A stretch of 51,665 bases of DNA from Alistipes sp. (GTDB lineage Bacteria; Bacteroidota; Bacteroidia; Bacteroidales; Rikenellaceae). Positions 1 to 51,665 of this stretch are shown here, piece by piece (the stretch's first letter is position 1; every line of letters starts with the position of its first letter). The notes beneath the pieces were generated by a model. The model was not told the origin of the DNA. It searched no databases and saw only the letters and a program-made list of their open reading frames with translations. The position numbers and the translations under genes were made by a program. The DNA lies in NCBI GenBank assembly GCA_017465605.1, contig JAFTVW010000002.1, forward strand, positions 1 through 51,665, written 5' to 3'.

Positions 1-89
1 ACTGTGATTCTACCCATTACGGGTACTGTTCCGTCTTTTCTTGCTGCCTGTCTTTTCAGGTAGAAGATAGTTGAAAATGTACTCTTCAT
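1..89 (-). CDS. Tyrosine recombinase (integrase), N-terminal fragment
   Basis: The gene starts with ATG at 89 on the minus strand and runs off the left edge, leaving 29 codons. The peptide begins MKSTFSTIFYLKRQ and continues KDGTVPVMGRI. This is the form of the N-terminal arm-type DNA-binding domain of Bacteroidales tyrosine recombinases, which integrate conjugative and mobilizable elements. The catalytic R-H-R-Y domain lies outside the window, so activity cannot be judged. A -7-like TATTTTTG lies at 118-111 on the same strand. The gene reads away from the rest of the window, so its element could lie to the left, or the accessory genes to its right could belong to it. Confidence 0.75.
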   Translation of the reverse strand, partial: MKSTFSTIFYLKRQAARKDGTVPVMGRIT

Positions 90-463
90 AACTGCTACTT
101 TTTTTAGGTTCAAAAATACTTTCAGTAGAGTTATGAGCCGTTACGCAAAATATGTCGGAACACCGCAAAAGAAACGGTAACAAATGAACTTTAACCGTAA
201 CTCATCATTTTTTAGGAACAATTATCAAAAATCGCTATAATGCAATAGTTTATATTGCTGAACTTCCGTATTCTTCCATCTGTTTCATGTGGTAACGGAT
301 AGGTTACTCAGCTTTGGAATAACTTGGCATTACGTTGGTTTTTGCTGGCATTCCTCCAAAAATCAGAATTTCACAAAACCTCTGTCTGCCAATTATTTTG
401 CCCCAAATTTCTCAATTCAACGAATTATATGTAACTTTGTTGATTTACAATTAATCATTATTT
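90..463. other. Intergenic stretch between integrase and first + gene
   Basis: No convincing gene is seen here. The open frame at 289-546 overlaps the better-supported gene at 464 and has no family features. A -7-type box TAACTTTG at 432-439 lies just upstream of the 464 gene, with only a poor TTG-like -33 box. If the recombinase belongs to a leftward element, its end should lie in this stretch, but no attachment-site repeat could be recognised. Confidence 0.4.
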
Positions 464-1015
464 ATGAAGGTCGGGCCAAAAAAAGTCATATTGGTGGTAT
501 TTTTTATAATACTAGTTACCATATTACTATGGTATTACATCTATAATCCACCTTATCAAAGAAATATTTTTAATTTGGCGACACTTATTGGAGGGTGTAT
601 TACGGTACTAGGATTGCCAATAACCATTTATCAAATATTTGAGCTTGAAAATATAACATTAAAGGCAAAAAACAGATGGAATTCGATTTTGATGGCCAGT
701 AAAATATCACGAAGTATCGCTTATATTCAATTACTCAAAAGAGATATCGTGGATGATAAATATGAATTAGCTCAATTACATATATCGCAAGTTACAGATT
801 TACTAATAGAATTAAACTACCTTACTAGCATAATAGAAAAAGATAAACATAAAAAAATAACAGATACAACCAAAAGAGATTCTCAATCAATAAGTAAGCA
901 GATAAACGGCAATGCAAATATGAATAAAAATATATTTTGCAACCACATGGATGATTTAATTTTACACTTAACAGAAATAGAAATTGCATTAAAAAATCAA
1001 ACATATGAATCCTAA
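464..1015 (+). CDS. Hypothetical membrane protein with two N-terminal TM helices
   Basis: 183 residues, family not recognised. Residues about 8-26 (VILVVFFIILVTILLWYYI) and 38-58 (around TLIGGCITVLGLPITIYQIF) look like two membrane helices. The rest is polar and probably helical, facing the cytoplasm. A TAACTTTG -7-like box at 432-439 fits a very short leader. The stop codon lies inside the start of the next gene (11-base overlap), so the two are probably translated together. Base composition is very AT-rich compared with the core genes after 14 kb. A two-helix membrane protein paired with a small soluble partner could be a defence or toxin-type pair, but nothing in the sequence proves it. 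Confidence 0.6.
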   Translation: MKVGPKKVILVVFFIILVTILLWYYIYNPPYQRNIFNLATLIGGCITVLGLPITIYQIFELENITLKAKNRWNSILMASKISRSIAYIQLLKRDIVDDKYELAQLHISQVTDLLIELNYLTSIIEKDKHKKITDTTKRDSQSISKQINGNANMNKNIFCNHMDDLILHLTEIEIALKNQTYES

Positions 1016-1334
1016 GAACCGTTCACTTATAGAAAAATTAACACAATTAACATTATCGGGTAAATTGTCTTGGCAAGAAACTAGTTCGATGAATGAATAC
1101 ATAATGGAACTTGATTCAGCTTCTTTTATGATATCACAAGAAAACAATAGGTCAATATCGTTAGAGATGCTCAATAACGGAGATAACAGGAGATTGTTAG
1201 CAAAAGAGAATCCTGAATCATTTGATTTCTATGTGCTTAATGACTTATTTAATGCAATCCAAACTTCTATTACCAGAGATGCTATTATATTGTCAAACGT
1301 AATGGTTGAACTTGCAAAAATCGAAGGCAAATAG
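1005..1334 (+). CDS. Hypothetical small soluble protein, overlaps upstream gene
   Basis: 109 residues, no family recognised. The ATG at 1005 lies within the end of the upstream membrane-protein gene, which implies translational coupling. The protein is acidic and mainly helical, without membrane segments or cysteine motifs. It ends 8 bases before a strong bidirectional terminator. The two-gene unit 464-1334 looks like a transferred pair; its function is unknown. Confidence 0.6.
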   Translation: MNPKNRSLIEKLTQLTLSGKLSWQETSSMNEYIMELDSASFMISQENNRSISLEMLNNGDNRRLLAKENPESFDFYVLNDLFNAIQTSITRDAIILSNVMVELAKIEGK

Positions 1335-1342
1335 ATACTTTT

Positions 1343-1380
1343 AACAAAGCCCACCAGAATAAAATCTGTTGGGCTTTGTT
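1343..1380. terminator. Bidirectional terminator between convergent genes
   Basis: Arms AACAAAGCCCA (1343-1353) and TGGGCTTTGTT (1370-1380) are perfectly complementary, with a possible inner CAGA/TCTG pair. It lies between the + unit ending at 1334 and the minus-strand Fic gene ending at 1422. Confidence 0.8.
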
Positions 1381-1421
1381 ATTTGGGTAGGATTTGGGTA
1401 ATTTGCACTACCCATATAATC

Positions 1422-2312
1422 CTACTTGTACGGCACTCGGAAATAGTCAAGCAGCATCTTATAATTATCTTGTGCTGTTAGGCAAGTGTCAAGCAAAAAT
1501 CCTCTTACCCTATCCCATTCACGCAGTCCTCGATAGTAAAACATCTTTAACTCCTCGGTGATGATAAACGGCACTATGTCATTGGCCATACACTCCTTGA
1601 ACATAATCAATCTGCCGACACGTCCATTACCATCCTGGAACGGGTGGATACACTCAAATCGCTGATGTAAATCTATAATATCTTCAAGCGACTTATTTTT
1701 GATAGCGTTATACTCCTTCAATAGTGCTCGCATCTCTTTGGCTACATTTTCAGGCTCGGTGGTATCCATACCGCCAACTTCATTTGGATAACGCTTATAC
1801 TCGCCAACTGCAAACCATTCTTTGCGGCCATCTGATGTCCCCGCTTTTAATAGCATATGCAATTGCTTGATTACGCTCTCTGTTAAATGCGACTCGGCAT
1901 TATCAATTATATAATCGATACACCTAAAATGGTTAGAGGTTTCAATGATGTCGTCAATATTCACACTCTCATCTGTTATGCCGATAGTATTTGTCTCGAA
2001 GATGTATCGTGTTTGGTCGTGCGTGAGACGGCTACCCTCAATATGATTTGAGTTGTAGGTCATATCAATCTGCGTGCGATGATATATTCCTCCACGAAGT
2101 TGCATCTGCTTCTGTTCACGAAGCGCGGCAAGTAGGGGCATAATGCGCTTACGCTGCTGGCCACGTTTGGGCAACTCCGCATCTGCAGGAATCATCCAAC
2201 TCTTTCCTACGAGCGTTGCTCCTACAATCTTTCCCACAGCACAATAGTTGCGGATTGTTCGCTCCGAAACATTGTATCGCTTTGCAAATTCACTTACTGA
2301 CAAATACTCCAT
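1422..2312 (-). CDS. Fic family protein with N-terminal HTH and inhibitory helix
   Basis: 296 residues. Residues 1-45 form a MerR/excisionase-like helix-turn-helix (YLSVSEFAKRYNVSERTIRNY). The Fic core carries the full active-site motif HPFQDGNGRVGR at 223-234, including catalytic His223, so it should transfer AMP or a related nucleotide to target hydroxyls. SNHIEG at 88-93 matches the (S/T)xxxE(G/N) inhibitory motif, whose glutamate blocks ATP in class II Fic proteins, so activity is probably self-restrained. The promoter is overlapped and followed by inverted TTGCCG half-sites (separate entry), which suggests autoregulation by the HTH. The target protein cannot be read from sequence. Such proteins are common in Bacteroidales accessory regions. 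Confidence 0.9.
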   Translation of the reverse strand: MEYLSVSEFAKRYNVSERTIRNYCAVGKIVGATLVGKSWMIPADAELPKRGQQRKRIMPLLAALREQKQMQLRGGIYHRTQIDMTYNSNHIEGSRLTHDQTRYIFETNTIGITDESVNIDDIIETSNHFRCIDYIIDNAESHLTESVIKQLHMLLKAGTSDGRKEWFAVGEYKRYPNEVGGMDTTEPENVAKEMRALLKEYNAIKNKSLEDIIDLHQRFECIHPFQDGNGRVGRLIMFKECMANDIVPFIITEELKMFYYRGLREWDRVRGFLLDTCLTAQDNYKMLLDYFRVPYK

Positions 2313-2323
2313 ATCTTATCTAT

Positions 2324-2382
2324 CGGCAAGTTTGTTGCCGAACTACACCGCAAATATAGCATTTCTTGCCGATAACGGCAAG
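2324..2382 (-). promoter_or_regulatory. Fic gene promoter flanked by two operator-like palindromes
   Basis: On the minus strand TTG (2381-2379), exactly 20 bases, then TATATTTG (2358-2351) form a Bacteroidota promoter, with the start of transcription expected near 2344. A perfect palindrome, 7-bp arms with a 4-base gap, covers the -33 box and part of the spacer (2365-2382). A second one, CGGCAA-N5-TTGCCG, covers 2324-2340 just downstream of the start. Four copies of the same half-site within 59 bases are best explained as operators; the Fic protein's own HTH is the obvious candidate to bind them. Confidence 0.75.
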
Positions 2383-2559
2383 GTTTAGTCGTTATATTTT
2401 ATATGCTATATTCACACTAAGACGAAACACAATATCCCAAAGTAAGTAGAACAAAATTCAACTTCAACCTCTCTCGCTATTGCGAAAAAAGATAGTTTTG
2501 TAGAACTTTGCAACACGAAAAAAGTTATCAACAACCCCGAAAAAAGAGGTGCGAAACTA

Positions 2560-2590
2560 TTGCGTTTCCAAAATATGCTCTGTAACTTTG
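2560..2590 (+). promoter_or_regulatory. Promoter for the + strand cassette
   Basis: TTG (2560-2562), 20-base spacer, TAACTTTG (2583-2590). It points toward the genes starting at 2843. The transcript would have a leader of about 240 nt that is more GC-rich than its surroundings. The leader contains a short hairpin (CTATCTCC 2805-2812 with GGGATAG 2820-2826) just before the first ATG. Confidence 0.6.
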
Positions 2591-2842
2591 TAGGAGACAT
2601 ATTGAAATTTACGGAAGCGTAAGTTTATTCTCGGATAGTGAACGTAGGAAATTCATTTGAACATAGAGAATAAGCGTCCGCATCTCCCGTCGTATCTACA
2701 CGGTATGGCGCGGGGTTGTTGCTTATTTGAATGTTCGGGCACTCCTACGGCCTACTATCCTCAGATAAGACTTCAGTCCTGCGCTTTCTTTTTGCTACTA
2801 ACCGCTATCTCCAGGCTGAGGGATAGGAAATACACTATCACG

Positions 2843-3121
2843 ATGGGAAATACAGAATTTATAATTTACGAGATAGCTGATTATTCCAAACAATGTATCT
2901 CAAGACGTGCTATAATTAAAAAGAAACTAAATTCGAATACGTTTCTACAAGTATTATTGTATCCCAATATAGCAGAGGGCAGCGAAAATGAAGTAACGGT
3001 ATATTTATGTAATGGTGATTTTGTAACAACTCAGGAAGAGCCATTTAGTTGCTATATGCCTGAAGGTAAATCATTGCAAGATCTTGAGTTTGGTGATATG
3101 CTTACTGCAGTTCTATTTTGA
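2843..3121 (+). CDS. Hypothetical small protein, first gene of the cassette
   Basis: 92 residues from the ATG at 2843 (starts MGNTEFIIYEIADYSKQ). The same frame stays open upstream to a TTG at 2657, but those 62 extra residues are Cys/Arg/Leu-rich with no structure-like pattern and are more likely an untranslated leader. The short form reads as a mostly beta protein (EFIIYEI, FLQVLLYP, EVTVYLCNGD). No family recognised. It is followed after 30 bases by the WG-repeat gene in the same direction. It could be an immunity or accessory protein of the cassette; that is inference from position only. Confidence 0.5.
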   Translation: MGNTEFIIYEIADYSKQCISRRAIIKKKLNSNTFLQVLLYPNIAEGSENEVTVYLCNGDFVTTQEEPFSCYMPEGKSLQDLEFGDMLTAVLF

Positions 3122-3151
3122 TGTCCTATAACCATTGATATTGTTTAGATT

Positions 3152-4309
3152 ATGGATGAAGTATTAGTTAGATGCCATCATTGTGGGTTTGGGATGTCTG
3201 CTAAGATGAATTATTGTCATAATTGTGGGAATCCTATGCTATCTCTTGATCGATTTGCGACTTATGGATTACTTGTTTCTGTAAGGGACAATAAATACGG
3301 TTATATTAATACCACAAGAAGAATCATTATACCCCATCAATATGAAGATGCACGATTGTTCTCAGATGGGGTTGCAGCTGTTAAGATTAATGGCAAATGG
3401 GGATATATCGACACGATAGGAACAGAGATAATATCTCCGCAATACGATGATGCGACTGATTTTATTTACGGATTTGCACAAGTAAAGATGGGGCACAAAT
3501 GGTATTGTATTAACCATAATGGCAAATGCGTATTTGTAATAACATATAAAAGTAATAATGCATTTAGAGATGGTAATGGTTCGGTTTGGGGTAATAATAT
3601 GAAGATACAGCCATATGATTATACTAACTTTATAATTATATCTGCGTATGAGGATATTAAGAAGCTGAGCCAAAACGTGTTTATGGTTTCACGGAATGGC
3701 AAATTCGGGATTATAAATGGTTGGGGCGACGAAATTGTTAGTCCTCAATATGATAAAATAAACTATCCTTTTGAAGGATATTCAGCAGTCCAACTTGATA
3801 ATAAATGGGGGTTTATAGACCAAAAAGGGATTAGAATAATTCCATGTATTTATGACACCGTCCGACGATTCCGCAATGGCACTGTTGCAGTAGGTAAAAG
3901 CACTAGTACAGAGAGAATAGAGTATGGTATAATCAATAAGTCTGGAGAGATAGTTATTCCATTAAAATATGATGATATAGGCAATATATCATGTGGACAA
4001 GTGCCTGTGAAAATAGATAATAAATGGGGATATATCAACACATCAGCAAAAATCACAATTCCCGTAAAATATGATAGCGCATCAGACTTTGACGGTGCTG
4101 GTATTGCAACAGCAACATTAAAGGGTTACACAGATGATGGAACTACATATATAAATACATACGAGGTCAATACATCCGGAGAGGTTAAACTCCGAGGAAC
4201 TGAGTATATAGACGAATATGATTCTTGGGGATATAGTCAAAAAGAGCTTAATGATATGTACCTAGCTGCATATGATGGAATAGCCGAAGCAACTTGGAAT
4301 ACAGATTAA
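3152..4309 (+). CDS. Zinc-ribbon plus WG-repeat protein
   Basis: 385 residues. CHHC (residues 8-11) and CNHC-type CHNC (22-25) form an N-terminal zinc ribbon. The remainder is at least six WG beta repeats, recognisable by KWGYID, KWYCIN, KFGIIN, KWGFID, YGIIN and KWGYIN, with IIPHQYED/IISPQYDD-type linkers. WG repeats probably mediate protein or peptidoglycan contacts and are frequent in mobile regions of Bacteroidales. No signal peptide is seen, so a cytoplasmic place is likely. The third repeat (WYCIN, VWGNN) is degenerate. The gene ends 5 bases before the ART-like gene, which suggests a shared transcript. Confidence 0.85.
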   Translation: MDEVLVRCHHCGFGMSAKMNYCHNCGNPMLSLDRFATYGLLVSVRDNKYGYINTTRRIIIPHQYEDARLFSDGVAAVKINGKWGYIDTIGTEIISPQYDDATDFIYGFAQVKMGHKWYCINHNGKCVFVITYKSNNAFRDGNGSVWGNNMKIQPYDYTNFIIISAYEDIKKLSQNVFMVSRNGKFGIINGWGDEIVSPQYDKINYPFEGYSAVQLDNKWGFIDQKGIRIIPCIYDTVRRFRNGTVAVGKSTSTERIEYGIINKSGEIVIPLKYDDIGNISCGQVPVKIDNKWGYINTSAKITIPVKYDSASDFDGAGIATATLKGYTDDGTTYINTYEVNTSGEVKLRGTEYIDEYDSWGYSQKELNDMYLAAYDGIAEATWNTD

Positions 4310-4314
4310 ATGAA

Positions 4315-4743
4315 ATGAATATGAAACGCTATCACGGGACAGATAAGGATTCGGCAGAACAAATTATGCGTAACAATATTAATGTAAGACAAGGCGGCGG
4401 AGAACTTGGACAAGGTTTCTATGTTGGAAATCTTGCTCACCAAGCATTTGCGTGGGCATATCGCAAAGGAAGACGATTTGGAAGAGGATATGGCGTAATT
4501 CAATTTAATATTGATGACAGGGCATTTTATCGATTACAAAGATTATATCTAACGCGCCATCAGGCGGCACGGGAAAGGCTACAGATGCATAACAGAGGGA
4601 TACAGAGAACATATATATTTGGCGTTGATGCTATAATTGCCCCTGTTGTCGGTGGACGATATATTCCTAATTTTACCCAAATAAAGTTTGAGGGAGATAT
4701 TGGTAAGGTGTTTATTAATAGCTGTGGTAGAGTTTTATTATGA
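4315..4743 (+). CDS. Putative ADP-ribosyltransferase-like protein (DUF3990-like)
   Basis: 142 residues from ATG 4315 (ATG 4321 is also possible; an earlier TTG at 4294 would overlap the upstream gene). The N-terminus has RYHGTD (His7), then GELGQGFYVG (Tyr36), a spacing seen in the NAD-binding core of ART-fold and DUF3990-type proteins. Further on, GVDAIIAPVVGG followed by TQIKF resembles the DUF3990 C-terminal strands. No clear catalytic Glu in the usual ExE form is visible. ATGA overlap with the next gene (4740) indicates strict co-translation, as in toxin-partner pairs. ART activity is inferred from motif layout only; it could instead be an inactive fold member. Confidence 0.5.
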   Translation: MNMKRYHGTDKDSAEQIMRNNINVRQGGGELGQGFYVGNLAHQAFAWAYRKGRRFGRGYGVIQFNIDDRAFYRLQRLYLTRHQAARERLQMHNRGIQRTYIFGVDAIIAPVVGGRYIPNFTQIKFEGDIGKVFINSCGRVLL

Positions 4744-5147
4744 TAGACGAAAATGTATTTTACTTAGTTTATTCGCTTGAACATCAGGGATATGTTAAGC
4801 CAAATGAACTGAGTGAGGACGAATGGGGTGCAAACGGTTGCGGGACTGGGGTTTTCGCATTGATAGAAACAAATGACGATGGTTATCGTCATCTCCCTCG
4901 TGTATTCCAGATTAAAGCTGTATACGGAGTAGATGTACGAACTTATAATTTGGAGTTTGTAGAAAGAAACCTATACAAAGTCTCTCCCGAACATTTTGGT
5001 GATATATTCTTTAGGGTTACGTGGAAACATCGGCAACAATATGTTGGACGGGGAAATATTAGCCGCTTTGCAATATTAACTCCAACCGATATTATGCGAT
5101 TAGAGGAATTGTGTTTGGAACATAGATTTTTCTTTGTAGGAGAATGA
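4740..5147 (+). CDS. Hypothetical partner of the ART-like protein
   Basis: 135 residues, no family recognised. It starts within ATGA, overlapping the ART-like gene's stop by four bases. It is an acidic alpha/beta protein (FYLVYSLEHQGYV, DIFFRVTWKHRQQYV) without membrane segments. Its fixed coupling behind a possible toxin makes an antitoxin or immunity role reasonable but unproven. A clear AGGAG at its end may serve the following 38-codon frame. Confidence 0.55.
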   Translation: MIDENVFYLVYSLEHQGYVKPNELSEDEWGANGCGTGVFALIETNDDGYRHLPRVFQIKAVYGVDVRTYNLEFVERNLYKVSPEHFGDIFFRVTWKHRQQYVGRGNISRFAILTPTDIMRLEELCLEHRFFFVGE

Positions 5148-5260
5148 TTTGGGATAGAATTATAAAGTCGTTCCGCGATATGTCGAAATACAGATCGAGG
5201 ATAGTGTGTTTTTCTTCAGCAACATCGTATTGGTATTCAAAGATGTATAACCGAGAATGA
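5144..5260 (+). CDS. Possible 38-residue small protein
   Basis: The ATG at 5144 overlaps the upstream TGA (ATGA) and is preceded closely by AGGAG. The peptide is basic (MIWDRIIKSFRDMSKYRSRI then serine/tyrosine-rich). It may be a real coupled microprotein or the remnant of a longer gene; no homology recognised. The remaining 80 bases to the next gene hold nothing clear. Confidence 0.3.
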   Translation: MIWDRIIKSFRDMSKYRSRIVCFSSATSYWYSKMYNRE

Positions 5261-5344
5261 AAAAGCGATGAAAAATATATGTGAAATGCACGATATTATA
5301 GACTTCCATTCTGCGTGATGAAATAAATTAACACACAAATACTT

Positions 5345-6205
5345 ATGAAAAATTTACTAACCCTAATTGCGCTCCTGCTGGTGGTGGGAGTGCTGACGAG
5401 TTGTCGCCAAACTAAAGTATATCCCGATGGTTTAACAACGAAAGCCCTTGAAAATTTCACAACCAAAAATTATGAAATTGCTCTGAAATATGCAGATGAG
5501 CATCTTGCCATTTACGCAGATGATGCATATGCATATTGGTTGAGAGCCAAAATCTATGTAAAGTTACATAACTACGACTCGGCACTTAATGATATAGATA
5601 ATGCTATTAAATATTGCCCTCGTAAAGATAAACGGATGTTATTCGGCATCTATGAAAACAAGGCCGATATTTATAGGCGAATGGAGAGATTCGAGGACGC
5701 AATACCATTTTATAAGAAGGCATACCAAACAGCAAAGAAGGTTGCTCCTGAAGTGTTGCCAGAATTGTTAATGCAACAGGCGCACTCTCATTATATGTTA
5801 AAGGATTATGATGCAGCAGATGAGATATACAGAAGTCTATTGCAAGACGAAGTTGCTAGACAATCTGCAATGGTTGGTATCGCACGCAATATGATAGAAC
5901 GGAACGATTTTCAATCGGCTATTGATATATTGAAAGAATGCGAGAAATATGACGACTCATATAGTGATATATATCGATTTAGAATGACAGCCTATGCCAA
6001 AATGGGCAGTGTGGAAGAGGCAATTGACGATGCAATAGAATTATTTGAAAAGAGTCAATTTACAACAACAGACTTGATATTACCAATTCTAGCAAGAGAT
6101 ACGAGGTATGCATTAACAAAAGTGGCAGAGAAAATTACCAATAATGCAGAGAGTAGCACCAAATGGGAAGTGCTTCAATATAGGGTTTCACAAACTAACA
6201 ATTAA
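5345..6205 (+). CDS. TPR-repeat lipoprotein
   Basis: 286 residues. The signal sequence ends in LTSC with lipid-modified Cys20. Helical pairs of about 34 residues follow: the first around ALKYADEHLAIYADDAYAYWLRA, the next around YDSALNDIDNAIKYCP, then RFEDAIPFYKKAYQTAKK, then YDAADEIYRSLL. This is a tetratricopeptide array for protein-protein contact. Expected at the periplasmic face of a membrane. It is first of a group with the Com-like frame and a second lipoprotein. No enzymatic motif. Confidence 0.8.
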   Translation: MKNLLTLIALLLVVGVLTSCRQTKVYPDGLTTKALENFTTKNYEIALKYADEHLAIYADDAYAYWLRAKIYVKLHNYDSALNDIDNAIKYCPRKDKRMLFGIYENKADIYRRMERFEDAIPFYKKAYQTAKKVAPEVLPELLMQQAHSHYMLKDYDAADEIYRSLLQDEVARQSAMVGIARNMIERNDFQSAIDILKECEKYDDSYSDIYRFRMTAYAKMGSVEEAIDDAIELFEKSQFTTTDLILPILARDTRYALTKVAEKITNNAESSTKWEVLQYRVSQTNN

Positions 6206-6218
6206 GCATTAGGTAGCG

Positions 6219-6385
6219 ATGATATACGAGGAGAAGCAGGAAATGTACCTACAATGTCCTCATTGTGGGAAAAATTTATGTCAAATACCCGAAGTTGGGG
6301 AGATATGTGTGGCATTAGAGGAGTTTTAGTGATATGCCCCAATTGTTGCAAGCAACTATCATTCGCATCAACAATTTGTAATTAA
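6219..6385 (+). CDS. Com-like zinc-ribbon protein split by a frame change
   Basis: Frame one (6219-6329) encodes 36 residues with CPHCGKNLC and ends EEF-stop. The reading frame shifted by -1 continues directly as VICPNCCKQL to a stop at 6383-6385; a GTG overlaps the first stop (TAGTG). Joined, the two CxxC pairs give the layout of phage Mu Com-type mini zinc ribbons. The junction GAGTTTTAG would allow a -1 slip on the T run. So it is either a true frameshift gene, a stop-restart pair, or a broken gene. Com of Mu controls translation of mom; nothing comparable lies beside it here. Confidence 0.4.
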
Positions 6386-6404
6386 ACCAAGAAAACTGAC
6401 TCAA

Positions 6405-7367
6405 ATGAAAAACTACACACTCATACTATTGCTGGCAATCACCATTGTCGGTTGCGACTACAACCATTATGAATCAAGTCTAATTGATAAGCGAGTTTCA
6501 TCGCTTATTGATAACATAAATAGAGGCGAGCTTACTTTGTCTGCTGATTCCACTTTGTTGGATTTGTTTTATGGAATGGAGCGAAGTGAAGAGTTCTCGG
6601 GATATATGCAGCGTGATACTATTTTAGAAAATACTCCTAATATAGTTAAATCAGAGAATACTGCGTGGTGGTATTATAATCCAGACAAAATGAAATTTCG
6701 CTCTACATTAGGATTATATATCGACAAGGAATATCCATCGCAGAAAGTATTTCAGCGTATCGAAGAAGCAATAGATACTGCAATGGTAAATAGTTTATCG
6801 TATTATTTCTTCCAAATAAGTGCAGATAGTGTTTATAATGCCCGTAGAAATAATCTGCCACAAAATTATGCAGACATCTTCAAGTTTGCTACTTCATTGT
6901 TTGACCAAACAACTAAAAGTTTACAGCCAAACACATCTCAATCTGAGTATGATTGTTATTCAGAGTTTAGAGTCTGCGTTGTTGCCCATAAGGTTTTTGA
7001 GCAAGAGGGTTTTTCTACTTATTTGCTTGAATCAAGTGGTGACTATAATGGCTCTAATGGTTGTCCAAGTGATGCTTTATATATAACATTAGACAATGAA
7101 TCTGGTCATACTATTACGGCAGATAATATTATTAAGCGCAGAAAAAGAGAATCATTCAAAAAGTTGCTATACGATAAGTATTGTGCCTATATGGCCAACG
7201 AAGGGTATGAATCGTATCTAATAAGTGACGATGTTGATTGGATATGGGAATCCAAAAGCGGAATAGCCCTAATCAACGAAGGTGTTCTCGTTTTTTACAA
7301 ACCGTATAGTATTGGGCCTGGAGCAATGGGACAAGTTAATTTGATAATCCCGTATGGCGAAATGTAA
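6405..7367 (+). CDS. Hypothetical lipoprotein
   Basis: 320 residues with a short signal sequence and lipobox IVGC (Cys17). The remainder is a soluble, mixed alpha/beta domain without a family I recognise. It ends in a hydrophobic beta segment (VNLIIPYGEM). It follows the zinc-ribbon frames by 19 bases. Probably anchored to the outer or inner membrane. AT-rich like the rest of the island. Confidence 0.6.
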   Translation: MKNYTLILLLAITIVGCDYNHYESSLIDKRVSSLIDNINRGELTLSADSTLLDLFYGMERSEEFSGYMQRDTILENTPNIVKSENTAWWYYNPDKMKFRSTLGLYIDKEYPSQKVFQRIEEAIDTAMVNSLSYYFFQISADSVYNARRNNLPQNYADIFKFATSLFDQTTKSLQPNTSQSEYDCYSEFRVCVVAHKVFEQEGFSTYLLESSGDYNGSNGCPSDALYITLDNESGHTITADNIIKRRKRESFKKLLYDKYCAYMANEGYESYLISDDVDWIWESKSGIALINEGVLVFYKPYSIGPGAMGQVNLIIPYGEM

Positions 7368-7574
7368 TATATATCCCGCTCCCTCTCAGCCACTCCCCCA
7401 AATCACCCCTCCCCTAGTTTGATTAGGAAGGTTTTTTTTAATGCGGTTTTCTGGCGAGATTTTGCCATAGATTTTCTCAAAACGATTGCCTCCGACTAAA
7501 AAACCACTCAATTCACTAAGACGTAACATCGGTTGTTAGTTGTATATGTTTAACCATTTAAATTATTTTGTATT

Positions 7575-8294
7575 ATGCAGTTACGACAATCAATGCGCCG
7601 AGTGGCTAAGATGCGCTTGGCTTTGGCTGGTGCGAGTGGCAGCGGAAAAACCTACTCATCACTCCTTATCGCCTATGGTATGACGGGCGACTGGTCGAAA
7701 ATCGCAGTTATCGACTCCGAGAATTGCTCTGCCGACCTCTATGCTCATCTTGGAGGTTATCAAGTCCTCACGCTCGACAACTATGCTCCCGAAACCTACA
7801 TCGAAGCAATCTCTATCTGCGAACAGGCGGGAGCAGAAGTTATCATCATCGACAGCATTTCTCATTGCTGGGATTACCTATTGGACTACCACGCTAACCT
7901 TCAAGGCAACTCATTCGCCAATTGGGCGAAGGTAACGCCTCGACAGAATGCCTTCATTCAGCGTATCCTAACTTCATCGGCTCACATCATCTGTACGATG
8001 CGCTCTAAGCAGGATTATGTTCTCTCGGACAAGAATGGTAAAATGGTGCCAGAGAAAGTAGGCCTAAAAGCCGTCCAGCGCGATAATGTGGATTATGAGT
8101 TTACCGCAGTATTGGATATTGCAATGAATCACAAAGCCACAACATCAAAAGACCGTACGGGACTATTTACTGGTAAGCCTGAGTTTGTGATTACGCCACA
8201 AGTAGGTCAAGCCATACTTCGTTGGTGCAATCTCTCTACAAATGTTCAACCTCAAAACTCGATGCCTTATGTACAGCACAGCCCTGCAGCCTAA
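7575..8294 (+). CDS. RecA-like / Sak4-type phage ATPase
   Basis: 239 residues. Walker A GASGSGKT at 19-26, Walker B-like AEVIIIDSIS near residue 91, and later QRDNVDYEFTAVLDI and a TGLFTGKPEFVIT segment. This is the layout of the phage and plasmid AAA/RecA-core proteins (AAA_24, Sak4-like), thought to help single-strand annealing or recombination. GC content is higher than in the preceding orphan genes. It overlaps the DUF3871 gene, a pairing I know from Bacteroidales mobile elements. It could alternatively be a general nucleotide-binding protein of the element. Confidence 0.75.
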   Translation: MQLRQSMRRVAKMRLALAGASGSGKTYSSLLIAYGMTGDWSKIAVIDSENCSADLYAHLGGYQVLTLDNYAPETYIEAISICEQAGAEVIIIDSISHCWDYLLDYHANLQGNSFANWAKVTPRQNAFIQRILTSSAHIICTMRSKQDYVLSDKNGKMVPEKVGLKAVQRDNVDYEFTAVLDIAMNHKATTSKDRTGLFTGKPEFVITPQVGQAILRWCNLSTNVQPQNSMPYVQHSPAA

Positions 8295-9312
8295 TCAGGA
8301 TTTTGCAACTTCGGCCTTAACCGTATGGCACGATGTAGCAAATCATCAAACAGAGAGTAGAGTGATTCCTCTCTCTACAAGCAATACCCTCCATTCTCGC
8401 CACTTTATCGAGGCTAACACCAAAGCCGTAGATATTGAGCATCTTCGAGAAGATTGCATTGTTCCCGTATTCTCAAAGGATAACGAGCTAACCATTTCGC
8501 ACCAGATGTTTATAGAGACCGTGTTGGGTGCAGCGTACCGTATGTTCCCAAACGAGGCGATAGATGCTCCCGATATAGTCGTGTCGCATATAATCAAGGG
8601 CAGAATACCCGAAGCAATACATAAGCCCGTATCGCAGTTATTGGAGAGCGATAAGACTATCTACTATGAGCGTATGGCTTTTTGCTTTGAGATACCGACT
8701 ATCTATGAAGATGTGGCAGGTAATAGGCTTAACCTCTCAATTGGTGGAGTGAGGGCCTATAACCACGAGAATCTATACTCTCGTAAGACTATGGAGCGAT
8801 TCAAAGTGTTTATCGGATTCAAAAACTTGGTGTGTTGCAATCTGTGTGTTTCGACAGACGGATTGAAAAGCGATATGCGTGTTATGAGTGTGCAGGAGTT
8901 GTTTGAGCAGAGCCTACATCTGTTTCAGCAATATAATGCCCAAGCACATCTAACACAAATGAGCCAACTTCAAAATCAAGCACTCTCGGAGCATCAGTTT
9001 GCACAATTTATCGGGAAGACGAGATTGTATCAGTTCCTGCCACCAAAGGAGAGAAAAGCACTTCCAGCGATGGAGTTTACCGATAGCCATATCAACTCAA
9101 TAGCGAGAGCCTACTACGCTGATGAGAATTTCGGACGAGTGGATACGGCAAGTGATATTGACCTTTGGCGAGTTTATAATCTCTTTACGGGAGCAAATAA
9201 ATCGAGTTACATCGACACTTTCCTCGACCGCTCGCTCAATGCCACAAACCTTGTCACTGGCATAGGCAGAGCATTGAAGGGTGATAGCGAATACGCTTGG
9301 TTTATTGAGTAA
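8269..9312 (+). CDS. DUF3871 family protein
   Basis: 347 residues from ATG 8269 (an ATG nine codons earlier is in frame). It overlaps the ATPase gene by 26 bases in another frame, so the two are coupled. Features include the ISHQMFIETVLGAA segment, the central GGVRAYNHENLYSRKTMERFKVFIGFKNLVCCN block and the C-terminal DxxxDRSLNATNLV. These fit DUF3871, a family of unknown activity largely confined to Bacteroidota mobile DNA. No catalytic motif is evident. A DNA-processing role with the ATPase is likely but inferred. Confidence 0.75.
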   Translation: MYSTALQPNQDFATSALTVWHDVANHQTESRVIPLSTSNTLHSRHFIEANTKAVDIEHLREDCIVPVFSKDNELTISHQMFIETVLGAAYRMFPNEAIDAPDIVVSHIIKGRIPEAIHKPVSQLLESDKTIYYERMAFCFEIPTIYEDVAGNRLNLSIGGVRAYNHENLYSRKTMERFKVFIGFKNLVCCNLCVSTDGLKSDMRVMSVQELFEQSLHLFQQYNAQAHLTQMSQLQNQALSEHQFAQFIGKTRLYQFLPPKERKALPAMEFTDSHINSIARAYYADENFGRVDTASDIDLWRVYNLFTGANKSSYIDTFLDRSLNATNLVTGIGRALKGDSEYAWFIE

Positions 9313-9706
9313 GAACACTAACCATCAGGCAAGAGGAGTATAGCAATATATTCCTTTTGCCGTTGGTTTTTGAAGTGCAAACCTACTCACTCTCCCGAAT
9401 ATAATATAAATCAGATTACTATTTAATAATCAATACAATAACCTTTTTCCATATTTTTTAATGACGAAATAGACTCTTTCTTTATAGAGAGGATTATAGT
9501 ATACGAAAATGTGGAAAACAATTCGTTATAAACGGGTAAGTAACCCTGCAAATCTATTATCTAACCCAACATTGAATTTATGCAAATGTTTAAACCACCG
9601 TTTAAACCACGCTAGAAGCAATACAAAATTTTGGCAAGAATCAAAATTTACTCAATGCTGTAACCACTTGCTAATCAGGGTACATTTGCACTCGCAATCA
9701 GGCAAT
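9313..9706 (+). other. Gene-free stretch before tRNA-Arg
   Basis: No supported gene. It contains a direct repeat, TTTAAACCAC twice 12 bases apart around 9590-9611, and a G-poor AT-rich tract. A long frame at 9509-9814 runs straight through the tRNA and is rejected. The repeat could be part of an element end or a protein-binding site; no attachment core copying the tRNA 3' end was found. Confidence 0.35.
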
Positions 9707-9780
9707 GGCTCCGTAGCTCAACTGAATAGAGTACTTGACTACGGATCAAGCGGTTACAGGTTTGAATCCTGTCGGAGTCA
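9707..9780 (+). tRNA. tRNA-Arg (anticodon ACG)
   Basis: A 74-nt cloverleaf. The acceptor stem is GGCTCCG with CGGAGTC (one G-U pair), the D stem GCTC/GAGT, the anticodon stem CTTGA/TCAAG with loop CTACGGA giving anticodon ACG, and the T stem ACAGG/CCTGT with loop TTTGAAT. The discriminator is A and CCA is not encoded. It reads CGU codons, with A34 normally deaminated to inosine. tRNA genes are common integration sites; accessory genes lie on both sides. Confidence 0.95.
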
Positions 9781-9797
9781 CTTAAGAAAGCAAAAAT

Positions 9798-9830
9798 ATA
9801 TGGAGAGCAAATAGCCCTCCATATTTTTTT
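9798..9830 (+). terminator. Terminator after tRNA-Arg
   Basis: ATATGGAG (9798-9805) pairs with CTCCATAT (9817-9824) and is followed by a T run to 9830, 17 bases after the tRNA. Confidence 0.8.
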
Positions 9831-9958
9831 GTTCTATATCAATATGTTATACTGATTTCCCGCCCCACCCCAAAACCACTCAAAAACACCACTTTTTCGG
9901 TAAATATTATGCCGAGTTCTTGGGGTGTGATTTTTTGGAGTAGTTGAAGAATGAGAGG

Positions 9959-11230
9959 CTATTGTATTGAATATTTTGTTGCGAAATATTCAGTGGTAGG
10001 TATTACGGCCTCAACTTCAACCCATAGGTAGTTAGTGAATCGAATACGTTCATTCTCAAAAGCGAGATAAATTGTTTTTGCTCCATTAGTCGGAATACGT
10101 CCATTACACGATTGTGTGCCAAGTGTAGAGTAATCAACATCATAGTTGAGTAGTGAGGCTACTTTTGTGCCATCTTGAAATTGTTTAGCCTGTGATTGAT
10201 TACGAAATACATACATATTACAATAAGCATCCTCATCTCTAATTGGGCGATTATCATCTAATAACGTATTTAGAATTCCATTGCTCTGTTCTTTCTCATA
10301 TATAGGTAATCCCATAAATTTTACCTTTTTGTATGAGAGTGAGAGATTGTTGTGAAACTCGCCATCACTTGAACGGTCTTGCTCGCTTGTCGCAATACGT
10401 AACGAATATAATATGTCAGTTGTCCCAGTAGGAACTTGAACGGCCACTAAAGCTTTTGCGCTACCTGAAAAAACGGCTTTCAGTTGCCCTCTTAAAGTAA
10501 ATTTACGAGGTTCCTCCAAACATTTCTGTAAAGATACTCCTTCGACAGCTTTAGCCCCAAAATCATTTTTACCACATTCAACATCCTCCTTATTCACAAC
10601 GGTCGCATTTCCTAAGCGAGAAATATCATTAATCTTATAGTTAATATCCAAGTCGATATATTGTATTCCATTAGGATTAACTTCAACGTAATATATTGCA
10701 GTATTAGCAATCTCAATAGAATCTATAACAGAGGGGGTCCCATTATATGTTTTTAATACCTCTCGACTATCGGCATTACATATTTTAATAGTTATAGGTT
10801 TCTCTCCTATGATGTTCCATCGTAATTTTTCTCCACGAAGTAGATAAACGGGGAATGTTTCTGTTTTTTCAAATAAAAGGTCATCGTGCTTCCACGGAGA
10901 GACCTTGAAATTTATGACTTGTTGTTCTGATTTCGTAGAGATTTCTGAACTCAGTTTGTTCACTCGTTCTTTCAAGGCCTCACACGCTGCTATCTGCTCA
11001 GATTTTAACCCCATAGGATTATAGTCGTAATACAGGTCTTTCCCAATGTTGTACATTTCAACAATTTCATCACCTGATATTGAGTCCCAATCAGTTTGAT
11101 TTACCAATTGCTCAAGTGTCATTACCCTTTCAAATACTTGATTATACTCTTCAAGGGTGTTTCGAGTTGTTTTGTTAGTACAACTGAGAAGTAATACTGT
11201 AGTAGCTAATGTCAATACTACTCTTATCAT
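9959..11230 (-). CDS. Hypothetical lipoprotein
   Basis: 423 residues with a signal sequence ending LLSC (Cys17). The following region to about residue 100 is helical (EEYNQVFERVMTLEQLVNQ). It then becomes mostly beta, with a segment around FPVYLLRGEKLRWNIIGEKPITIKI that looks like an immunoglobulin-like or carbohydrate-exposed sandwich. No named family. It is the last of a minus-strand series (13495 to 9959) of accessory genes. Likely exposed in the periplasm or at the outer membrane. Confidence 0.6.
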   Translation of the reverse strand: MIRVVLTLATTVLLLSCTNKTTRNTLEEYNQVFERVMTLEQLVNQTDWDSISGDEIVEMYNIGKDLYYDYNPMGLKSEQIAACEALKERVNKLSSEISTKSEQQVINFKVSPWKHDDLLFEKTETFPVYLLRGEKLRWNIIGEKPITIKICNADSREVLKTYNGTPSVIDSIEIANTAIYYVEVNPNGIQYIDLDINYKINDISRLGNATVVNKEDVECGKNDFGAKAVEGVSLQKCLEEPRKFTLRGQLKAVFSGSAKALVAVQVPTGTTDILYSLRIATSEQDRSSDGEFHNNLSLSYKKVKFMGLPIYEKEQSNGILNTLLDDNRPIRDEDAYCNMYVFRNQSQAKQFQDGTKVASLLNYDVDYSTLGTQSCNGRIPTNGAKTIYLAFENERIRFTNYLWVEVEAVIPTTEYFATKYSIQ

Positions 11231-11286
11231 ATCAATATAGTATTAAGAGAGGATTGCACAAGTAAAGCAACCCTCTCAATATTCAT

Positions 11287-11448
11287 CTATTTTCTTTTAT
11301 TAGTAACCTTTTTTAGTATTGTTCCACCAATTTTGCGCTCTAAGCCTTGCTTTGTTGTGGGAATACCCACCTTATGAGCTATTTTATTTTTTAAGCCACT
11401 AATTCCAATTGCTCGCTTTATTGAGAAAGATAATCCAGGTAATTTCAT
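11287..11448 (-). CDS. Small basic protein, 53 residues
   Basis: ATG at 11448, TAG at 11289-11287. The peptide starts MKLPGLSFSIKRAIGISG and continues through repeated basic turns (KNKIAHKVGIPTTKQGLERKIGG) to KKVTNKRK. It has a very high Lys/Arg content and no acidic patch, which suggests nucleic-acid binding. The codon pattern is clean and it sits in the gap between two same-strand genes. Its pattern vaguely recalls short proteins I have seen in Bacteroidales mobile regions, but I cannot name a family. Confidence 0.55.
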   Translation of the reverse strand: MKLPGLSFSIKRAIGISGLKNKIAHKVGIPTTKQGLERKIGGTILKKVTNKRK

Positions 11449-11476
11449 TAATTTACATATATAAAGGAGATTAACA

Positions 11477-12694
11477 CTATTTTCTATAGCTTATTTCTGA
11501 CATTAATCGTTTTCCTTTCTTAAACCACATATGAGTTATTTCCATTTGAACATCACCTCCCTCACCTGCTCTGGCATCAATACGACGCCCTCTAATAGTC
11601 ACATCGCCGAATAATGAATACCAGTGAGGCTTTTTGAATTCGTAAGAATATATATTAGAGTATTTTAAAACAAATGTGTGTTGCTTATGCTTATAGTATA
11701 TATTATCATCACTTGTAATAATTCTACCTTGATTCTTGCGATGAAATAATGAAGCACGATACACATCACCACTTTGATTACGGATACCCAGTTGTTTAAA
11801 CTTTCGCCATATGGAATTCTTTGCAAATACAGAATATCTCTCTTTGGTTAGAATAGTTGTGTTACCCAATATCTCCAAATGTTTAAATAAAAAGCCCCTA
11901 TGTAAATAACTTTTTATACTATTATACTCAATAGCTGATGTTCTTGAAGCAAATTTACGACCTTCAATAGTGACTCCATATTGTTTATGTAACAATCCCC
12001 AATCTGTCAGCATTATTTGTTCGCGATGTTTGAACCATCTTGATGGTGAAAATAGGGGGAAGAACGATTTGTATATCGCAACATCAGTTGGTGTCAGTTT
12101 CGGATTATTTTCTTGTATCATATTGCGAATAATCTCATTCTCTGATTTAGTCAAACCATATATCTCAATCGTATTAGCAGAGCCACCACCAGCAATTCGT
12201 CCAAATGCGATTCCTTTAATTCTTTTCTCGACAACATCATCAAAATATACAATCGAGTTTATATTGACCCTATCTTCAGACACCTCTTTTGAATTATACA
12301 CCTTGCGAACCATACTATCAAACTGATCGCATAGTATAGTGTAACCGTGTGTAATCTTTCTCATTGATTTTTTCGATGGGGTATATAGGTACTTATGCTC
12401 CGTTTGAATTGCCCCCATTTCCATTACCATTTTAACCAACTCGTCTGCTACGACTGGTTTAAGATTAGGAATATATATTGAATCCTGTTGAGAAACCAAC
12501 TCAACAGATTTTCTTTGAGGAAACAATCCTTTTAATAGATTGATATTATATATGTATTCTACTTCATTCAGATTTAAAGAATAGTCCTCATTCTTTTTAT
12601 GTTTAAGCCCGAAAAATGCATATTCAGACCTTTGAATTATTCCATCAGATATTTGATAAATCACTTTAGTGAAGAAACCCTTTTTTATAATCAT
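11477..12694 (-). CDS. Hypothetical soluble protein, possible tandem PH-like domains
   Basis: 405 residues, no signal peptide or membrane helix. It contains several similar strands-plus-aromatic blocks (HKYLYTPSKKSMRKI, IMLTDWGLLHKQYGVTIEGRKFASRTSAIEYNSIKSY, GRIITSDDNIYYKHKQHTFVLKYSNIYSYEF). These resemble the 'switch on strand - lysine - back-strand' pattern of bacterial PH-like domains. This is fold-level guessing, and the function is unknown. It is separated from the small basic gene by 28 bases and probably co-transcribed. Confidence 0.5.
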   Translation of the reverse strand: MIIKKGFFTKVIYQISDGIIQRSEYAFFGLKHKKNEDYSLNLNEVEYIYNINLLKGLFPQRKSVELVSQQDSIYIPNLKPVVADELVKMVMEMGAIQTEHKYLYTPSKKSMRKITHGYTILCDQFDSMVRKVYNSKEVSEDRVNINSIVYFDDVVEKRIKGIAFGRIAGGGSANTIEIYGLTKSENEIIRNMIQENNPKLTPTDVAIYKSFFPLFSPSRWFKHREQIMLTDWGLLHKQYGVTIEGRKFASRTSAIEYNSIKSYLHRGFLFKHLEILGNTTILTKERYSVFAKNSIWRKFKQLGIRNQSGDVYRASLFHRKNQGRIITSDDNIYYKHKQHTFVLKYSNIYSYEFKKPHWYSLFGDVTIRGRRIDARAGEGGDVQMEITHMWFKKGKRLMSEISYRK

Positions 12695-12847
12695 ACCTTT
12701 ATCTTTTAATATGTGTACATTATTCTAACTTGTTTTGTTACAATATATTCAATATATATTATCCCAATATGAGACTATTAATATGGTTATAAGTTCTCAT
12801 CCCTTATGCGATAACTTAATCTAAAGTATTTCATAATCATTTTTTAG

Positions 12848-13495
12848 TTAATTATTTAATTCAATTTTCAAGAAACAATAATTACATATAGAGTCTTTAT
12901 TAGACTTGTATATATCCCAATGTAACTCATAATTATTACTAATTTTCACACTCCTATCCTTTGTGTATGAGTATTTTGAGGCAGTTATGGTATAACCATC
13001 ACCTATACAAAATTTATAATTATTACAAATCGTATAATTAGGATTATCAGTAAAAAGTATTTCGTAACATACACTATTATCTTTTAGACTGTATCTCTCC
13101 AGATTCTCTAAATCACAATAGAGAAAGAATTTATTGTCAGTAACTGCCTCGTTGATAGATTTCTTGAAGTATTTTAACTCGATGAATGCCGTACAACTCT
13201 CTCGTGTGATTTGGTCATATAGTTTGACTTTAATGTCACAACGAGCCTTGCCATTGGAACTTTTTTGTGTGGATTCAATCTCTTCCAATGATTCCAACTC
13301 AATCGAAAACCGCTCCGATGAAGAAAATTCGTATAGGATACCGATCTGTTTGATTATTACACTTAAGTGTAATTGCATAGAAGCCTCGTTGTGAATACTT
13401 ATATCTTGACCGACTATTTTCTCACATAACAGCCTATAAGATATATTCACAACCTCTCGAAGTCGTTCTTCAAATGTTGGTATGTATCGTTCCAT
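12848..13495 (-). CDS. Putative PD-(D/E)XK nuclease-like protein
   Basis: 215 residues. Asp87 in RCDIKVKLYD followed by FIELKYFKK (Glu106, Lys108) gives the D-(x)n-ExK arrangement of PD-(D/E)XK phosphodiesterases, preceded by a helical N-terminus with a Glu-rich stretch. A C-terminal beta region follows. No DNA-recognition domain is seen, so the substrate is unknown. Its start lies about 40 nt downstream of the structured RNA at 13537-13800, on the same strand. Low GC suggests transfer. Confidence 0.5.
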   Translation of the reverse strand: MERYIPTFEERLREVVNISYRLLCEKIVGQDISIHNEASMQLHLSVIIKQIGILYEFSSSERFSIELESLEEIESTQKSSNGKARCDIKVKLYDQITRESCTAFIELKYFKKSINEAVTDNKFFLYCDLENLERYSLKDNSVCYEILFTDNPNYTICNNYKFCIGDGYTITASKYSYTKDRSVKISNNYELHWDIYKSNKDSICNYCFLKIELNN

Positions 13496-13536
13496 CTACT
13501 GGTAACATACCATTCAACTCCTTATGGTAGGTTAGT

Positions 13537-13800
13537 ATAAAAACAAGAAAGTGTGGAGTTGATTTTCGTTTATCTAATCGAAGGTTGTGGAAAGACCCAA
13601 GCAAAAATAAACGACACGATACCCCACACTCGAATAGATATGGAGCATCGAAGTACAATAAATATGCACTTCGTCCACAGTCTAAACAAGAAATGAGTGT
13701 TGTTCGTTGTCCTTTTGCTTTTGAAAACTTCCACATTTTCGATTAAGGACTATGAAAACACTTTCATCAAATATGTCAGCCTTGTACTTTTAAGCACTCA
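13537..13800 (-). ncRNA. Structured RNA, copy 1 of a two-copy family
   Basis: The start is expected near 13800 from a TTG-N21-TACCTTTG promoter (13838-13807). A 5' hairpin (13797-13784) precedes a long multi-stem fold. Outer arms GAAAGTGT/ACACTTTC (13765-13758 with 13554-13547) are followed by a U-rich tail. Next is a stem of TTAATCGAA (13746-13738) with TTCGATTAG (13582-13574), then TGTGGAA with TTCCACA, then AAGCAAAA with TTTTGCTT and AACGA with TCGTT. A central hairpin lies between a conserved single-stranded TTCTTGTTT and GTGTGGGG. Copy 2 at 40836-41093 keeps these pairs with compensating base changes, so RNA structure is under selection. Could be a trans-acting sRNA or a leader of the downstream nuclease-like gene. 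It may match a known Bacteroidales RNA motif, which I could not confirm. Confidence 0.7.
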
Positions 13801-13806
13801 GCGTAA

Positions 13807-13838
13807 CAAAGGTAGAAAATAATTTCCATTTTGAACAA
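13807..13838 (-). promoter_or_regulatory. Promoter of structured RNA copy 1
   Basis: Minus strand: TTG (13838-13836), 21-base spacer, TACCTTTG (13814-13807). Spacer is one base longer than in most promoters of this window. Confidence 0.6.
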
Positions 13839-14014
13839 CACTCAATATATTTTTTGACATATTTTCTACCGCAAAGTTCGGATAAACAAACAAATAACAC
13901 AATAGAATCTACTATTGAAGATATAATTTATTGTTTATAATTTAGGGAAATAAGTAAAACTCTCAAATATAGTTTTTGGCGATGGGATACTTGCTATACC
14001 AGCAAGATACTTAC

Positions 14015-14050
14015 AAAAAAAAGGTTACAACCCACTGAGTTGTAACCTTT
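14015..14050 (-). terminator. Terminator of efp
   Basis: GGTTACAAC (14023-14031) pairs with GTTGTAACC (14039-14047), with loop of seven. On the minus strand it is followed by eight U (14022-14015). Confidence 0.85.
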
Positions 14051-14085
14051 TGGTTATTGTGCAAATATTATTTGCGGCTATTTGA

Positions 14086-14658
14086 TTAGCGGATACGCTC
14101 CTTATACTCGCGTGTGCGGCTATCAACGCGAATCTTGTCGCCTGTGTTGATAAACAAAGGAACTCGAACTGTTGCACCTGTATTTACAGTTGCTGGCTTC
14201 AATGAGCTTGTAGAAGCTGTATCACCCTTGATACCTGGCTCGGTGTAAGTTACCTCCATATCGAGTACGGGAGGAAGCTCGGCCGAAAGAACTGACTCCT
14301 TCTCGGTGTGGAACATTACCTCTACGATCTGACCATCGGCCATAAGGTCGTAGTTCTCGATAAGGTTCTTGTCGATGTTAATCTCCTCGAAAGTCTCGGT
14401 GTGCATAAAGTGTGCACCCAAATCGTCCTCATAAGTGAACTGGTATGGACGACGCTCAACGCGTACCTGCTCAATCTTCTGGCTTACAGAAGAGAAAGTC
14501 TTTTCAAGAACATAACCGTTCTCCAAGTTTTTGAGCTTTGAACGTACGAATGCGGGACCCTTACCCGGCTTGCAGTGCTGGAAATCAACAACAAGGAAAG
14601 TCTTGTTGTCCATCTCGATACACATACCAATCTTGATATCAGATGCTGTGATTGTCAT
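14086..14658 (-). CDS. efp: Elongation factor P
   Basis: 190 residues, the usual EF-P length, with three beta domains. CKPGKGPAF places the modifiable Lys at 33 in the loop that reaches the peptidyl-transferase centre, where EF-P rescues ribosomes stalled on proline runs. The C-terminal domain ends in SRTREYKERIR. A strong terminator follows, so it is a single-gene unit. It is the first clearly core gene after the AT-rich island. Confidence 0.95.
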   Translation of the reverse strand: MTITASDIKIGMCIEMDNKTFLVVDFQHCKPGKGPAFVRSKLKNLENGYVLEKTFSSVSQKIEQVRVERRPYQFTYEDDLGAHFMHTETFEEINIDKNLIENYDLMADGQIVEVMFHTEKESVLSAELPPVLDMEVTYTEPGIKGDTASTSSLKPATVNTGATVRVPLFINTGDKIRVDSRTREYKERIR

Positions 14659-14773
14659 AATATTGTATTTTTAATTTAGAATTCTCCTTTTCGTGGCGCA
14701 AAGGTAATAAAAATCAAGCGTTAAGCAAATTTTTATTGATAAAATGTGCGGTTAGAATCCTCTGCGTTTGAAG

Positions 14774-16645
14774 TTAACGGAATTTTATACCCTCTATTTC
14801 GTGTAGTTTTCCATTTGAATCGATACTTACGGGGATAAATGCTGCAATCCAATTGTTTATGTTGAATAGTCGTGGCGCGCACATCACCACACTATTCCAA
14901 CCAGCCCTGAGGGGAATGTGGGCGGGCTCTCGCATCCAAAAGAGTTGTTCATCGGTATAAGGCAATTCGTTTGGAGCTTTATGCCAAGTGTTGTAGTGGT
15001 ATCGATATTTGCCCGGCTCGTTCCATTGTTGCGAAGGAAATATCTCTTTACCGTTTATCCATACTCTACCTTGCGACTCCCATTTTCCTTGCGGACCGAT
15101 ACCATCGGATATACGGTTGGCACGCGATGGCGACTCAAAGCCCACCAATGCCATTATAGTAGTGTCGCGTTCAACGTAAATCTCGGTTTTGAGCCAAGCA
15201 TTCATTTTTGGGACAGGGGTGATGCCGTATTTTTTGCAGAATGCGTGCATATCGATTACTCCTCCCCAAGCATTGGCTACCTGCATCTCGTCGTGTAGCA
15301 CTCCACCTATCGATGGGAATGTGACTTGCCATTTGATAGATGCGTTGGCTACCCATCTTACATTGTAATCCGTAAGCAGATTGTCACGATGATAGCTCAA
15401 ACGCTTTTCAAACTCTACCAAATCCTTGTGTGCTTGACTCTGAGGTGAAGGAATCATCGTTTCAGAACTTAATCCATAGTCTTTGCCGCCCACCCAGAAA
15501 CGCTCGGCGAAGGCCAATAAGCCCTCTGGCATTCCATTGTGGGGCAGGAGCTTACTATGGTCATCGACATTCACATCGTTCCACAGGCACAATATTCCCC
15601 CTAAGGCATTATCTGTGGAAGATTCCGTATTGCAGGGGTTGTGCAAAAAATATCGCGATGTGTTAACCATAGGGCAACCGTTGTTCAGGTAACCCATATA
15701 TGAGTCGATGAATTTTCTTGGGTGACTCTTTACGTCGAGCGTATCGCCTATCGAAGCATACCATATCTGACCTATCGTTCCATCGTCAGGCGGCAGACCC
15801 GGATTCCAAGCAATCGGAATTCGTTGATGGTCGCGCACAATCTTTTCGCAGAAACTCATAAACCCTTTGGGATCATCGACCTTTACCTCGTCTGAACCTA
15901 TGTGCAGATATGGACAATCCTGCTGAGGAATCTCCTTGAAAAACTCTTTCAGACATACCTCCAATATCTCCATTCCTCTTGGCGTAGCCATACCGCAACC
16001 AAACGTACGATTGAAATATTGGCTATGGCCCGGCATATCAATTTCGGGTATAATCATAACGCCTCGCTCTTTGGCATAGGCAATTAATTCTCGGATTTGA
16101 TCGTAGGTGTAGAACTTACCCTCGTCACGCCCTTTGGGGTGGTATTTGGCATCGTTGAGCTCGGGATAGGCGTGGCTTTCGATACGCCACGCAGGGTTAT
16201 CTGTCAAATGCCAATGAAAGACGTTGAGTTTATAGGCAGACATCAGATCAATATCGCGTTTGAGCAGTTCAATTTCGCGGAAATTTCGACCAGTATCGTG
16301 CATAAAACCTCTTATGGGAAATGATGGATAGTCTATTATCTCAACCTCGGGAACGCGACCCTCTTTGTCGGTAAGCTGACGCAAAGTGGCTGCGCCCCAA
16401 ATTTCGGCTTGTTTGCTCTGCGCTATGATTATGGCTTTGCCACGTTTCGTAGTCAAAGTGTATTGTTCGCTCGGAGCTCCATCGGTTGGTATGATTTTTA
16501 TATCTACGGATTTTAGCTTTACCGTTTTTTTGCTCAAATATTTAATCTGTTTGGGTTGTGGAATCAGATTTTGGGCTGTGGGGTTTGCGTATGCCGAGGC
16601 AAACATACATACAAGCAGCGATATTATAGCCAATGTTTTTTTCAT
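14774..16645 (-). CDS. GH20-type beta-N-acetylhexosaminidase, secreted
   Basis: 623 residues. The signal peptide is about 1-20 (ends SAYA). An N-terminal GH20b-like domain precedes the TIM barrel, with RGFMHDTGR, HWHLTDN and PEIDMPGHS. The catalytic Asp-Glu pair is at 252-253 (HIGSDEV), where Asp assists the substrate acetamido group and Glu is the general acid. A C-terminal beta region of about 200 residues may bind carbohydrate. Likely removes terminal GlcNAc or GalNAc from host or dietary glycans in the periplasm or outside. It is a lone gene rather than part of a SusC/SusD locus. A TATATTTG -7 box is at 16702-16695. Confidence 0.9.
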   Translation of the reverse strand: MKKTLAIISLLVCMFASAYANPTAQNLIPQPKQIKYLSKKTVKLKSVDIKIIPTDGAPSEQYTLTTKRGKAIIIAQSKQAEIWGAATLRQLTDKEGRVPEVEIIDYPSFPIRGFMHDTGRNFREIELLKRDIDLMSAYKLNVFHWHLTDNPAWRIESHAYPELNDAKYHPKGRDEGKFYTYDQIRELIAYAKERGVMIIPEIDMPGHSQYFNRTFGCGMATPRGMEILEVCLKEFFKEIPQQDCPYLHIGSDEVKVDDPKGFMSFCEKIVRDHQRIPIAWNPGLPPDDGTIGQIWYASIGDTLDVKSHPRKFIDSYMGYLNNGCPMVNTSRYFLHNPCNTESSTDNALGGILCLWNDVNVDDHSKLLPHNGMPEGLLAFAERFWVGGKDYGLSSETMIPSPQSQAHKDLVEFEKRLSYHRDNLLTDYNVRWVANASIKWQVTFPSIGGVLHDEMQVANAWGGVIDMHAFCKKYGITPVPKMNAWLKTEIYVERDTTIMALVGFESPSRANRISDGIGPQGKWESQGRVWINGKEIFPSQQWNEPGKYRYHYNTWHKAPNELPYTDEQLFWMREPAHIPLRAGWNSVVMCAPRLFNINNWIAAFIPVSIDSNGKLHEIEGIKFR

Positions 16646-16706
16646 ATTGATAACACTTATGTAATTTGTCTTTGTATTATGTGTAACGTCAAAACAAATA
16701 TACGAA

Positions 16707-16734
16707 AAAATGCCGAGCCTAAACTCGGCATTTT
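16707..16734. terminator. Terminator downstream of the DUF4837 gene
   Basis: AAAATGCCGAG (16707-16717) pairs with CTCGGCATTTT (16724-16734) around a six-base loop. It is symmetric, so it can act in both directions. Confidence 0.8.
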
Positions 16735-16758
16735 CAGTTTATTTATAATGAAGTATCG

Positions 16759-17808
16759 TTATTTACCCGTTGCAGTATCCTGAGTTGGGAAGTTGACAAG
16801 ATATACCAAATGCTGCAAATCTCGCAACATATTACGTTTCTTTGGCTTCTTGGGGTTATACACATAGCAGTCGATGGTAATCACCTCGTTGGTGGCCTTA
16901 TTTACCGTAGTATAGCTCACAAATGGACCTCCCATATAGTAATTCTCAACCTCCCACAAACCACTCATCACAATCCAAGGCTGGTCACCAATACGGATTG
17001 TTTTGTATTCGGGTTTGGTAGGGATATAGTTCTCACCTGTCTCGTCAACGACCTTACTTACGGTGGTCATATATGAACCATCGCGAGGACCTGGGATACG
17101 CGATGCAAAGCGATTACGAGCCTTGATAAGAGCATCTAATTTAAGCGACTCAACACCCTCATACGGGTATTTGTAGATAAAGAACCCCTCGCTTGCTGTG
17201 GGGAACTCCTGCGAAATCCACACCATATCCTCGCTCTTGGTACGCAGGGCATAGTCATCGGGGATAGGCATCTTTACCGAAAACATCTGCTCTACAAGAG
17301 GGGTAAGCGATTGAGATGGGAACGCCGAGGCATACGATACTCGGCGGTCGCGCTCGGCTTTCTCCAAAACATATAACAGATTCTCACGATTTTCGCTTAC
17401 ATATTGCGCCAAAGTGTGGTTATCGGGGCCTTGCGCCACGATGTAAACCTGTGGTTTAGCCGTCGCATCATATTTTACCGCCAATGCAGGCTCTTTGATA
17501 TCGGGACTTACGTTGACAACCAAAATATTACGGTGACGCTCTGTGAGGCTCTTGAAGTTATTTGGCAAAATTCGCATCACGTCGAACATTGGCTCATAGA
17601 TGGGCAACTCAGCAACGGGCTGCTTCAAAATGGCCTGCAACGTATCGCCAAGTTCGCTAATCCACGCCTGCTGTGCGCACACAACAACCAACTCATAAGG
17701 CTTACCGGTGGCATTCTCTCCCGACTGAATAGTGTGAAACGCCTTGCAGCCGACAAACATAGTGCCGAGCAAAGCACAAATAGCGATATTCAGAAAAGCA
17801 CGTTTCAT
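16759..17808 (-). CDS. DUF4837 family lipoprotein
   Basis: 349 residues. The signal sequence ends FVGC (Cys21). The body matches DUF4837: KPYELVVVCAQQAWISELGDTL, later WISQEFPTASEGFFIYKYPY and GPRDGSYMTTV. The family is restricted to Bacteroidota and its activity is unknown. It has its own terminator. Two 16-base repeats upstream may be promoter duplication (separate entry). Confidence 0.85.
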   Translation of the reverse strand: MKRAFLNIAICALLGTMFVGCKAFHTIQSGENATGKPYELVVVCAQQAWISELGDTLQAILKQPVAELPIYEPMFDVMRILPNNFKSLTERHRNILVVNVSPDIKEPALAVKYDATAKPQVYIVAQGPDNHTLAQYVSENRENLLYVLEKAERDRRVSYASAFPSQSLTPLVEQMFSVKMPIPDDYALRTKSEDMVWISQEFPTASEGFFIYKYPYEGVESLKLDALIKARNRFASRIPGPRDGSYMTTVSKVVDETGENYIPTKPEYKTIRIGDQPWIVMSGLWEVENYYMGGPFVSYTTVNKATNEVITIDCYVYNPKKPKKRNMLRDLQHLVYLVNFPTQDTATGK

Positions 17809-17850
17809 ATCAAATCAACATTTAGTATTATAATAGTTTTATACAGATAT

Positions 17851-17886
17851 ATAATTAACGCAAATATACAATAATTAACGCAAATA
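17851..17886 (-). repeat. Tandem repeat with two -7-like boxes
   Basis: The 16-base unit ATAATTAACGCAAATA occurs at 17851-17866 and 17871-17886. On the minus strand the unit reads TATTTGCGTTAATTAT, and TATATTTG (17868-17861) is a -7 box for the DUF4837 gene. The duplication could give two start points or an operator pair. Confidence 0.45.
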
Positions 17887-17995
17887 AATCACTTTCAGCA
17901 AAACAAATACCCGAATCCTCGAAAAAAGCATTAATTTTGCAACCAAATAGTCGGCATCTTGTGATGTCCTATTTCGTAACGAAGCAATTTAGAGT

Positions 17996-18604
17996 ATGAA
18001 GATAAATCCCGGCAGATTCATTCGACGCATATTTCCCGATATGATTTGGGAGATAGACGACCGCAATGGAATTTTTCTAACATTCGATGATGGCCCAACC
18101 CCCGGTATTACCGAGTGGATTCTCTCCACGCTGAAACAATACGATGCCAAAGCTACATTTTTCGTGTTGGGTAAGAATGCCGAGATGTATCCCGACCTTT
18201 TGCAACGCATAATCGACGAAGGTCATAAAATCGGTAATCACACCTACTCTCACCAGAAGGGTTGGGGAATGCCATTGGAGAAATATATCGAAGATGTGGA
18301 TTTTGCCGACGGAATACTCCACACCGAGCTTTTCCGCCCTCCATACGCCCGCGTCACACCATCACAGATGCGAGCTATCGGCCAGCGATATAAGATTATT
18401 ATGTGGAACGTTCTTTCGCGCGATTACGCCCTTGCCGTTACACCCAAAGAGTGTTATCGTGGTGTTGTAAAGCACCTGCGTCCGGGGTGCATAGTTGCCT
18501 TCCACGACAGTATCAAGTCATTCAGAAATATGAGCTATGCACTGCCGAGGATTTTGGAGCGCACCAAAGAGTTGGGACTGAAATGTAAAATCATAGAGTT
18601 GTAG
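17996..18604 (+). CDS. Polysaccharide (peptidoglycan-type) deacetylase
   Basis: 202 residues, a minimal NodB domain. TFDDGP carries catalytic Asp31 and metal Asp32; NHTYSH gives metal His82 and His86; RPPYARV is motif 3 and AFHDS motif 5. It should remove N-acetyl groups from a GlcNAc polymer. No signal peptide is visible, unlike many family members, so it may act inside the cell or be a divergent cell-wall enzyme. It is followed 20 bases later by ubiX in the same direction. Confidence 0.9.
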   Translation: MKINPGRFIRRIFPDMIWEIDDRNGIFLTFDDGPTPGITEWILSTLKQYDAKATFFVLGKNAEMYPDLLQRIIDEGHKIGNHTYSHQKGWGMPLEKYIEDVDFADGILHTELFRPPYARVTPSQMRAIGQRYKIIMWNVLSRDYALAVTPKECYRGVVKHLRPGCIVAFHDSIKSFRNMSYALPRILERTKELGLKCKIIEL

Positions 18605-18624
18605 TTAAAAAGAGACTCCTCCGA

Positions 18625-19182
18625 ATGAAGATTATTGTAGCCATAACGGGTGCAAGCGGCGGAATATATGCCCGCCAATGTATAGAGCAATTACTCTCGG
18701 CCAATCAGGTCGAGCAGATTGCCCTTGTAGTAAGTACAACCGCTCGTGAAGTGCTGCAATATGAAGGCATAGAGTTACCCATATCGCCTAAGATTGTTTG
18801 CTACAACAATGACGATATGTTTGCCGCTGTGGCAAGTGGCTCGGCCCGATATGATGCAATGGTGGTTGTCCCTGCATCGATGGGAAGTGTGGGGCGTATT
18901 GCATCGGGAGTATCCCTATCGCTCATTGAACGCGCTGCCGATGTGATGCTCAAAGAGCGTCGTCGTTTGGTTGTGGTTGTCCGCGAAACGCCCTATTCGC
19001 TCATTCACCTGCGTAATATGACCACGCTGACCGAAGCAGGAGCTATCGTTCTGCCAGCATCGCCCTCGTTCTACTCTCACGCTGTGACCATTGAGGAGTT
19101 AGCGATGACCATCACCGAGCGTATCATCGCGCATTTAGGGATTGAATTACCTCACTATGAATGGGGATATACATCGGAATGA
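18625..19182 (+). CDS. ubiX: Flavin prenyltransferase UbiX
   Basis: 185 residues. GASGGIYA at 8-15 binds FMN, and VVPASMGSVGRIASG with RRLVVVVRETPYS lines the dimethylallyl phosphate site. It prenylates FMN to give the cofactor of UbiD-type decarboxylases. No ubiD partner lies in the window. Probably co-transcribed with the deacetylase. Confidence 0.93.
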   Translation: MKIIVAITGASGGIYARQCIEQLLSANQVEQIALVVSTTAREVLQYEGIELPISPKIVCYNNDDMFAAVASGSARYDAMVVVPASMGSVGRIASGVSLSLIERAADVMLKERRRLVVVVRETPYSLIHLRNMTTLTEAGAIVLPASPSFYSHAVTIEELAMTITERIIAHLGIELPHYEWGYTSE

Positions 19183-19237
19183 GGAGCTGTATAAATCTCC
19201 AATAAGGTCGCAAGAAGAGTAAATTTTGACAAAAAAA

Positions 19238-19268
19238 TTGGAAAATAGTTTTTTTGTTCTTACCTTTG
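19238..19268 (+). promoter_or_regulatory. greA promoter
   Basis: TTG (19238-19240), 20 bases, TACCTTTG (19261-19268). The leader of about 105 nt before the ATG is pyrimidine-rich near its end, without an evident terminator hairpin. Confidence 0.75.
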
Positions 19269-19381
19269 TTTGCAGATTAAAACAACTTAAATATTATTGA
19301 TTATTAGGGATTCTAATCCTTCGGCATCTGTTCTCGGGCAGAGTCATCGGGTTAGGGTTCTCATTTTTTACTGTTATTGAT

Positions 19382-19858
19382 ATGGCAAGTGAAATTATTT
19401 ATTTGACAGCCGAGGGGCTGCAAAAACTTAAAGATGAACTTCAACATATGCGCTCGGTAGAGCGTCCTGCTATTTCAGCGGCTATCGCCGAGGCTCGCGA
19501 TAAGGGCGACCTTTCGGAGAATGCCGAGTATGATGCTGCTCGTGAGGCTCAGGGTTTGTTGGAGATGCGTATCGCCAAATTGGAGCAGACGCTTACCAAT
19601 GCACGCGTTATCGACGAGTCGAAGATTGACAAGAGCAAGGTTCAGATTTTGAGCAAGGTTACGCTTCTAAATCACAACAACAAGAAGCAGGTAACCTACA
19701 CTATCGTATCGGAGAACGAGGCAAATCTTCGCGAGGGTAAGCTCGCTATCGGGACACCTATCGCTAAGGCGTTGTTGGGCAAGAAGAAGGGTGAGATAGT
19801 CGAGGTAACTGTTCCCGCAGGAGTATTGAAATTCGAGATTTTGGATATCAACATCTAA
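19382..19858 (+). CDS. greA: Transcription cleavage factor GreA
   Basis: 158 residues, the standard length. The N-terminal coiled coil carries the acidic tip DLSENAEYDAARE that enters the polymerase secondary channel and triggers RNA cleavage. The C-terminal FKBP-like domain includes PIAKALLGKKKGEIVEV. It rescues backtracked RNA polymerase. It is a single gene between its promoter and a strong terminator. Confidence 0.96.
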   Translation: MASEIIYLTAEGLQKLKDELQHMRSVERPAISAAIAEARDKGDLSENAEYDAAREAQGLLEMRIAKLEQTLTNARVIDESKIDKSKVQILSKVTLLNHNNKKQVTYTIVSENEANLREGKLAIGTPIAKALLGKKKGEIVEVTVPAGVLKFEILDINI

Positions 19859-19935
19859 TCCATCGTATCGCCTAAGACTGGTCGCACCTCACAAACTACA
19901 ACGGGTGCAAGGTCAACCAGCGACATAAATATAAC

Positions 19936-19970
19936 AGAGCCTGCTCATCGGAGCAGGCTCTTTGCTTTTG
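19936..19970 (+). terminator. Terminator of greA
   Basis: AGAGCCTGCTC (19936-19946) and GAGCAGGCTCT (19951-19961) form a perfect 11-bp stem with a four-base loop, followed by TTGCTTTTG. Confidence 0.85.
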
Positions 19971-20115
19971 AAGTGTGTAAAATTCGGAATTTCAAGATTT
20001 GCGAAGCCCTCAAAAACGCAATTCACTTTGGGTAAATGAGCAGCATTTTGACATCATCACCCATTTCAAGGGCAAGCGTAACGCAGAAATCACCGTGTTC
20101 TACACATTCTATTTG

Positions 20116-21555
20116 TTATTGGTGTTCGGGGCGTAACAAATCTTGCACAACCTTTACAGGCGAGAAGGTTGTGATTGGCACCTCGACAAGTACGGTATTC
20201 CAATTTGCCATTGCTCCATTCCACAACCCTGGTAACTCCTGCGCACGAAGGTCTCGGCCGCCACTCGACTTTGATGAGATAAATCCAGTCTCGGGGTCGG
20301 TATATTCTGTAAGGTTAAACTTGCGGCCTCTTGAATCTTTTACGCCACAAACCAAATCAACAGGATTGAAGTGGGTTGCCGACTGCATCAAATGCATATC
20401 CTCGGGAGCAATCTGGCTCGACTCTGCAATCTGTAACGACTCTGTGCCGTTTGCACTGCTTACCCAGAATGGGCCACCACCAGGCTCGCCCTGATTACGA
20501 ACTACTCCACACACGCGGATAGGACGATCCAAGACCGCTTTCAAGACTGCCGAATTGTAATCAGCAGGAAGTTTTACACAAAGTTTATTCTCAACAAAAT
20601 CAGCAATAGCCTGCAAATCGCCACCGCCGACCTCCAAAACCTTCATATACTCAAATGCCTGCTCCTGCAACTCCAACAATACACCTGCCAAAGCCTTCTT
20701 GTAGATTACGGTATCGGCTTTTCGTGCATCGGTAGTTACATTATCGATATTCTTCACGAAGATAATATCAGCCTCAATATCGTTCAAGTTCTCGATAAGC
20801 GCACCGTGACCTGCGGGGCGGAACAGCAACTTTCCATCATCGGTTCTGAATGGAGTATTATCGGGATTTACGGCAATAGTATCGGTTGAAGACTTCTGCA
20901 CCGAGAACGAGATGTTATACTTCACACCAAACTTCTCTTCGTAGAGAGGTTGAGTTGCGCCAAGCACGTCCCAGAATCCGCCCATATGTTCTGCCGATAC
21001 TGTGAAGTGGATATAGACTTCATCACCTGAACGGGCATACAATGCTCCCTCCACCAAATGCTCCTCAACAGCCTTACGGTTGCCATCTGTGTAGGCGTGG
21101 AACGTAACCAAACCCTTTGGTTTTGAGCCATAACACAATCCACACTTCACGATTGCCTCAACGATTTCGTCCTCCGAAGCATCGGGTGTGATATACTGTG
21201 ATAGTTCAGGCCAGAATGCAAATTTCTCGATGTTATCCAACAAGGTGTCAATTCCCTTGCCGCGCTTATCCTCATTGACAAACTCAAAAAGCTCCTTGAA
21301 CATACGCGTAGCTGCTCCCGATGCGGGAACAAACTTCACAACACGCATTGCGGCCGATGCAGCATCGTAACGGGCAACAGCTTTCGACAACTGCTCTTCG
21401 TCGAGCTTTAACACTCCATCTCCTACTGCGGCGGCACGCACAATTTTGAGATATGGGAATCCATTGCGGAAATTTTCAATTTGTTGTTCAACCTGCTCAA
21501 CAGTGAGACCGTGCTCCTGAATTTGTTGTAAATCTTCTTTGTTAAACATAGGCAT
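20116..21555 (-). CDS. DUF4301 family protein
   Basis: 479 residues, soluble. VKFVPASGAATRMFKEL near residue 95 and later RPAGHGALIENLND are characteristic of this Bacteroidota family. PASGAATRM resembles a nucleotide- or sugar-phosphate-binding turn of UTP-dependent uridylyltransferase-like folds. The reaction is not known. EPGGGPFWV and RGRDLRAQELPGLWNGAMANWNTVLVE are further conserved-looking blocks. It converges on greA, sharing the gap of about 250 bases. Confidence 0.85.
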   Translation of the reverse strand: MPMFNKEDLQQIQEHGLTVEQVEQQIENFRNGFPYLKIVRAAAVGDGVLKLDEEQLSKAVARYDAASAAMRVVKFVPASGAATRMFKELFEFVNEDKRGKGIDTLLDNIEKFAFWPELSQYITPDASEDEIVEAIVKCGLCYGSKPKGLVTFHAYTDGNRKAVEEHLVEGALYARSGDEVYIHFTVSAEHMGGFWDVLGATQPLYEEKFGVKYNISFSVQKSSTDTIAVNPDNTPFRTDDGKLLFRPAGHGALIENLNDIEADIIFVKNIDNVTTDARKADTVIYKKALAGVLLELQEQAFEYMKVLEVGGGDLQAIADFVENKLCVKLPADYNSAVLKAVLDRPIRVCGVVRNQGEPGGGPFWVSSANGTESLQIAESSQIAPEDMHLMQSATHFNPVDLVCGVKDSRGRKFNLTEYTDPETGFISSKSSGGRDLRAQELPGLWNGAMANWNTVLVEVPITTFSPVKVVQDLLRPEHQ

Positions 21556-21799
21556 ATAGTTTTAGTTTGTTTATTTCATCATTAATTCGCTGTCACCACA
21601 CATATATATCCTCCTATTGCGATACCTTTTTCCACCTCTTCACAAAAAATCTCCCGCACCGCTTGAAACAATATGATGTATTAAGTATAGGTAACAACCT
21701 AAAAATTATCCAAATTTACAAAATATTTTCTAACTTTGTGGAAGAATGCCGATTATTTTTATCGCATTAAGCATAAAATCAATAAAAAAGCTATACAAT

Positions 21800-24700
21800 A
21801 TGAAACATTTATTCTCATTTGCAGCGATACTTCTTTTCGCAATCTCTGCGCAAGCTTCACCACTTTGGTTACGCTATCCGTCAATTTCACCCGACGGCAA
21901 GACTATCGCATTCGCCTATAAAGGAAGTATCTACACCGTTGCAACTACGGGTGGCGTGGCCACACGAATAACTCCGATGGCCAACTACGACACATCGCCA
22001 ATTTGGTCACCCGACTCAAAGACCATAGCATACGCAAGTAACCGCTACGGCAATTTCGATATATTCACTATATCGGCTAAGGGTGGCGCTCCTACTCGCG
22101 TCACAACATTCTCGGGAGCAGACTCTCCATACGCATTTTCACCAGATGGAAAACGCATCTACTACGGAGCATCTCTCGCTGACCCCGCGTCAAGCGCGCT
22201 CTTCCCAAAGAGCTCTATGAGCGAATTGTATGCCATCAATATCGAGGGTGGCCGTCCAGAGCAGATTTTGGCTACACCCGCACAATATATCGACTTTAAT
22301 CGCAGTGGCGACAAGTTCCTATATCAAGACCGCAAGGGTGGCGAGAACTATTGGCGTAAGCACCACACTTCGTCAATCACTCGTGACGCGTGGATTTACG
22401 ACACAAAAACAGGCAAGCACACCCAGCTCACAACGTGGGAGGGCGAGGACCGTTACCCACGCTTTGCCGATGGCGATAAGACCATCTACTTCCTGAGCGA
22501 AAGAAGTGGCTCGTTCAACGTATGGTCGATGCCTGCGGATAATCCGACAGCGACCAAGCAGGTTACAAAATTCAAGACCCACCCCGTACGTTTCTTGACC
22601 GTCGCCGACAACGGAACACTCTGCTACGGATTCAATGGCGAGATTTACACTCAACAAGCCAACGGCTCACCAAGCAAACTCAAAGTTGAAATCATCGACG
22701 AATCGCCCACCGACAAAAACACATATCTGAGTGTTACTGGTGGTGGCAACGCTGCGGTTTCACCCGACGGCAAGCAGATTGCCTTCATTTCACGCGGTGA
22801 GTTGTTCGTAACATCTGTTGACTACACCACCACAAAACGCATCAGCGCAACTCCTCAGAGTGAATCTTCACCGAGCTTTGCAGCCGACAACCGCACATTG
22901 GCTTATGCATCGGAGCGAGAGGGCAAGTGGAACATTTACACCGCCACAATTGTTCGCGATGAGGACCCCAATTTCCCCAACGCAACGCTTATCGAGGAGA
23001 AGCCACTTTTCAAGGACAACAAGATTGACCGTGCATTCCCAAAATATTCACCCGACGGTAAAGAGTTAGCCTTTGTAGAGGGTCGTTGCCGTTTGATGGT
23101 TATGGATTTGGCATCGGGCAAAGTGCGTCAGATTACCGACGGTAGCCAACACTACAACACCGCTGGTGGCATTGATTACAAATGGTCACCCGATGGAAAG
23201 TGGTTTGCTCTGAGCTACACCGGTAATGGCCACGACCCATATTCAGACGTGGGTGTCGTTAGCGCACAGGGAGGTAAGATTGTAAACCTCACAAATACAG
23301 GTTACTTCTCATCTAATCCACAGTGGGTATTAGACGGCAATGCATTGCTATTCACAACCGACCGCTACGGAATGCGTAGCCACGCTTCGTGGGGCTCATT
23401 GGAGGACGTGATGATTGTATTCCTCAACCGCAAGAGCTACGAGGAGTATCGTATGAGCAAGGAGGAGTACGAACTCTATCAGGAGGCCGAGAAGAAGGCC
23501 AAATCAGACGAAGCAAAGAGTGGCGATGACAAAAAGAATGACGATAAGAAAGATGACGATAAAAAATCAGCCGACAAGAAAGATGAGCCCAAAGTCAAGG
23601 AAATTGAGATTGAATTCGATAATATTGACGAGCGCATCGTACGCCTTACGCCCTATTCGGGAAGTGTGAGCAGCTACACAATAAGTAAAGATGGTAAATC
23701 GCTCTTCTACATTACTTCGCTCGAAAGTGGATACGACTTATGGCAGCTCGATTTGCGCGACCGCTCGAATAAGATTGTACAAAAGGGCATCGGTTCGGGT
23801 TCTTTGGTTTGGGACAAGAAGAGAGAAAATCTCTTCCACTTGGGAGGCTCAATGAAGCGATTCAAGGGTGGCGCACCCACTTCATCAAGCACAATCGGAA
23901 TCCGTTGCGAGATGTCGTATGATCCAGCCGAGGAGCGTGCTTATATGTTAGACCGCATCTACCATCAGGAGAAGGAGCGTTTCTACACAGAGTCAATGCA
24001 TGGTGTTGATTGGGAGGCTATGTATAAGAACTATGCCCAGTTCTTGCCCTACATCAATAACAATTACGATTTTGCCGAGATGGCCAGCGAGTTGCTCGGT
24101 GAGTTGAACGTATCACACACTGGTTGTACATACTCAGGCGACTCGGATAGCAATAGTGAGATTACAGCTCAGCTCGGAGCTATTTTCGATATGAAGGCTA
24201 AGGGCAATGGTCTTACTATTGCCGAGGTTATCGCAGGTGGTCCACTCGACAAGGCATCGATGGATATTAGGTCGGGCGATGTAATCGAAAAGATTGATGG
24301 TGTTGAGATTAAGGAGGGTATGGACTACTTTCCTCTTCTTAATCGCAAAGGAGGCAAGCGCACTTTGTTGTCACTCTATCGTCCTGCCGATGGCAAACGC
24401 TGGGAGCAGGTTATGACCCCAACATCGGTTGGTACAATCAACAAATTGCTCTACAAGCGTTGGATTAAGCAACGTGCCGCAGATGTTGAGCGTCTATCAA
24501 ATGGCCGTTTGGGATATGTTCACATTGAGTCTATGAACGACGGTAGTTTCCGAACTATTTATGCCGACATTTTGGGTAAGTATAACCACTGTGACGGTAT
24601 CGTAATCGACACTCGTTTCAACGGTGGAGGTCGTCTGCACGAGGATATCGAGATTCTTTTCAGTGGCGAGAAATACCTCACTCAGGTTATTCGTGGGAAA

Positions 24701-25069
24701 GAGGCTTGCGATATGCCGAGCCGCCGCTACAACAAACCATCTATTATGATTACCTGCGAGGCCAACTATTCGAATGCTCACGGCACACCCTGGGTATATC
24801 AGAAGATGGGCATCGGCAAGGTTGTCGGAATGCCTGTTCCTGGTACTATGACAAGCGTATCGTGGGAGCGTCTGCAAGACCCAACACTCACATTTGGTAT
24901 TCCAGTTGTGGGTTATCGTATGGAGAACGGCCAATACCTCGAAAACACCCAGTTGGAGCCAGATATCAAGGTTGCCAACTCGCCCGAAGTTATCATTACA
25001 GGTCGTGACGAGCAGTTGGAGGCAGCAGTGAAGGCTCTGCTCGAAGAGATTGACAGCAAAAAGAAGTAA
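21800..25069 (+). CDS. Tricorn-type S41 protease with N-terminal beta-propeller and PDZ
   Basis: 1089 residues from the ATG at 21800; an earlier in-frame ATG at 21746 would place 18 residues before a normal signal peptide ending SAQA. The N-terminal half has PD40-like blades (SPDGKTIAFAYKG, SPDSKTIAYASNR, SPDGKRIYYGA). A Lys/Asp-rich linker lies near 570-610. The C1 region has Ser772-His773 (NVSHTG). A PDZ domain (GPLDKASMDIRSGDVIEKIDGV) and the nucleophile region NYSNAHGTPWVY (Ser near 991) follow. It degrades short peptides in the periplasm. A TAACTTTG -7 box lies at 21731-21738. murB follows after 13 bases. Confidence 0.93.
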   Translation: MKHLFSFAAILLFAISAQASPLWLRYPSISPDGKTIAFAYKGSIYTVATTGGVATRITPMANYDTSPIWSPDSKTIAYASNRYGNFDIFTISAKGGAPTRVTTFSGADSPYAFSPDGKRIYYGASLADPASSALFPKSSMSELYAINIEGGRPEQILATPAQYIDFNRSGDKFLYQDRKGGENYWRKHHTSSITRDAWIYDTKTGKHTQLTTWEGEDRYPRFADGDKTIYFLSERSGSFNVWSMPADNPTATKQVTKFKTHPVRFLTVADNGTLCYGFNGEIYTQQANGSPSKLKVEIIDESPTDKNTYLSVTGGGNAAVSPDGKQIAFISRGELFVTSVDYTTTKRISATPQSESSPSFAADNRTLAYASEREGKWNIYTATIVRDEDPNFPNATLIEEKPLFKDNKIDRAFPKYSPDGKELAFVEGRCRLMVMDLASGKVRQITDGSQHYNTAGGIDYKWSPDGKWFALSYTGNGHDPYSDVGVVSAQGGKIVNLTNTGYFSSNPQWVLDGNALLFTTDRYGMRSHASWGSLEDVMIVFLNRKSYEEYRMSKEEYELYQEAEKKAKSDEAKSGDDKKNDDKKDDDKKSADKKDEPKVKEIEIEFDNIDERIVRLTPYSGSVSSYTISKDGKSLFYITSLESGYDLWQLDLRDRSNKIVQKGIGSGSLVWDKKRENLFHLGGSMKRFKGGAPTSSSTIGIRCEMSYDPAEERAYMLDRIYHQEKERFYTESMHGVDWEAMYKNYAQFLPYINNNYDFAEMASELLGELNVSHTGCTYSGDSDSNSEITAQLGAIFDMKAKGNGLTIAEVIAGGPLDKASMDIRSGDVIEKIDGVEIKEGMDYFPLLNRKGGKRTLLSLYRPADGKRWEQVMTPTSVGTINKLLYKRWIKQRAADVERLSNGRLGYVHIESMNDGSFRTIYADILGKYNHCDGIVIDTRFNGGGRLHEDIEILFSGEKYLTQVIRGKEACDMPSRRYNKPSIMITCEANYSNAHGTPWVYQKMGIGKVVGMPVPGTMTSVSWERLQDPTLTFGIPVVGYRMENGQYLENTQLEPDIKVANSPEVIITGRDEQLEAAVKALLEEIDSKKK

Positions 25070-25082
25070 TCCGATATTAGGT

Positions 25083-26096
25083 ATGATTAAAGAGTATATA
25101 GATTATCCGTTACGCGAACTAAATAGTTTCCACGTCGAGGAGCAGGCCGCTCGAATTATCGAGTTTGACTCGCCAAACGATTTGGACAAGATCTTCTCAG
25201 CCGAGAATCGACCCTCGAAGTGGTATGTCTTGGGTGGAGGAAACAATATTCTCTTCACCCAGCGATACGATGGGGTGCTGATTCACCCTATGGGTTGTGG
25301 CATCAGCATAATTGATGAGAACAACGACTCTATCACCATCTGTGCCGAAGCTGCTGTCGAGTGGGACGACTTAGTGGAGAATTGTGTTGAGAGAGGGTTG
25401 TGGGGAGCGGAGAATCTATCACTCATACCGGGTAGCGTAGGAGCATCACCCGTACAAAACATCGGAGCATACGGAGCTGAGGCAAAAGATATAATTTATC
25501 GTGTACACTACTTCGACACCGAAGAGTGCAAGCACCTCACTCTTTCAAATGCCGAGTGCAGGTTTGCATATCGCGACAGCATCTTCAAACAGGAATTGAA
25601 GGGTCGTGCGATAATTACTTCTGTTGAGTTCAAGCTCAGCAAACACCCTGCGCCAAATTTGGGCTATGGCGATTTGGCCGCCGAAGTGGAGGCAAGAGGT
25701 GGAGCAACGCTTATCAACATTCGCGAAGCGGTATGCGACATACGACGTCGTAAGTTGCCCGACACCTCAAAGATTGGCAATGCTGGAAGTTTCTTCAAGA
25801 ATCCCGTAGTTGATAAGTCGGTCGCCGACAAGTTAAAGGCGAGCCACGAGGATATGCCTATCTACCCTACGGCCGACCCCGACAAGTGCAAGTTGGCTGC
25901 TGGGTGGCTCATCGACCGTGCTGGTTTGAAGGGTGCGCGTCGTGGAAATGTAGGCGTACACGAGCGTCAAGCTCTGGTATTGGTTAACTTCGGAGGAGCT
26001 ACGGGTGCCGATGTGATAAATCTTGCCCACGAGGTACAAAAGACCGTTTACGAAACATTCGGCATTGAGATTGAGGCCGAAGTAAATATTTTGTAG
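25083..26096 (+). CDS. murB: UDP-N-acetylenolpyruvoylglucosamine reductase
   Basis: 337 residues from ATG 25083; the frame is open 33 bases earlier only through a TTG inside the protease gene. FAD-binding LGGGNNIL at 50-57, SLIPGSVGASPVQNIGAYG, and GNAGSFFKNP carry the catalytic serine region; the C-terminal EIEAEVNIL has the general-acid glutamate of type I MurB. It makes UDP-MurNAc in the cytoplasm. It opens the tightly packed murB-tilS-holA run. Confidence 0.96.
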   Translation: MIKEYIDYPLRELNSFHVEEQAARIIEFDSPNDLDKIFSAENRPSKWYVLGGGNNILFTQRYDGVLIHPMGCGISIIDENNDSITICAEAAVEWDDLVENCVERGLWGAENLSLIPGSVGASPVQNIGAYGAEAKDIIYRVHYFDTEECKHLTLSNAECRFAYRDSIFKQELKGRAIITSVEFKLSKHPAPNLGYGDLAAEVEARGGATLINIREAVCDIRRRKLPDTSKIGNAGSFFKNPVVDKSVADKLKASHEDMPIYPTADPDKCKLAAGWLIDRAGLKGARRGNVGVHERQALVLVNFGGATGADVINLAHEVQKTVYETFGIEIEAEVNIL

Positions 26097-26104
26097 AATA
26101 GATT

Positions 26105-27445
26105 ATGCTCATAGAGAGATTTCAAGAATATGTAAATCGCCAGAATCTTTTCACTCGTCAGGACAAGATTCTGCTCACCGTATCGGGTGGTGTCGATTCG
26201 ATGGTGTTGATGTCACTATGCGTCAACAGTGGCTACAAGGTTGGAATTGCACACTGCAATTTCTGCCTGCGCGGTCACGAAAGCGACGAAGATGAGATTA
26301 TGGTGCAGGAGACTGCCCGACGATACGGCATTGAGTGCCACAACAAACGCTTCGACACACAAGGCGAGATGGAGCGTACAGGAGAGTCGATGGAGATGGC
26401 CGCACGACGTCTGCGCTACGAATGGTTTTATGAGCTATGCGATAAATACGACTATACGGTTATTGCCATTGCTCACCACATTGACGATTCGATTGAGACA
26501 TTCTTTATCAATATGTTGCGAGGCACAGGTTTGCGAGGTCTTACGGGAATTAGCAACCGAATGGGAAGAGTTGTTCGTCCGCTGATGTTTGCCACACGCA
26601 AAGAGATTATGGATTATGCTCTTCATAAGCACATTACATTCCGCGAGGACTCATCGAATCGCTCAACAAAATATTTGCGAAACAAAATCAGACTGGGTCT
26701 TATTCCCCGCCTAAAAGAGATAAATCCACGCTTTGCATTCATTATGAATCAGAACGTGGCACGCCTCACCGCTGCACAACAATTTATCGATTGTGCCATC
26801 GACAACATCTTCCAGCAGGCAGCTCATAGCGAGGGAGATATCTGCACAATTGATATTCAGCAAATCCAGCACGCACAGACTCGCAACTTTGTGATATATG
26901 AAATATTGAGTTCGCGTTTCGGCTTCAAAGGAGATGTGGTTGATGCTTTATGCAAGGCTCTTGATAGCGACTCTTCGGGCAAAAAATTCTACTCACGCAG
27001 TCACGTCGCATACGCCGACCGTAACAAAATTGCAATCGCACCAATCGAGGAGCAAGACCCCTGCGTGGTGATGGTTCAGCAGGGCCAGCAAAGGGCTTAT
27101 TGCGGAAACTCGGTACTCTATTTTGAGATATGTGATGTCGATAGTTTGCCAACATATAACGTAGCCGATAATATCGCTCTGCTCGATGCCGAGAAGCTAT
27201 CGTACCCACTCCAACTCAGACGATGGAGCGATGGCGATAGTTTCACGCCGTTTGGAATGAACGGCAGCAAAAAGGTGAGCGACTACCTGATTGACCGCAA
27301 AATATCGATGGCCGAGAAGGGTCGCCAATTCGTACTTATTTCGGGCGATGAGATAGCGTGGCTTGTAGGGCGACGCATTGCTCACCCATTCCGCATCACC
27401 GACAAGACAGAGTGGGTACTGCGTATAACCAGAGAGACACTTTAA
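26105..27445 (+). CDS. tilS: tRNA(Ile)-lysidine synthase
   Basis: 446 residues. The PP-loop SGGVDS at 27-32 binds ATP, with AHCNFCLRGHESDEDE and IAHHIDDSIETFFINMLRGTGLRGL typical of TilS. The C-terminal domain binds tRNA. It converts C34 of the CAU-anticodon isoleucine tRNA to lysidine, so it is essential. It starts 8 bases after murB and ends 3 bases before holA. Confidence 0.95.
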   Translation: MLIERFQEYVNRQNLFTRQDKILLTVSGGVDSMVLMSLCVNSGYKVGIAHCNFCLRGHESDEDEIMVQETARRYGIECHNKRFDTQGEMERTGESMEMAARRLRYEWFYELCDKYDYTVIAIAHHIDDSIETFFINMLRGTGLRGLTGISNRMGRVVRPLMFATRKEIMDYALHKHITFREDSSNRSTKYLRNKIRLGLIPRLKEINPRFAFIMNQNVARLTAAQQFIDCAIDNIFQQAAHSEGDICTIDIQQIQHAQTRNFVIYEILSSRFGFKGDVVDALCKALDSDSSGKKFYSRSHVAYADRNKIAIAPIEEQDPCVVMVQQGQQRAYCGNSVLYFEICDVDSLPTYNVADNIALLDAEKLSYPLQLRRWSDGDSFTPFGMNGSKKVSDYLIDRKISMAEKGRQFVLISGDEIAWLVGRRIAHPFRITDKTEWVLRITRETL

Positions 27446-27448
27446 GCA

Positions 27449-28519
27449 ATGGCTAAATCGAGCATAAAATTCAAAGATAGCGTTGAGCGTTTCGAGCAAC
27501 TAAAAGCCGATATTGCGGCTCGCCGTTTTGCACCCATATATCTGCTGATGGGAGAGGAGAGCTACTTTATTGACACCTTGTGTGATATGCTCTCACAGAG
27601 CATCTTAGACCCCGCAGAGCAAGCTTTCAATCAGATAACCGTCTATGGAAAAGATAGCGAGGTGGGGCAAATTGTCAATCTGTGCCGTCAGATGCCGATG
27701 ATGGGTAGCTACGAGGTAATAATTGTCAAGGAAGCCCAGCAACTTAAAAGCATAGAAAAACTATCTCTCTACACCTCAAAACCTCAACCATCGACAATAC
27801 TCATAATCTGCCACAAAGAGAAGAATCTCGACAAACGCTCTGCGCTCTACAAGCAGTGTTCAAGCGCAGGTGTGGTTTTCGAGTCGGTGCGCCCTCGCGA
27901 CTATGAGATTGGAGCGTGGCTAGGAAAATTTGTAGCCTCGAAGTCGCTATCCCTTACACCCAAAGCCTTACAGATGTTAACCGAGCATCTCGGGTGCGAC
28001 ATATCGAAGATTTCCAACGAGTTGGACAAGCTAATCATCTCGCTACCCGAAGGCACAAAACAGATTACCGACTCCATAATAGAGGATAGAGTAGGCATAT
28101 CAAAAGAGTTCAACAATTTTGAGCTTTGCAATGCAGTGGCCACCTTCGACGTGGCCCGATCATTGCGAATTGCCGACCATATGTCACGCAATCCGAAGGA
28201 GTATCCACTACTGCTCACAATCTCCACCCTATTTGGTCTATTTAGAGATATGTTTATCGTAAACTATCTCCGCTGGCAGACTAAACGAAAAGGAATTGCC
28301 TTCCCCGACAATATGGAGCTAATGCGCACGCTCAAAAAGAGTAATGTCTATGCTGTCGAGGAGATAAAGCAACAATCGGCAAGATGGGAAAATCGAAGGG
28401 TATTCAATATCTTGGGGCTGCTGCGCGAGTACGACGGCAAGAGTAAAGGCATTGATGCAGGAGCTGCCGACGAAGGGGAGCTTCGCAGAGAATTGTTGCT
28501 GAAAATATTTATGCAGTAA
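27449..28519 (+). CDS. holA: DNA polymerase III delta subunit
   Basis: 356 residues. FAPIYLLMGEESYFIDTLCDML at the N-terminus, a degenerate AAA+ domain without a working Walker A, and a helical C-terminal collar domain are typical of HolA. It opens the beta clamp in the clamp-loader complex. Spacing of 3 bases after tilS implies one operon. Confidence 0.92.
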   Translation: MAKSSIKFKDSVERFEQLKADIAARRFAPIYLLMGEESYFIDTLCDMLSQSILDPAEQAFNQITVYGKDSEVGQIVNLCRQMPMMGSYEVIIVKEAQQLKSIEKLSLYTSKPQPSTILIICHKEKNLDKRSALYKQCSSAGVVFESVRPRDYEIGAWLGKFVASKSLSLTPKALQMLTEHLGCDISKISNELDKLIISLPEGTKQITDSIIEDRVGISKEFNNFELCNAVATFDVARSLRIADHMSRNPKEYPLLLTISTLFGLFRDMFIVNYLRWQTKRKGIAFPDNMELMRTLKKSNVYAVEEIKQQSARWENRRVFNILGLLREYDGKSKGIDAGAADEGELRRELLLKIFMQ

Positions 28520-28592
28520 TTTTTAGAGTAAGTTTCCTATTTCCACACGTTTCTCTCCCTTAAACTTGCAAAAGAAACCAGAAGTTTTAGCA

Positions 28593-29378
28593 ATGATCCA
28601 AGAGCGCGTAAAATATATGATTTTCAACGGAGAGCTTCAAGCCGAGCAGCACTCTCCGATGCCATTCGTATATCAAATGATACATTCGCTGGCGTATAGC
28701 TGCCGACACACCTCGCGACACATTGAACTTCTCAACCAAGTGTCCAAACGGCTTTTCGGTGTAGAGCTGGATATCGACACGCGAGAGATTGAACGACAAG
28801 CATCGATGCTTTTGCAAGCCAACAAACTCTCTCGCAACGCCACAATTGGTATTCAGCTTGCGCTTGATGCCGATGGCAATCACACACTCAAAAGTTGTGG
28901 AAGTTCAATATATCAAGGCTATGTTCTGCGAAGTCTGCGCCCCGAGGTCACAACACTCCCAATGACAAATCCTCTTGCCGACTACCCCACTTCGGCATCA
29001 ATCGAAGCTCAGGCTTTGGCCGATTCCATCGCTCGATGCAGAGGTTATCACTCGGCCATAATGATTGGTCCAAAGGGAGATATAAATTGCGATTCGGCCA
29101 ATCCGATATTTACTATCAAAGGCTACACCCTCTATTCACAATCCTCCAATTTGGCATCGGTGGAGCGTACCGCTGTTGAGCAAGCAGCAATGAAGGCTGG
29201 ATATGGGGTGCAACGTATGCAGATGACAGCTCTGGAATTAGAATCGGCCGACGAGGTATTGATTGGCAGTTATCAAGGCCTATCGGCAGTAGCCCACATT
29301 AACCAAAAGGCTTATATGGCAATTGCTGCCGAGCGCATAACCGCTATTATGGAGCAGAATTACAACAGCAAAAAATAA
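28593..29378 (+). CDS. Aminotransferase class IV-like protein, PLP lysine not seen
   Basis: 261 residues from ATG 28593; an upstream in-frame TTG at 28566 is less likely. The fold pattern fits class IV: N-terminal SCRHTSRHIELLNQ, then YHSAIMIGPKGDIN-SANPIFTIKG, then ADEVLIGSYQGLSAVAHI. The position where the family carries the PLP-binding lysine (after PMTNPLADYPTSAS) has no lysine, and the usual catalytic VTE is replaced by INCDSAN. It may be a non-enzymatic member or use another chemistry. It lies between holA and coaD. Confidence 0.7.
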   Translation: MIQERVKYMIFNGELQAEQHSPMPFVYQMIHSLAYSCRHTSRHIELLNQVSKRLFGVELDIDTREIERQASMLLQANKLSRNATIGIQLALDADGNHTLKSCGSSIYQGYVLRSLRPEVTTLPMTNPLADYPTSASIEAQALADSIARCRGYHSAIMIGPKGDINCDSANPIFTIKGYTLYSQSSNLASVERTAVEQAAMKAGYGVQRMQMTALELESADEVLIGSYQGLSAVAHINQKAYMAIAAERITAIMEQNYNSKK

Positions 29379-29390
29379 AATTACAAAGAT

Positions 29391-29867
29391 ATGCGTACTG
29401 CTATATTCCCGGGGTCATTTGACCCGTTTACCAAAGGTCACGCGGCACTTGTCGAGCAGGCACTTTTGCTCTTCGACAAGGTCGTGATAGCCATAGGCGA
29501 AAACGTTAACAAAAATTCGCTTCTCAAAGCCGAAGAACGCGAAAGATTGATTCGCGACTACTATACCGATAACCCCAAAATCGAGGTTATCAGATACTCC
29601 ACCCTCACGGGCGATATCGCTCGCGAGGTGGGTGCAACGGCTATTATTCGAGGACTTCGCAACACGATTGATTTTGAATACGAGCGCACGATGGCACAAG
29701 CCAATCGCCGTATATTTCCTGAGTTGCAGAGTGTAATGTTGTTTACACCTGCCGAAGTTAGCGATATTTCATCATCGACCATACGAGAACTGCTTGCATT
29801 TGGCCGTGATGTCTCGGAGCTGATGCCCGAAGGCGTAAGGCTCGAAAATTACCTCACGAAAGAGTAA
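29391..29867 (+). CDS. coaD: Phosphopantetheine adenylyltransferase
   Basis: 158 residues. GSFDPFTKGH at 8-17 is the (T/H)xGH nucleotidyltransferase motif, and AEVSDISSSTIREL is the C-terminal ATP-binding block. It makes dephospho-CoA from ATP and phosphopantetheine. The start lies 12 bases after the previous gene; a terminator follows. Confidence 0.96.
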   Translation: MRTAIFPGSFDPFTKGHAALVEQALLLFDKVVIAIGENVNKNSLLKAEERERLIRDYYTDNPKIEVIRYSTLTGDIAREVGATAIIRGLRNTIDFEYERTMAQANRRIFPELQSVMLFTPAEVSDISSSTIRELLAFGRDVSELMPEGVRLENYLTKE

Positions 29868-29891
29868 CAAAATTTATTTTAATAACAATTA

Positions 29892-29913
29892 GGCCGCTTA
29901 GGCGGCTTTTTTT
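29892..29913 (+). terminator. Terminator after coaD
   Basis: GCCGC (29893-29897) with GCGGC (29902-29906), four-base loop and seven T. Confidence 0.8.
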
Positions 29914-29935
29914 GTGTCTATATGCGACAAAGGGG

Positions 29936-29966
29936 TTGCAATATCGCGCAATAGTTTATATATTTG
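29936..29966 (+). promoter_or_regulatory. lpxD promoter
   Basis: TTG (29936-29938), 20 bases, TATATTTG (29959-29966), giving a leader of about 65 nt. Confidence 0.75.
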
Positions 29967-30037
29967 CGGTTTAGGAGATTATGTAAGACAACTACACTCT
30001 ACACACAAATAAAGCAAACCAGAAAACAACACTAAAT

Positions 30038-31081
30038 ATGGAATTTACAGCAGAGATGATTGCCGGTCTATTAAACGGCACAGTGGTAGGCGACAAGAAC
30101 GCAGCCGTACACACCGTATCTTCAATCGAGGGCGGCAAGAAGGGCTCACTCACCTATCTAACAAATCCCAAATATGAGCAGTTTGTATATACAAGTCAAG
30201 CCTCTATCATTCTCGTAAGCAACGACTTCGAGCCAAAGAGTGATGTTCAGGCCACACTTATCAAGATTCCAGATGTGGGTGCGGCTGTCCTCCAACTTTT
30301 GGAGATGTACAATGCTATGAAACCTCAGAAAAAGGGCATCAGCAAGATGGCATCTATCTCAGATAAGGCTACACTTGGCGAGGATTGCTATGTTGGTGAT
30401 TTCGCGGTAATCGAGGCTGGCGCTGTAATCGGAGATGGCGCAAAAATCTACCCACAGGTATATGTAGGTGATGGAGTGAAGGTCGGAGCCGGCACTACGC
30501 TCTACCCGGGTGTGAAGATTTATGAGGGCTGCCGAGTGGGAGCCAACTGTATTATCCACGCGGGCGCAGTTATCGGAGCCGATGGCTTTGGTTTCCTGCC
30601 CAAGCCCGATGGTACATTCGACAAGATTCCTCAGTTGGGTAATGTTGTCATCGAGGATAATGTAGAGATCGGAGCAAACACCTGCATCGACCGTGCAAAG
30701 ACCGATTCTACCATCATTCGCAAGGGCGTAAAGCTCGACAACTTGATTCAGATTGGCCACAATGTAGAGGTTGGTGAGAATACCGTATCATCGGCACAAA
30801 CAGGTATAGCAGGCACATCGAAGGTGGGCCGCAACTGTTTCCTCGCAGGTCAGGTGGGCATTGCCGACCACGTTACAGTGGGTAATTATGTAAAGATTGG
30901 CTCACAGTCAGGATTGGACAAAGATGTTCCCGATGGAGAGATTCGCTTTGGCTCGCCCGCATTGGCTGGAATCAATTACCACCGTTCATTTGCCGTATTC
31001 AAGACCCTGCCAGAATTACAGCGAAGAGTTGCAGCTTTGGAGAAGGCAGCGAAAGAGGCCGCAACAAAGGAGAATGAGTAG
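30038..31081 (+). CDS. lpxD: UDP-3-O-acylglucosamine N-acyltransferase
   Basis: 347 residues. An N-terminal LpxD uridine-binding domain ([22 protein letters not shown]) is followed by left-handed hexapeptide repeats from about residue 105 to 290, with catalytic His241 ([11 protein letters not shown]), and a C-terminal helix. It adds the second acyl chain in lipid A synthesis. It stands alone here, without lpxC, fabZ or lpxA next to it. TlpA genes follow after 57 bases. Confidence 0.95.
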
Positions 31082-31138
31082 ATTTCCGCACAAACAAAAC
31101 ATAAAGAATATAAATTAACACTATAAAATAAAAACGAG

Positions 31139-32218
31139 ATGAAAAAGATTTTTACAATCGTATTGGCAGCTGCCGCATTGGTAAGCTGCGATAACGGCAC
31201 AAAGTACACTATTTCGGGTAGTGATGCTGCTTTTGAAGATGGCAAGATGGCATTCTTCCAGAAGGTTGAGAACCGCAAGATGAATCCCGTTGACTCAGTT
31301 GTAATCGCAAAGAACTCTTTTAAGTTCAAGGGCGAGGCTACCGAGGCTCCTTATATGGGTTACGTTACTATTGGCTCATCAAACCCTCGTGAGGCATTAG
31401 CCACAGTTCCTGTATATGTAGAGGCTGGCAAGATTACAATCAACGTTGTTGATGCCGAGAAGAAGAATTTCACTGCAACAGGTAGTCCATTGAATGATGC
31501 CTACACTGAGTTCAACAACAAGATGGAGGAGATTTACGACCGTATGGGCAAGGCCCATGAGGCTAAGGACGATGCTGGCGTTCAGGCTGCTCAGAAGGAG
31601 GTTGCCGAGTTGCGTTATAACACTATTATCAACAACGCGGCAAACCAGTTTGGTAGCGACCAGCTCAGCAGATCATACTATCAGTTCGAGCCTCAGCAGC
31701 TTCTCGACATCATCGCTGCAATGCCAGCCGAGAAACAGGAGAAGATGGCCGATATGAAGAAGGGTGCAGAGCAGGCTTTGAAGGTAGCTCCCGGTAACCC
31801 TTATATCGACATCACCGAGCCAACACCCGACGGCAAGCAGCTTTCATTGAAGAGCGCAGTTGAGAACAAGAAGAATAAGTATATTTTGCTCGACTTCTGG
31901 GCTTCTTGGTGTGGTCCTTGTATGATGGAGGTTCCCCACTTGAAGAGTGCTTATGACAAGTATCACAAGAAGGGCTTTGAGATTTACGCAGTATCTTTGG
32001 ATCAGAACAGAGAGAATTGGGAGAAGGCCATCAAGGAGAAGAAGATGAATTGGTTGCACGTTAGCAACGTGAAGTATTGGGATACTCAGTCTCGCAACGA
32101 CTATGCTGTAAACTCAATCCCTGCCAACTTCCTTATCGATTGCTCAACAGGTAAAATCGTAGCTAAGGGCTTGCGTGGCGCAGCTTTGGAGGAGAAACTC
32201 GCAGAGCTTTTGAAGTAA
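31139..32218 (+). CDS. TlpA-like thioredoxin lipoprotein, paralogue A
   Basis: 359 residues. Lipobox LVSC (Cys17); residues about 20-230 form a DUF4369-like beta domain plus helical linker; the C-terminal TlpA domain carries WCGPC (Cys258, Cys261), FEIYAVSLDQ and the cis-proline SIPANFLID. It is a periplasmic thiol-disulfide reductase of the ResA/TlpA type. Tandem with paralogue B downstream, to which its last codons are almost identical. Confidence 0.92.
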   Translation: MKKIFTIVLAAAALVSCDNGTKYTISGSDAAFEDGKMAFFQKVENRKMNPVDSVVIAKNSFKFKGEATEAPYMGYVTIGSSNPREALATVPVYVEAGKITINVVDAEKKNFTATGSPLNDAYTEFNNKMEEIYDRMGKAHEAKDDAGVQAAQKEVAELRYNTIINNAANQFGSDQLSRSYYQFEPQQLLDIIAAMPAEKQEKMADMKKGAEQALKVAPGNPYIDITEPTPDGKQLSLKSAVENKKNKYILLDFWASWCGPCMMEVPHLKSAYDKYHKKGFEIYAVSLDQNRENWEKAIKEKKMNWLHVSNVKYWDTQSRNDYAVNSIPANFLIDCSTGKIVAKGLRGAALEEKLAELLK

Positions 32219-32241
32219 TATTCTCAACAACACGAAACAAT

Positions 32242-32277
32242 GATTACCCCTCCCCATAAAAACACGGGGGGGGGTAA
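32242..32277 (+). other. GC hairpin between the TlpA paralogues
   Basis: ATTACCCCTCCCC (32243-32255) faces a run of nine G plus TAAT (32266-32278), giving a strong hairpin without a T tail. It may slow transcription or protect the mRNA end between the paralogues. The G run is also prone to length change. Confidence 0.5.
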
Positions 32278-32354
32278 TTAGTTAATACACAAACCATTAC
32301 AATTACCCAACAATCATAACATACAATTTACCAATCATAATTAACACATTTACT

Positions 32355-33440
32355 ATGAAAAAGATTTATTCCTTTATCGCTATTGCAAGCATCGCTGCGT
32401 GCTACGTCGTTAGTTGTTCCTCTCCCAATTCATACATTGTAACGGGAAAAGATACAACAGGCCGTTGCCCCGACGGAGAGTGGGCATACCTCGCCATTCA
32501 AAAGAATGGCTCAGGCGACATTCAGTACATTGACTCAGTAAAAATCAAAAACAATGAATTCTGTTTTGAAGGCAAGATTGAGCAGCCAACTATTGCCTCC
32601 GTTAGGACACGCGCATACAATGATTCTCTGAGATTCGACAAACCAATAATCGTACACCGCTTTATTCTCGAAAATGGGCGAATTCAAACAGCGTTCAACA
32701 ACGACATACACACTCCTGTTGGGACAACATTAAACCTCAAAATCGTTGCTTTTTTTAATGGTATCTTCTCCCTCTTAGAGAAAGCCGAGAGTGAGGGTTG
32801 CAGTGAGGAGGAGATTCTCGATTTGGGTTTTGAATATACACGTAAGCAAATAGCTGACAATGCCGATAATGAGTTTGGTGTTTTTGTAGCAGATTATATG
32901 GCTCATGAATTTGGCCCAACCAATCAGTTGGAGTTATATGCACTTCTACCTCACAAGCAGGAGTACTTCGCAGAACAAATTGAAGAGGCTAAACAGGCTA
33001 CTCGTTTCGAGATTGGCAATCAATACAGCGACGTTACCGAGCCAACCGCCAACGGCAAAGAGATTTCATTAAAAAGTATTGTCGAAAAAGAAGGTAACAA
33101 ATTTGTATTGTTGGAGTTTTGGGCTTCTTGGTGCGGACCCTGTATGAACGAGATGCCAAACTTAAAGGCCACATATAACAAATTCCACCAAAAGGGATTT
33201 GAGGTCTATGCTTCATCGCTCGATGCCAACAAAAAGGATTGGGAGAACGCGATTAAAAAGATTGAAATGGAGTGGATAAATGTTAGTGGTTTGAAAGTAA
33301 ACAATTCACCCGCTCCCAAAGAATATTACATCTCAGCTATTCCTGCCAACTTCCTTATCGATTGCTCAACAGGCAAAATCGTAGCTAAGGGTTTGCGTGG
33401 CGCAGCTTTGGAAGAGAAACTCGCAGAGCTTTTGAAGTAA
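32355..33440 (+). CDS. TlpA-like thioredoxin lipoprotein, paralogue B
   Basis: 361 residues, same architecture as paralogue A: lipobox VVSC (Cys21), DUF4369-like domain, WCGPC (Cys260, Cys263), FEVYASSLDA, AIPANFLID. The N-terminal two thirds differ clearly from A, but the last 35 residues and about 115 bases around the stop are nearly the same. It probably handles another partner or substrate. A terminator follows at 33491. Confidence 0.92.
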   Translation: MKKIYSFIAIASIAACYVVSCSSPNSYIVTGKDTTGRCPDGEWAYLAIQKNGSGDIQYIDSVKIKNNEFCFEGKIEQPTIASVRTRAYNDSLRFDKPIIVHRFILENGRIQTAFNNDIHTPVGTTLNLKIVAFFNGIFSLLEKAESEGCSEEEILDLGFEYTRKQIADNADNEFGVFVADYMAHEFGPTNQLELYALLPHKQEYFAEQIEEAKQATRFEIGNQYSDVTEPTANGKEISLKSIVEKEGNKFVLLEFWASWCGPCMNEMPNLKATYNKFHQKGFEVYASSLDANKKDWENAIKKIEMEWINVSGLKVNNSPAPKEYYISAIPANFLIDCSTGKIVAKGLRGAALEEKLAELLK

Positions 33441-33490
33441 TCTTCTCAACAACTATTTCGAGGACATTTCGACAATATATTTGAACGTAG

Positions 33491-33524
33491 ATTCCCAAAT
33501 CCCGATAACGGATTTGGGAATTTT
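33491..33524 (+). terminator. Terminator after paralogue B
   Basis: ATTCCCAAATCC (33491-33502) and GGATTTGGGAAT (33510-33521) form a perfect 12-bp stem, followed by TTT. A TATATTTG box at 33528-33535 just beyond it may be the -7 element of ruvC, although no good -33 box is seen. Confidence 0.8.
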
Positions 33525-33564
33525 CATTATATTTGTCATAGATAACGGTTGATTTAATCACACA

Positions 33565-34179
33565 ATGGAGGAGAAGTCATCAACATATCGCATTATGGGC
33601 ATCGACCCCGGCACGAACTATATGGGTTATGGTATCATCGAGGTCGAGGGTAACAAACTGCGCTCGGTGGTGATGGGCGATATCGACCTCCACACGATGA
33701 GTGACCCATATCGCAAGTTGCGCTACATATTTGAGAGAGTGAGCAAGTTAATAAAGGACTACCAACCGCGCGAAGTGGCTTTGGAGTCACCTTTCTTTGG
33801 AGTCAATGTACAGAGTATGCTCAAATTGGGACGCGCACAAGGTGTGGCTATGGCCGCAGCTCTAAGCTTTGACAAGGAGGTTTACGAATACGCCCCCTCG
33901 CGCATCAAGCAAGCCATAGCAGGCTCAGGCTCGGCATCGAAGGAGCAGGTAGCGGCAATCGTAAAACGTATGCTTAAATTGGACTACACTCCACGCCGAT
34001 TAGATGCCACCGATGGTATGGCCGTAGCTATGTGTCACTACTTCACAGCCCGCACGCCCATATCGGTTGCAATGGGTACGGAGCGAGTGAAAGGACTTGG
34101 AGGAGGTAAAAAAGCCGAGAAGGGTTCTTCGTCGTGGGAGACATTCCTCAAACAAAATCCCGACCGAATAAAGAAATAA
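33565..34179 (+). CDS. ruvC: Holliday-junction endonuclease RuvC
   Basis: 204 residues. Catalytic acids Asp14 (GIDPGT), Glu74 (ALESPFF), Asp147 and Asp150 (DATDGMAVA) are all present. The C-terminal tail of about 30 residues is longer than in E. coli and is Lys/Gly/Ser-rich. It resolves recombination junctions with RuvAB, whose genes are not in the window. Confidence 0.96.
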   Translation: MEEKSSTYRIMGIDPGTNYMGYGIIEVEGNKLRSVVMGDIDLHTMSDPYRKLRYIFERVSKLIKDYQPREVALESPFFGVNVQSMLKLGRAQGVAMAAALSFDKEVYEYAPSRIKQAIAGSGSASKEQVAAIVKRMLKLDYTPRRLDATDGMAVAMCHYFTARTPISVAMGTERVKGLGGGKKAEKGSSSWETFLKQNPDRIKK

Positions 34180-34209
34180 AACACAAGGGCCAAAGGTTCC
34201 AAATACAAA

Positions 34210-34252
34210 AAAGTAGTGGCTGTCCAGCATTTGTTGCGACAGCCACTACTTT
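34210..34252. terminator. Bidirectional terminator between ruvC and rny
   Basis: AAAGTAGTGGCTGTC (34210-34224) pairs with GACAGCCACTACTTT (34238-34252): a perfect 15-bp stem between convergent genes. Confidence 0.9.
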
Positions 34253-34275
34253 ATTATATAAAGGTACTACGACCG

Positions 34276-35823
34276 CTATTTTGCGTAGCTCACAGAACGA
34301 GTCTCGCGAATAACGGTAATCTTCACCTGACCCGGATAGGTCATCTCGTCCTGAATCTTCTTAGCTATATCGTGTGACAAAGACTCTGACTCCTGATCCG
34401 AAAGTTTGTCAGCACCAACAATAACACGCAACTCACGACCCGCCTGAATAGCGTAAGTCTTAACCACACCAGGATATGAGAGCGCGATATCCTCCATCTC
34501 TTTCAAACGTTTGATGTAAGACTCTACAACCTCACGACGTGCTCCTGGGCGAGCTCCCGAAATAGCATCACAAACCTGAATGATAGGAGCAATCATCGAA
34601 TTCATCTCAACCTCGTCGTGGTGAGCTCCTACGGCATTGCATACGTCGGGCTTCTCCTTGTACTTCTCGGCGAGTTTCATACCAATAATTGCGTGTGGCA
34701 ATTCTGGCTCATCATCGGGCACCTTACCAATATCGTGCAACAGGCCTGCTCGACGTGCAGCCTTAACGGGCAAACCCAACTCCGAAGCCATAATACCTGC
34801 AAGGTTTGCGGTCTCGCGTGCGTGCTGCAACAAATTCTGACCATACGATGAACGGTATTTCATCTTACCAATAAGACGAATCAACTCAGGGTGCAGACCG
34901 TGAATACCCAAGTCAATAGCGGTACGTTTACCCACCTCGACAATCTCCTCCTCAATCTGTTTCTTAACCTTAGCCACAACCTCCTCGATGCGAGCTGGGT
35001 GGATACGACCATCGGTTACAAGCTGATGCAAGGCCAAACGTGCAATCTCACGACGCACAGGGTCGAAACCACTCAAAATAATAGCCTCGGGAGTGTCATC
35101 TACGATAATTTCGATGCCTGTTGCGGCCTCCAAAGCGCGGATATTACGACCCTCGCGACCAATGATTCGGCCCTTAACCTCGTCGCTATCAATATTAAAT
35201 ACTGTAACAGCATTCTCGATAGCAGTCTCAGTTGCGACACGTTGAATCGAAGTAACGATAATACGCTTTGCCTCCTTCGTAGCTGTGAGTTTTGCCTCCT
35301 CGATTGTCTCGTTGATATATGAATCGGCTTCGGCCTTAGCCTCTGCCTTCATATTCTCGATAAGGATATTCTTGGCCTCCTCTGTACTCATTCCCGAAAT
35401 CTGCTCCAAACGGATATTCTGCTCCTTAATCACTGCGGCAAGCTCCTCCTTGCGATTGTTAAGGTTCTGCATCTGAGCCGACATCTGCTCTTTAAGGCGG
35501 TCATTCTCCTTGATTTTGTGTTCAAGTTCACGCTGCTGATTCTGCAAGTTCGACTCAATCTGCTTTGCACGCTGCTCGCTCTGAGCAATCTTCTGATTAC
35601 GCTCGTTGACTTGACGGTCGTGCTCACTCTGCAACTTGATAAACTTCTCCTTAGCCTGCAAAATCTTCTCTTTCTTAATCATCTCTCCCTCGGCCTCAGC
35701 CTCACGAAGAGCTGCTTCACGTTGCTTTTTTATCGTATTCTTCGTGATGTAAAACGTCACCAAATAATAGACGCTCACACTCACAATAGCCGACACGATA
35801 GCTGTTATAATAACTGTTGTCAT
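34276..35823 (-). CDS. rny: Ribonuclease Y
   Basis: 515 residues. A membrane helix at about 4-24, a long charged coiled coil to about 200, a KH domain ([17 protein letters not shown]), then an HD domain ([18 protein letters not shown]). It is a membrane-bound endonuclease starting mRNA decay. It lies directly downstream of the 6S-like RNA and zapA. Confidence 0.96.
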
Positions 35824-35885
35824 TGCTTGTAGTAAAAATTATTGTTAATATATGGTTATATGTGTTATCATCAATCTATCATATA

Positions 35886-36086
35886 CAAAAAAACCGCATA
35901 GAAGTTCCTTTTCTTGTTTGACGAATCTGCCGATAAGTCAAGGTGTGGGGCTCCGGAGCTCGCAATCGTCCAACGGTGTCGCAGCACACTCCTTGCGGAG
36001 TTAAGGCCTGATTTTGAAAAACCGAGAGTTGACCCAATGTAATAAGTGTTCAGTTTCGCAAAGCTATAAGGAAATCTATGCGGGTA
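35886..36086 (-). ncRNA. ssrS: 6S-like RNA candidate between zapA and rny
   Basis: About 200 nt. Closing stem CCGCATAGA (36083-36075) with TCTATGCGG (35902-35894) is extended by TTTCC/GGAA and followed by seven U, so the minus strand is the better reading. Inner hairpins include CTCCGCAAGGAG and GGCTCCGGAGC. The place directly downstream of zapA is the classic location of ssrS, which encodes the 6S RNA that binds RNA polymerase holoenzyme. No standard promoter is seen just upstream, so it may be processed from the zapA transcript. The identification rests on position, length and closing stem; the fold is less rod-like than E. coli 6S. Confidence 0.55.
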
Positions 36087-36212
36087 GATTTTGTATATAA
36101 AGAACTATTTTTCAACTTTTCAATTACCTCTTCACTCGGTAAAGGTTTGCATTTCAACCAACGTCAATCATTTGCAACTCAATGCAGCCAATCTCAATCG
36201 CCCCCCCTCACA

Positions 36213-36527
36213 CTACTTAGCCGACTTAGCGCGTGGCAAGCGATTAAGATGTTTATCCAATCGTTGCGACAGGGCATCGAGGGCCTTCATATCGTCGCTC
36301 TCCAACTCATTCTGTCGTGTTATGGCGATATTGTTTATACTTAGTTGCAATGCTGTGATGGCCAGACAATCTTTGATGTCGAAATTTTCGCCAAAAGTCT
36401 TCTGCAAGGTTGCCAAATTGGTATTAACCTCACGCTCTGCCAAACGATACACCTCCTCCTTATCGCTGTCGATTGTCAGCGAATATGCCTTACCAGCCAC
36501 TTTGAGGTTTATCTTTTGTTTAGCCAT
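36213..36527 (-). CDS. zapA: Cell division protein ZapA
   Basis: 104 residues. INLKVAGKAYSLTIDSDKEEVYRLAEREVN is the ZapA N-terminal domain, followed by a coiled coil with ALQLSINNIAITRQ. It crosslinks FtsZ filaments at the division ring. It starts 7 bases after the coiled-coil gene upstream. Confidence 0.9.
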   Translation of the reverse strand: MAKQKINLKVAGKAYSLTIDSDKEEVYRLAEREVNTNLATLQKTFGENFDIKDCLAITALQLSINNIAITRQNELESDDMKALDALSQRLDKHLNRLPRAKSAK

Positions 36528-36534
36528 CTTTCAA

Positions 36535-36834
36535 TTAATTCTCCTCTGCCTTTGTAAGCAGTGCGATGCACTTGTCAACCTCCCGCAATAACAGGTTGAT
36601 ACGCGCACGCGATTTGGTTTTATCTGTTGTATTTCCGCTCAAACTCTCCGCCAAACGCAGACGTTGCACCTCGGCCTTCAACTCGCGCAACTGCTCCTGT
36701 TGCTCTCGCACTTCAACTCGCAACGCATCACGCTCGATGCGAAGTTGCTCGCAATCGGCTTCAAGTTTCTCATACTGCGAGATAATGCGCTCGGCTTGTG
36801 CCTCTATGTGCTTTATGATGCTCTTACAAGCCAT
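36535..36834 (-). CDS. Coiled-coil protein upstream of zapA (ZapB-like in layout)
   Basis: 99 residues, almost entirely heptad coiled coil from residue 10 to 65 (AERIISQYEKLEADCEQLRIERDAL), then a short polar break and RINLLLREVDKCIALL. Position and form suggest a ZapA partner; sequence identity to ZapB is not claimed. It has its own TTG-N20-TATCTTTG promoter. Confidence 0.75.
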   Translation of the reverse strand: MACKSIIKHIEAQAERIISQYEKLEADCEQLRIERDALRVEVREQQEQLRELKAEVQRLRLAESLSGNTTDKTKSRARINLLLREVDKCIALLTKAEEN

Positions 36835-36865
36835 CTTACCAAAAGTTTGTAACGGTTTTCACTCT

Positions 36866-36896
36866 CAAAGATAGAAAAAAAATATTTTTTTCGCAA
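36866..36896 (-). promoter_or_regulatory. Promoter of the zapA unit
   Basis: Minus strand: TTG (36896-36894), 20 bases, TATCTTTG (36873-36866). Confidence 0.75.
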
Positions 36897-36933
36897 ATTT
36901 TAGGGTTAGGGATATCGATTTTACACTAACTTT

Positions 36934-38253
36934 CTATCTCTTGCCCTTTTTGTGCGATGGCGCAATGACTTCACCGAAGAGGTCATAATCCTCGGCTCCC
37001 GTAATGCGCACATCGTAGAAACAACCTCTTCGCAACTGACGCAACTCGCAGGGAATGAGAATCTCTTGGTCAACCTCAGGCGAGTCATATTCCGAGCGCG
37101 CAACATAGTAATCGCCCTGACGAGAATCGACTATAACGCGCATCACACGCCCTACACGCGAGAGATTATTCTCCAACGATATTTGCTCCTGAATCTGCAT
37201 AATTCGCGCAGCACGACGCTCCTTTTCCTCTTCTGGAACATCATCAGTAAGCTCCGTCGCTGAGTATGTTCCCTCCTCCTCCGAATAGGGGAATACGCCC
37301 AACCTATCGAAACGCACCTCACGCACAAACTCCTCCAACTCGGCAACGTCCTCCAACGTCTCGCCCGGGTAGCCCACAAGCAGTGTTGTACGCAAGGCTA
37401 TATCGGGAATTTGTCGGCGCAGACGCTCGATAAGTTCCATCGCCTCGGCCTTAGTATGGCGGCGTTTCATAGCCGAGAGCATCTTATCGGAGATATGCTG
37501 GAACGGGATATCAAGATACTTGCAGATTTTAGGCTCACGAGCCATCACCTCAATCACATCTTCGGGAAATGCAGCAGGATAAGCATAGTGCAGACGAATC
37601 CACTCAATACCCTCTATACGGCACAATTCCGACAGCAAATCAGCCAATCGGCGACGGCCATAAAGGTCTATACCATAATAGGTTGTATCTTGTGCGATAA
37701 CCATCAACTCCTTCACTCCTCGCTCTGCCAAACGTCGAGCCTCCTCCAAGATGGTCTCCATTGGCACAGAGATGTGCTTACCTCGGATAAGGGGAATAGC
37801 GCAATATCCGCACAACCAATTACACCCCTCGGAAATTTTCAGATAGGCATAGTGCGCAGGAGTTGTAAGCACTCGCTCGGTCGCAAGTTCGGCCCTATGC
37901 TGGGCACCCAACGCAGCTACAATATCGGCCCAATCGTTCACACCAAAATACTCATCAACTTCGGGAATCTCCTCACGGAGTTCATCGGCATATCGCTCAC
38001 TCAGGCAACCCACAACAAACAATCGCTCGATAAGACCCTCCTCTTTTGCTCTGACAGCCGCAAGAATCGTATCGATACTCTCCTTTTTGGCATCGCCGAT
38101 AAATCCGCAGGTGTTGATTACAACCACATCGGCATCGCCACGGTCGCTATCGTGCTCCAATTCGTAGCCTGCCGCTGCAAGTTGCGCCATCAGATGCTCA
38201 CTATCGACCGTATTCTTTGAGCAACCCAAAGTTATGACATTGATTTTTTTCAT
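36934..38253 (-). CDS. rimO: Ribosomal protein S12 methylthiotransferase RimO
   Basis: 439 residues. First cluster cysteines 11, 49 and 83 (LGCSKN, NTCGF, GCLSE); radical-SAM CNWLCGYC at 144-151; C-terminal TRAM domain. The LGCSKNTVDSE start separates it from MiaB. It adds a methylthio group to an aspartate of S12. It lies 1 base after the HNH gene, which has been placed between it and ftsY. Confidence 0.96.
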   Translation of the reverse strand: MKKINVITLGCSKNTVDSEHLMAQLAAAGYELEHDSDRGDADVVVINTCGFIGDAKKESIDTILAAVRAKEEGLIERLFVVGCLSERYADELREEIPEVDEYFGVNDWADIVAALGAQHRAELATERVLTTPAHYAYLKISEGCNWLCGYCAIPLIRGKHISVPMETILEEARRLAERGVKELMVIAQDTTYYGIDLYGRRRLADLLSELCRIEGIEWIRLHYAYPAAFPEDVIEVMAREPKICKYLDIPFQHISDKMLSAMKRRHTKAEAMELIERLRRQIPDIALRTTLLVGYPGETLEDVAELEEFVREVRFDRLGVFPYSEEEGTYSATELTDDVPEEEKERRAARIMQIQEQISLENNLSRVGRVMRVIVDSRQGDYYVARSEYDSPEVDQEILIPCELRQLRRGCFYDVRITGAEDYDLFGEVIAPSHKKGKR

Positions 38254-38254
38254 C

Positions 38255-38836
38255 TTACTTATTCCAAACTATATGACCATTAATATTATGCTTGTCATAT
38301 ACAGCAAGAATATCTTCGCAAAATGCCACAATTTTAGCATCCCCAGTCGATTTCGCTAACTCGTACAAACGTATAAACATCTTTTTACCTGTTTCTGTTT
38401 GTTTAAAATTCTTTTTTAGAAAATTATGTTGAGCGCATAAAGTCTGACCATTCTCTATAACAGCCTTACCTCCTAAATCCTTCGGCTTGATATGATCGAC
38501 ATGCAATTCAACACCATCTTCACGACCTCTGCCACATATGACGCATTTGTATCCATCCCGTTCTAATATAATTTTCTTCTGCGCAGATGTAAAATCTTCA
38601 AGAGTCCTATTTATAACATTTGCAGGATCATATCGGTATATTCCTTTACCAATCTTTTGTAAAAAACCTTCTTGCGCCAATTTGCGGATACCTCTATCAG
38701 GATCACGAAATACTTTACCCGTTAATTGTCTATATTGTTCTGTCACCCAATCGACAACTTCGGGGTGCCTTATATCTTGATTTGGGTGAGCAATAAAATA
38801 TTGCATTATTAGATCCCTTTGCTTAACTTCGTTCAT
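38255..38836 (-). CDS. HNH restriction endonuclease with N-terminal winged helix
   Basis: 193 residues. Residues 1-70 form a winged-helix-like domain (DRGIRKLAQEGFLQKIGKGIYRYDP). The HNH part has CVIC (98-101), HVDH (112-115), Asn129 and Cys134/His137 (CAQHN), giving a zinc-supported beta-beta-alpha-metal nuclease. It begins 6 bases after the methyltransferase gene, so the two are the cognate halves of a type II restriction-modification system. AT-rich compared with ftsY and rimO around it, a sign of insertion. Confidence 0.88.
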   Translation of the reverse strand: MNEVKQRDLIMQYFIAHPNQDIRHPEVVDWVTEQYRQLTGKVFRDPDRGIRKLAQEGFLQKIGKGIYRYDPANVINRTLEDFTSAQKKIILERDGYKCVICGRGREDGVELHVDHIKPKDLGGKAVIENGQTLCAQHNFLKKNFKQTETGKKMFIRLYELAKSTGDAKIVAFCEDILAVYDKHNINGHIVWNK

Positions 38837-38842
38837 AATGGT

Positions 38843-39616
38843 TTATAAGTTTAATAGTTGTCCATTCTCTTTTGTAATTCTATTTTTAGCTAATTCGCAA
38901 TACGAAGAATCTAATTCCACGCCAATTCCCACACGATTTATCTTTTCTGCCACAAGGAGAGTCGTTCCACTACCAGCAAATGGGTCAAAAACAATATCAC
39001 CCTCATAACTAAACATTTTAATACATCTATATGGAAGTTCCTTAGGAAATGGAGCAGGGTGCCCGATGCGCTTTTTACTCTCTCCATTGAATGTCCATAC
39101 ACCATTAGTCCAAGCCATAAATTCATCTCTTGATATATCTGATTTCAGGGAACCTTTTGTCTTTTTCCAACTTCCTTTGTATAGGACTACAATTAATTCA
39201 ACAGGTGCTATTACCACAGGAGCTGATGCCGACTTCCACGATCCCCAGGCAGTCCTACGAGATATATTGCCTTCGTTCCATATAATAGTTGACTTGTATT
39301 TCCAACCACATAACTGTGCAATTTTTGTCAAATCCGCACCCACCGAATTGCTGCCACCCTTATTCTTATCTAATGGAATATTCAAGCATAGTCGAGCTTG
39401 ATCGTTACTCCACTCATAACAATTTTCCAACCACTGACGCGAAAATTCAAGATAGTCACCATAGGTAATTGTATCATCATTTGAATTGTATTCAATTCCT
39501 ACATTGTATGGTGGAGATGTAACAATTAAATCAATAAACTCTTGATTAAAAAGTTTTCTATTTAAGCAATTATCATTGTACAAAACAATGTTCTTATTTC
39601 TGAAATATTCGCACAT
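38843..39616 (-). CDS. Type II DNA methyltransferase, beta class
   Basis: 257 residues from the ATG at 39616; an earlier in-frame start overlaps ftsY. The catalytic motif TSPPY (33-37) precedes the AdoMet motif FDPFAGSGTT (210-219), which is the beta arrangement. SPPY can modify N4 of cytosine or N6 of adenine. A variable region between the motifs (about 60-180) probably holds the target-recognition part. It protects host DNA from the HNH enzyme downstream. The recognition site cannot be predicted. Confidence 0.92.
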   Translation of the reverse strand: MCEYFRNKNIVLYNDNCLNRKLFNQEFIDLIVTSPPYNVGIEYNSNDDTITYGDYLEFSRQWLENCYEWSNDQARLCLNIPLDKNKGGSNSVGADLTKIAQLCGWKYKSTIIWNEGNISRRTAWGSWKSASAPVVIAPVELIVVLYKGSWKKTKGSLKSDISRDEFMAWTNGVWTFNGESKKRIGHPAPFPKELPYRCIKMFSYEGDIVFDPFAGSGTTLLVAEKINRVGIGVELDSSYCELAKNRITKENGQLLNL

Positions 39617-39641
39617 AATCTCTTTCTTGGCCAAAATCCTG

Positions 39642-40679
39642 TTACTTTTTCTCCCCGAAAAGGGCATCTACAAATTGGTGACGGTCAAACATACGGAGCT
39701 GGTCAATACCCTCGCCAATGCCGATATATCGCACAGGGATATGGAATTGGTCGCTGATACCTATTACCACACCACCCTTTGCCGTACCGTCCAACTTAGT
39801 GATTGTAAGCGAAGTAACCTGCGTAGCCTGAGTAAATTGACGAGCCTGCTCAAAGGCATTTTGGCCCGTTGAGCCGTCCAACACAAGCATCACTTCGTGG
39901 GGTGCATCGGGGATAACCTTTGCCATCACGTTACGAATCTTTGTAAGCTCGTTCATCAAGCCCACCTTATTATGCAGACGACCAGCCGTATCAATCAGCA
40001 CCACATCGGCTCCATTGGCCACAGCCGACTTCAACGTATCGAAAGCCACAGAAGCAGGGTCAGAGCCCATCTCCTGACGAATCATCGTAGCTCCTGCACG
40101 CTCGGCCCATACCGCCAGCTGGTCGATAGCTGCAGCTCGGAAGGTGTCGGCAGCTCCGATATAGACCTTGCGACCTGCTTTGGTGAGTTGTGCGGCAAGT
40201 TTTCCGATTGTTGTGGTCTTACCAGCACCATTCACACCCACAACCATCATAACATAAGGAGTCCCCTCCTTCACCTCCAAACCAAAATCCTGCTGCGACG
40301 AGTGCGACTGCTCCATAAGCGACGCAATTTCATCACGCAAGATGGCATTCAGCTCGGAAGTATTCATATACTTATCGCGAGCTATACGCTCCTCGATACG
40401 GTTGATAATCTTGACGGTAGTCTCGACACCCACATCTGAGGTGATAAGCACCTCCTCCAAATCGTCCAGCACATCGGCATCGACAGTTGAACGTCCTGCA
40501 ACGGCACGCGCCAACTTAGAGAAGAATCCCTCCTTTGTCTTTTGCAGGCCAGCCGACAGTTCCTCCGTCTGTGCCTGTTGCTCCTCGGCGGCTTGTTGCT
40601 CCTGCACTGCCTGCTGCTCCGCCGATAGCGGCTCAGCTGCATTATCTCTTTTCTTCTTAAAAAGGTCAAAAAATCCCAT
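39642..40679 (-). CDS. ftsY: Signal recognition particle receptor FtsY
   Basis: 345 residues. An acidic Gln/Glu-rich N-terminal segment (about 15-45) precedes the NG domain, with G1 GVNGAGKTT at 148-156, DTFRAAAIDQL, DTAGR and TKLDGTAKGG. It receives SRP-ribosome complexes at the membrane. Its usual neighbours in Bacteroidales (rimO on one side, DUF4295-rpmG-rpmB on the other) are each separated from it here by inserted material. Confidence 0.96.
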   Translation of the reverse strand: MGFFDLFKKKRDNAAEPLSAEQQAVQEQQAAEEQQAQTEELSAGLQKTKEGFFSKLARAVAGRSTVDADVLDDLEEVLITSDVGVETTVKIINRIEERIARDKYMNTSELNAILRDEIASLMEQSHSSQQDFGLEVKEGTPYVMMVVGVNGAGKTTTIGKLAAQLTKAGRKVYIGAADTFRAAAIDQLAVWAERAGATMIRQEMGSDPASVAFDTLKSAVANGADVVLIDTAGRLHNKVGLMNELTKIRNVMAKVIPDAPHEVMLVLDGSTGQNAFEQARQFTQATQVTSLTITKLDGTAKGGVVIGISDQFHIPVRYIGIGEGIDQLRMFDRHQFVDALFGEKK

Positions 40680-40797
40680 AATCTTATCTGTTTTTAAGCC
40701 AACACATTCCGCGTGGCAAATTATCGCACAAATTTACGTTTTTTTTGCGGCACTACCAAACTTATATATTAATGTATAATATTTCTTCTTTCAAGTG

Positions 40798-40829
40798 TTT
40801 GGGCGTTTATGAAAGTTTTTATATCTTTG
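40798..40829 (+). promoter_or_regulatory. Promoter of structured RNA copy 2
   Basis: TTTG (40798-40801), 20 bases, TATCTTTG (40822-40829): a textbook Bacteroidota promoter, opposite in direction to ftsY and the ribosomal protein genes. Confidence 0.85.
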
Positions 40830-40835
40830 CAATCT

Positions 40836-41093
40836 AGCCACGAAATTTCGGCGTACATATTTTAGAAAGTGTTTTCGCACTCTCCCTAACAGAAAATGTG
40901 GAAGTTTTCAAAAAAACGGAGGTGAACGAACAACACTCACTTCTTGTTTAGACATATGAGGTTTTCGCATTTAATCTGCAATACACCCCATAATCTATTC
41001 AGGTGTGGGGCATTGCATCGTTTATTCCGTTTAGGTCCTTCCACAACCTTCTGTTAGATAGACGAAATCAACTCCACACTTTCTTTATTTTTA
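40836..41093 (+). ncRNA. Structured RNA, copy 2 of a two-copy family
   Basis: The 5' hairpin (40837-40852) is followed by outer arms GAAAGTGT (40865-40872) and ACACTTTC (41076-41083). Inner stems are CTAACAGAA (40886-40894) with TTCTGTTAG (41049-41057), TGTGGAAG with CTTCCACA (41038-41045), and AAACGG with CCGTTT plus AACGA with TCGTT. A central hairpin between TAGA and TCTA is flanked by TTCTTGTTT and GTGTGGGG, both shared with copy 1. Several stem columns differ from copy 1 on both sides at once. The U-rich tail ends 48 bases before the ATG at 41141. It could be an independent sRNA with terminator or a leader controlling the secreted protein gene. Confidence 0.72.
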
Positions 41094-41140
41094 AGCCACA
41101 AGTCGCATCGGAGTTGTACGACACCACAAAAACCTAACCT

Positions 41141-41509
41141 ATGCGATACATTTTCTTCCTATTCTTTTTGGCAGTTGTCACTGCCGACGTATTTGGCGTA
41201 ATCTACGCAACCGACCAAAGCCAGCAACCCAAAAACAACGGAATCACACTAACTCGCGCGGCAAGTTCAGCGCAGTCGTACTCCTACTTGGTTTTTACCA
41301 ATAACAACAAGTACGATGTTACGATTACATACATCATCGATGGTTGCGCACCCACTAAAATCTCGGTCAAGGCAGGCGAGAGCAAAAAGACCACATCGGC
41401 CTACAAGAGCTCTTCCAACGTCGAGACCGTAGTTGAACCGCTTTACAATAAAATCGAACTAAAAACCAAGCCCACGAAGAAGAAGTCCTCAAAGACCAAC
41501 CTCAAATAA
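41141..41509 (+). CDS. Small exported hypothetical protein
   Basis: 122 residues. Signal peptide about 1-23 (FFLFFLAVVTADVFG). The mature part has a beta-rich middle (YSYLVFTNNNKYDVTITYIIDG) with one Cys, and a Lys/Thr/Ser-rich basic tail. No family recognised. It is the only gene in the + unit driven by the copy-2 RNA promoter. Bounded by a bidirectional terminator. Confidence 0.6.
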   Translation: MRYIFFLFFLAVVTADVFGVIYATDQSQQPKNNGITLTRAASSAQSYSYLVFTNNNKYDVTITYIIDGCAPTKISVKAGESKKTTSAYKSSSNVETVVEPLYNKIELKTKPTKKKSSKTNLK

Positions 41510-41554
41510 CCTAACACCAACATCACGATAAATCCACATTACCACACACCACAA

Positions 41555-41589
41555 AAAAAATGCGCCTCCCGACGGGAAGCGCATTTTTT
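41555..41589. terminator. Bidirectional terminator before the ribosomal protein genes
   Basis: AAAAAATGCGC (41555-41565) pairs with GCGCATTTTTT (41579-41589); inner TCCC/GGGA extends the stem. It ends both the + unit and the rpmB operon. Confidence 0.9.
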
Positions 41590-41630
41590 GCATTAGGCTC
41601 TGCGAGATTCGCAACCTCATACAAAAATAA

Positions 41631-41789
41631 TTATTTCTCAGCGAAGTAAGCCTTGATATCAGCCTCCTCCAAGATATTCTGAGTCTTGAAGATATAAGCA
41701 CCTGTCTTCTCTGATTTCACCATCTTGATACACTTGGTGTACTTCTTGTTGGTACCCGTTTTAAGGGTTGCAACTACTTTCTTTGCCAT
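41631..41789 (-). CDS. DUF4295 family small protein
   Basis: 52 residues, ATG at 41789. It starts MAKKVVATLKTGTNKKYTK and has KMVKSEKTGAYIFKT and EEADIKAYFAEK. This is the short basic protein that regularly follows rpmG in Bacteroidota and is probably ribosome-associated. It lies 13 bases after rpmG. Confidence 0.88.
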   Translation of the reverse strand: MAKKVVATLKTGTNKKYTKCIKMVKSEKTGAYIFKTQNILEEADIKAYFAEK

Positions 41790-41802
41790 AACTCGTCAAT
41801 TG

Positions 41803-41985
41803 TTATTTAATTTCACGATGTACTGTCACCTTCTTCAAGTATGGATTGTACTTACGACGCTCCAAACGGTCGGGTGTGTTCTTCTTGTTCTTAGTGGTGA
41901 TGTAACGTGACATTCCTGCAACACCACTCTCCTTCTGCTCGGTGCACTCCAAAATCACCTGCACTCTGTTACCTTTCTTTGCCAT
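41803..41985 (-). CDS. rpmG: Ribosomal protein L33
   Basis: 60 residues. [15 protein letters not shown] and [16 protein letters not shown] identify L33. The two CxxC pairs of the zinc form are absent (YNPYLKK instead of YCPYCRK), so it is the zinc-independent type. It lies 15 bases after rpmB. Confidence 0.94.
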
Positions 41986-42000
41986 TTGTTACTCTGATTT

Positions 42001-42234
42001 TTAGTAAACTTTCTTAGGTGCAGCAGCCTCCTTCAAAGCGGCAGCCAAGCCCTTCTTGTTAATTGTTTTCATTCCGGCGGTGGTCACCTTCAAAGTGAGC
42101 CAGCGGCCCTCCTCCTCAGACCAAAAACGCTTTGTCTTCAAGTTCGTGTTGAACTTGCGCTTGGTCTTGCGGTTTGAGTGAGAAACATTGTTACCCACTA
42201 CTGCGGTCTTACCTGTAATTTCGCAAACTCTCAT
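42001..42234 (-). CDS. rpmB: Ribosomal protein L28
   Basis: 77 residues. [27 protein letters not shown] at the start is typical of L28; a short Lys/Ala tail follows. First gene of the rpmB-rpmG-DUF4295 unit, with the promoter at 42278-42308. Confidence 0.95.
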
Positions 42235-42277
42235 TGTTTTTACGTTTTAGTTTCTATCCCCTCACTATAAGGGTGCG

Positions 42278-42308
42278 CAAAGATAAGGAAAATAAATTCA
42301 AAATTCAA
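42278..42308 (-). promoter_or_regulatory. Promoter of the rpmB operon
   Basis: Minus strand: TTG (42308-42306), 20 bases, TATCTTTG (42285-42278). The -33 element falls inside a TTTTGAATTTTGAATT-type interspersed repeat. Confidence 0.75.
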
Positions 42309-42374
42309 AATTAGAAATTCAAAATTTGCTTTTTGGGAGTAAATTTGTTCTCTGCGGCTCGCAAAGCAGAGAAT

Positions 42375-43637
42375 TTATCCTATGGCAAGGCTATTTTTCA
42401 GCTCCTTATAGAGCATCTCGATTGCATAGGCCGATGCGCGATTCACTATTTGCCCACGATCTGTTCCGCAGTTTCTCATCACTGCCACCGTATGCGTAGG
42501 CGTTGCAACAGCAATCCACACAGTACCCACAGGTTTCTCGGCAGAGCCACCCGTAGGGCCTGCAATGCCTGTGGTCGCAATAGCATAATCGGTCTCACCC
42601 ACACGACGAGCCCCTTCGGCCATCTGACGAGCCACCTGCTCGCTTACTGCTCCGTAGCGCATAATATCCTCGTAGTTCACACCCAGCACATCGCGTTTCG
42701 CCTCGTTGGCATAGGCTACCACACCACACTTAAAGTAGGCCGAAGCTCCCGCCATAGCGGTAAATCGTGAAGCGATAGTACCGCCCGTACAACTCTCAGC
42801 CGTAGATAGCGTTAATCCTCTCTCGCACATAATATTGTGAATCAGCTCCTGCATCGAAGCATTTTCAAAACCAACAATATTGTCGGGAATTATTTTGTAG
42901 AGTTTATCGAAGAGAGCATCTATCGTCTGACGCATCAGAGCCTCATTCTCCACATCGTATGCCGACAAGCGCAAACGCACCACATTCGGAGCTGGCAAAT
43001 AGGCTAATTTAATCCCTACGGGAAGGCTATCCTCCCACTCCGATATACGCTCGGCCAAAATCGACTCGGCCACACCCGCTGTAATCATCGTGCGGTGGAT
43101 ATTGGCGTGCAACGACAAACGTGCTCTGAGTCGGGGCATCACCTCATCTACCATCAAATGCTCCATCTCGAATGGCACACCCGGAAGCGATACTACAATC
43201 TGCCCTTGCTCTCCCACAAACAACATTCCGGGAGCAGTTCCGTGAGCATTAAACAACACCTCGCATCGTTCAGGCACCATCGCCTGAGAGCGATTCAGTT
43301 CATTGTACTCAATTCCACGAGCCGCAAGCATCTCTCTAACGTGTGTAGCCACACGACTATCCTCACGCATAGGCGATGAGAAGATTCGTGCAAGAGTGAA
43401 TTTGGTGATATCGTCCTTCGTTGGGCCCAATCCGCCCGTAATAATCACCACATCGGCAAACGCCATAACTCGTTGCAGAGTCTGGGTTATCTGCTCGGCT
43501 GCGTCGCCAATTGAAAGTTTCTCGACAACGGTGATTCCTGCCGAGTTAAGATGTTTTGAAATACTTACCGAATTGGTATCGACAATTTGGCCGATGAGAA
43601 TCTCATCGCCAATAGTTATAATTGCAGCTTTAATCAT
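42375..43637 (-). CDS. cinA: CinA: MoCF-like domain plus nicotinamide-nucleotide amidase
   Basis: 420 residues. The N-terminal MoaB/MogA-like domain has TIGDEILIGQIVDTNS and TGGLGPTKDD; the C-terminal PncC-type amidase has STAESCTGGTIASRFT. It recycles pyridine nucleotides by deamidating NMN and may hydrolyse ADP-ribose. It begins 11 bases after pyrD. Confidence 0.94.
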   Translation of the reverse strand: MIKAAIITIGDEILIGQIVDTNSVSISKHLNSAGITVVEKLSIGDAAEQITQTLQRVMAFADVVIITGGLGPTKDDITKFTLARIFSSPMREDSRVATHVREMLAARGIEYNELNRSQAMVPERCEVLFNAHGTAPGMLFVGEQGQIVVSLPGVPFEMEHLMVDEVMPRLRARLSLHANIHRTMITAGVAESILAERISEWEDSLPVGIKLAYLPAPNVVRLRLSAYDVENEALMRQTIDALFDKLYKIIPDNIVGFENASMQELIHNIMCERGLTLSTAESCTGGTIASRFTAMAGASAYFKCGVVAYANEAKRDVLGVNYEDIMRYGAVSEQVARQMAEGARRVGETDYAIATTGIAGPTGGSAEKPVGTVWIAVATPTHTVAVMRNCGTDRGQIVNRASAYAIEMLYKELKNSLAIG

Positions 43638-43648
43638 TTTATTAGATT

Positions 43649-44824
43649 TTATTTTGCAGCGGTGTCCGATACGGAGCCATCACTCGGCTCAACTCGCTGA
43701 GATGCCTCTGATTGCCCGGTTGTCGCTCGTTCACTATCGTCTTGCTCCGCATTTGCCTGCTCGGCCGCAGCTCGTTGCTCGGCTTTTCGCAGACGTTCAT
43801 CGACACCTAAATGTATATTACGAAGCGACTCTCCTCCACCATATATAAACTCGCTACCGATTTGCACCAAAGTAGCTCCCGCCTGCAACATCTCAAACAC
43901 ATCGTCGGGAGTGGATATTCCGCCACAACCGATAATTGGGTATGTACCCTTCGAGCGAGAATAGATGCGGCGAACAACCTCTATGGCACGATTCTTCAAT
44001 GGACGGCCACACATTGCACCGTGAGTGCGTCCTATCGAATGCATCTGTGAAGCAGACTTCTGCAAACCGTGACGGCCGATAGTGCCACCACACGCCACGA
44101 TACCATCGAGTGGTGTATCGAGCATAATATCGGTCATATCGTCAATCTGCTCGTCTGTCAAATCGGGCGAAATCTTCAACAAAATGGGGCAATACTGATT
44201 CTGTCCTCGCCTAAAATCAAACAACGGAGCAAGTATTGCCATTAGCTCCTGCTTCGATGCAGGAACATAAGGCTCTGAGGTTGTATTGCAACAAACATTG
44301 ACAGTAAAATAGTCAACATACTGATACAACGGACGGAACAAGCGCAAATATTCAACTGCGGCCTCCTCGGGCGGGGTTTTGGAATTTTTGACTATACTGC
44401 AACCCACCACAATACGGCTACGATGCTGCTTAATATTCTCAATCACCTTCTCCACGCCAGCACTCTCGATGTCGGCTCTATAAATCAACGCTTTATCACC
44501 TTTGAGCAAAATCAGATTTTCATCTCCTCGCTCCACTCTTTGAGGCTTGGGAGTCACCGAACCAATCTCGACAAATCCAAAACCTGCGGCGGCCATAGCA
44601 TCAATCATCTCGCCATCTCGGTCAAAACCTGCGGCCAATCCGACAGGCGAAGTAAAATGCATACCAAACACATCGCGTTCGAGATTTGCAGCCGGCACAC
44701 CAAAACGCTGATGGAGCGCATATCGTCCGATTGCACTCTTCGATGCCGCGCGCCACACCCACTGCTTGAAACGGAGTGAAAAATCGGCACTCGCCAAATA
44801 TTTTATCGATTTCAATACTTTCAC
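43649..44824 (-). CDS. pyrD: Class 2 dihydroorotate dehydrogenase homologue, altered active site
   Basis: 391 residues. The class 2 frame is clear: SPVGLAAGFDRDGE, the FMN lysine in ILLKISPDLTDEQ, GRPLKNRAIEVVRR, IIGCGGISTPDDV. The substrate site is changed. The usual NRMGFNN is YRADIES, NISSPNTPG is NVCCNTTSE (residues 176-184, so the catalytic Ser position holds Cys), and NTT is GGT (246-248). The last 45 residues are an Ala/Glu/Ser-rich tail of low complexity. It may still bind FMN, but orotate chemistry is doubtful; it could be a paralogue with another role. The promoter has a TATATTTG box at 44837-44830. Confidence 0.8.
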   Translation of the reverse strand: MKVLKSIKYLASADFSLRFKQWVWRAASKSAIGRYALHQRFGVPAANLERDVFGMHFTSPVGLAAGFDRDGEMIDAMAAAGFGFVEIGSVTPKPQRVERGDENLILLKGDKALIYRADIESAGVEKVIENIKQHRSRIVVGCSIVKNSKTPPEEAAVEYLRLFRPLYQYVDYFTVNVCCNTTSEPYVPASKQELMAILAPLFDFRRGQNQYCPILLKISPDLTDEQIDDMTDIMLDTPLDGIVACGGTIGRHGLQKSASQMHSIGRTHGAMCGRPLKNRAIEVVRRIYSRSKGTYPIIGCGGISTPDDVFEMLQAGATLVQIGSEFIYGGGESLRNIHLGVDERLRKAEQRAAAEQANAEQDDSERATTGQSEASQRVEPSDGSVSDTAAK

Positions 44825-44897
44825 GAGGACAAATATACGAAAACTTCTCTCACATTAGGCTCTTTCGCATATTTTTCGACACAAGTAGGCCCAAAAA

Positions 44898-44928
44898 TTG
44901 ATTTTACAACAGAAATAAATTATCTTTG
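44898..44928 (+). promoter_or_regulatory. Promoter of the uronate operon
   Basis: TTG (44898-44900), 20 bases, TATCTTTG (44921-44928), 33 bases before uxaC. It is divergent from the pyrD promoter. Confidence 0.8.
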
Positions 44929-44961
44929 TATAATTGAACTAAGACAAAATTTACTACCTAT

Positions 44962-46365
44962 ATGAAAACTTTTAACGACTCTAATTTCTTGTTACAAACC
45001 CCCACTGCCGAGCGTTTGTATCACGACCACGCATCAAAAATGCCTATCATCGACTACCACTGCCATCTCGACCCTGAGTATGTGGCCAGCGACCACCAAT
45101 TCCGCAACCTTGCCGAGATATGGCTTGCAGGAGATCACTACAAATGGCGTGCAATGCGCACAAATGGTGTTGATGAGCGTTTCTGCACAGGCGATGCTTC
45201 GGACTGGGAGAAGTTTGAGAAGTGGGCCGAGACAGTTCCTTACACAATGCGCAACCCGCTATATCATTGGACCCACCTCGAATTGAAAACAGCCTTTGGA
45301 GTTGACAAGCTACTCAACCCCGCATCAGCACGCGAGATATACGACCACTGCTCAGCTCTGTTGCAGCAGCCTGAGTATTCGGCTCGTGGCCTTATGCGTC
45401 GCTACAAGGTAGAGGTGGTATGCACGACAGATGACCCCATCGACTCGTTGGAGCATCACATCAAATGCCGCGAAGATGGCTTCGAGTGCAAGGTTTTGCC
45501 TACTTGGCGACCCGACAAAGCTATGGCCGTTGAGAATCCTGCTTCGTTCAAGGCATACATCGACCGATTAGCAAAGGTTTCGGGAGTGGAGATTCGCTCA
45601 TTCGCTACGTTGCTCGATGCACTGCGCGTACGTCACCGCTTCTTTGAGAGTGTTGGTTGCCGCCTGAGTGACCACGGAATTGAGGAGTTCTATGCCGAGG
45701 ATTACACAACAGCTGAGATTGAGGCTATCTTTGCAAAAGTATATGGCGGAGCAGAGCTCTCCGACTCAGAGATTCGCAAATACAAGAGCGCAATGCTCGT
45801 GGAGTTTGGCATAATGGATCACCAGACAGGCTGGACTCAGCAATTCCACTATGGGCCTATCCGCAACAACAATAGCCGTATGATGGCCAAATTGGGCCCC
45901 GACACAGGATTCGACTCGATTGGAGACTTCAACACCGCAAAGAGTATGGCTAAATATTTGGACCGTCTCGACTCGCAGGATAAGCTCACAAAGACTATCC
46001 TCTACAATATCAATCCACGCGACAATGAGATGGTAGCCACTATGATTGGCAACTTCCAAGATGGCAAGATCGCTGGCAAGATTCAGTTCGGTTCGGGCTG
46101 GTGGTTCCTCGACCAGAAAGATGGTATGGAGCGTCAGATGAACTCACTCTCGCTACTCGGTCTTTTGAGCCGTTTTGTGGGTATGCTCACCGACTCGCGC
46201 AGCTTCCTGAGTTATCCTCGTCACGAGTATTTCCGTCGCACACTCTGCAACCTTATAGGCAACGATGTTGAGCAGGGACTTCTTCCCGCAAGCGAGATGG
46301 ATTTCTTGGGACAGATGGTCGAGAACATCAGCTACAACAACGCCAAAAACTTCTTCAAGTTCTAA
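44962..46365 (+). CDS. uxaC: Uronate isomerase
   Basis: 467 residues. The metal-binding IIDYHCHLDP near residue 30, CTTDDPIDSLEHH and GSGWWFLDQKDGMERQM are typical. It interconverts D-glucuronate/D-fructuronate and D-galacturonate/D-tagaturonate. First gene of a four-gene unit that degrades pectin- or glycosaminoglycan-derived uronates. Confidence 0.96.
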   Translation: MKTFNDSNFLLQTPTAERLYHDHASKMPIIDYHCHLDPEYVASDHQFRNLAEIWLAGDHYKWRAMRTNGVDERFCTGDASDWEKFEKWAETVPYTMRNPLYHWTHLELKTAFGVDKLLNPASAREIYDHCSALLQQPEYSARGLMRRYKVEVVCTTDDPIDSLEHHIKCREDGFECKVLPTWRPDKAMAVENPASFKAYIDRLAKVSGVEIRSFATLLDALRVRHRFFESVGCRLSDHGIEEFYAEDYTTAEIEAIFAKVYGGAELSDSEIRKYKSAMLVEFGIMDHQTGWTQQFHYGPIRNNNSRMMAKLGPDTGFDSIGDFNTAKSMAKYLDRLDSQDKLTKTILYNINPRDNEMVATMIGNFQDGKIAGKIQFGSGWWFLDQKDGMERQMNSLSLLGLLSRFVGMLTDSRSFLSYPRHEYFRRTLCNLIGNDVEQGLLPASEMDFLGQMVENISYNNAKNFFKF

Positions 46366-46428
46366 CGCTGGAACTTCAACCTAATTAACAACTGCATACA
46401 AACACAAAAAAAAGAGGAGAAACAATAT

Positions 46429-47271
46429 ATGAAAACCAACTATCAAGTGCGTTATGCCGCACACCCCGAAGATGCTAAATCATACGACACAGAGCGTCTG
46501 CGCCGAGATTTTCTTATCGAAAACGTCTTTACAGCCAACGAGGTGAATATGGTCTATTCGATGTATGACCGTATGGTTGTGGGTGGAGCTATGCCCGTAG
46601 GCGAGGCTCTGCCGTTGGAGGCCATCGACCCACTCAAAGCCCCCTACTTCCTCACTCGTCGCGAAATAGGAATCTTCAACGTTGGAGGAGCAGGTACTGT
46701 GCGCGTGGGAGATGAGAGTTTTCATCTCGACTTCAAGGAGGCTCTCTATTTAGGTTCAGGCGAGAGAGATGTCATTTTTGAGAGTGACGATGCTGCTGCT
46801 CCCGCAAAATTCTACTTCAACTCCACTACGGCTCATCGCAACTACCCCGACTGCAAAGTCACCAAAGCAAATGCCATCGTGGCTCAGATGGGCTCATTGG
46901 AGGGCTCAAACGACCGCAACATCAACAAGATGATTGTAAGTCAGGTGTTGCCTACCTGCCAATTACAGATGGGTATGACTGAATTGGCAACAGGTAGTGT
47001 GTGGAACACTATGCCAGCTCACGTTCACTCACGCCGTATGGAGGCATATTTCTACTTTGAGCTTCCACAGAGCGATGCCATATGCCACTTTATGGGTGAG
47101 CCACAGCAGACTCGCCATATATGGCTTCACAACGAGCAAGCCGTATTATCGCCTGAGTGGTCAATCCATAGCGCAGCCGCCACCCACAACTACACATTCA
47201 TTTGGGGTATGGGCGGTGAGAATCTCGACTACTCTGACCAAGATTTCTCGGCTATAACCGACCTTAAATAA
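46429..47271 (+). CDS. kduI: 5-dehydro-4-deoxy-D-glucuronate isomerase
   Basis: 280 residues, cupin fold. The metal ligands His198, His200, Glu205 and His247 (PAHVHSRRMEAYFYF, SIHSAA) match the family. It converts DKI, released from unsaturated uronates, into 2,5-diketo-3-deoxygluconate. 63 bases after uxaC. Confidence 0.96.
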   Translation: MKTNYQVRYAAHPEDAKSYDTERLRRDFLIENVFTANEVNMVYSMYDRMVVGGAMPVGEALPLEAIDPLKAPYFLTRREIGIFNVGGAGTVRVGDESFHLDFKEALYLGSGERDVIFESDDAAAPAKFYFNSTTAHRNYPDCKVTKANAIVAQMGSLEGSNDRNINKMIVSQVLPTCQLQMGMTELATGSVWNTMPAHVHSRRMEAYFYFELPQSDAICHFMGEPQQTRHIWLHNEQAVLSPEWSIHSAAATHNYTFIWGMGGENLDYSDQDFSAITDLK

Positions 47272-47296
47272 CGACAAAGCCACACACATAAGCTAT

Positions 47297-48100
47297 ATGA
47301 ATCCGATAGAAAATTTTTCACTCAAAGGCAAAGTGGCCCTCGTGACGGGTGCAGCCTACGGTATAGGTTTTGCCATTGCAGAGGCTTTGGCATCGGCTGG
47401 TGCAAAAATCGCTTTCAACTGCCGCCGCAAGGAGCATCTCGACAAGGCGTTGGCCGACTACGCAGAGAAGGGAATCGACGCCAAAGGTTATTTGTGTGAC
47501 GTCACCGACGAGCAGGCCGTAGGGAAGATGATAGAATCCATCACCGAAGAGCTTGGGGCTGTTGATATTTTGGTCAACAATGCGGGCATAATCAAGCGTA
47601 TCCCAATGCACGAGATGTCAGTTGATGAGTTCCGCGAGGTGATAGATATCGACCTTACAGCAGCCTTCATTATGGCCAAAGCTGTGATTCCTTCGATGAT
47701 AGAGCGTGGTGGAGGTAAGATTATCAATATCTGCTCGATGATGTCGGAATTGGGACGTGAGACCGTTTCGGCCTACGCCTCAGCAAAGGGCGGGTTGAAG
47801 ATGCTCACACGCAACATAGCATCGGAGTATGGCCGTTATAATATTCAATGTAATGCCATTGGCCCGGGCTATATAGCCACACCGCAGACCGCACCACTGC
47901 GTGAGCGTGATGCAGAGGGCAATCGCCACCCATTCGACTCGTTCATCGTGGCAAAGACCCCTGCCGAGCGTTGGGGTACGACCGACGATTTGATGGGCCC
48001 CGCCATATTTTTGGCATCAAGGGCTTCGGATTTTGTCAATGGCCACATACTCTATGTAGATGGTGGAATATTGGCCTACATAGGTCGCGGTCCACAGTAA
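47297..48100 (+). CDS. kduD: 2-dehydro-3-deoxy-D-gluconate 5-dehydrogenase
   Basis: 267 residues, short-chain dehydrogenase. NAD-binding TGAAYGIG at 17-24, NNAG near 94, catalytic Tyr160 and Lys164 (YASAK). It reduces the KduI product to KDG, which KdgK and the KDPG aldolase (not in the window) would process. 25 bases after kduI. Confidence 0.95.
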   Translation: MNPIENFSLKGKVALVTGAAYGIGFAIAEALASAGAKIAFNCRRKEHLDKALADYAEKGIDAKGYLCDVTDEQAVGKMIESITEELGAVDILVNNAGIIKRIPMHEMSVDEFREVIDIDLTAAFIMAKAVIPSMIERGGGKIINICSMMSELGRETVSAYASAKGGLKMLTRNIASEYGRYNIQCNAIGPGYIATPQTAPLRERDAEGNRHPFDSFIVAKTPAERWGTTDDLMGPAIFLASRASDFVNGHILYVDGGILAYIGRGPQ

Positions 48101-48145
48101 CAACCCTATTGATAAAGAGCCACATAACACTAATTTTTGACGCTT

Positions 48146-49282
48146 ATGAAAAACCTCTTATTGGCAATATGCCTGCTCCTCGGCTCGTGTGGAGTTGTAG
48201 GCCCGGGATTGTTTATCGAGGTTGAGAACGAACTCGATTTTGCTCGCAACGGCGAGGTTGTAGAGATTGAGTGGGAGCAACTACAAGGTGCTGCCATCAC
48301 ACCTGAAAAGGTGGTTGTGTTCGATAACAACGATAATCAAATACCTTCGCAGGTGATATTCGACAACGAAGGGAATCCCACGCATCTGCTATTCACGGCA
48401 TCGGTCGAGGCCAACTCTTCGAGCGTGTATAATATTCGCCGCAAGGTGCGCGAGGAGTATCCTCCACAAGCATATGGTCGCTATGTTCCAGAACGTATGG
48501 ACGACTATGCGTGGGAGAACAACTTAACAGCCTATCGCATCTATGGCCCACGCCTGAAAGACCCTCTCTCGCAAGGTGTTGATGTGTGGGTAAAGAACAC
48601 TCCAAAGATGATTATCGACGAGTGGTTTGCTCGCGGCAACTATCACCACAACTACGGTGAAGGTATGGATTGCTATAAGGTTGGCAACACGTTGGGAGGT
48701 GGAGCGTTGGCAGTTGTTGATGGCGGGGAACTTCTGCTATCGGGCAACTACACTAAGCAACTTTGCACCGCCAACGGTCCAATACGCACAAAGGCCGAAT
48801 TTGAATATGCACCAATAAACGTGGCTGGCAAGAGAGTTATTATGCATCGCACGATATGGCTCGATGCCAATAGTCGATTCACTTGTCAGGAGTATTGTTT
48901 GGAGGGTTTCGAGGGTAATATTGAGGTCGCGGCAGGTATCGTACTGCACGATGTAAAGGCTCAAAGTGATGGAAAAGATTATGTAGCCATCACCGAGCCC
49001 GCATCGGACTCAAAAGAGCCTGAGCGCGATGGCAACATATCGCTGGCGGTGATTCTGCAAGGTGGCGAATCCTCTTCGGAGATGGATTACCACGCCGTAA
49101 CATTAAGAAAAGTGCAAGCTGGCGAGACTATCCGAATGTGGAATGGCTCGGCGTGGAGTCAGAGCGGAGTGAAGAGCCACGAGGAGTGGCAAACCGAAGT
49201 TGAGCAAATGCGTCAACGCATAGCATCACCCCTCACCGCAAAGTTCATCAAACGCCGCGAAGCAAAGGGAATTCAAAATTAA
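48146..49282 (+). CDS. DUF4861 family lipoprotein of the uronate operon
   Basis: 378 residues from ATG 48146 (an upstream TTG is not needed). Lipobox LLGSC (Cys15). The body fits DUF4861: YGRYVPERMDDYAWENN, AYRIYGPRL and GEGMDCYKVGNTLGGGA. Family members occur in Bacteroidota loci for acidic polysaccharides, and their activity may concern unsaturated uronides. Place after kduD supports this; the reaction is unknown. Confidence 0.82.
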   Translation: MKNLLLAICLLLGSCGVVGPGLFIEVENELDFARNGEVVEIEWEQLQGAAITPEKVVVFDNNDNQIPSQVIFDNEGNPTHLLFTASVEANSSSVYNIRRKVREEYPPQAYGRYVPERMDDYAWENNLTAYRIYGPRLKDPLSQGVDVWVKNTPKMIIDEWFARGNYHHNYGEGMDCYKVGNTLGGGALAVVDGGELLLSGNYTKQLCTANGPIRTKAEFEYAPINVAGKRVIMHRTIWLDANSRFTCQEYCLEGFEGNIEVAAGIVLHDVKAQSDGKDYVAITEPASDSKEPERDGNISLAVILQGGESSSEMDYHAVTLRKVQAGETIRMWNGSAWSQSGVKSHEEWQTEVEQMRQRIASPLTAKFIKRREAKGIQN

Positions 49283-49298
49283 GAATTCAAAATTGGCT

Positions 49299-49340
49299 AA
49301 TACTCTATCCGACATCGAGTTGGATAGAGTATTTCTTTAT
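49299..49340 (+). terminator. Terminator of the uronate operon
   Basis: AATACTCTATCC (49299-49310) with GGATAGAGTATT (49322-49333), followed by TCTTTATT. Confidence 0.8.
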
Positions 49341-49447
49341 TGTTGGTTGTCAAGGGAATTATAAAACAGTCGTAAGACTGCATCATTCCGCATTTCTTCA
49401 TTGGTGAGTATTGGAGAAGATAGTTAGCAAATATAAAGAAATGATAG

Positions 49448-49966
49448 AATCTACCGTTTTTTTACGGCCTTGCTGTGTGCGACAATAAAAAACTCTCCCT
49501 TTAAGTTATAGGGGCCGCCGAAGGGGAGGGAGTGTGTTTTGTCGCAAAGTCATTCTTTGCAACGTGGTGTATTATAAGGTGGATTCTTACATTTTTGTAT
49601 GGTAGATAATTGCATCACCCACCCTCCCCAATACAAAAATGTCAGAATGACGGTTTTTTGTTTTATTCCACTTTTTAGCCGTAAAAAGTGGAGCAAAAAG
49701 CGGCGCAATGATAAATTTTAGGGGTCAGTCAATAAAATTTCCTAAAACAGATGCTTCGCACTTTTGAAGCAATCAAAAGGTCTCTGTTTTTTAACGGAAA
49801 TTTCACCGTCTGCCCTGTTTCCTAAAATTCATCGGTGCGTTTTTTATTATAAAACGTCATTTCATATTTTCGAGGTCTCGCGACCTTTTTATGAGTGTAA
49901 GTAAAAAATCATAGAAGAGTTGTGAAACTCAAAATGTTGAAATCTACCGCTTAATTACGGCCTTGC
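49448..49966 (+). repeat. Short direct repeats enclosing structured repeat copy A
   Basis: AATCTACCG plus a seven-base middle plus ACGGCCTTGC occurs at 49448-49473 and, with small changes, at 49941-49966. Each is a small CCG/CGG hairpin. They lie on both sides of the larger structured repeat. Confidence 0.55.
49494..49851 (+). repeat. Structured interspersed repeat, copy A
   Basis: Two parts. The first (about 49494-49549) has CTCCCTTTAAG, then GAAGGGGAGGGAG and CGCAAAG, a possible hairpin. After about 100 bases comes a 196-bp block (49656-49851). It contains CCACTTTTTA/TAAAAAGTGG, AAATTTTA/TAAAATTT (49713-49720 with 49733-49740), AACAGA around GCTTC/GAAGC with TCTGTT, GGAAA/TTTCC and a final T run. 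There is no reading frame of note. The block recurs ungapped at 51454-51649 with about eight differences. It lies downstream of gapA. Confidence 0.75.
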
Positions 49967-50036
49967 AAAGAACAGCCTTTGCTACAAAGTAAATCATAAA
50001 AAGGTTTTCAAAACCTGATTTTGAATTTTGAATTCC

Positions 50037-50066
50037 AAAAAAAAGCCACCCCCAAACGGGAGTGGC
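50037..50066 (-). terminator. Terminator of gapA
   Basis: GCCAC-CCCC (50045-50053) pairs with GGG-A-GTGGC to 50066; on the minus strand eight U follow (50044-50037). Confidence 0.8.
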
Positions 50067-50092
50067 CTTGTAAGTATCTATTTGATTATAGA

Positions 50093-51124
<1,032 letters not shown>

Positions 51125-51207
51125 TTATGTAATAAAACTTTGATGTCCTGAATCTTGTCAATCGGGCAACGCTTGGCGAGCAAGTTATTGTTACTCGATT
51201 AACACCG

Positions 51208-51239
51208 CAAAAATATACACTTTATATATATTAAGCAAA
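51208..51239 (-). promoter_or_regulatory. gapA promoter
   Basis: Minus strand: TTTG (51239-51236), 20 bases, TATTTTTG (51215-51208); the leader is about 95 nt. Confidence 0.8.
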
Positions 51240-51299
51240 TTTTGGTCACGAAAAATAGTAAGATTTTTCATTAACTTAACATTGGGGAACCCGAAATCG

Positions 51300-51335
51300 G
51301 GAATTCAAAATTCAAAATTCAAGATTCAAAATTGC
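51300..51335. repeat. AATTCAAAA short tandem repeat
   Basis: Four imperfect units of (A)ATTCAAAA. Similar runs occur at 42296-42330, 49270-49294 and, on the other strand, 50019-50035, always between genes. Confidence 0.65.
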
Positions 51336-51376
51336 CTTCGGGCGGGAATTATGAATTAGAATAAGACAGATAAAAT

Positions 51377-51649
51377 TCTCCCTTTAAGGCAAGAGGGAGT
51401 ACCCGAAGGGGAGGGAGCGTGTCTTTGCCGCAAAGTTTTTCCTTGTAGTATAGTTTTGTTTTATTCCACTTTTTAACCGTAAAAAGTGGAGCAAAAAGCG
51501 GCGCAATGATAAATTTCGGGGGTCAGCCACCGAAATTTCCTAAAACAGATGCTTCGCACTTTTGAAGCAATCAAAAGGTCTCTGTTTTTTAACGGAAATT
51601 TCACCGCCTGCCCTGTTTCCTAAAATTCATCGGTGCGTTTTTTATTATA
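51377..51649 (+). repeat. Structured interspersed repeat, copy B
   Basis: The same two parts as copy A, closer together. CTCCCTTTAAG and GAAGGGGAGGGAG lie at 51379-51417, then the 196-bp block at 51454-51649. The hairpin that reads AAATTTTA/TAAAATTT in A reads AAATTTCG/CGAAATTT here (51511-51518 with 51531-51538): two paired changes. It lies upstream of the gapA promoter, in the same orientation as copy A. Confidence 0.75.
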
Positions 51650-51665
51650 CACACGTTATTACACA

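Follow-up and report, generated by a model that had tools for sequence, protein, structure and literature searches.

Introduction

GEMM, the c-di-GMP riboswitch class, is found at many places in a genome, ahead of genes that are unrelated. Four-strand switches, amino-acid attenuators among them, are built on two mutually exclusive pairings. The leader family described here resembles GEMM riboswitches in its place in the 5′ leader, its many copies per genome, the diversity of the genes behind it and its alternative pairing, but differs from them in its length (approximately 280–300 nt in the window's genus), its own conserved promoter, its pre-start hairpin and pseudoknot, and its lack of an Rfam match. 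With amino-acid attenuators, it shares four strands and two exclusive pairings, whereas it is set apart from them by a pseudoknot that involves a pre-start hairpin.

Bacteroidales-1, Bacteroides-1, Bacteroid-trp and 6S-flavo RNAs, which appear in the available excerpts of Weinberg et al. (2010, PMC2864571), are likewise structured RNAs of the Bacteroidota, but they are other families: their models, including that of Bacteroidales-1 (RF01693), matched neither the window copies nor the leaders of 15 distant loci of the present family. FopS/GibS, another family, consists of Bacteroides small RNAs and, according to excerpts of PMC11697453, is also a multicopy Bacteroidota RNA family with a link to surface proteins. 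FopS members are described in those excerpts as sRNAs whose 5′ stretch is unpaired and which carry a terminator and act on other mRNAs, whereas the leader family lies at a narrow distance before a gene; as far as the excerpts go, the two differ by description, structure and position. Fremin and Bhatt (2021, PMC8040213) list 3161 candidates of 27–219 bp in a supplement, and a fragment of the leader family may be among them. No published description of the family was recognised in the portions of the literature searched, and the Bacteroidota terms searched for were absent from PMC11109978 and PMC8632094.

Judged by comparison of sequences, the family is strongly selected, widespread and leader-positioned. 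It is a structured RNA family found in sampled genomes across its order and phylum, with up to 32 copies per genome and, where tested, without a match in the Rfam reference library. The Bacteroidota are a major group of gut and environmental bacteria, in which this leader precedes many unrelated genes.

Three copies on an Alistipes contig

The window, i.e., the whole stretch of DNA that was analysed, comprises 51,665 nt of an Alistipes sp. contig (JAFTVW010000002.1, assembly GCA_017465605.1). An earlier note made from its letters had described a two-copy structured RNA with compensatory changes, the first copy near 13.6 kb. Both stretches were present with the quoted stems: the first stem reads UUAAUCGAA/UUCGAUUAG in copy 1 and CUAACAGAA/UUCUGUUAG in copy 2, the second AAGCAA/UUGCUU and AAACGG/CCGUUU, respectively, and UUCUUGUUU and GUGUGGGG are kept in both. 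The two copies are thus real, but their number was an underestimate, as the window contains three and the genome 12. That first observation included neither the promoter and the 5′ leader position, nor the pseudoknot and the second pairing scheme, nor the number of copies and their spread across the phylum. The features of the three copies are given below; none of the three genes had a Pfam match.

13807..13814, minus strand: −7 promoter motif of copy 1, Bacteroidota-type, TACCTTTG (TAnnTTTG), read from the sequence
13496..13800, minus strand: 5′ leader RNA of copy 1, from the putative transcription start to the base preceding the start codon (predicted ends)
13507–13798, minus strand: match of copy 1 to model R1
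13758..13765, minus strand: strand a of copy 1, the 5′ strand of basal stem P1 (GAAAGUGU), helix 3
13740..13747, minus strand: 5′ strand of the first stem quoted above, copy 1 (CUUAAUCG), helix 5
13622..13629, minus strand: strand c of copy 1 (GUGUGGGG), complementary to apical b′ and basal d′
13574..13582, minus strand: 3′ strand of the first stem quoted above, copy 1 (UUCGAUUAG)
13555..13561, minus strand: pseudoknot 5′ strand of copy 1 (CAACUCC), bulged beside P1, helix 17
13547..13554, minus strand: strand d′ of copy 1, the 3′ strand of P1 (ACACUUUC), followed by a U-rich run
13515..13521, minus strand: pseudoknot 3′ strand of copy 1 (GGAGUUG), in the pre-start hairpin
12848..13495, minus strand: gene behind copy 1, 215 aa
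40822..40829, plus strand: −7 promoter motif of copy 2, TATCTTTG, read from the sequence
40835..41140, plus strand: 5′ leader RNA of copy 2 (R1 match 40826–41124, R2 match 40864–41087; predicted ends)
41141..41509, plus strand: gene behind copy 2, 122 aa, with a hydrophobic N-terminus
2583..2590, plus strand: −7 promoter motif of copy 3, TAACTTTG
2612..2792, plus strand: copy 3, a diverged third member of the family (R2, E 1.8e-7)
2843..3121, plus strand: gene behind copy 3, 92 aa

At Rfam 15 gathering cut-offs, the window yielded only one tRNA, and ARAGORN likewise found one tRNA. Searched at E-values up to 10, copies 1 and 2 gave only chance-level hits (E 0.4–2). Bacteroidales-1, which had been named as a possibility, was not among the matches to either copy, and the earlier view that the RNA could not be assigned to a known family therefore held. 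The 15 distant loci, searched at E-values up to 5, yielded one tRNA and chance-level matches, none of them at the leader.

Distribution of the leader

A blastn search with copy 1 gave six matches at five places in its own genome. The search with copy 2 matched 30 of 61 genomes, of which 29 were among the 37 of the genus (own genome included) and one was of another family. In the genus, 22 of the 23 sampled genomes carried the leader in 1–32 copies. In searches of more than 40 genomes, copy counts are to be read as at least the number given, because the number of scored candidates was capped. In the order, model R1 matched 46 of 247 genomes, from 40 of 174 genera; in the class it matched nine of 198, and in the phylum seven of 198. 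Model R2, built from 30 distant members that were themselves R1 matches, had hits in 104 of 247 genomes sampled from the order, representing 83 of 174 genera, as well as in 63 of 247 from the class and 40 of 296 from the phylum; ten of the phylum hits fell outside the class (E 1e-9 to 2e-6). Model E-values are rough; at E ≤ 0.001 per genome, approximately 0.25 false genomes per 247 would be expected if the calibration holds. The sampled sets overlap between searches, and each tally includes the window's own genome. The layout is conserved in distant members, in which the apical part is often shorter.

Scanning named genomes with a sequence pattern gave at least 117 stretches. Among the matches listed, approximately 63 titles named Alistipes and 24 Rikenellaceae (depositors' names); other titles listed included Tidjanibacter, Muribaculaceae, Bacteroidaceae, Cryptobacteroides, Phocaeicola and a MAG named Sphingobacterium. 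Carriers with named strain genomes exist, namely Alistipes sp. An66 (locus L133) and Chryseobacterium shandongense G0207, the latter on plasmid NZ_CP033916.1 (R2, E 1.2e-19). On this plasmid, a 120-aa ORF that is absent from the incomplete gene table starts 41 nt past the match.

Carriage of the leaders by phages or plasmids was rejected on the basis of plasmid, phage and viral-contig searches. Copy 2 had no match in plasmids or phages, one distant member had none in phages and one match in plasmids, a second had none in plasmids, and one exact pattern had no match among viral contigs.

Position between a promoter and a gene

The motif TAnnTTTG, the −7 promoter motif of the Bacteroidota, occurred no more than 80 nt ahead of P1 in 71 of the 72 genus copies versus 7% of random 90-nt windows. 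It was also present in 75 of 80 near matches (many of which are the same loci as in genus alignment A2 in another collection, and hence not independent), 17 of 28 far matches and 59 of 88 distant members. An ORF lay downstream in 70 of the 72 genus copies, and 43 of these 70 ORFs start 45–54 nt after P1. The same was true of 77 of the 80 near matches, all 28 far matches and 82 of the 88 distant members; the other six distant members had no suitable ORF. A start codon 9–20 nt past the model end was seen in 47 of 77 near matches and in 20 of 28 far ones. These counts cover 80 of 81 near matches (L166 was left out) and 28 of 29 far ones. Given the motif frequency and the narrow start-codon distances, the element usually lies between a promoter and a gene. 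By its position, it thus has the place in the 5′ leader of a gene that is characteristic of riboswitches.

Several smaller features accompany this layout. In the three window copies, an unpaired ACAUAU (e.g., at 2,598–2,603) follows the 5′ hairpin and precedes P1, and ACATA was found within approximately 15 nt upstream of P1 in 43 of the 88 distant members. Over the −33 region, an imperfect dyad, GAACAATGTCCC-N-GAGTGTTGTTCGTTTG, is common to many genus copies; in the window, it lies within 13,815–13,870, upstream of copy 1 on the minus strand, and homologous flanks of other copies carry it too. The right half of the dyad corresponds to a leader segment in inverse complement, and the dyad may be an operator.

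In many copies, an upstream AGTGTTGTTCGTT is an inverted copy of the leader segment AACGAACAGCACT, an arrangement that looked like an invertible promoter. Promoter inversion was rejected as the main reading: the within-copy match (10.66 of 16) was barely higher than the between-copy match (10.11), and both were above shuffled sequence (8.41).

RNA strand and covariation

The genus set consisted of 71 full copies with flanks, with all pairs below 90% identity (mean 62.5%). The minus strand near 13.6 kb, which the earlier note had proposed as the transcribed one, proved the better choice. Across the 71 copies, 11.9% of paired cells on the RNA strand were G–U and 2.4% C–A/A–C, versus 8.0% and 5.7% in the consensus structure predicted for the opposite strand. 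Single-sequence folds of the RNA strand gave z = −5.6 for copy 1 (100 shuffles) and −6.0 for copy 2 (200 shuffles), and no shuffle folded as well. As the opposite strand folds well too (z = −3.4 and −5.8, respectively), the z-score alone cannot pick the strand. The opposite strand as RNA was rejected on the G–U counts, the promoter and the position of the gene.

In alignment A2 (70 of the 71 copies; L030 was dropped for its poor 3′ end), 91.6% of cells were paired, versus 83.4% in shuffled alignments and 37.7–45.8% in slid registers. Changes on both sides of a pair were seen in 506 cells, versus 160.4 when shuffled. For the whole structure with the pseudoknot, none of 500 shuffles reached any of five measures and all slid registers were exceeded; relatedness is kept in the slid registers and is not kept in the shuffles. 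Columns 103/300, 104/299 and 105/298 each had at least four standard pair types and 96–100% pairing, and in helix 5, to which the first quoted stem belongs, both sides changed in eight of 11 pairs.

The distant set, from which L103 was dropped, was reduced to 88 of 99 rows in alignment A7 by removal of identical or short rows. Between A4 and A5, seven of 41 rows were taken out (L001, L077, L079, L080, L099, L233, and L238), and between A5 and A6 four of 34 (L089, L090, L095, and L098). In the 88 members, the pairs of the central helix were 97–100% paired, one of them as CG in 31, UA in 23, AU in 19 and GC in 15. Compensatory change is therefore strong both in the 70 genus-level copies and in the 88 distant members, and the selection on RNA structure claimed from two copies is borne out by the kind of larger alignment that had been called for.

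By eye, a local hairpin (GAAAU-N-AUUUC) in the 5′ strand of the central region of distant members also seems to covary. It would sequester the CUGG strand and is possibly a co-transcriptional intermediate.

Possible mutually exclusive pairings

Among the 88 distinct distant members, the consensus of strand c, in the apical part, is GCGUGGG, and that of strand d′, at the base, is CCCACGC. Pairing of these and the two partner strands was compared with shuffles that ignore relatedness. The apical pairing c:b′ was formed in 674 of 704 cells (647.1 shuffled) and P1 (a:d′) in 572 of 616 (511.1 shuffled); the four core pairs of P1 were in slight excess (334 versus 330.9), reached by seven of 2000 shuffles. 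The seven pairs of the alternative c:d′ were formed in 613 of 616 cells, versus 594.7 ± 1.65 in shuffles, none of 300 of which reached this value. With an eighth pair added, the count was 637 of 704 (613.6 shuffled; none of 2000 reached it). In other registers, c:d′ was paired in at most 420 of 528 cells, with no excess over the corresponding shuffles. The pairing a:b′ was weaker yet above shuffles (388 of 440 versus 376.8 ± 2.3).

Examples of c/d′ include ACGUGGG/CCCACGU, GUGUGGA/UCCACAC, GGGUGGG/UCCACCC and GCGCGAG/CUCGCGU. In L296, L266 and L099, c:d′ was matched while P1 was mismatched; L298 showed the reverse. Within the genus, c:d′ does not covary because c and d′ are nearly invariant there. 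The combination of a conserved structure with mutually exclusive pairing, as in riboswitches, is thus present at the level of covariation and complementarity. The c:d′ helix takes up part of the pseudoknot strand described below, and the two states would therefore also set the pseudoknot. When c:d′ was forced in folds without pseudoknots, the median cost was 13.9 kcal/mol (range 0–23, 44 sequences).

An argument for cis pairing from copies that share a genome fell when self and crossed matches were counted. For eight copies of the own genome, c and d′ matched at 6.88 of 7 positions within a copy and 6.50 of 7 between copies; 33 of the 56 crossed pairs matched fully, and L306, one of these copies, has one mismatch with itself. 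In the own genome, the self match is thus only slightly better than the crossed one.

Pseudoknot, U-rich run and start codon

A CANCUCC bulge just before the last strand of P1 is complementary to GGAGNUG in a hairpin beyond the U-run. In A2, 91.2% of the cells of this pseudoknot (helix 17) were paired, and four of its seven pairs changed on both sides. Conservation was poor in the stem of the hairpin that carries GGAGNUG, at 62.1% of cells for the register examined. In the 88 distant members, the mean score was 13.9 for self and 11.3 for crossed pairs, and none of 500 shuffles reached the former. The helix scored below 14 in 38 of the 88, and 22% of crossed pairs reached 14. Comparison across genomes thus establishes the pseudoknot at the sequence level, as it does the leader position, the stems and the alternative complementarity.

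In a subgroup whose pattern matched eight of 395 genomes, the ATG lies approximately 20–25 nt after the U-run and a hairpin abuts it. This pre-start hairpin repeats 6–7 letters of the central helix of its own leader (CUNNNAA) in eight of ten members, i.e., six of the seven first rows and both new loci, with L249 and L245 as the misses. L245 does not contain the search motif and was counted as an additional miss, L255 was left out as not belonging to the subgroup, and L322 resembles L263. As a control, 9% of crossed row pairs shared at least six letters. The hairpin carries UGUGGC directly before the ATG in L244, L246, L247, L249, L252, L263, L265, L318 and L322, and its loop mostly repeats the locus-specific strand of the central helix.

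We consider it fairly probable that this is a family of cis-acting, bistable 5′ leaders that control the next gene, probably at translation initiation. Translation is favoured as the output because the pseudoknot beyond the U-run is under selection and the pre-start hairpin repeats the central helix. Each leader would be transcribed from its own Bacteroidota-type promoter and would end just before the start codon of one gene. In the rod state, a long rod would be closed by P1 (a:d′) and contain the apical hairpin b′:c; in most members, a pseudoknot would connect the strand beside d′ with the loop of a hairpin ending approximately 9–20 nt before the start codon. In the second state, c:d′ and a:b′ would form within the same molecule, opening both P1 and the pseudoknot. 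We infer a signal (small molecule, protein or other RNA) that shifts the balance between the states, and the pre-start hairpin and pseudoknot would relay this balance to the start of translation on the gene that follows.

The 10 nt after d′ contain a mean of 7.7 U, versus 3.1 in the background, so that the stem followed by a U-run that is expected of an attenuator is present and termination there is possible. It is conceivable, though rather unlikely, that the leader is a transcription attenuator in which c:d′ and the U-rich run form an intrinsic terminator and the rod is the read-through state. The c:d′ helix is G+C-rich and ends at the U-run, within a four-strand layout typical of attenuators. 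The 3′ strand of the pseudoknot, however, lies beyond the run and covaries, which a pure terminator would not need. The run is also where P1 ends, c:d′ encloses a loop of 49–68 nt, and a pattern scan of copy 1 placed a short-loop terminator-like site at the apical hairpin and none at the U-run.

A constitutive leader that stabilises the 5′ end or enhances translation without switching would account for the strong structure, the 5′ hairpin at the predicted transcript end, the narrow start-codon distance and the genes without a shared pathway. We regard it as unlikely because it leaves unexplained both the alternative complementarity c:d′ and the pre-start hairpin with its copy of a central-helix strand.

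Genes behind the leaders and their possible exchange

In the genus, 29 of the 70 downstream ORFs fit a crude lipobox pattern. For the distant members, 69 of the 82 downstream ORFs (at least 60 aa, own genome left out) were scanned with Pfam and PADLOC. A total of 51 Pfam families were matched, including LRR, DNA methylase, CsgG and the C-terminal secretion sorting domain, and the Pfam scan of these 69 proteins showed no metabolic theme. A gene family shared behind the leaders was rejected, as no Pfam family was matched by more than three of the 69 proteins. In PADLOC, up to four of the distant downstream proteins matched methyltransferase models. Among the eight scanned proteins of the subgroup with the pre-start hairpin, five matched Pfam models of DNA methylase or type I restriction (L244, L246, L252, L263, and L265), L247 had one weak Pfam match, and L245 and L249 had none. 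The first part of the 215-aa product in the window was 56% identical over 50 residues to a protein behind leader L077 in another family.

Copy pairs were also compared by their flanks, leaving out pairs of L024, a locus that begins at the end of a contig. In five pairs, the matched upstream flank was 230 nt or longer; all five, including window copy 2 versus L009, share at most 5 nt downstream. Of three pairs with 152–189 nt upstream, two share nothing downstream and the third, L061/L074, does. Downstream homology was found in 35 pairs, 34 of them without upstream homology; some of the 35 are paralogues from a single lipoprotein family, so that the pairs are not independent. The clean case is L315/L316: at one shared locus, flanked by a gene matching uracil-5-methyltransferase and a gene with an alpha-amylase domain, leader and upstream flank are 85% identical; a 125-aa ORF in one species stands in the place of a 443-aa ORF in the other. 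Recombination between leader copies is sufficient to explain this exchange of genes.

Conserved leaders before different genes, as in the five pairs and in L315/L316, would also be expected of a DNA-level element, i.e., a folded single strand or recombination junction for gene exchange, as attC sites are. We find this highly improbable: the promoter, the narrow ATG distance and the pre-start pairings would be required of a leader, no second element was seen at the 3′ end of the exchanged gene in the one pair L315/L316, and homologous recombination between leader copies would give the same pattern. A trans-acting small RNA, or pairing between copies, is very unlikely as well. In its favour, the U-run after P1 could end a free RNA, and c and d′ of different copies in one genome match well; against it, near and far members keep a narrow start-codon distance and the pre-start hairpin repeats the helix letters of its own leader.

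For the cis-acting bistable leader, we tentatively suggest a wider role, which we hold with less than even confidence. A phylum-wide class of signal-responsive switches may serve as a portable control cassette that places unrelated, exchangeable accessory genes (surface lipoproteins, secreted proteins, restriction-modification genes, and small peptides) under one RNA-sensed signal, with the leader also acting as the exchange junction. If the leader is a true switch, the surface and accessory genes behind it would form a large regulon in gut bacteria, and the signal of the switch would be directly testable.

L313 and L314 are approximately 92–94% identical upstream over some 8.5 kb, and their homology stops approximately 18 nt past the element; because L314 reaches its contig end 1.2 kb later, this break may be an assembly error. 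A recurring ORF of approximately 40–50 aa (e.g., MKNSEQRDYLTPEVEVNEICVEQGF...) was observed behind leaders L042, L051, L063, L072, L161, L305 and others, and in several cases it precedes a larger ORF.
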